This document shows positions 1-33,690 of a stretch of DNA of 33,690 bases, one piece after another. The DNA lies in NCBI GenBank assembly GCA_029858935.1, contig JAOUEA010000004.1, positions 1 to 33,690 of the forward strand, in the 5' to 3' direction. Below the pieces are notes generated by a model that ran no database searches, was not told the DNA's origin, and saw only the letters and a program-made list of their open reading frames with translations. A program made the translations under genes and the position numbers. Each line of letters begins with the position of its first letter. The first letter of the stretch is position 1. The DNA comes from Actinomycetota bacterium. Its GTDB lineage: Bacteria; Actinomycetota; UBA4738; HRBIN12.

Positions 1-478
1 GCCGACGCTCGATGCCCTCGGCGATCTGTCCGACCGACCCCGGCGCGGGCCCCGCCAACACCATCTCGCGATCCGCTGCCCGGCGGAGCGACTGCAGGAA
101 CTCCACCGGGTCGATGTTCTTGTCGACGAATCCGTCAGCGCCCATGAAGAGCGCTCGGGAGATCGTGGTGGCATCGGCGTTCGCGCCGCACCCGAGGATC
201 GCATGCGTCGGGAAGCGCTCCCTCAGCGTGCGGATCAGCCAGAAGGAGTCTCGCTCCCCTGCGAGTCCGAGGCCGACGAGCACGACCACCCGCGATCGTC
301 GCACCCGGCTCACGATCTCCAGGCCTTCCTCTGCCGTGCCGGTCTCGGCGAGCACCTCCATGTCGGGGCGGTCGTCGATCAGCATCGTCATGCCGGCACG
401 CACGACCGGGAGGGGGTCGACGACGATCACCCCGAGCCGGCGCCGTGCGCCAGGTCGTGCCGTCTGTCGGCGATCCAC
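1..478 (-). CDS. Response regulator receiver domain, NarL/FixJ-like (C-terminus beyond window start)
   Basis: Manual reverse-strand translation from GTG at 478: VDRRQTARPGARRRLGVIVVDPLPVVRAGMTMLIDDRPDMEVLAETGTAEEGLEIVSRVRRSRVVVLVGLGLAGERD...; open through position 1, so absent from the ORF track. Confidence 0.75.
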   Translation of the reverse strand, partial: MDRRQTARPGARRRLGVIVVDPLPVVRAGMTMLIDDRPDMEVLAETGTAEEGLEIVSRVRRSRVVVLVGLGLAGERDSFWLIRTLRERFPTHAILGCGANADATTISRALFMGADGFVDKNIDPVEFLQSLRRAADREMVLAGPAPGSVGQIAEGIERR

Positions 479-625
479 GCTTCCTCCGTTGCCGTCGGGT
501 GTGCCTCGATGGGCTCTCGCACCCGCCGGGTGGGAGGGCACGTGTCTCCTATCGGCACGGGATGGCCGCGGGATGAGGGTGCACGCCTTCATGCGGCCCC
601 GAGGGCCGTCCCACCGTGGGAGGGT

Positions 626-1291
626 TCACGGTTCGATGAGGCCGAGCTGCGACGCTCGGGAGACCGCTTGCACGCGCGTGCGCACGCCGAGCTTGCGGTA
701 CAGCTTCGCCACGTGTGTCTCGACCGTGCGAGGTGAGATGCCGAGGCGGCGGCCGACCTGCGCCATCGTGAGGCCTTGGCTGACCAACACGAGGATCTCG
801 TGCTCACGTGGCGTGAGGGCGGCCTGCACCTCGGAGCCCTCTCGGGCCTGTTGCGCGAATCGCCCGAGCGCCATGACGGCCGCCTGCTCGAAGTCGGGCG
901 CGATCGCCCGCCCCCCGTCGGCGACCACGCGGACCGCGGCGCCCACCCCGGTCAGCCCGTCGGACTTGCGGACGTACCCCCGCACGCCCAGCCGCAGGGC
1001 CCGTAGCACCGAGGCGCCGTCGGTGCGATCTGTCAGCACCACCGCCGCGGCCGCCACACCCTCCTCGCGCAGCGCGCGCAGCGTGGCGAGCTCGCGCTCG
1101 GCATCGTCGAGCCGATCGTCCAACACGATGACGTCGGGCTTGAGCGTCCGGCACGCGTCGATCAACGCCGTCGGATCCCGTACCTCGGCCACCACGTGGA
1201 GCCGCGGTTCGGCCTGACACGCGCGGCGGACGACCTCCGCGACCACACCGTGTCCGGCCGCGATGACGACCGAGACGGTCTCGCTGTCCAT
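626..1291 (-). CDS. LuxR/NarL-family DNA-binding response regulator
   Basis: 221 aa; receiver-like N-terminus and C-terminal LuxR HTH (LTPREHEILVLVSQGLTMAQVGRRLGISPRTVETHVAKLYRKLGV). Confidence 0.9.
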   Translation of the reverse strand: MDSETVSVVIAAGHGVVAEVVRRACQAEPRLHVVAEVRDPTALIDACRTLKPDVIVLDDRLDDAERELATLRALREEGVAAAAVVLTDRTDGASVLRALRLGVRGYVRKSDGLTGVGAAVRVVADGGRAIAPDFEQAAVMALGRFAQQAREGSEVQAALTPREHEILVLVSQGLTMAQVGRRLGISPRTVETHVAKLYRKLGVRTRVQAVSRASQLGLIEP

Positions 1292-1302
1292 GACGCGGAA
1301 GG

Positions 1303-1983
1303 CTAACCGGTGCTCGCGGACGATCGTGAGGTGGTCGCCAGCCCATGACGCCAGGCGATGCGAACGGCTTCGACCTTCGAGTGCACCCCGAGCTTGGCCA
1401 GGATGTTCTTCACGTGGCTCTGCACGGTGAGCGGACTGATGCCGAAGGCCTCGGCGACGTCTGCCGTCGAGGCGCCGGCTGCGAGCGTCTGCAGGATCTC
1501 CCGTTCTCGCGGCGTGAGGGAACCCAGCGCGTTGAGGCCGGCGGCGTCGCCCCTGCTCGGCGAAGTGATGCGGTCGACCAGCACGGAAAGCTCCTCGACC
1601 GGCAGCACCAGTTCGCCGTCCAGCGCCCGGCGGAAGGCGTGTACCAGCGAGGCATCACGTGTTGAAGGCAACACGCCGCTCGCGCCGGCGGACAATGCGT
1701 TGGCGGCGACATCGGGGCCACCCTGCTCGCTCGCGGCGAGGACCCGGCCGAGACCGACCGCCTCGGTGATCGCTGCGACCACCTCGTTGCCGCGCCCGTC
1801 GGCGCGGTCGAGGCCCACCACCACGAGATCCGCGCTCCCCTCGGTCAGGGCATCGATCGCGACGGCCTGGTCGGCGACCGGACCGCTCACCGACACGGGG
1901 CCACGTCGCGGGAGAGCGCCGGCCAGGCTGCGCGCCAGCCGTGGATCGAGATCCACCACGAGGACGCGGATGCGGTTGGGCAT
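1303..1983 (-). CDS. LuxR/NarL-family DNA-binding response regulator
   Basis: Start trimmed to MPNRIRVLVVDLDP at 1983; LuxR HTH LTPREREILQTLAAGASTADVAEAFGISPLTVQSHVKNILAKLGV. Confidence 0.88.
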   Translation of the reverse strand: MPNRIRVLVVDLDPRLARSLAGALPRRGPVSVSGPVADQAVAIDALTEGSADLVVVGLDRADGRGNEVVAAITEAVGLGRVLAASEQGGPDVAANALSAGASGVLPSTRDASLVHAFRRALDGELVLPVEELSVLVDRITSPSRGDAAGLNALGSLTPREREILQTLAAGASTADVAEAFGISPLTVQSHVKNILAKLGVHSKVEAVRIAWRHGLATTSRSSASTG

Positions 1984-2072
1984 ACCCTTCCATCGGCACG
2001 AGGCGGGGAACCCCTGAACCTCGCGCGGTCGTCGGCACGCCCGCCGGAGCCCCCGGGTGACACACTGGTTCG

Positions 2073-4160
2073 GTGACGACCGGTCGAGAGCTTCGGACGC
2101 CGAACCGGCTGGCCGGCGAGGCCAGCCCCTACCTCCTCCAGCACGCACGCAACCCAGTGGATTGGTTCCCGTGGGGTGAGGAGGCCTTGCAGAAGGCGGC
2201 TGACGAGGACAAACCGATCTTCCTGTCGATCGGGTATGCAGCGTGCCACTGGTGCCACGTGATGGAGCGCGAGTCGTTCGAAGACGAGGCCACCGCGGCG
2301 CTCATGAACGAGCACTTCGTCTCGATCAAGGTCGACCGCGAGGAGCGACCGGATCTCGACGGCATCTACATGAATGCCGCCCAAGCGATGACGGGTCAGG
2401 GAGGGTGGCCCCTCTCGGCGTTCCTCACCCCCGCGGGAGAACCCTTCCATGCCGGCACGTACTTCCCCCCCGAGCCACGCCACGGCCTTCCTGCGTTCAG
2501 AGACCTCCTGCGAGGCATCGCAGAGGCTTGGCGGGAACGGCGCGAGGAGGTCGTCGACCAGGGAACGCGCGTCGCGCAGGCGATCGCACGCGCGGCGACG
2601 TTGCCCACGGGCGGGCGTGCCCTCGACGAGGCGATCGCCGATGCGGCCGTCGCCACCCTGCGTCAGACGTTCGACGGGCGCTGGGGCGGGTTCGGCGGCG
2701 CGCCCAAGTTCCCGCAGGCGATGACCCTCGAGTTCCTGTTGCGACGCGCCGTTCGAGGCTCGCTCGGAGCACTCGAGATCGTCACCATCACGCTCGACCA
2801 CATGGCCGACGGCGGCATCTACGACCACCTCGGCGGCGGATTCGCCCGCTACTCGACCGACGAGCGATGGCACGTGCCCCACTTCGAGAAGATGCTCTAC
2901 GACAACGCGCAACTGCTGCAGCTGTACACGAGGTCCTGGCAGGTGACCGGTGATGAGCGATACCGCACGGTCGCCGTCGAAACCGCGGAATACCTGCTCC
3001 GAGAGATGCAGCATGCCGAAGGCGGCTTCTTCTCGTCGCAAGACGCCGACTCCGACGGCGTCGAGGGCAAGTTCTTCACGTGGTCGTGGGCCGAGCTGGT
3101 CGGCCTCGTCGGGGAATCCGTCGCTCGGGCCTTCGGGGCCACGCCCGAAGGCAACTGGTCCGGAGAGCACGGGCCGACGAACGTGCTGTGGCGGCCCCGG
3201 CCGATCGACGAGCTGGCCTCCACCCTCGGGCTGGGCGCGGACGAGCTCGCCGCCGAGGTCGCGGACGCGCGGACGGTGTTGCTCGAGGCGCGAGCGTCGA
3301 GGGTGCGCCCGGCGACCGACGACAAGGTGCTCGCCGCATGGAACGGCATGGCGATCGCGGCGTTCGCCGAAGCCGGCCGTGCCCTGGGGGAAACGGCGTA
3401 TACGGACGCGGCGGTGCGGGCCGCCTCCTTCGTGCTGGCGCACCTGCGCGATGACACGGGGCGACTTCTCCGATCCTGGCGCAACGGCGTGGCCGGACGG
3501 CCGGGCTTCGCCGACGACCACGCGCTGATGGCGTCCGCGTGCCTCACGCTCTACGAGACGACGTTCGAGGTCGCCTGGTTCGAACGTGCGCTGGAGCTGG
3601 TCGACGAGCTGCGCCAGTCGTTCCTCGACCGCGAGGCCGGAGGTTTCTTCCAGACCGGATCGAGCACGGAAGCGCTGCTAGTGCGGCCGAAGGAGCTCTA
3701 CGACAACGCCACGCCCAGTGGGAACTCGGTGGCGGCCGACGTGCTGTTGCGCCTCGCCGCCATCACCGGCAACGCCGAGCTCGAGGCCGATGCCGAGTCG
3801 GCGCTCCGCCTGGTCGGCGAGGCGCTCGAGCGTGCTCCCGGAGCCTTCGGTCACGCCCTCTGCGCCCTCGATCGTTGGCTGGGTCCACATCGAGAGGTCG
3901 CGATCGTGGGTGACCCAGCCGACGACGACACCCTGGCTCTCGTGGCCGAGGCGACGGTGCGCCGCTTCCGGCCGAACCTGGTGCTGGCCGTCGCTCGGCC
4001 CGACGACGAGAGGGCCACGCGTGCCGTGCCCCTCCTGCGCGGGCGCGATGCCGCCGGCGGGGCCGCCACCGCCTACGTGTGCGAGGGTTTCGCGTGCCGC
4101 CTTCCCGTCACCGACCCGGCGGCCATGGCCGATCAGCTCGACGAGGCGTTCGGCGCCTGA
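2073..4160 (+). CDS. DUF255 / YyaL-type thioredoxin-domain protein (SSP411/spermatogenesis-associated protein 20 family)
   Basis: 695 aa; [29 protein letters not shown] and [14 protein letters not shown] are hallmarks; GTG start. Confidence 0.92.
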
Positions 4161-4178
4161 GCGACGCCGCCGACGCGC

Positions 4179-5519
4179 TCACGCGACGGGAAGGACGCGG
4201 CTCCACCTCGCGGTCACACGCCCGACACGCTCTCGATCGGTCCATGTATGCACGAACACATCATCGAGTCCGTCGACGTCATCGGCGACCAGGTCCGTGG
4301 CCGCCGACGCGAACGCGATCGCTGACCCGTCACCGGCGAACGCCGCTCCGTAAGAAACACCGTCGGTCCACCCTCCGTCGACGTCGACGCTGACTCGCGC
4401 AAGAGTCTTCGTCTCGACCCGATACTCGAACAGGTCGATCACGCTGCCGTTGCCGTCGATCGACGTCTCGAGATTGGTCGCTCGCGTCTGGAACACCACG
4501 AAGGCCCCGTCATCGCTGATCGTGGCTCCGAAGCTGTCGCCGTTGCCCTCGATGGCGCCCCGCCGGGAGGCCCGCACCGTCGTGCCTTCGATGCGGTCAC
4601 GGACGAAGACATCTCCCTTGTTGTTGCCATCGTTCTTCACGAGGTTGGCGGCGAAGGAGTTGAACACGACGGAGCGACCGTCGGCGGAGATGTCCTCGAT
4701 GCCCGAGGCTCCCTTGGCCTGCCGCTCACCGTTGGTGACCGAGACACGGATCGTCTTGCCCGACGTCAGGTTCTTCATGAACACGTCGCGAACGCCGTTC
4801 GTGTCTCCGGAGACGAGGTTCGACGCGATCGACGACCAGGCCACATGGTTGCCCGTGGGAGCGATCACCGCATCGAAGCTTGCGTTGTTCCCCTGCCGAT
4901 CGGAGGAGTTGGTCGAGGCCCGGGTCGTCTTCCCATCGACCAGGTCGCGCACGAAGATGTCTGTCTTCCCGTTGGTGTCGTTGCCCACGAGGTTGGAGGC
5001 TTCCGATCCGAAGGCGATCCTCGTTCCGTCGGCCGAGATGGTCGGCGCGAAGCTGTCGCCATCGCCCTGAACGCCGGTGACCCCCCGCCGCGACACGAGG
5101 CTCAGGCTGCCCGACGCCGCGTCGAACAGCACGATGTCGCTGGTGGGGCCGTTGGCATCGGAAGGAAGCAGGTTCGTGGCCGTCGTCTCGAACACGACGA
5201 AGCGACCGTCGCCGGAGATGTCGACCCCGCTCGACGGGCCGTCGGCCGGGGCGCCGGCACTCGATACCAGCCTGATCGTCGCCGCGAGCGTGTCGACCAG
5301 GAACACGTCGGCGACACCGTTGGGATCGGCGGCCGTCTCGCCTCCCAACAGGTTCGATGCCTCGGAGACGAACGCGATCCAGCGACCGTCGGCCGACACG
5401 GCAGGACCGGAACTGGGTCCGTCGGGAGGTTGCTCCGCCAGGCCCGCCGCCGACGCCGGCACCGACATCACACCTGCGATCGAGGCAACGACAACAGCCA
5501 ACGCGAGACGTAGTCGCAT
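4179..5519 (-). CDS. Secreted TolB/PD40-like beta-propeller repeat protein
   Basis: Signal peptide MRLRLALAVVVASIAGVMSVPASAAG; about seven repeats of the form (I/V)S-DG-xxxF-S-ASNL-DxNG-DxF. Confidence 0.8.
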   Translation of the reverse strand: MRLRLALAVVVASIAGVMSVPASAAGLAEQPPDGPSSGPAVSADGRWIAFVSEASNLLGGETAADPNGVADVFLVDTLAATIRLVSSAGAPADGPSSGVDISGDGRFVVFETTATNLLPSDANGPTSDIVLFDAASGSLSLVSRRGVTGVQGDGDSFAPTISADGTRIAFGSEASNLVGNDTNGKTDIFVRDLVDGKTTRASTNSSDRQGNNASFDAVIAPTGNHVAWSSIASNLVSGDTNGVRDVFMKNLTSGKTIRVSVTNGERQAKGASGIEDISADGRSVVFNSFAANLVKNDGNNKGDVFVRDRIEGTTVRASRRGAIEGNGDSFGATISDDGAFVVFQTRATNLETSIDGNGSVIDLFEYRVETKTLARVSVDVDGGWTDGVSYGAAFAGDGSAIAFASAATDLVADDVDGLDDVFVHTWTDRERVGRVTARWSRVLPVA

Positions 5520-5611
5520 CGCGGCTCCCCTCCCCACTCGTGTTCCCCCTGGGGCGGAGCATCGGCTCCGGAGGTGCCGGAACTTGAACGGAGCGAGTGG
5601 GATCGAGCGAT

Positions 5612-6466
5612 CTAGCGGGACCGAAGCAGCGCGGCCGAGGCCTTCCTCGGCATCGTGGCGAGCCGGCCGATCGGCCGATAGCGACGATTCCTCTCGCGGA
5701 ACGACTCGACGTCGTCGGCGAACCCGGGCACATCAACCACCAGGCGCTGGAACCGCTCAGACGCCCACGCGTAGAGCTCCAGGTCGAGCGCGTTGTGCTC
5801 ACGCACCGTCGAGAGCTCTGCGTCGGTCAACGGGGCCCGGGCCGACCGGGTGGGATCGACGTTCGTGACGACGTATCGGACCCGTTTCCAATCGAAGGCA
5901 CGGATCATCGCCACGATCGACTCGTCGAACCGTTCCGTGAGGCCGGCGACGGTGAACCCTTCGAGATTCGCCTTGGCCCGGTCGAGCATGGCCCGGGTGC
6001 ACGCTCCGAACGGCGTGGTGGTGTCGCCGGCGAACGCGCGGGTCTGGGAGTTGTCCATCTCGAGGGACAGGCCGCTCTCGATGTAGGAGACGAGATCGGC
6101 ATGGTCCTGAGCCTCCCGGTGCAGCAGGTGGCCCTCGTGGCGGCGAACGTGGCCGTACTGAGAGCGCACGAGCGCCACGGGCTCCCGCAGCAGCGTGACG
6201 TATTCGCTCGGGCGCGGCACGGCCTCGTGCAGCCCGTACGTCATGTGTCCCATGATCAGACGGGCCCGAGCCCGCTCAGCCTCGGGCAAAGAGGCGAACC
6301 ACGCGACGGCCCCATCGCGCCGGAGCCGCCCGGGCTGCACGGTGGGCGCCTTGACCTCGACGACCTCGTTCCTCCCGAACTGGCGGCGCAGCGCCCGGCG
6401 CATCGTGGCACCCGCGGTCTTGCCCACATGCAGGAAGATCACGGTTGGGCGTTCGGTGGTGGACAT
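5612..6466 (-). CDS. Sulfotransferase family protein (Sulfotransfer_2-like)
   Basis: Start trimmed to MSTTERPTVIFLHVGKTAGATMRRALRRQF; HxGKTAG PAPS-loop-like motif and YVTLLREPVALVRSQYGHV 3'-PB-like motif. Confidence 0.8.
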   Translation of the reverse strand: MSTTERPTVIFLHVGKTAGATMRRALRRQFGRNEVVEVKAPTVQPGRLRRDGAVAWFASLPEAERARARLIMGHMTYGLHEAVPRPSEYVTLLREPVALVRSQYGHVRRHEGHLLHREAQDHADLVSYIESGLSLEMDNSQTRAFAGDTTTPFGACTRAMLDRAKANLEGFTVAGLTERFDESIVAMIRAFDWKRVRYVVTNVDPTRSARAPLTDAELSTVREHNALDLELYAWASERFQRLVVDVPGFADDVESFRERNRRYRPIGRLATMPRKASAALLRSR

Positions 6467-6672
6467 GACGCTCCGTGCGGGGACTGGGGAACCGCACCGA
6501 CCGGATGCTAGCACCGGCACCTCGGGCCGAAGGTCGAGGAGTTCCTGCCGTTCGACGGTGATCCGGGTCGCCTTTCGGCCGAAGCCGCTGCCGAGCGGCA
6601 CCGGTATCCTCGGAGCTCCCGGCATCCGAGCGGATGGAGATGCTTCCTCGTGACCGATAGACCGACCACGAC

Positions 6673-7608
6673 ATGACCCTTCCCCTGCCCACCGCCGTCA
6701 TCGCAGGGGTCGGCAAGGCCGGGACGACGTCGTTGTTCTGGTACCTCTCCCAACACCCGGACATCTGCGCGAGCGACGTGAAGGAGATCAGGTACTTCAC
6801 CGCCCTCTCCGAGGGCGACGGCGTGTTGCCGCCGATCGCCGAGTACGCCGGGCACTTCTCCGGGTGCGGGCGTCAGCGCCATCGCCTCGAGGCGAGCCCT
6901 CAGTACTTCCACGGTGGCGGCACGGTCGCCGCGGCCATGAGCGAGACGCTGCCCGACGTCAGGGTGATCGTGCTCCTCCGGGACCCGATCGACCGGCTCT
7001 GGTCAACGTTCCGATTCATGCGCACCCGCTTCGCCGACCTGCCCCACGACATGACCTTCGAGGCCTACGTCGAGGAGTGCATCGCGGTGCGGGAGCGCCA
7101 CGAGCCCTTCACGCCCGAGAACCGCCTCTTCCGCACGATCGAGGGGGGCTTCTACGACGAGTACCTCGATCCCTGGCTCGAGGCGTTCGGAGAGCGGTTC
7201 CGCATCGTGCTCTTCGAGCGCATGGCCGCGGAGTCCGCCGCTACGGTCCGCGACCTCAGCGACTGGCTCGGCGTCGACCCCGAGGTCGCCGACACGATCG
7301 ACTACAGCGTGGAGAACAAGACGGTGCCGGTGCGCAGCACCTCGCTGCAGCGACTGGCCCTGCTCGCCAACCGAGAGCACCTGCTCGGGAACAGGCGCAA
7401 GCTGAAGGGGCCACTCAGGAAGGCCTACTACGCGATCAACCGCCGGGCCGAGCCCGACCGCATGGCGCCCGAGACCCGCCGGCGCCTCGACGAGCTGTTC
7501 GCTCCGGGCAACCGAGCGCTCGCGTCGCGGCTCCGAGGACTCGGGTACGAGAACCTGCCGGCGTGGCTGACGGCCGACGCCGGCGACGAGAGGCACGCCG
7601 CACGATGA
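6673..7608 (+). CDS. Sulfotransferase domain protein
   Basis: 311 aa; AVIAGVGKAGTTSLFWYLSQHPDI and RVIVLLRDPIDRLWSTFRF motifs. Confidence 0.88.
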   Translation: MTLPLPTAVIAGVGKAGTTSLFWYLSQHPDICASDVKEIRYFTALSEGDGVLPPIAEYAGHFSGCGRQRHRLEASPQYFHGGGTVAAAMSETLPDVRVIVLLRDPIDRLWSTFRFMRTRFADLPHDMTFEAYVEECIAVRERHEPFTPENRLFRTIEGGFYDEYLDPWLEAFGERFRIVLFERMAAESAATVRDLSDWLGVDPEVADTIDYSVENKTVPVRSTSLQRLALLANREHLLGNRRKLKGPLRKAYYAINRRAEPDRMAPETRRRLDELFAPGNRALASRLRGLGYENLPAWLTADAGDERHAAR

Positions 7609-8633
7609 CCGAGGCCATCCAACGCGAATCGCCGTCACCCGCGGGGGCGATCCGGTTGCCGACCATCGTCTGCAGCTCGGTCGTGCGGTCGGTCCACCAG
7701 GGCGAGAGCCACGGCGGTGTCTACCTCGTCGACCTCGAGCGGGGCGACACGACGCAGGTGCTCGACTGGGCCGACGCGAACATCGACTGGGAAGGGCGCG
7801 GAGGCGACCGAGGGCTGCGGGGCATCGCCTTCCACGACGGGCTGACCTACCTGGCGGCGAGCGACGAGATCTTCGTCTACGACCGCGACTTCGAGCTTCG
7901 AGGGTCGATCCGCAACCCCTACCTGAAGCACTGCCACGAGATCACCGTCTCGAACGGTCGCCTCTACATGGCCTCGACGGGGTTCGACTCGGTGCTCGAG
8001 ATGGACCTCGCCGCGCAGACGTTCACGCGCGCGTGGTGCCTACGGTACTCAGACGTGTGGAAGCTGCGCCGCACCCTAAAGTTGCGCATCAAGCCTTCGT
8101 TCCGGCGCTACGACCCCTCCGGTTCGGTGGGTCCGCGTCCTGCCGATACGAGCCACGTGAACAACGTCGTCGTACGCGACGGTGAGATCTACGCGTGTGG
8201 CACTCGGCTCGCCGCGCTGTGGCGCATCGACGGCACTCGTCTCCAGAGCTTCGCGCGCACACCGTTCGGCACACACAACACCCGTCCGTTCCGCGACGGC
8301 GTGCTCTTCAACCACACGAAGACCGATCGCATCGCCTACGCGTCGCGCGATGGCAAGGTGCTGCGGTCGGTTTCGCTCCCGACGTATCGGCTCGATGCGC
8401 TCGAGCACGCGGACCTGCCGAGCGACCTCGCGCGCCCGACGTTCGGCCGCGGCCTCACGGTCCTCGACGACCATCTGATCGTGGGTGGTTCGTCACCGGC
8501 GACCGTGGCCGTCTACGACATCGACGCCGAGCAGATGGTCCGCTCGGTGAACATCACGATGGACGTGCGGAACGCCGTGCACGGTCTCGAGGTGTGGCCC
8601 GACGAACCGTCGACCGACCAGGGGTCGGACTGA
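7605..8633 (+). CDS. Uncharacterised beta-propeller-like protein, translationally coupled to the sulfotransferase
   Basis: ATGA overlap with upstream stop; MTEAIQRESPSPAGAIRLPTIVCSSVVRSVHQGESHGGVYLVDLERGDT...; repeated G-x-hydrophobic-YxAS blade-like segments. Confidence 0.65.
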   Translation: MTEAIQRESPSPAGAIRLPTIVCSSVVRSVHQGESHGGVYLVDLERGDTTQVLDWADANIDWEGRGGDRGLRGIAFHDGLTYLAASDEIFVYDRDFELRGSIRNPYLKHCHEITVSNGRLYMASTGFDSVLEMDLAAQTFTRAWCLRYSDVWKLRRTLKLRIKPSFRRYDPSGSVGPRPADTSHVNNVVVRDGEIYACGTRLAALWRIDGTRLQSFARTPFGTHNTRPFRDGVLFNHTKTDRIAYASRDGKVLRSVSLPTYRLDALEHADLPSDLARPTFGRGLTVLDDHLIVGGSSPATVAVYDIDAEQMVRSVNITMDVRNAVHGLEVWPDEPSTDQGSD

Positions 8634-8678
8634 GGGCCGGCATCGCCGTCTCCACGGAAGCGCCGGTCCAGCTCCAGC

Positions 8679-9602
8679 TCACCAGTCCTCGTCGGAGTAG
8701 AACTCGCGCCACACAGGGTCGGTGCGCGCCTTGATCGCCGCCTGCTCCTCGGACGTGAGACGACCCTTCCACGCGGTGATCGCAGCTCTGCTGTCTCGGC
8801 GCCGGTTCGATGCCTTCTCGGTGACGCTGGGGTTGCCCGGGCTCGAGCTCTGCACGATCGCGCGCTCGACCTCATCGCTCCACGTGAGTCCCAGCCAGGC
8901 ATAGAGTTCACCGAATCCGGCGACCGGATCGCGGGACAGGTCCTCGTGTCGGATGAAGCGCCAGGTGGACCTGCGGGCCCGCATGACCGCGATGTGCTCG
9001 TGGATCAGGGTCCACAGCAAGATCGCCTGGTCGAGCAAGGGTTGCGGCGTGCGCGCGAAACGCTCGATCTCGTCGGCACGTGCGGCGAACAGATCGCGCA
9101 TCATCGAGGGTTGCGCCGTGAAGTGCTCGAACGGATGCCACCACCCTTGCTTCACGATGCTGTGGGCGAATGCCGCGGGATGCCGGATCAGCACCACGGT
9201 GTCCATGCCGAAGGTGTCGCTCATCCATTCGGCGGAGAAGATCGCGATCGGGTCCTTGCTGATCGGCACGGCCCCGGCGCGCCGGTTCGACCTCGTCACC
9301 CAGAGGTCGCGGCTCATGCGACCGGCGTCTTTGGGCGAACGGAGCGTGGGCAGCTCGGCGGCGGAGGAGTAGTTCCAGGCCAGCATGCGTGCGAGCGGCT
9401 CCCGGAAGCTCGGCGCGTTCTCCTCGTTCACGTAGGTGAACCAGTACCGGAACGGCGCCTGGCGGATGCCTCGTCGCGCCTGGAGGTTGAAAGGTTCCCA
9501 GATCGTGCGCAGCGTGGGCGACGGGGTCGCCGCGAGCATCTCGCTCACCCATCCAGTGCCCGATCGATGGGAACCGGTCACGAGGATGGGGGGTCGTTGC
9601 AT
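8679..9602 (-). CDS. Sulfotransferase family protein
   Basis: 307 aa; PPILVTGSHRSGTGWVSEMLAATP and TVVLIRHPAAFAHSIVKQGW motifs. Confidence 0.87.
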   Translation of the reverse strand: MQRPPILVTGSHRSGTGWVSEMLAATPSPTLRTIWEPFNLQARRGIRQAPFRYWFTYVNEENAPSFREPLARMLAWNYSSAAELPTLRSPKDAGRMSRDLWVTRSNRRAGAVPISKDPIAIFSAEWMSDTFGMDTVVLIRHPAAFAHSIVKQGWWHPFEHFTAQPSMMRDLFAARADEIERFARTPQPLLDQAILLWTLIHEHIAVMRARRSTWRFIRHEDLSRDPVAGFGELYAWLGLTWSDEVERAIVQSSSPGNPSVTEKASNRRRDSRAAITAWKGRLTSEEQAAIKARTDPVWREFYSDEDW

Positions 9603-9660
9603 CGAGGCCAGAGGTTACCCGACGCGTCGAGCACGTCCCGGAGCCGGCCGACGTGTTCGC

Positions 9661-10578
9661 CTACCGCAGCTTGAAGTACGTGTCGCGACCCATCGCCTTG
9701 AACGCGTCGAAGGCCGACCTCGACGACGTGAGCAGATAGTTGCAGTCGGTGTTCTCGTGGTTGTAGGAGAACACCTTGATCTCAGGCCACGACTTCACCG
9801 TGGAACGAGCTTCGCGCAGCCACCTGGCCTTCTCCCCCGGGTTCCTCTCGACGCAGCCGGCCTCGATCACGTAGAGCTTCTCCCCGCGTGTGCGCGCGAA
9901 CTGCCGCGACGGCGCGAAGATCTTCTTGAACGAGCGCCAATCGACGCCGAAGCACCGGTGCCGGTTATACCCGTCGACCCCGATCCCCTCGTATTGATTC
10001 GGCAACCACCGACCCGCCTCGCCCTTGAGGAACGTGGCGGCCGTGAGCACGACGACCCACTTGTATCCCGACACGCCGGTGTTCTTGAAGATCTTCCTCA
10101 CCCGCGTGTAGGCGGCCTTGTAGTCGTTCGGGTTGCCCTCATCCTCGGGCTCCTTGTGGAAACACATGTAGCCCTGGCCACCGAGGCTCCGCAGGCTGCG
10201 AGCCTGGCTCGTGATCCATCCATCGTGTCGCCCGTCGGCGATGGCCCTCCAACTCACGGGGCCCGCCTTGGTGCGAGCGAACCACGAGACGATCGGCTTG
10301 TGGTTCGTCTGAACGCTCCACCGGGTGAATTTGTTGTCGAGATCGTTCGTCCAGGGAAGACGGTGGTGCGTCGTGGCGAACTTGCGCCCCATCCGTCGCT
10401 CCATCTTCCGAACGTCCGCGATGGGGTCGCTCGACTGGATCAGCGCTCCCCAACGGCAGCCTGCGTTGCCGGCGAGAGCCTCGAGGTCGCCGAGCCCGTA
10501 CACGGACAGGCCCACCGCCGCGGTTCCCGCGGCGGCAGACCGCTTCAAGAATGAACGTCGATCGATCGTGCGATCCAT
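9661..10578 (-). CDS. Tat-exported TIM-barrel protein, GH26-like
   Basis: Start MDRTIDRRSFLKRSAAAGTAAVGLSVYG (twin-arginine RRSFLK); CFHKEPEDEGNPNDYKAAYTRVRKIF and LYVIEAGCVE resemble the acid/base and nucleophile regions of GH26-like proteins. Confidence 0.6.
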   Translation of the reverse strand: MDRTIDRRSFLKRSAAAGTAAVGLSVYGLGDLEALAGNAGCRWGALIQSSDPIADVRKMERRMGRKFATTHHRLPWTNDLDNKFTRWSVQTNHKPIVSWFARTKAGPVSWRAIADGRHDGWITSQARSLRSLGGQGYMCFHKEPEDEGNPNDYKAAYTRVRKIFKNTGVSGYKWVVVLTAATFLKGEAGRWLPNQYEGIGVDGYNRHRCFGVDWRSFKKIFAPSRQFARTRGEKLYVIEAGCVERNPGEKARWLREARSTVKSWPEIKVFSYNHENTDCNYLLTSSRSAFDAFKAMGRDTYFKLR

Positions 10579-11142
10579 AGGGACCTCCTCCGGACGTGCA
10601 GGGTCACGGTCGCGAGAAACCGGCCGAGCCCGTGCGAGAGCCATCGGCACGCGGGCTGGGGCGGCTTGAGGAGCGCGCCAGGCGTCTCCTCGGTGAGTTC
10701 GCGACTACGTGGTCTGAGGAGCGAACGTGGGGGCGGCCGGGAGCAGGCGCACGATGACGCGCCGAGGCCCGCGGCGCCTGCGAGCTTCATGCGCGGCCGA
10801 TTCGTACCCCCCACGCCCGGCGGCCGAGGTGGTGGCCGACGATGCCCGAGCGAGGGCGTGGATCTCGGGATCGGTGGCACGAGGGCCGAAGAGACGTCGA
10901 AGGGCACACAGGCATCGGCTCACGAAGGCACGAGGACGGCGGGTGATGCTTCCGAACACGGCACGGGGGGAGCGAACGAGGGTGAGCAACAGGTCGGAGG
11001 GAGGCCGGAGTGGTCGCGGAAGAGGCGCGAGGAGAAGGAATCGAGCCATCATCCGCATCGGGCAACCCCCCCATCCCGTGACAGCCGATCCGACGGCCAC
11101 GCCACTCATCTCCCGTAGGCCGTCCTCCCTGCTGCGAACATG

Positions 11143-11165
11143 AAAAAGCCTCACCGTCGGGCTTT
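11143..11165 (-). terminator. Candidate intrinsic terminator or attenuator
   Basis: Minus strand reads AAAGCC-CGACGGTGA-GGCTTTTT: 6-bp stem, 9-nt loop, short T run. Lies in a gene-poor interval. Confidence 0.35.
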
Positions 11166-11378
11166 CTACCATCGGCGAGGTAGCGCGAATGTACCAGAGT
11201 CAAGGCGGGGAGCAAGTCCCCGAAGCATCGTATCCCGAGGGACCGAGGCCACTAGGGTCGTCGACCCATGATCGGCGACGGACTGCATGTGCCGTAGGCC
11301 GGGAGCTCAGATGCCTCGTGCGAGACGAGTCGGCCTGCGGTTCAGCCCCGACCTCGCACAGCCGATACGCTTCCCCGT

Positions 11379-12221
11379 ATGGAGACGACGACCGACGCAT
11401 CGATACCACGGGCGGACCGCGTTGGACGGCCGGTGCGCTTCGGCATCGTGACCCCGACCCTGAATGCCGAGCGATACCTGGAAGCCACGCTTCGCTCGAT
11501 CTGGAGCCAGGCCTCCGACGAGATCGTGATCGACCACGTGCTGGTCGACGGCGGCTCGACCGACGGCACGACGAAGGTGGCGGAGGCGTTCCCCACACGG
11601 GTCGTCGTCGCCACGGATGACCAAGGCATGTATGACGCGATCAACAGGGGCCTGTCGATGGTGCAGGGGGAGGTCGTCGGCTACATCAACGCCGACGACG
11701 AGATCGCCCCGGGGGCACTCGCTGCGGCAGCGAAGGCCTTCGTCGACCACGCAGATGCCCGATGGCTGATGGGCAAGCGGGAGTTCATCGACGGGGAGGG
11801 TGCTGCGTTCGCCTGGATGCAGCCGGTGCCCTTCACCTTGCGGTCCTACCTGGGGCTCGGGTGGTCCTGCGTTCCGCAAGAGACGGTCTGGATGCGGCGA
11901 GAGCTGTTCGACGAAGTCGGCCCCTTCGACACGACGTTCCGCAACACCGGTGACTACGACATGTACGCCCGATGCCGACGGGCCTCCAAGCCGCTGATCC
12001 TGCCCCGCACGATGGGTCGATTCCGACTGCACGGCGACCAGTTGTCGTTCAAGCCTGAGGTGATGGCCAAGGAGAGCCGCAGGGTGCAGGAGAAGAACGG
12101 AACCGTCGACCGGATGGGCTGGGTCCGCGGCAAGCTGCTGAGCCTGCGGCTGAACGCGCGCAACCCTCGCTGGCTGATCGCCAAGAAGACCGGCCGCATC
12201 CGCTTCGTGCACGAGCCGTGA
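11379..12221 (+). CDS. Glycosyltransferase family 2
   Basis: 280 aa; FGIVTPTLNAERYLEATLRSIWSQ...DHVLVDGGSTDGT...GMYDAINRG...GYINADDE. Confidence 0.92.
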   Translation: METTTDASIPRADRVGRPVRFGIVTPTLNAERYLEATLRSIWSQASDEIVIDHVLVDGGSTDGTTKVAEAFPTRVVVATDDQGMYDAINRGLSMVQGEVVGYINADDEIAPGALAAAAKAFVDHADARWLMGKREFIDGEGAAFAWMQPVPFTLRSYLGLGWSCVPQETVWMRRELFDEVGPFDTTFRNTGDYDMYARCRRASKPLILPRTMGRFRLHGDQLSFKPEVMAKESRRVQEKNGTVDRMGWVRGKLLSLRLNARNPRWLIAKKTGRIRFVHEP

Positions 12222-13348
12222 GCGGCTTGCGCATCGCCGTCGATGCGAGCTTCGTCGACCCGGGGCGCGTGGGCGGCGCCGAGCACATGGTCTCGAACCT
12301 GGTCGGCGGACTCGCGTCGGCCTGCCCCCCCGACGACGAGCTCGTCGTGTACACGGACCGACCGTGGCCCGCGCCGGAACGGGTACGATTCCGAGCCCTG
12401 CATGGGCCGGGGAACCGCTTCACTCGGATCACCGCAACGCTTCGCGGACGGCTCGATGAACACGACGCCGTGCTCTTCACGAACTACTTCACCGCCCCGT
12501 TCCCGAAGACACGTCGGCGGCCCACGTTCGTCACCGTGATCCACGACCTGCAGTACCTGCATATGCCGGACAACTTCAGCGTCCGGAAACGGGCATGGTT
12601 GCGAGGCTCGCACGAGGCTACGCTCCGGTTCGCCGACCGCACCGTGGCGATCTCCGAGCATGTTCGGGGCGACCTGCTCGAACGCTACGGGCGCAGATGG
12701 GCCTCCCGCGTCGTCGCGATCCACAATCCGATCTCCTGGGAGCGTTTCGAGCGTGACGGCCGGCTCCCGGAGGGGATCGATGGATGCCCGTTCGTGTTGG
12801 CCGTTGCCGCGCAGTATCCCCACAAGAACCTCGAGACCCTCGTGCTGGCGTTCGCCGAACTGCGTCGCCGGGGGGGACACCAGGACGTGAAGCTCGTGCT
12901 CGCAGGGCAGCTCGGTGCGCGGCTCTCGGGCGTCGCCTGGACGAAGTCGCTCGACCGACCGATCGAAGACGGCGGTCTCGGCGACGTCGTGGTCGAAACC
13001 GGCTACATCGACGACGCCACCTTGGGTGCGCTGTACCGTCATGCCAGCGTGTTCGCTTTCCCGTCGTTGTTCGAAGGGTTCGCCATGCCGCCGATCGAAG
13101 CCCTCGGGTTCGGACTGCCCGTGCTGACCACGCGCGAAGCGTCGATCCCCGAAGTGACGATGGGCTCGGCCACCTACCTCGACGACCCACGCGACCCGAT
13201 CGAGATCGCCGACCGGCTGAGCGAGATGCTGGGCGATGCCGACGCCGCGCGACCGACTTCCGCCGACGTGACCAGGATCCGAGACGCATACGATCCGGTG
13301 CGCATCGGCGCCCGCTACCGCGACCTCATGGAGTCGGGAACCTCGTGA
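12218..13348 (+). CDS. Glycosyltransferase family 4 (GT-B)
   Basis: 376 aa; VDPGRVGGAEHMVSNLVGGL ... ALYRHASVFAFPSLFEGFAMPPIEALGFGLPVLTTREASIPEV; GTGA overlap with the preceding gene. Confidence 0.92.
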   Translation: MSGLRIAVDASFVDPGRVGGAEHMVSNLVGGLASACPPDDELVVYTDRPWPAPERVRFRALHGPGNRFTRITATLRGRLDEHDAVLFTNYFTAPFPKTRRRPTFVTVIHDLQYLHMPDNFSVRKRAWLRGSHEATLRFADRTVAISEHVRGDLLERYGRRWASRVVAIHNPISWERFERDGRLPEGIDGCPFVLAVAAQYPHKNLETLVLAFAELRRRGGHQDVKLVLAGQLGARLSGVAWTKSLDRPIEDGGLGDVVVETGYIDDATLGALYRHASVFAFPSLFEGFAMPPIEALGFGLPVLTTREASIPEVTMGSATYLDDPRDPIEIADRLSEMLGDADAARPTSADVTRIRDAYDPVRIGARYRDLMESGTS

Positions 13349-14289
13349 GCGTGCGACCCATCTTCCTGCTGTCGCTGCCGAGATCGGGCTCGACCCTCGC
13401 TCAGCGGGTGCTCGCCGCTCATCCGCAGATCGCGACGGCCGCCGAACCGTGGCTGCTCCTGCCCCACGTCTACGCGACCCGTGAACGAGGCATGGCTGCG
13501 GAGTACACGCAGCCGATCGCGGCGCGCGCCATCTCCGAGTTCGTGCGCTCGCTGCCCGAGGGCGATCGCGACTACCGCCAGGCGATGCACGACTTCGCCG
13601 TCGACCTCTACACGCGAGCGGCGGATGAGGGGTCGACGTACTTCCTCGACAAGACGCCCCGCTACCACTACATCGTCGAGGATCTGTTCGAGATCTTCCC
13701 CGAGGCGAAGTTCGTCTTCTTGTGGCGGAACCCGCTCGCGGTGGTCGCATCGATCGTCGAGACGTGGACCAAGGGACGCTGGAACGTCGATCGATGGCAG
13801 GGCGACCTCCGAGGGATCGCCTCGCTCGCCGATGCCTTCGAGGCACATCGGGAAACTGCGGCTGCGGTGCGGTATGAGGATCTGGTCGGTGACCCCGAAG
13901 CGGCTTGGCCAGGCATCTTCGAACACCTCGAGCTGCCGTTCGATCCCGGCCTGCTGACACGGTTCAGCGACGTGACCATCGATGGATCGATGGGAGATCC
14001 GACCGGAGTGCAGCGGTATTCGACGATCAGCGACGAGCCCCTGGAGAAGTGGCGATCGACCCTGGCGAACCCCTACCGTAAGCGCTGGTGTCGCCGATAC
14101 CTTCTCTGGATCGGTCGGCATCGACTCCAGCTCATGGGCTACGACCTCGATCGGCTGCTTGCCGATCTCGACGAGCTGGGCTCCTCACCTCGATCGGTGC
14201 CCTCCGACGCGTTCCGCGGCAGTTACTGGGCGATCGCGCAGCAGAGGAAGCGGTCGGCGTTCAAGCGGATGGCGCCGCGGATCCGCTGA
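13345..14289 (+). CDS. Sulfotransferase family protein
   Basis: GTG start overlapping the upstream stop; VSVRPIFLLSLPRSGSTLAQRVLAAHPQIATAAEPWLLLP ... FVFLWRNPLAVVASIVETW. Sits inside the longer 12784-14289 ORF. Confidence 0.87.
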   Translation: MSVRPIFLLSLPRSGSTLAQRVLAAHPQIATAAEPWLLLPHVYATRERGMAAEYTQPIAARAISEFVRSLPEGDRDYRQAMHDFAVDLYTRAADEGSTYFLDKTPRYHYIVEDLFEIFPEAKFVFLWRNPLAVVASIVETWTKGRWNVDRWQGDLRGIASLADAFEAHRETAAAVRYEDLVGDPEAAWPGIFEHLELPFDPGLLTRFSDVTIDGSMGDPTGVQRYSTISDEPLEKWRSTLANPYRKRWCRRYLLWIGRHRLQLMGYDLDRLLADLDELGSSPRSVPSDAFRGSYWAIAQQRKRSAFKRMAPRIR

Positions 14290-15562
14290 GTGCACCCGGT
14301 TCCGTCGATTCGTCATCGTCGTCGACGGGCTTCGGCTCCCCGATCGACATCGCGATGCCGTACAGACCGAAGATCGTGGCCGATCGCGAGGCTCCCGGCA
14401 GCACGGGGTTGAAGGCCATCGCCACCAGGAATCCGTTGAGGCACACGAGGATCGCCCTGAGCAACCCGGCCCTCGTCGACTGGCCCGCGCGCGCGAATCC
14501 GCGGTAGCGCCTGAGCAGCGTCACCTCGGCGATCACGAACCACCCGATCAGCAACCCGAACCCGACTGCTCCCCCGGCCGCAAGGAAGAGCACGAAGTCG
14601 TTGTGGAACGGCAGCACCCTGCCGTCACGCTCCCGCACCGCCGTCACTTCACCAGCGAAGCCCGATCCGAAGATCGGGGCCTCGCGCCAGCGCGAGATCC
14701 CCTGGTTCCACAGATCGAGACGGCCGCTGTTGGCGTTGGCCTTGTCGACGACCGCGAAGTAGTCGTCGGCCACATCGATGCCCTTCTCGAAGTTCGCCAA
14801 GGACAACGCCCCGATCGCCACCACCGCACCGACGACGAAGATCGTGCGCATGCTGCTCGACCGCCTACCGGTCAGATAGAGCGTCAACACGACGGCAGCT
14901 CCCACCATCAGCGACGTCGCCGACGGATACGTGGTGAAGATGATCGCCGCCATCACCAGGACCAGCACGAGCCGTCTGCGGTTCCCGAGTGCGATAGCAG
15001 CTCCGACGGCGAGGGCGACCATCGCCACGCTCGCGTTCCTGTACTGCCTGAACTGCAGCAGGCCGGGCAGGATCTCGAGGTTCACGAGCACGTTCATCGC
15101 CGTGTAGGCGGTCGCGATCAGCGATACCCATGACAGGGTCTTGGCGACCTCGCGATCGGTGGGATCCTCGGTCGTCAGGAGGTAGAGGAACGCCAGCATC
15201 ATCGGCAGGAACACCGACCGGCCGGTCTCGACCGTGCCGAGGAGCGCGACCCCGATCATCGACCCCGTGAGGCCGAAGACGAACAGTGAGAACAACACGA
15301 GATCGGATGGAAGCGGACGCCTCACCACGAACCCGGGCTTGCGCAGCCTCACCCACACGGCCGCCACGATCGGCACCGCGATGATCAGGAACCGAGTCGC
15401 GCCGCCCTGCACCGATCGGTCCAGCCAGTCGTACACGTCGAACGACGCGGCGAGCATGATGACCAGGTAGGCCCGCCACAGCACGAAGGAATCGGTCGAC
15501 CGTGGCTCGATCGTCGCGGTCGGCTGGAACGACTCGGGTCGCACACGTTCCGCGGACCTCAT
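14261..15562 (-). CDS. O-antigen ligase/polymerase-like membrane protein (Wzy/WaaL type)
   Basis: 433 aa, many hydrophobic segments; RLDLWNQGISRWREAPIFGSGFAGEVTAVRERDGRVLPFHNDFVLFLAAGGAVGFGLL resembles the Wzy_C region. Confidence 0.82.
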   Translation of the reverse strand: MRSAERVRPESFQPTATIEPRSTDSFVLWRAYLVIMLAASFDVYDWLDRSVQGGATRFLIIAVPIVAAVWVRLRKPGFVVRRPLPSDLVLFSLFVFGLTGSMIGVALLGTVETGRSVFLPMMLAFLYLLTTEDPTDREVAKTLSWVSLIATAYTAMNVLVNLEILPGLLQFRQYRNASVAMVALAVGAAIALGNRRRLVLVLVMAAIIFTTYPSATSLMVGAAVVLTLYLTGRRSSSMRTIFVVGAVVAIGALSLANFEKGIDVADDYFAVVDKANANSGRLDLWNQGISRWREAPIFGSGFAGEVTAVRERDGRVLPFHNDFVLFLAAGGAVGFGLLIGWFVIAEVTLLRRYRGFARAGQSTRAGLLRAILVCLNGFLVAMAFNPVLPGASRSATIFGLYGIAMSIGEPKPVDDDDESTEPGALSGSAAPSA

Positions 15563-15595
15563 CGCACGCAGTGTAGACGGGTCGAGTTCGTCAGC

Positions 15596-17380
15596 CTATC
15601 GCTCGGCGCCCTTGGCGGGAGTCTCGGCGGTGGCCGGCGACCCCTTGCCGATGCCGACTGGCACCACCGGGGCACCCGGAGCTGTCGCCGGTCGCCGCGT
15701 GGTGCGAACCTCGGACGAGGGCTTGGGTCTGTGCGGCGGTTTCGATCGCTCGTCGGGGCCGTAGTACTGGTCGTAGTTGGCGTAGCCGAGCGAGCTGCGC
15801 TGCAAGGTCGTGACGTTGTTATACACACCACCGGCGATCTCGGCGCCGGCGGTGCGCAGCTGACGGACGGCATCCTCGAGCGCGGTGCGACTCGAGATCG
15901 CGGGGTCGTGCACGAAGAGCACGACGTCAGCCGCTTCAGCGAGGATCGACGCGTCGGCCACCGGCAGGGTCGGAGGTGCGTCACAGATCACGATGTCGGC
16001 CAGCCGCCGCAGGTCGTGGAAGACGGAGTCGGCATGGGGACCCGCAAGCAAGGAAACGGGGTCGTCGGGCATCGGGCCGCTCCTGATGATCGACAGGTTC
16101 GGAACCTCGGTACTCAGCACGACGTCGTCGAGGGTGCTGGTCGCCGCGAGGACCTCGTGCAGGCCGGCGCCGAAGGGCACGCCAAGGAACCGTTCCGCCC
16201 GTGGCCGTCGAAGGTCGGCGTCCACCAACAAAGTGCGAACGCCGGTCTCGGCGAGCACGACCGCGAGGTTGGCGGTCGTGGCGCTCTTTCCCTCGCTCGG
16301 CAGAGCGCTGGTCACGACGACGACACCGACCGCGCGCTGGGAACGCAGGAAGCGAAGGTTCGTCGCGAGCGTACGGTACGCCTCGGCCGCAGGGCCGCCG
16401 GGCTCATCGCGTGAAACGAGTTCGGCCTTGTCGCGGTTGGCCCAGCCCTCGACCGAGGGGATCACGCCCATGACGGGAGCTCCGAGGAACTCTGCCAACT
16501 CGTCGCGCCCTCCCACCTGGTTCGCGCGAAGCCCGAACACGACGGCGAGGCCGGCGCCGATGAACGAGCCGACGATGAACCCGAGGATCGACGCCAGCGC
16601 GAGACTCGGGCCCGACGGCTTGACCGGCGCCGCCGCGAACTGCACGATGCGCCCACCCGGGCTCGACGTCGCATTCCCGCGGATCTCCGCGATGTCCGTG
16701 GCGAGGCCGTTGATTTCGGCCTGCACCCCCTCGAGGGTCGCCCGGAGCCTGCCGATCTCTTCGGGGTTGTCACCGGCCTGGATGTCTCGTTCGATCTCTC
16801 CGGCCGTGCTGCTGAGCTCCTCGATCCGGTCCTGCAACGGCGTGATCGCGGCGTCGACCGAAGTGAGGATCTGCTCGCGGCGAGCGGCGAGGTACTCCTC
16901 GGCGAACGAGTTCGCGATCGTCGCCGCGGTCTCGGGTTCGCTCGCCAGGTAGCCGATGAACATCACGGCAGCATCACGGACCGGCTCGATGCGAACGGTC
17001 TTGGCGAGCTGCTCGGGCGAGGTCGACAATCCGAGCGAATCGCGCACCGCGGTCGCGATGTCGATCGAACGCACGATCTCGCCCTCGATCACCATGTCCG
17101 GCTGCAGGCTGGTGGGGTTGCCCGCCACCCCGGTGATCGCGGGGTTGACCAGAGGGTCCACGATGACCTTCGCTTGGGAGAAGTACATGGGCGGCCGGAG
17201 CGCCACGTAGGCTCCGGCGATCGCGGCGACGATCGTGGCCATCGCGACCACCGTCCACATCCGGGTCCGGATCATCTGCCAGTAGTCGCGCAGATCAAGG
17301 ATCCTGCTGGTGGTCTCGGACAACGCGTCGCTCTCCTGATCCCGAGGTTCGGCGACCTCGCCGAACCGTCGACCCGACAT
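15596..17380 (-). CDS. Polysaccharide co-polymerase / BY-type tyrosine autokinase (Wzz + CpsD fusion)
   Basis: 594 aa; Wzz N-terminus, Walker A SALPSEGKSATTANLAVVLAE, A' LLVDADLRRP, Walker B IVICDAPP, C-terminal Tyr cluster YANYDQYYG. Confidence 0.93.
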   Translation of the reverse strand: MSGRRFGEVAEPRDQESDALSETTSRILDLRDYWQMIRTRMWTVVAMATIVAAIAGAYVALRPPMYFSQAKVIVDPLVNPAITGVAGNPTSLQPDMVIEGEIVRSIDIATAVRDSLGLSTSPEQLAKTVRIEPVRDAAVMFIGYLASEPETAATIANSFAEEYLAARREQILTSVDAAITPLQDRIEELSSTAGEIERDIQAGDNPEEIGRLRATLEGVQAEINGLATDIAEIRGNATSSPGGRIVQFAAAPVKPSGPSLALASILGFIVGSFIGAGLAVVFGLRANQVGGRDELAEFLGAPVMGVIPSVEGWANRDKAELVSRDEPGGPAAEAYRTLATNLRFLRSQRAVGVVVVTSALPSEGKSATTANLAVVLAETGVRTLLVDADLRRPRAERFLGVPFGAGLHEVLAATSTLDDVVLSTEVPNLSIIRSGPMPDDPVSLLAGPHADSVFHDLRRLADIVICDAPPTLPVADASILAEAADVVLFVHDPAISSRTALEDAVRQLRTAGAEIAGGVYNNVTTLQRSSLGYANYDQYYGPDERSKPPHRPKPSSEVRTTRRPATAPGAPVVPVGIGKGSPATAETPAKGAER

Positions 17381-17538
17381 CGCTCCCCGTCAGGGGGAAC
17401 GCGGTGATGATACCGGAGCCCCTGTGCGGAAGCTCCGTGCGCGCAGCCATTTCATCACAGTCGCAACATGTAGGGCTGCGCTCTAAGCCCATCGGCTACA
17501 GTGTGCCGCGCGAAGGTCTCGACCCGTCCCGCCCGGTG

Positions 17539-17568
17539 TTGACCCCTCATCGGGCGCTGTCGTACCGT
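17539..17568 (+). promoter_or_regulatory. Candidate housekeeping-sigma promoter upstream of the histidine phosphatase
   Basis: TTGACC - 18 nt - TACCGT, 80 nt upstream of ATG 17648. Confidence 0.45.
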
Positions 17569-17647
17569 GCCCGGGCGGACGGGCAGTCCCCCCCGCTCCG
17601 GCCGTTGTGCCGGACGAAGCCCCGGACGACGCTGGAGGTTCCACCAG

Positions 17648-18319
17648 ATGGCAACGACCCCCGAAACGATGGACGCGTCCGACGAACGGCATCATGCACC
17701 CGGCCGGGCCGGCGTCTGTGAGCTCTTCCTGATCCGCCACGGCACGACCACCCTGAACGTGCAGAATCGCTATCGCGGCCGCCGTGACGTGCCGCTCGAT
17801 GCCCAGGGGTGGGCCGACGCGGTCGAGGCCGCTCGGGCCCTCAGCCCGATGGGCCTGGCCGCTGTCTACGCGGGGCCCCTGCGGCGCACGATCAACACGG
17901 CGCAGGTGATCACCGACGAGTGCCGCATCCCCGACGTTCGCATCCTGCACGGGCTGGTGAACCTCGACTACGGCGAATGGGAAGGAATGACGTCGGAAGA
18001 GGCGGCGATGTTCGACCCCGAGGCGTTCCAGAAATACAAGGAAGCGCCGACCGAGGCGATCTGCCCCAACGGCGAACGCCTGACCGACGCCCAGAAGCGC
18101 ATGGTCGAGGCCATCAGCCTGATGGGCGAACGCCACGCCGGGGAGCGCGTCGCGGCGGTGACGCATGCGGTCATGATCCGCTTGGTGGCGGCCACGCTGC
18201 TCGACCTTCCGGGCGACCGTTGGCGCATCCCGGTCGGTCGCGGATCGCTCACGAAGTTCGAAGTCGAACGCGGCGAGATCAGGCTGGTGGGGATGCCCGA
18301 GGGCGACGACGTCGACTAG
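17648..18319 (+). CDS. Histidine phosphatase (phosphoglycerate mutase-like)
   Basis: LFLIRHGTTTLNVQNRYRGRRDVPLDAQGWADA; start trimmed to MATTPETMDAS. Confidence 0.92.
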   Translation: MATTPETMDASDERHHAPGRAGVCELFLIRHGTTTLNVQNRYRGRRDVPLDAQGWADAVEAARALSPMGLAAVYAGPLRRTINTAQVITDECRIPDVRILHGLVNLDYGEWEGMTSEEAAMFDPEAFQKYKEAPTEAICPNGERLTDAQKRMVEAISLMGERHAGERVAAVTHAVMIRLVAATLLDLPGDRWRIPVGRGSLTKFEVERGEIRLVGMPEGDDVD

Positions 18320-18477
18320 GCGTCCGCCCGAGTTCGGCGCCGCCGCCGAGGCTAGGGCCACCGCCACATCGAAGTGACCGAACGGCCGATGGCCGCCGTC
18401 CCCCGCGCGCCGATACGCTCGTCCGGTCGCGCGTCCCCCGTACGCGCCCGCCCCCCCGACAGGAGGAGTACCCCGCG

Positions 18478-19737
18478 ATGATCCAACGCACGCTCCGGCT
18501 GGCACTCAGCTTCGCACTCGCAGCCTCGATGCTGCTGGGCGTGGCGCCGACGGCCAACGCCGCCTTCAACAACACCCCCGACAGCACCTGGATGACGAAC
18601 GGTCAGGTCTACGCGATCACACAGGTCGGCAACACGGTCTACCTCGGCGGCAAATTCAAGGCTCTTCGCCAGTGCCCGCCCGGGCAGAGCTGCGGTCCGG
18701 GCAGCTCGATCTCGAGCGGCCTGCTCAACATCGGGGCGATCGACGCCACGACCGGTGTGGGCGTCAAGACCTTCAAGCACACCGTGGGCGCTCCTGGCGA
18801 GAAGTCATTCGTTTACGCCCTCGCCGTGCTCGACGGCAAGCTGTTCATCGGCGGCAAGTTCAGCGAGGTCGACGGGCAGCCCCGACTGAACCTCGCGGCG
18901 ATCGACCTCGCGACCAACACCTTGGACCCCGACGTCGCCCCGCAGATCGGGGTCGACATCAGCGACCGCGTCCGCGGCATGATCGCGCACAACGACCGCA
19001 TCTACGTTGCCGGCTACTTCACGACCGTCAACGGCCAGGTGCGCAAGAAGCTCGCGGCGTTCGATTCCAACGGCAACCTCGACACGGTGTGGAAGCCGCG
19101 CACCTCAGGCCTGGCCCGCACGCTGACCACGACCTGCGACGGGTCATCGATCATCGCCGGGGGCGCCTTCCGGAAGGCCAGGGGCTCGACAGGGACCAAC
19201 CAAGACCGGGCGACGCTCGCGATGTTCGACGCGACGACGGGCGAACTCAAGGCCTGGACGCCCGACAACGCCGAGGTCACGAGTGGTGTCAACGCATTCG
19301 ACCTCGACCGCGATTGCACGACGAACAGGCTGATCGTCGGCTACGGAGGTTCGAACGCGATCTACGGTTTCGATCTGTCCGACAACTTCGGAGACATCCT
19401 CTGGTCGCTGAAGACCGGCGGGAACGTGCAAACCGTCGCCGTGCGTGGCGACCGGATCTACTTCGGCGGTCACTTCGCGAACGTGCCCGTTCAGTGCCCG
19501 GGTGTCACCGGCAACGTCAAGGACAGCCGCACGCGCTTCGCCGTCTCGGATCTGAACGGCTGCATCCGCCAAGCCGGCAGCACGGCTCCGATCGACGGGT
19601 TCGCCCCGACGTTCTCGGGCCGCTTCTACGGACCATGGGACATCTACCCGAACGCGACGCAGCTGTGGGTCGGCGGGCAGTTCACCGACGTCTCCGGGAC
19701 GACCCAGTACATGATCGCCCGGTTCACCGACGCGTGA
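18478..19737 (+). CDS. Secreted delta-60-repeat/beta-propeller-like protein
   Basis: Signal peptide MIQRTLRLALSFALAASMLLGVAPTANA; repeated (Y/F)-GG-x-F motifs (VYLGGKF, LFIGGKF, IYVAGYF, IIAGGAF, IYFGGHF, LWVGGQF); AGGAGG RBS upstream. Confidence 0.82.
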   Translation: MIQRTLRLALSFALAASMLLGVAPTANAAFNNTPDSTWMTNGQVYAITQVGNTVYLGGKFKALRQCPPGQSCGPGSSISSGLLNIGAIDATTGVGVKTFKHTVGAPGEKSFVYALAVLDGKLFIGGKFSEVDGQPRLNLAAIDLATNTLDPDVAPQIGVDISDRVRGMIAHNDRIYVAGYFTTVNGQVRKKLAAFDSNGNLDTVWKPRTSGLARTLTTTCDGSSIIAGGAFRKARGSTGTNQDRATLAMFDATTGELKAWTPDNAEVTSGVNAFDLDRDCTTNRLIVGYGGSNAIYGFDLSDNFGDILWSLKTGGNVQTVAVRGDRIYFGGHFANVPVQCPGVTGNVKDSRTRFAVSDLNGCIRQAGSTAPIDGFAPTFSGRFYGPWDIYPNATQLWVGGQFTDVSGTTQYMIARFTDA

Positions 19738-19769
19738 TGATGGCCTAGCGACGCACGACACTCCGATAC

Positions 19770-19801
19770 CATCGGCGGCCTGGATCTCCGGGCCGCCGAT
19801 G
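19770..19801. terminator. GC-rich inverted repeat downstream of 18478-19737 (possible terminator)
   Basis: CATCGGCGGCC-TGGATCTCCG-GGCCGCCGATG: perfect 11-bp arms, 10-nt loop, no T run. Confidence 0.45.
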
Positions 19802-19850
19802 CGTAGGGAGCACCGGCGGCCGCACGCGAGGTGGAGCGAGGGAGGACAGG

Positions 19851-21146
19851 ATGGAGACGCTCGGCAGCCTGGAACTCGCGCGGCTCCTGCTCGCGCTCAC
19901 GCTGCTGCTCGTTACCGCCCACTCGGTCGGGTACCTCGCGAAGCGTTTCGGCCAGCCTCGCGTGATCGGCGAGATCGTCGGTGGCCTGCTCCTCGGCCCG
20001 ACCGTGCTCGGCGCACTGGCACCCGGCCTGCACGACCAGGTGTTCCCACCCACCGGGCCCGTGCCGTTCGTGCTCGACGCGATGTACCAACTCGGCCTGC
20101 TGCTGCTGATGTTCAGTGCAGGTTCGGAGATCCGGTCGTCGTTCCAAGCCGACGAACGTCGCACCGTGATTGCGGTGACGGTCACCGGCATGATCGTGCC
20201 GTTCCTGGTGGGGCTGGGGTTCGTCGCGCTCCTGCCCGCGGGAGCCCATATCGGGGCGGCCGGAGACAGGACCGCCTTCGTGCTCGTGTTCGCGCTCGCG
20301 ATCGCGGTGACGAGCATCCCGGTGATCTCGCGCATCATGTTCGACCTGGGCATCCTCGAGACAGCCTTCGCGCGCATCGTGCTTGCCGTCGCAGTGGTGG
20401 AAGACGTCGCCATCTATGTCTTGCTGGCGATCGCACTCGGTCTCGTTGCCGGAACCTCGGGTGAGAGCGTCGGCCTGCCGGCGGTCCTCGAACTCGAGCC
20501 CGGCTCGGTGCTCGCCATCGGCTATCACGTCGTCGCCACCCTGGGGTTCCTCGGCCTCGCACTCTGGCTCGGGCCGCCGGTCTATCGCGCGACGCTGCGG
20601 TTCCGGTTCAATGTGGTTAAGCGTGGCAGCGCCATCGCGTTCCAGATCGTGTTCATGCTCGCGGTCACGATGCTCGCCGTCTCGCTCGACGTGGTGCCGC
20701 TGTTCGGCGCGTTCGTCGCCGGCATCGTCGTCGGCTCGGCGGAGGGAACGACCGGAGCCGAGGCGGCCCGCGAGACCATCCGAGGCTTCTCCTTCGCGTT
20801 CTTCATCCCGGTGTATTTCGCGATCGTCGGCCTTCGGCTCGACCTGCTCGACGGGTTCGAGCCGTTGTTCTTCGTGTTCTTCCTCGCGGTGGCCTGCGTC
20901 GCGAAGTACGCGAGCGTGTGGGCCGGTGCCCGCTGGGCAGGCGAGTCACCGGCCGGCGCTCGCAACCTCGGCGTGGCCCTGAACGCCCGAGGAGGACCGG
21001 GAATCGTCCTCGCCTCGGTCGCATTCGATGCCGGCATCGTCGACAGCGGCTTCTACGCCGTGCTCGTGATGCTTGCGATCGTGACCTCACTCATCGCAGG
21101 GAGCTGGCTCGGACGGGTCGTGCGCTCCGGCGCGGAGCTCCGCTGA
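19851..21146 (+). CDS. CPA2-type cation/proton antiporter
   Basis: 431 aa; GQPRVIGEIVGGLLLGPTVLG, LLLLMFSAGSEI, VTSIPVISRIMFDLGILET, VALNARGGPGIVLASVAFDAGIV. Confidence 0.92.
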   Translation: METLGSLELARLLLALTLLLVTAHSVGYLAKRFGQPRVIGEIVGGLLLGPTVLGALAPGLHDQVFPPTGPVPFVLDAMYQLGLLLLMFSAGSEIRSSFQADERRTVIAVTVTGMIVPFLVGLGFVALLPAGAHIGAAGDRTAFVLVFALAIAVTSIPVISRIMFDLGILETAFARIVLAVAVVEDVAIYVLLAIALGLVAGTSGESVGLPAVLELEPGSVLAIGYHVVATLGFLGLALWLGPPVYRATLRFRFNVVKRGSAIAFQIVFMLAVTMLAVSLDVVPLFGAFVAGIVVGSAEGTTGAEAARETIRGFSFAFFIPVYFAIVGLRLDLLDGFEPLFFVFFLAVACVAKYASVWAGARWAGESPAGARNLGVALNARGGPGIVLASVAFDAGIVDSGFYAVLVMLAIVTSLIAGSWLGRVVRSGAELR

Positions 21147-21154
21147 GCACCCGT

Positions 21155-21609
21155 TCACAGGATCCGTTCCTCGCGGCCGCTCGCGCCCAGCACCTTGACC
21201 GATACCGCGCGCAGGGCCTCGGCATCGCCTTTCGTGATCGCGCCGAGGAACCGCGCCCTCAGGCCCGCCAGGTGCACGGGAGCCGCGGCGCGGAACCGCC
21301 TTCGTCCTGCGGCGGTGAGCGAGACCAGGACCGCGCGGCCATCGTCGGGATCAGGCGTTCGCCTGACCAGCCCGTCGCGCTCGAGCCCGTCGAAGCCCTG
21401 GTCGTGCCGCTCGCCGTCAGCAGCAGGCTGTGGGCGAGTTCGGCCACGCGATGGCCGCCGCCGGTCGCCCGACTCAAGAAGAGCAACACCTCGTAGTCGG
21501 AAAAGGTCAGCCCGGTGCGATCGAAGAGCTCGGCGTCGAGCGACTCCGTCGCCGCATCGTGTGCCTGCAGGAACGTGAACCAGGCCTGGAGTTTCGGGTC
21601 GCCCGTCAT
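21155..21609 (-). pseudogene. MarR-family transcriptional regulator, interrupted by an apparent 1-nt deletion
   Basis: N-half in ORF 21259-21609 (LTFSDYEVLLFLSRATGGGHRVAELAHSLLLTASGTTR), C-half in another frame (FDGLERDGLVRRTPDPDDGRAVLVSLTAAGRRRFRAAAPVHLAGLRARFLGAI); frame switch near 21391-21400. Confidence 0.8.
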
Positions 21610-21628
21610 GCATGAAGGCTATGCGCGA

Positions 21629-21650
21629 GATACTTGCGTGCGCAACTATC
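21629..21650. promoter_or_regulatory. 22-bp near-perfect palindrome, candidate MarR operator
   Basis: GATACTTGCG-TG-CGCAACTATC; one mismatch between 10-nt arms; lies between the divergent MarR (21609) and cyclophilin (21704) starts. Confidence 0.6.
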
Positions 21651-21703
21651 GCCGCTCGATAAGCTTGGGACTTCCCGTCGTTCCACGAGGAGGTCGCACG
21701 TCC

Positions 21704-22210
21704 ATGTCCACCGCCACGTTCGTCACGAACCAGGGCTCGTTCACTGTGCAGTTGATGGCCGATCACGCCCCGAAGACGGTCGAGAACTTCATCGACCTCG
21801 CGTCGGGAGGCAGGGAATGGACCGACCCTCGCGACAACCAGACGAAGACCGATGCCCTCTATCCAGGCACGATCTTCCACCGCGTGATCGACGGATTCAT
21901 GATCCAAGGTGGCGATCCGACCGGCACGGGGACCGGTGGACCCGGCTACACATTCGACGACGAGTGCCCGCCCGACGGTCCGTCGTTCGACCGCGTCGGC
22001 CTGCTGGCGATGGCCAACGCCGGGCCCGGCACGAACGGATGTCAGTTCTTCGTGACCGTCGCCCCGGCCGAGTGGCTCACCGGCCGCCACACGATCTTCG
22101 GCGAGGTCACCGAGGGCTACGACGTGGTCGAACGTATCTCGAAGACGCCGACCGGCGCACAGGACCGTCCGACCGACGACGTCGTGATCGAGCGCATCGA
22201 CATCGCCTGA
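21704..22210 (+). CDS. Peptidyl-prolyl cis-trans isomerase (cyclophilin)
   Basis: FHRVIDGFMIQGGDPTGTGTGGPGYTFDDE and NGCQFFVTVAPAEWLTGRHTIFGEV. Confidence 0.96.
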   Translation: MSTATFVTNQGSFTVQLMADHAPKTVENFIDLASGGREWTDPRDNQTKTDALYPGTIFHRVIDGFMIQGGDPTGTGTGGPGYTFDDECPPDGPSFDRVGLLAMANAGPGTNGCQFFVTVAPAEWLTGRHTIFGEVTEGYDVVERISKTPTGAQDRPTDDVVIERIDIA

Positions 22211-22232
22211 CCGGGCACCCGGGTGCGCGCAC

Positions 22233-22865
22233 ATGACCGCGATCTGCTGCTACGGCGACTCGAATACCTGGGGCTACGCGGCCTCCACCGAGGACCGGCT
22301 TCAGCGATGGCGGCGCTGGCCCGGCGTGATGCAGCGCGAGCTGGGCGACGAGGTGCACGTCATCGAGGAAGGGCTGAACGGCCGCACGACGGTCTTCGAC
22401 GACCCTTTCGAACCGGGACGCAACGGCTCGTCGCACCTGCCGATCGTGCTGAAGACCCACGCGCCGCTCGATCTGGTGATCATCTGGCTCGGCACGAACG
22501 ACTTGTTCGTACCCGGCGGCCTCACCGCGCACGACGCCGCCCGCGGCGCGATCACGCTCGCCGAGATGGCGCGGGCGAGCGACACCGGCCCCGACGACGA
22601 GCCGCCAGAGGTGCTGGTGCTCATCTCGCCGCCGTTCGGCCCGCTCGGCGTGTGGGAATACGACTCGCCGCACGGCGAGCTCGAGTCGAGGGGGTTCGCC
22701 GACGCCTTCCGACGGGTCGCCGAGGAGGCCCAGGTTCCCGTGCTCGACCTGGCGCCGTTCGCCGAGTCGAGTCCGATCGACGGCATCCATTTCGAGGCCG
22801 CCGATCACGAGGCGATCGGCCTCGCGGTCGCAGAGGCGGCGCGGGACCTGCTCGAACTGCGCTGA
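22233..22865 (+). CDS. SGNH/GDSL hydrolase (arylesterase-like)
   Basis: ICCYGDSNTWGYAAS block I, WLGTNDL block III, DGIHFEAADHEAIG block V. Confidence 0.92.
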   Translation: MTAICCYGDSNTWGYAASTEDRLQRWRRWPGVMQRELGDEVHVIEEGLNGRTTVFDDPFEPGRNGSSHLPIVLKTHAPLDLVIIWLGTNDLFVPGGLTAHDAARGAITLAEMARASDTGPDDEPPEVLVLISPPFGPLGVWEYDSPHGELESRGFADAFRRVAEEAQVPVLDLAPFAESSPIDGIHFEAADHEAIGLAVAEAARDLLELR

Positions 22866-22900
22866 GCCAGTGGTGGCCGCGGCCTCGCTCGACGACGGGC

Positions 22901-23422
22901 TCAGGCGGGGCGATCGAGCCGGTAGATCAGGTGTCCCCATCCCGCCCTGATCGTGCCGCGCCAGACTTCGAACCCCAACTTCTCGGCGACACGCCTCGAC
23001 GGACGATTCTCCGGACGGATCAGCGAGATGAGGAACCACGAGTCGAGCGACGCGAAGGCCGCGTCACGGCAGGCTGCGCCGGCCTCGGTCGCGACCCCTT
23101 GCCCCTGACGAGCTCGCAGCACGTGCCACCCGAGCTCGACGAACGACTCGCCGTCGGCTTCCTGCACGGTGGGGCCGCAGTCGCCGATCACCTCGCCGGT
23201 CGCCCGGTCCTCGATGGCGAGCAGACCGAACCCGTCGCGCTCGTACCGCTCGAGCTGCCGCCCGATCCACCCACCGACGCCATCGCGGTCGAATGGCGCC
23301 GGGTAGAAGCGCATCGAGCGCTCGTCGCCGAGCACCGCGAGCAGCGCGTCGACGTCGCGGCCGTCGTCGTGGAACGGGCGCAGACGCAGTCGCTCGGTCT
23401 CGATCGGGGTCACAAGACGCAC
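22901..23422 (-). CDS. GNAT-family N-acetyltransferase
   Basis: RLVTPIETERLRLRPF ... ELGWHVLRARQGQGVATEAGAACRDAAF; GTG start at 23422 favoured over the longer ORF start at 23446. Confidence 0.88.
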   Translation of the reverse strand: MRLVTPIETERLRLRPFHDDGRDVDALLAVLGDERSMRFYPAPFDRDGVGGWIGRQLERYERDGFGLLAIEDRATGEVIGDCGPTVQEADGESFVELGWHVLRARQGQGVATEAGAACRDAAFASLDSWFLISLIRPENRPSRRVAEKLGFEVWRGTIRAGWGHLIYRLDRPA

Positions 23423-23465
23423 GGCCGCCGAGCTTAGCGGCAACACGGGTCACGATCGGCGGCTA

Positions 23466-23516
23466 CCGCGGGTGACGCAGGCGGCGGCATACTGCGAAGC
23501 TTCCCGCGGGTGACGC
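23466..23516. repeat. Two 13-bp direct repeats upstream of the hydroxypyruvate reductase gene
   Basis: CCGCGGGTGACGC at 23466-23478 and 23504-23516, 38 bp apart, flanking CATACT at 23488-23493. Confidence 0.6.
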
Positions 23517-23541
23517 GGACCGACCTCACGGAGGAACCGCC

Positions 23542-24528
23542 ATGACCGACCGACCGAACGTGCTAGTGACCCGGCCCATCATGGACGCCCCCCTGGCTCG
23601 CCTGCGGGAACGCTGCGACGTGACCGTGCACGAGAACGACTTCGGCATCCCACGCGACGAGCTGCTGCACGTCGTCGCGGGGCGCGACGCGATTGTGACG
23701 ATGTTGACCGAGAAGGTCGACGCCGAGTTCCTCGCAGCCGCGGGGCCGCAGCTGCGCATCGTCGCGAACCACGCCGTGGGGTTCGACAACGTCGACGTCG
23801 CGGCATGCACCGACGCGAGCGTGCTCGCGACGAACACCCCCGACGTGCTCACCGAGACGACCGCCGACACGGCCTTCGCGCTGCTCATGGCAGCCGCGCG
23901 GCGGGTCGGCGAGGGCGAGCGGTTCCTGCGTGCCGGCACGCCATGGATCTGGGGCCCGCTGATGATGCTCGGTCAGGACGTGCACCACAAGACGATCGGC
24001 ATCGTCGGGTTCGGGCGCATCGGCCAGGCCGTGGCCCGGCGCGCGAAGGGTTTCGGCATGCGCGTCGCATACAACGACGCGGTGAACCTGCCCGCGGAGG
24101 TCGAGGCCGAGACCGGCGCCGAGCGGCTCGACCTCGACGACCTGCTCGCGCAGGCCGATTTCATCTCGATACACACGAACCTCACGCCCGAGACGCGGCA
24201 CCTGTTCGGCGCCGAGGCGTTCCGGGCGATGAAGCCGACGGCCGTCGTCGTGAACACCTCGCGCGGCCCGGTGGTCGACGAGCAGGCACTCGCCGACGCC
24301 CTCGAGGCCGGCGAGATCTTCGCCGCGGGCCTCGACGTGTTCGAGCGCGAGCCCGAGGTGGAAGCCCGCCTGCTCGGGCTCGAGAACGTGGTGGTGATCC
24401 CCCATCTCGGCAGCGCCACGGTCGACACGCGCAACGCGATGGGCGACGTGGTGGTCGACAACCTGTTCGCCGCGTTCGACGGCGCCAGGCCGCCGACGCT
24501 GCTGAACCCCGACGCGTTCGGCGGCTGA
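23542..24528 (+). CDS. D-2-hydroxyacid dehydrogenase (glyoxylate/hydroxypyruvate reductase)
   Basis: 328 aa; IGIVGFGRIGQAVARRAKGFGM, NTSRGPVVDEQALADAL, AAGLDVFEREPEV, IPHLGSAT. Confidence 0.88.
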   Translation: MTDRPNVLVTRPIMDAPLARLRERCDVTVHENDFGIPRDELLHVVAGRDAIVTMLTEKVDAEFLAAAGPQLRIVANHAVGFDNVDVAACTDASVLATNTPDVLTETTADTAFALLMAAARRVGEGERFLRAGTPWIWGPLMMLGQDVHHKTIGIVGFGRIGQAVARRAKGFGMRVAYNDAVNLPAEVEAETGAERLDLDDLLAQADFISIHTNLTPETRHLFGAEAFRAMKPTAVVVNTSRGPVVDEQALADALEAGEIFAAGLDVFEREPEVEARLLGLENVVVIPHLGSATVDTRNAMGDVVVDNLFAAFDGARPPTLLNPDAFGG

Positions 24529-24532
24529 TCAC

Positions 24533-27187
24533 GTGCCGGCACGCTCCGGCGCCGTGAAGGCTCGAGCAGGGACGCGCCGCGTGCCGACGGAGCTGCGCCA
24601 AGACGTGCGGCTGCTCACCACGGTGCTCGGCGAGGCCATCGCGGCGAGCGGCGGCCCGGAACTGCTGGAGCTGGTGGAATCGCTGCGGCAGGGCACCATC
24701 GCCCTGCGCACACGCCCCAGCCGGGCCCGCCGGCAACGGGTCGTCGAGCTCGTCGCGTCGTTGGACCTGCCGCGCGCCGAACAGGTGATCCGTGCATTCA
24801 CGTGCTACTTCCAGCTCGTGAACCTGGCGGAGGAACGCCAGCGCATCCGCGTGCTGCGAGCGCGCACCCGTGCTGCGCGCCCGCTGGAGGGGTCGGTGGC
24901 GGCCCTCCGCGGCGAGGCGACTCCGGACGCGTTCGCCGACCTGCGCATCCGACCCGTGCTCACCGCCCACCCGACCGAGGCCAAGCGTCGGGCGATCGTC
25001 GAGGTCGTGTGGCGCATCGGCGGCCTGCTCGAGCGCCTCGACGACGGCCGGCTCGGCCTGCCCGAGGCCGAGGAGGCGATGCGGCACCTGCGCGAGGAGA
25101 TCACGGGGCTGTGGCTGACCGATCCTGTCCGACATCGCCGCCCCGAGCCGCTCGACGAGGTGCGGGCCAGCCTCGCCCTGTTCGACGAGACGATCTTCAC
25201 GACCCTGCCGCTCATCTATCGCGAGGTCGACCGCGCCCTCGACCCCGAGGGAAGCGGAGCTCGCGCGCCCGCGTTCCCGGCGTTCCTGCGATGGGGCACC
25301 TGGGTCGGCGGCGACCGCGACGGCAACCCCTCGGTCACGGCCGAGACGACGAAGGCCGCGTCGGCGATCGCCACCGACCATGTGTTGCGGGGGCTCGAGA
25401 ATGCCACCCGGCGCATCGCTCGCTCGCTTTCGGTGAGCGACCGAGACGTGCCGCCGTCGACGGCGCTGCGCAAGGCGCTCGTCCGTGACGAGCGGGCGCT
25501 GCCCGGTCCGGCTCGCGAGCTCGCTCGCAAGCTGCCCGATGCGCCCCACCGGCGCAAGCTCGGCCTCGCCGCTCACCGGCTCGCGGCCACGCGTACCCGC
25601 TCGCGCGGCGCCTACGACGACCCCGCCGAGTTCGTGGCAGACCTGGATGTGCTGCAGCGATCCCTCGACGGCGGCGGCGCCTCGAAACTCGCGTGGGGGG
25701 AGCTCCAGCACCTGCGCTGGCAAGCGGAGACGTTCGGCTTCCATCTCGCGGAGATGGAGGTGCGCCAGCACGCCGACGTGCTGGACGCCGCGTTGCGGGA
25801 GGTGGCTCCGCAGGCGATTGGGAACGCGCGCGCGCTCGACCGGCTGGCGCGCGTGCAGGAGCTGTCGCCTCCCGAAGCAAAGACCCCTGCCACCCGCGAG
25901 GTACTGGCGACGTTCCGGGCGATCCGCGACGTGCAGGATCGGCTCGGGCGAGAAGCGTGCGAGCGGGTGATCGTGAGCTTCACGCGATCGGCGAGCGACC
26001 TCTCCGGCGTACTCGCACTCGCACGCCTGGCCTCGCCCAGCCGTCCGGCCGACGTGCTGCCGGTACCCTTGCTCGAAACGAGGCACGAGCTCGCCACCGC
26101 GACCACCATCCTCGACGGGTGGCTCGCGCTGCCGGGGACGAAGCGGCTCCTGCGGCGGCACCACCGTGAACTGCTGGTGATGGTCGGCTACTCAGATTCC
26201 GCGAAGGAAGTCGGCGTGCTCGCAGCGAACCTCGAGTTGTACCGGGCCCAGCGCGCGATGGCGGCGTGGGCGCGCGAACACGACGTGAGGCTCACGATCT
26301 TCCACGGACGAGGTGGCGCGCTCGGCCGGGGTGGCGGGCCCGCGAGCCGCGCGATCCTGGGGCAGCCGCCGGGATCGGTGCACGGTCGGTTCGCCGTCAC
26401 CGAGCAGGGCGAGATGGCTTTCGCCCGGTATGGCGACGCGGTGCTCGCCCGCCGCCACCTCGAGCAGCTCACGAGCGCCGTCGTGCGGGCCAGCGCTACC
26501 GGCGATGCCCTCGACCCGTTCGATCGGTTCGAGCGGGAGCTCGCGCTGATGGCCGAGGTCTCACGGGCGCGCTACGAGGAGCTCGTCGGCTCGGAGGGCT
26601 TCGTGCTGTTCTTCCGGCGAGTGACGCCGCTGGCACAAATCTCGACGCTGCCGATCGCGTCGAGACCGGTCGCGCGCGGCGTGGGCCAGGCCAACGAGCT
26701 CGACGACCTGCGTGCGATCCCGTGGGTGTTCGCGTGGAGCCAGAGCCGCGTGAACCTGGCCGGGTGGTACGGGCTCGGGGCCGGACTCGAGGCGGTCGCC
26801 GCCACGCGCGGCGGGGTCGCGTCGCTGCGTGCGATGTTCCGCGACTGGCCGTTCTTCACGGCGATGATCGAGAACGCGGAGCTCTCCCTGGCGAAGGCCG
26901 ACCCCGCGATCGCGGAGCTCTACCTGGCGCGCGGCGAGCGCGACGACCTGACCGCCGCCATCCGCGAGGAGATGGCCCGCACGACCGAGCTCGTGCTCGA
27001 GGTGGCGGGTCACCCCCAGCTGCTCGATTGCCGCCCCGAGCTGCAGCGGGCGGTCGAGCTGCGCAACCCGTACGTCGACGCGTTGTCGTTCCTGCAGCTG
27101 CGATTCCTCGATGGCCGTGGGCGCGCCGAGCGGCTCGTGCAGGCGGCGGTGAGCGGGGTCGCGGCCGGGCTGCGCAACACCGGGTAG
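24533..27187 (+). CDS. ppc: Phosphoenolpyruvate carboxylase
   Basis: 884 aa; VLTAHPTEAKRR, GGDRDGNPSV, VGYSDSAKEVG, FHGRGGALGRGGGP, AIPWVFAWSQSRVNLAGWYG, C-terminal GLRNTG. Confidence 0.96.
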   Translation: MPARSGAVKARAGTRRVPTELRQDVRLLTTVLGEAIAASGGPELLELVESLRQGTIALRTRPSRARRQRVVELVASLDLPRAEQVIRAFTCYFQLVNLAEERQRIRVLRARTRAARPLEGSVAALRGEATPDAFADLRIRPVLTAHPTEAKRRAIVEVVWRIGGLLERLDDGRLGLPEAEEAMRHLREEITGLWLTDPVRHRRPEPLDEVRASLALFDETIFTTLPLIYREVDRALDPEGSGARAPAFPAFLRWGTWVGGDRDGNPSVTAETTKAASAIATDHVLRGLENATRRIARSLSVSDRDVPPSTALRKALVRDERALPGPARELARKLPDAPHRRKLGLAAHRLAATRTRSRGAYDDPAEFVADLDVLQRSLDGGGASKLAWGELQHLRWQAETFGFHLAEMEVRQHADVLDAALREVAPQAIGNARALDRLARVQELSPPEAKTPATREVLATFRAIRDVQDRLGREACERVIVSFTRSASDLSGVLALARLASPSRPADVLPVPLLETRHELATATTILDGWLALPGTKRLLRRHHRELLVMVGYSDSAKEVGVLAANLELYRAQRAMAAWAREHDVRLTIFHGRGGALGRGGGPASRAILGQPPGSVHGRFAVTEQGEMAFARYGDAVLARRHLEQLTSAVVRASATGDALDPFDRFERELALMAEVSRARYEELVGSEGFVLFFRRVTPLAQISTLPIASRPVARGVGQANELDDLRAIPWVFAWSQSRVNLAGWYGLGAGLEAVAATRGGVASLRAMFRDWPFFTAMIENAELSLAKADPAIAELYLARGERDDLTAAIREEMARTTELVLEVAGHPQLLDCRPELQRAVELRNPYVDALSFLQLRFLDGRGRAERLVQAAVSGVAAGLRNTG

Positions 27188-27275
27188 CGGTGCCCGGGTC
27201 GCGTGCGAGGACGTGAGCCGCGGGTCGGCCCCCGACTATCGCCCGACTCAGGCCCTGTGCCATACTCGGCGCTTC

Positions 27276-27293
27276 CTTGAACCGGCGTTCAAG
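27276..27293. promoter_or_regulatory. 18-bp perfect palindrome, candidate operator upstream of the aminotransferase
   Basis: CTTGAAC-CGGC-GTTCAAG, 9 nt downstream of CATACT (27261-27266). Confidence 0.55.
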
Positions 27294-27336
27294 TGAGTCA
27301 GGACGACGGCTGCCCGCGGGAGAGGAAGGATGTTCG

Positions 27337-28470
27337 ATGACCGATGCGACGATCCCTGCGCTGGTTCCGGGCGAGAGGCTGCTCTGCGGCCCGGGCCCGT
27401 CGAACGTGCACCCGGCGGTGCTCGAGGCGATGCAGCTTCCGATGAACGGGCACCTCGACCCCGACTTCTGGGACATCCTGGTCGACCTCGTGACCGGCCT
27501 TCGCTCACTCTGGCGCCGGCCCCAGGGCGGACTCACGATCGCACTCAGCTCGTCGGGCACGAGCGCGATGGAAGCCGGCTTCATGAACCTCGTCGATCCG
27601 GGCGACACGGTGATCAGCTGCCACTGGGGATTCTTCGGTTCGCGCCTCAACGAGTTCGCCCAGCGGGTCGGCGCGAACGTGATCGAACTGACCGCCGAAT
27701 TGGGGCAGGTCGTGACCGTCGATCGCATCATGGAGGCCCTCGCAGCCCACCCCGACGCGAAGATCGTGAGCGTCGTGCACGCGGAGACCTCGACCGGGGC
27801 GGATTTCCCGCTCGCAGCGCTCGCCGAGGCGATGCGCTCGAGCGACTCCGAGGCGCTGCTGTACGCGGACTGCGTGACGTCGCTGGGAGGTCAGCAGGTA
27901 GACGCCGACGCATGGGGCATCGACTACGGCTACTCGTGCTCTCAGAAAGCGCTGGGCTGCCCGCCGGGCATCGCGCCGGTCACGGTGAGCGGGCGCGCGG
28001 TCGCAGCCATGCAGCGCCACCAGAGCGCCGTGCCGTACTACTACGACTTCGAGGAGCTCTCGAAGTATTGGATCGACCGACCGATCACCTACCACCACAC
28101 GATGCCGATCCTGCAGTACTACGCGCTCTACACGGGCATCCGCCTTGCCCTCGAGGAGGGCCTGGAGGCCCGGTGGGCGCGCAACGCCGACGCCGGCCGC
28201 TACTTCCAGGACGAGATCCGATCCCGCGGCTTCGAGTTGCTCGCCGACCCCGACCACCAGCTCGTGGAGCTCACGGCCGTGAAGGTGCCCGAGGGCGTCG
28301 ACGGCAAGGAGATCCAGGGGCGCATGCTGCGTGAGCACGGCATCGAGGTCGGCGGCGGGCTCGGGCCGAAGGCTCCTCCGATCTGGCGCGTCGGACTGAT
28401 GGGCGTGAACGCGACCCGCGAGACCGCCGATCGGGTGCTCGGCGCCTTCGACGCCGTGCTTCCTCGTTGA
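27337..28470 (+). CDS. Class V aminotransferase, alanine/serine-glyoxylate aminotransferase type
   Basis: LLCGPGPSNVHPAVLEAM, SSSGTSAMEAGFMNLV, YADCVTSLGG, PLP-lysine motif CSQKALGCPPGIAPV, GGGLGPKAPPIWRVGLMG. Confidence 0.88.
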   Translation: MTDATIPALVPGERLLCGPGPSNVHPAVLEAMQLPMNGHLDPDFWDILVDLVTGLRSLWRRPQGGLTIALSSSGTSAMEAGFMNLVDPGDTVISCHWGFFGSRLNEFAQRVGANVIELTAELGQVVTVDRIMEALAAHPDAKIVSVVHAETSTGADFPLAALAEAMRSSDSEALLYADCVTSLGGQQVDADAWGIDYGYSCSQKALGCPPGIAPVTVSGRAVAAMQRHQSAVPYYYDFEELSKYWIDRPITYHHTMPILQYYALYTGIRLALEEGLEARWARNADAGRYFQDEIRSRGFELLADPDHQLVELTAVKVPEGVDGKEIQGRMLREHGIEVGGGLGPKAPPIWRVGLMGVNATRETADRVLGAFDAVLPR

Positions 28471-28495
28471 GGCGCTCCGTGGCCAGGCCCAGACG

Positions 28496-29461
28496 ATGAA
28501 CAGGGCGCGGCTGCATCGCAGCGAGCTCGCGGTGCCCGGCACGAATATGCGGGCGATGCAGAAGGCTCCGACGCTCGGCGCCGACGTGGTGTTCCTCGAC
28601 CTCGAGGACGCCGTGGCGCCGGACGACAAGGAGCAGGCTCGTGCGAACGTCATCGAGGCGCTCGGCGCCTCCGATTGGTCACGGTGCGCCGTGAGCGTGC
28701 GCGTCAACGGCCTGGACACGCACTGGTGCTACCGAGACATCGTCGACGTGGTGGAAGCTCGCGGCGAGATGCTCGAGACCGTGCTCGTGCCGAAGGTCGG
28801 GTCGCCCAGCGACGTGGAGTTCGTGGCGACGCTGCTCGACCAGATCGAACAGGCCAAGGGCTGGGAACCCGGTCGCATCGGCATCCACATCCTGATCGAG
28901 ACCGCGGCGGGCATGGCCGACGTCGAGGCCATCTCGAGGGCCCGGCCCGACCGCCTGGAGGCCATGGTGTTCGGCGTCGCCGACTACGCCGCCAGCGTGC
29001 AGGCGCGCACGACGAACATCGGCGGCGCGAACCCCGACTACGCCGTGCTCACCGATCCCGGCCCGCAGACGGGGGCCCGCGAGATCCACTGGGGAGACCA
29101 GTGGCATTTCGGCATCTCGCGCATGGTCGCGGCGTGCCGCGCGCAGGGTCTGCGGCCGATCGACGGGCCCTTCGGGGACTACGAGGATGCAGAGGGCTTC
29201 CGAAGCGCCGCACGGCGCGCCGGCGCCCTCGGGTGCGAGGGCAAGTGGGCGATCCACCCCTCGCAGATCGAGCTCGCGAACGAGGCCTTCACGCCCGGCG
29301 AAGCCGAGGTGGATCGGGCCCGGCGCATCCTGCAAGCGATGGAGGAAGGCGCCGAGCAAGGCAAGGGGGCGGTCTCGCTCGACGGCCGCCTCATCGATGC
29401 GGCCTCGATCCGCATGGCCGAGAACCTGATGCGAAAGGTTGAACAGATGCGCGCCCGCTGA
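28496..29461 (+). CDS. mcl: Malyl-CoA lyase (HpcH/HpaI family)
   Basis: 321 aa; RLHRSELAVPGTNMRAMQKAPTLGADVVFLDLEDAVAPDDKEQAR, GVADYAAS, RPIDGPFGDYEDAEGFRSAARRAGALGCEGKWAIHPSQIELANEAFTPGEAEV; close to remembered methylotroph malyl-CoA lyases. Confidence 0.9.
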   Translation: MNRARLHRSELAVPGTNMRAMQKAPTLGADVVFLDLEDAVAPDDKEQARANVIEALGASDWSRCAVSVRVNGLDTHWCYRDIVDVVEARGEMLETVLVPKVGSPSDVEFVATLLDQIEQAKGWEPGRIGIHILIETAAGMADVEAISRARPDRLEAMVFGVADYAASVQARTTNIGGANPDYAVLTDPGPQTGAREIHWGDQWHFGISRMVAACRAQGLRPIDGPFGDYEDAEGFRSAARRAGALGCEGKWAIHPSQIELANEAFTPGEAEVDRARRILQAMEEGAEQGKGAVSLDGRLIDAASIRMAENLMRKVEQMRAR

Positions 29462-29510
29462 AGGGCACGCGACCGAGTACACCCGCCGCCGGGCGCCAAG
29501 GAGAAGGCAG

Positions 29511-30689
29511 ATGAACATCCATGAGTACCAAGCGAAGTCGCTGCTGCGGCAGTACCGGGTGACCACGCCGCGGGGCGAGGTCGTCTACACGTCGAGAGCG
29601 GCAGGCCGGGTCGCCGAAGAGCTCGGCGGACAACGCTGGGTCGTGAAGGCCCAGATCCACGCCGGCGGCCGCGGCAAGGCCGGCGGCGTGAAGATCGGCA
29701 ACTCACCCGCCAGGATCGCCGAGATCGCCGACCAGATGCTGGGCTCGACGCTCGTCACGGCCCAGACCGGGCCCGCCGGCCAGCGTGTGAGCCGCGTGCT
29801 CGTCGAGCGCGCATCGCGCATCGAGCGTGAGTTCTACCTCTCCCTGGTGGTCGATCGCGAGTCGCAGCGCATCGTCGTCGTGGCCAGCGCCGAAGGCGGC
29901 GTCGACATCGAAGAGGTCGCCGAGTCCAACCGCGACGCGATCCACACGGAGTACGTCGACCCCGGCGTGGGACTCCTCGACTTCCAATGCCGCAAGGTCG
30001 CCACCGCCATCGGTTTGGGCAACCGCACCACCTCGTTCACGCGGCTGATCAAGCGCATGTACCGGCTCTTCCGCGACCTCGATTGCCTGATGCTCGAGGT
30101 GAACCCCTTCATCGAGACCGAGGACGGCGAGCTGGTCGCGCTCGACGCGAAGATGAGCTTCGACGACAACGCGCTGTTCCGCCAGGGCGACGTGGTCGAG
30201 CTGCGCGACTTCGACGAGGAAGACCCCAAGGAGGTCGAGGCGACCGGCCACGGCCTGAACTACATCGCGCTCGACGGCTCGGTCGGATGCATCGTGAACG
30301 GCGCCGGGCTCGCGATGGGCACCATGGACGCGATCGCCCACCACGGCGGCCGCCCCGCGAACTTCCTCGACGTCGGCGGCGGCGCGAGTCCCGAGAAGAT
30401 CGCGAACGCCTTCCGCATCGTGCTGAAGGACCCGAACGTGCGCGCGATCCTCGTGAACATCTTCGCGGGCATCAACCGATGCGACTGGATCGCGACCGGG
30501 GTGGTCCAGGCCACGCGCGATCAGGAGATCGACGTGCCCGTGATCGTGCGCCTGGCCGGCACCAACGTCGACGAGGGCCGGCGCATCCTCGACGAGAGCG
30601 GCCTCGAGCTGATCCAGGCCGCCGATCTCGACGACGCGGCGGCCAAGGCGGTCGAAGCCGCCCAGGCGCGGCAAGAGGTGCCGGCATGA
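29511..30689 (+). CDS. mtkA: Malate--CoA ligase / ADP-forming succinate--CoA ligase beta subunit
   Basis: MNIHEYQAKSLL, KAQIHAGGRGKAGGVK, NRCDWIATGVVQATRDQEIDVPVIVRLAGTNVDEGRRIL; the last block fits MtkA better than housekeeping SucC, and context is next to mcl. Confidence 0.8.
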   Translation: MNIHEYQAKSLLRQYRVTTPRGEVVYTSRAAGRVAEELGGQRWVVKAQIHAGGRGKAGGVKIGNSPARIAEIADQMLGSTLVTAQTGPAGQRVSRVLVERASRIEREFYLSLVVDRESQRIVVVASAEGGVDIEEVAESNRDAIHTEYVDPGVGLLDFQCRKVATAIGLGNRTTSFTRLIKRMYRLFRDLDCLMLEVNPFIETEDGELVALDAKMSFDDNALFRQGDVVELRDFDEEDPKEVEATGHGLNYIALDGSVGCIVNGAGLAMGTMDAIAHHGGRPANFLDVGGGASPEKIANAFRIVLKDPNVRAILVNIFAGINRCDWIATGVVQATRDQEIDVPVIVRLAGTNVDEGRRILDESGLELIQAADLDDAAAKAVEAAQARQEVPA

Positions 30690-31588
30690 GCGTGTTCGTC
30701 GACCGCGACTCGAAGGTCATCATCCAGGGGTTCACGGGCCAGCACGCCACGTTCCACGCCGAGGAGGCGATGAACACCGGCACACAGATCGTCGGCGGCG
30801 TCACCCCCGGCAAGGGCGGCACGACCCACCTCGGGCTGCCGGTCTTCAACAGCGTCGCCGAGGCCGTCGAGGAGACCGGCGCCGACGTGAGCGGCATCTT
30901 CGTGCCGCCGCAGGTGGCGACCGACTCCCTGCTCGAGGCCGTCGACGCCGGCGTCGGCGTCGCGGTGATCATCGCCGACGGCGTGCCGGTGCAGGACATG
31001 GTGCGCACCAAGCGCTACCTCGCAGGGCGCTCCACGCAGATCATCGGGCCTAACTCCCCCGGCATCATCACGCCCGGGGAGTGCAAGGTCGGCATCATGC
31101 CGAGCCACATCTATTCCAAGGGGCGCGTCGGGGTCGTCTCTCGCTCCGGAACCCTCAACTACGAGGCCGTCTCCCAGATGACCGCGCTCGGTCTCGGCCA
31201 GTCGACCTGCGTCGGCATCGGCGGAGACCCGGTGAACGGCACCGACTTCAAGACGGTGCTGCAGGCGTTCGAAGGCGACGACGAGACCGACGTGATCGTG
31301 ATGATCGGTGAGATCGGCGGCCAGCAGGAGGTCGAGGCCGCGTCGTGGGCCTCGCAGTACATGACCAAGCCGCTCGTCGCGTTCATCGCCGGCGTCTCGG
31401 CGCCGCGCGGTCGCCGCATGGGACACGCGGGCGCGGTGATCGCGGGCGAGTCCGACACCGCGACGGCCAAACTCGACGCGATCGAGGCGCTCGGCCACCG
31501 CGTGGTGCGCAACCCCGCCGACATCGGCGACACCGTGCTGCGCACGGTCAAGGAGGCGGGCGACGGCGCCGGCACCGGCGCCTCCTAG
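30686..31588 (+). CDS. mtkB: Malate--CoA ligase / succinate--CoA ligase alpha subunit
   Basis: IIQGFTGQHATFHAEEAMNTGTQIVGGVTPGKGGTTHLGLPVF, catalytic-His motif GRRMGHAGAVIAG; ATGA overlap with the beta subunit. Confidence 0.78.
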   Translation: MSVFVDRDSKVIIQGFTGQHATFHAEEAMNTGTQIVGGVTPGKGGTTHLGLPVFNSVAEAVEETGADVSGIFVPPQVATDSLLEAVDAGVGVAVIIADGVPVQDMVRTKRYLAGRSTQIIGPNSPGIITPGECKVGIMPSHIYSKGRVGVVSRSGTLNYEAVSQMTALGLGQSTCVGIGGDPVNGTDFKTVLQAFEGDDETDVIVMIGEIGGQQEVEAASWASQYMTKPLVAFIAGVSAPRGRRMGHAGAVIAGESDTATAKLDAIEALGHRVVRNPADIGDTVLRTVKEAGDGAGTGAS

Positions 31589-31594
31589 CCCAGC

Positions 31595-31783
31595 TCAGTC
31601 GGATCGCGATGAACCCTCGTCGACGGCGGGCCGTGGCAGCGCGCCCGTCTCGAAGGCGAGCGCGATGGCTCGCTCGAGCCAGAGCAGGCGCTGTGCCGGC
31701 GTCGCCGTCAGGGCACCCTCGAGCTCGGCCCGGCGGTGCGCTTCCCACCCGTCCCGAGGTGGTGGATCGCTCCTGGCGGTCAT
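31595..31783 (-). CDS. Small (62 aa) protein coupled to a nucleotidyltransferase
   Basis: MTARSDPPPRDGWEAHRRAELEGALTATPAQRLLWLERAIALAFETGALPRP; ATGA overlap with the upstream gene. Confidence 0.6.
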   Translation of the reverse strand: MTARSDPPPRDGWEAHRRAELEGALTATPAQRLLWLERAIALAFETGALPRPAVDEGSSRSD

Positions 31784-32280
31784 CGATCGGACTCCCGCTC
31801 CTGGATCGCCTCGAGCGCAGCGATGTCATCGAGATCGACCGGCCTGCCTGCGACACGCTTCATATGGATCAGGTCGCTGATCGCGGCCACACGGACCGGT
31901 GTGCCGGCGATGTCGAGCACCTGCGATCGGCCCCAGAGTCCTTCGAACTCGATCTGATGCTCGACGAAGAGGTCGACCGACCGCAGCGGGTCATCGGGGT
32001 CCCACAGGGAGAACACCGTCATGCCCTGATCGGTGATCCATCGCCGGCGTACAGCCGGGTCGGCGAAACCGCTGGCTTCCACCGGGAGCCGCGGGCGTAG
32101 GCCGATCCCCGTCAGCGCGTCGATCGCGTCGGCCGCCGCCCGAGGCGCGAGATCCACCGCTAAGTCGAGATCGGCGGTCAGCCGGGCGTGCCCGTGGAGG
32201 ACGACGGCGACACCGCCCACGGTCACGTACCGCACGCCCGCCTGCTCGAGGGCGTCGAAGATCGGTTCGAACAACGTCAC
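31780..32280 (-). CDS. Nucleotidyltransferase-fold protein (AbiEii/MNT-like)
   Basis: GTG start at 32280; VRYVTVGGVAVVLHGHARLTADLDLAVDL (GG...LHG...T.D.D) and DLIHMKRVAGRPVDLDDIAALEAI. Confidence 0.8.
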   Translation of the reverse strand: MTLFEPIFDALEQAGVRYVTVGGVAVVLHGHARLTADLDLAVDLAPRAAADAIDALTGIGLRPRLPVEASGFADPAVRRRWITDQGMTVFSLWDPDDPLRSVDLFVEHQIEFEGLWGRSQVLDIAGTPVRVAAISDLIHMKRVAGRPVDLDDIAALEAIQERESDR

Positions 32281-32320
32281 GGCTCGGACTATAGGTCGCC
32301 GGGAGGATACGGTTCTCCCC

Positions 32321-33397
32321 ATGGCCACGCCGTCCATGACGATCTCGGTGCAGGGCCGCGACATCAAGGTCACGAGCCCCGACAAGGTCTACTTCCCCGA
32401 TGCCGAGGGCGGTCCGATCACGAAGCTGGAGGTGGTCGAGTACTGGGCGGCGGTGGCGGGGGCCGCGCTCAACGGATGCCGAGACCGCCCGGCGATCCTG
32501 CACCGGTTCCCCGGCGGGGTGACCGGCGAGGACACCGAGCCCTTCTATCAGAAGCGCATCCCGAAAGGGGCGCCCGACTGGGTGCGCACGGCGACCGTGA
32601 AGTTCCCGAGCGGCCGAACTGCGTCGATGCCGGTGATGCACGACGAGGCCGCGCTCGTGTGGGCCGCCACGCTCGGCTGCCTGGAGTGCAACCCGTGGCC
32701 GGTGCGCGCCGACGACGTCGACCATCCCGACGAGCTGCGAATCGACCTCGACCCCACGCCGGGCGTGCCCTGGGACGACGTGCGGCAGGTCACGCTGATG
32801 GCCCGCGACGTGCTCGCCGAGCACGGGCTCACCGGTTTCCCGAAGACGAGCGGCAAGCGGGGCATCCACGTGAACGCCCGGGTGCAACGGGGCAACGGGT
32901 TCACGAACACGCGCCGAGCCGCGCTCGCGTTCGCGCGCGAGGTGGAGCGGCGCATGCCCGGCGTCGCGACGACCGCCTGGTGGAAGGAGGAACGCACCGG
33001 CGTCTTCCTCGACTACAACCAGAACGCGCGAGATCGCACGGTGGCGAGCGCGTACTCGATCCGGCCGATGCCCGACGCGCGCGTCTCGACGCCCCTGCGG
33101 TGGGACGAGGTCGCCGGCGTCGAGCCCGAGCGGTTCACGGTACGCACCGTGCCCGAGCGACTGCGCGAGCTCGGCGATCCGGGCGCCGACATCGACGAGC
33201 ACGTCGGCACGCTCGACTCCCTGCTCGAGCTCGCGGCGGCCGACGCCGAGGGCGGCCTGGGCGACGCCCCCTGGCCGCCTCACTTCCCGAAGGGCGACGA
33301 CGAGCCGCTGCGCGTGAACCCTTCGCGCGCGAAGAAGATCGCCGAGTGGGAGGCGATGAAGCGGGAGGGCAAGGGACGACCGCACGGCCAGCGCTGA
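32321..33397 (+). CDS. LigD-type DNA polymerase/primase domain protein (stand-alone PolDom)
   Basis: VTSPDKVYFPDAEGGPITKLEVVEYW, NPWPVRADDVDHPDELRIDLDPTPGVPWDDVRQV, FPKTSGKRGIHVNARV; start MATPSM at 32321. Confidence 0.92.
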   Translation: MATPSMTISVQGRDIKVTSPDKVYFPDAEGGPITKLEVVEYWAAVAGAALNGCRDRPAILHRFPGGVTGEDTEPFYQKRIPKGAPDWVRTATVKFPSGRTASMPVMHDEAALVWAATLGCLECNPWPVRADDVDHPDELRIDLDPTPGVPWDDVRQVTLMARDVLAEHGLTGFPKTSGKRGIHVNARVQRGNGFTNTRRAALAFAREVERRMPGVATTAWWKEERTGVFLDYNQNARDRTVASAYSIRPMPDARVSTPLRWDEVAGVEPERFTVRTVPERLRELGDPGADIDEHVGTLDSLLELAAADAEGGLGDAPWPPHFPKGDDEPLRVNPSRAKKIAEWEAMKREGKGRPHGQR

Positions 33398-33401
33398 CCA
33401 C

Positions 33402-33427
33402 GTTTAACCCTGTGGCCGCGTGGGAAC
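33402..33427 (+). promoter_or_regulatory. Candidate SigB/SigF-like promoter upstream of the hemerythrin
   Basis: GTTTAA - 14 nt - GGGAAC, compared with the known SigB-type GTTTAA...GGGTAT/GGGAAT pattern. Confidence 0.35.
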
Positions 33428-33472
33428 CCTCGGTGCAAACCGGCGCAACCCGCGCCGGCCGAGCACCGAGGG
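33427..33472 (+). promoter_or_regulatory. Long nested hairpin covering the ribosome-binding site of the hemerythrin gene
   Basis: Outer arms CCCTCGGTGC/GCACCGAGGG (10 bp perfect), inner arms CCGGCGC/GCGCCGG with AACCC loop; right arm contains the SD-like GAGGGGG before ATG 33479. Confidence 0.6.
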
Positions 33473-33478
33473 GGTTCG

Positions 33479-33690
33479 ATGGACGCGTTGAAGCTGCTCA
33501 AGCAGGACCACGACGAGGTCAAGACGATGCTGTCCGACCTCGAGGACACGACCGAGCGCGCGGTGAAGACGCGCACCGAGGGCCTCGCGACGTTGAAGGC
33601 CGAGCTCGAGGTGCACGAGTTGATCGAGGAGGAGATCTTCTACCCGGCGCTCAAGGAGCACCCGAAGACGAAGGACCTCGCGCTGGAGGG
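33479..33690 (+). CDS. Hemerythrin HHE domain protein (truncated by window end)
   Basis: MDALKLLKQDHDEVKTMLSDLEDTTERAVKTRTEGLATLKAELEVHELIEEEIFYPALKEHPKTKDLALEG; H-x(n)-HExxE-type iron ligands. Confidence 0.88.
   Translation, partial: MDALKLLKQDHDEVKTMLSDLEDTTERAVKTRTEGLATLKAELEVHELIEEEIFYPALKEHPKTKDLALE

Follow-up and report, generated by a model that had tools for sequence, protein, structure and literature searches.

In Streptomyces, the orphan atypical regulators BldM and WhiI need no phosphorylation to act, whether as homodimers or as heterodimers, and in WhiI one acid and the Lys of the pocket are absent (PMC4125116). Among pseudo-receivers, loss of the second acid is the commonest change (PMC12632262, PMC4395418), and a 2025 review (PMC12632262) calls it a mystery how bacterial pseudo-receivers are controlled. 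A pseudo-receiver regulator lies beside a receiver regulator in CmrRST of Clostridioides difficile (PMC12632262, PMC12548384). For Tad/Flp pili, the NarL/LuxR-family regulator PprB is encoded within flp-tad of Pseudomonas aeruginosa and activates flp-tad (PMC3510237). NarL and NarP homodimers bind a 7-2-7 inverted repeat of heptamers (PMC2718512). No described family matching the protein called P1 below was found, and an NCBIfam search for a named family gave no match above its cut-off.

The window, that is, the whole stretch of DNA analyzed here, is one entire contig (C212, 33,690 bases) of a genome (G000) that is 82% complete, with 2.6 Mb in 362 contigs; those of its relatives that have named records are for the most part uncultured actinobacteria. 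Three tandem regulators of the NarL/LuxR type occupy the left end of the contig and are transcribed from right to left, in the order P3, P2, P1:

1..478, minus strand: P1, Asp-less NarL/LuxR-type regulator, truncated in the linker by the contig end
626..1291, minus strand: P2, NarL/LuxR-type regulator with intact HTH; acidic pair replaced by Ala-Gly, Asp58, Thr, and Lys kept
1303..1983, minus strand: P3, NarL/LuxR-type regulator with intact HTH; second acid, Asp, and Lys lost
2061..4160, plus strand: YyaL-like gene (DUF255/Thioredox_DsbH), conserved beside the regulators and divergent from them

We favor, as the probable reading, that P1, P2, and P3 form a module that regulates Tad/Flp pili without a kinase, and that P1, possibly dimerized with P2 or P3, acts at a predicted box before the pilin gene flp. 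P3 runs from ATG 1983 to a stop at 1303 and is followed after 11 nt by P2 (ATG 1291, stop 626). The likeliest P1 start is GTG 478-476, directly 3' of GGAGGAAGC (GGAGG), a start that agrees with the N-termini of relatives, with ATG 592 as the alternative. All three match Pfam Response_reg (E = 5.5e-9 for P1, 2.3e-9 for P2, and 2e-5 for P3, the last under the Pfam curated cut-off). An earlier note on this DNA, made from the sequence alone, had read the HTHs of P2 and P3 as intact, as their GerE matches bear out (E = 1.4e-17 and 3.8e-20, respectively), and had proposed looking further left for that of P1. Base 1 of the window is the contig end, hence the P1 HTH is missing from the window, although it is present in full-length relatives. 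Opposite-strand frames over P1–P3 were rejected as genes, being high-GC shadow frames. As the same note had remarked, no histidine kinase is in view: none of the 28 HATPase_c domains of the genome lies on the 33.7-kb contig (the far side of P1 being unassembled), and the three regulators have no adjoining cognate kinase there. Kinase domains do adjoin several other NarL-type regulators of the genome, e.g., on contigs C23, C110, and C209.

Aligned to NarL D13, D14, D59, S87, and K109, the pockets read D-P / G / G / K in P1, A-G / D / T / K in P2, and D-L / G / S / S in P3. The phosphoacceptor column had been placed correctly in the earlier note, and its central observation of three tandem NarL-type regulators with damaged pockets holds, with several losses to be added. 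P1 has Gly at the D59 position (codon 274-272) and Pro for the second acid, as noted before; its Thr/Ser is also replaced by Gly, while the Lys is retained. P2 keeps its Asp and loses the acidic pair, as had been described, and keeps Thr and Lys too. P3 has Gly at the Asp position (codon 1815-1813) and Ser in place of the Lys, in the region previously flagged as altered, and has lost the second acid as well. None of the three retains a complete DD-D-T-K pocket; P1 and P3 are receiver folds without key catalytic residues, and P2 belongs with them through its missing acids only. Since the other aligned NarL-type receivers of the genome (9 loci and one overlapping frame) are all canonical, the damage is a property of this locus. 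The P3 change from Asp to Gly depends on one base differing from the sister species G001, and an assembly error there is possible; the lost acid and lost Lys are seen in both species. One idea of the earlier note, that the lesions are mutually complementary, is misleading, and we rejected it on mechanism. A receiver uses all five pocket residues within one domain. A lesion in one protein therefore cannot be made good by another protein, and the lesions found here are of different ages.

The history of the pockets was traced in relatives. When 60 related genomes were searched, close orthologues of P2, with identities from 79% down to about 46%, were found in the family to which the window belongs. 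The order P3-P2-P1 is kept in G001, G006, G007, G008, G009, and G003, P2-P1 pairs occur in G019, G020, G024, and G035, and P1 is solitary in the flanking DNA examined in G021, G081, G238, and at a second G003 locus; in G002, P3 is absent and P2 directly adjoins the DUF255 gene. Of 397 genomes of the phylum, 17 had P1 matches at E < 1e-45, and 14 of these belong to the class of the window. In a 61-row tree, P1 formed one clade (100/100), P2 another (100/98), and the two were sisters (97/85), while P3 fell, on long branches, in a different family with canonical members. Pocket columns were compared for 18 P1, 13 P2, and 8 P3 relatives plus controls. All 18 P1 relatives, which span several families, are without the second acid and the Thr/Ser and have Gly, Ala, or Ser in place of the Asp; the conserved Lys is kept in 15. 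Because the phosphoacceptor is absent throughout, P1 is an ancient pseudo-receiver whose loss was old and single, whereas the P2 and P3 residues were lost later, within some lineages. Only the P3 orthologues of G006 and G020 have a canonical pocket, and that of G020 overlaps the gene upstream of it, which carries HisKA and HATPase_c; a kinase partner is therefore plausible as the ancestral state of P3. Separately, a canonical P3-like regulator lies beside a prephenate dehydratase gene in G005 (L134:9287-10225), where P1 and CpaE/TadZ both went undetected.

The suggestion of phosphorylation-independent regulation made in the earlier note is, judging from these residues, well supported for P1 and for the P3 of the window, and uncertain for P2, which retains Asp and Lys. 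The strongest alternative, which we regard as fairly unlikely, is that P2 is still phosphorylated by an unlinked kinase, with P1 and P3 as auxiliary modifiers comparable to RcsA or WhiI. Asp and Lys are kept in every P2 relative where they are readable, the full acidic pair is intact in five, and some of the HATPase_c domains of the genome lie on contigs without a receiver match. Against this, the P2 of the window has Ala-Gly where the Mg-binding acids belong, and seven relatives (the window included) have lost at least one acid. Moreover, P3 retains its Lys exactly where P2 retains its acids (8 genomes; Fisher p = 0.018, resting on few, related genomes and uncorrected for kinship), as would be expected if phosphate input had been lost.

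The neighborhood of P1 and an operator-like box, both missed by the earlier note, suggest a function for the module. In relatives, a same-strand Tad/Flp operon lies beyond P1 and encodes the Flp pilin, TadE, TadG, CpaB, CpaE/TadZ, CpaF/TadA, and TadB/C (tad genes were identified through Pfam TadE, Tad, T2SSE, and T2SSF and a CpaE-type ATPase). Such genes stand beside P1 at 12 of 18 loci, compared with 0 of 10 control regulator loci. Most compared genomes are fragmented MAGs, and at five of the six tad-less P1 loci the DNA on the tad side is short (1 bp in G000, 0.4 kb in G017, 1.6 kb in G007, 2.1 kb in G238, and 4.4 kb in G020); at the sixth, the G003 triad is unlinked, yet the second P1 of that genome is linked to tad. 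Presence of P1 and tad across 27 genomes gave counts of 14/1/7/5 (p = 0.06). This test is weak because the P1-less tad contigs examined are cut at that side: all stop before flp or begin inside the neighboring gene, and seven tad-bearing genomes have no detectable P1. One genome, G020 (81% complete), has P1 and P2 with no CpaE/tad match. In G000 itself, TadG, CpaB, CpaE, and CpaF lie on the small contig C47 in a gene order similar to that of the sister species; the CpaE is 93% identical to that of G001, and the DNA is 86% identical to the corresponding G001 stretch (CpaF-CpaE-CpaB). C47 is likely the continuation of C212, and we infer tad linkage in the genome of the window from the sister species.

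Further features were seen around these operons. Of the two tad loci of G003, the one on C8 (L088) is linked to P1; the other, on C11 (L202, G003:C11:288000-297000), has no P1 in the flanks examined and a 2-mismatch box before its flp. A conserved gene for a multi-spanning membrane protein of ~500 aa (L031:4884-6386, plus strand), for which Pfam gave no match, is oriented convergently with P1 and divergently from flp, with which it has a common box-bearing intergenic region; relatives of it occur in G002, G003 (C11), G006–G010, G012, G014, G019, and G024. This flp-adjoining gene (cl2) was not found in G000, consistent with the assembly gap. At its N-terminus, the G008 CpaE/TadZ (L034:15287-17443) weakly resembles a receiver (Response_reg, 20.9 bits); pseudo-receivers may thus be found among the assembly proteins of the Tad system as well as among its regulators. 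Elsewhere in the window, polysaccharide genes lie at 5615-6697 and 14264-17389 (sulfotransferase-like, O-antigen-ligase-like (Wzy_C), and Wzz plus tyrosine-kinase-like ATPase).

The candidate operator is a 16-bp box upstream of flp, TACGTAG-nn-CTACGTA, a 7-2-7 inverted repeat and hence of NarL geometry. Its core, TACGTA-N4-TACGTA, is common to the flp upstream regions of six relatives, and a dyad search found nine dyads in at least five of these six regions and none in 20 shuffles. Searched over 27 whole genomes, the exact box turned up five times, each time ahead of flp at a P1 locus; one of these loci is that of G012, where P1 is truncated by a contig end. Ten further matches have one mismatch, five at P1/tad loci (G010, G003, G006, G007, and G020) and five elsewhere; a reversed control pattern, with which the one-mismatch box was compared, gave 13 matches across all genomes. 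At the same loci, best matches averaged 1.2 mismatches upstream of flp vs 5.2 in random stretches. In two families the spacing is constant without gaps: the box, 19 nt, a GGAAT block, 21 nt, and a TAnnnT -10-like element, and from this fixed spacing the box would lie ~65 bp before the presumed transcription start. A second conserved block, (C)CGGGAAAnTCGGAATTCCC, is found in the L031:4733-4815 region and its equivalents, with constant spacing to both the box and the TAnnnT element. It is partly an inverted repeat (GGGAA-N8-TTCCC) and may be a second operator or belong to an unusual promoter.

Conclusions on target and operator are drawn from relatives, since the window contains no P1 HTH, flp, or box and the flp promoter of G000 is unassembled. 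In the window, the box had no match at two or fewer mismatches and one at three, which is chance level. The sole G000 match with at most one mismatch (G000:C102:1983-1998, L163) lies away from the tad genes and is a possible further target or a chance occurrence. In G019, G017, and G021, P1 is present with no recognizable box in the flanking DNA examined. P1 is the best candidate for the protein that binds the box, because the box is present without P3 (G002) and before tad at solitary P1 genes (the second G003 locus and G081). That the module instead controls another target, such as the divergent DUF255 gene or itself, with tad linkage as an inherited neighborhood, seems quite unlikely to us. 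DUF255 is a stable neighbor in the family of the window (G001, G002, G006, G007, G008, and G009, f1 genomes that have the locus), and the G020 box stands before P2 in its P2-P1 pair. However, DUF255 was not found beside P1 outside that family while tad linkage persists there (G035, G081, and G021), and the box goes with flp even in G003, where it is kept with two mismatches although triad and tad are unlinked. The DUF255 gene is probably outside the module.

Between G000 and G001, its congener and sister species, dN/dS is 0.10 for the P1 receiver, 0.15 for P2, and 0.22 for P3, and 0.18 and 0.25 for the P2 and P3 receivers alone, indicating genes under purifying selection and not pseudogenes. 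An AF2 model of the P1 receiver, of the kind proposed in the earlier note, gave a normal five-stranded receiver fold (pLDDT 89.7) with RcsB, LuxR-family, LiaR, and NarL receivers as nearest PDB folds; P3 was modeled as receiver plus HTH (pLDDT 79). It is very improbable that the receivers are functionless remnants decaying under relaxed selection, with only the HTH parts or nothing mattering: those of P2 and P3 do evolve faster than their own C-terminal halves, P3 has long branches, and G002 is without it, but receiver dN/dS is 0.10-0.25 with frames intact, and P1-specific motifs (V-G-L-G-L...D-A-x-W-L-I-R and SRALFxGADG) are strongly conserved over several families.

Taken together, pockets, trees, selection, tad linkage, box conservation, and spacing are consistent with the kinase-free Tad/Flp module favored above. 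P1 would combine an intact receiver fold without phosphorylation chemistry with a NarL-type HTH, and P1 or a P1-containing dimer would recognize TACGTAG-nn-CTACGTA before flp. The flp-tad operon, whether activated or repressed, would be set by the level of P1 itself or by partner binding, not by Asp phosphorylation. P2 is the sister duplicate of P1, and P3 derives from a response-regulator family with canonical members and one kinase-paired relative; with the pocket losses of both in this lineage, control by the module has probably become kinase-free over time. The heterodimeric regulation suggested in the earlier note is a reasonable possibility in view of BldM–WhiI, where a degenerate regulator works as a heterodimer; what P1–P3 themselves show is tandem co-encoding. 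A more specific version, which we offer tentatively and hold less likely, is that P1 is a constitutive pseudo-receiver and an obligate heterodimer partner of its sister P2 and of P3, captured from a kinase-paired system, and that these partners repeatedly lost phosphorylation chemistry as a two-component system became, in successive steps, a phosphorylation-free switch sensing dosage or partners.

In the P1–P3 family, one member is fixed without the Asp, and its close relatives cover the whole series of states, canonical and fully degenerate pockets included. Together with a likely Tad/Flp target and a predicted 16-bp operator, this makes pseudo-receiver control directly testable, and it offers, for uncultured actinobacteria that have been little studied, a regulator of Tad pili together with a promoter architecture. 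Compared with known systems, P1 resembles other pseudo-receiver or aspartate-less domains in being without Asp, Thr, and second acid. CmrRST likewise co-encodes a pseudo-receiver regulator with a receiver regulator, but is of OmpR type and has an adjacent sensor kinase. PprB shares with P1, as seen in relatives, a NarL-type regulator gene at the flp-tad locus, whereas PprAB is a classical pair with the kinase PprA, has no pseudo-receivers, and belongs to a different phylum. BldM–WhiI, like P1–P3, are atypical regulators in actinobacteria; they control sporulation, with no tad link described there, whereas here three regulators are co-encoded in tandem.
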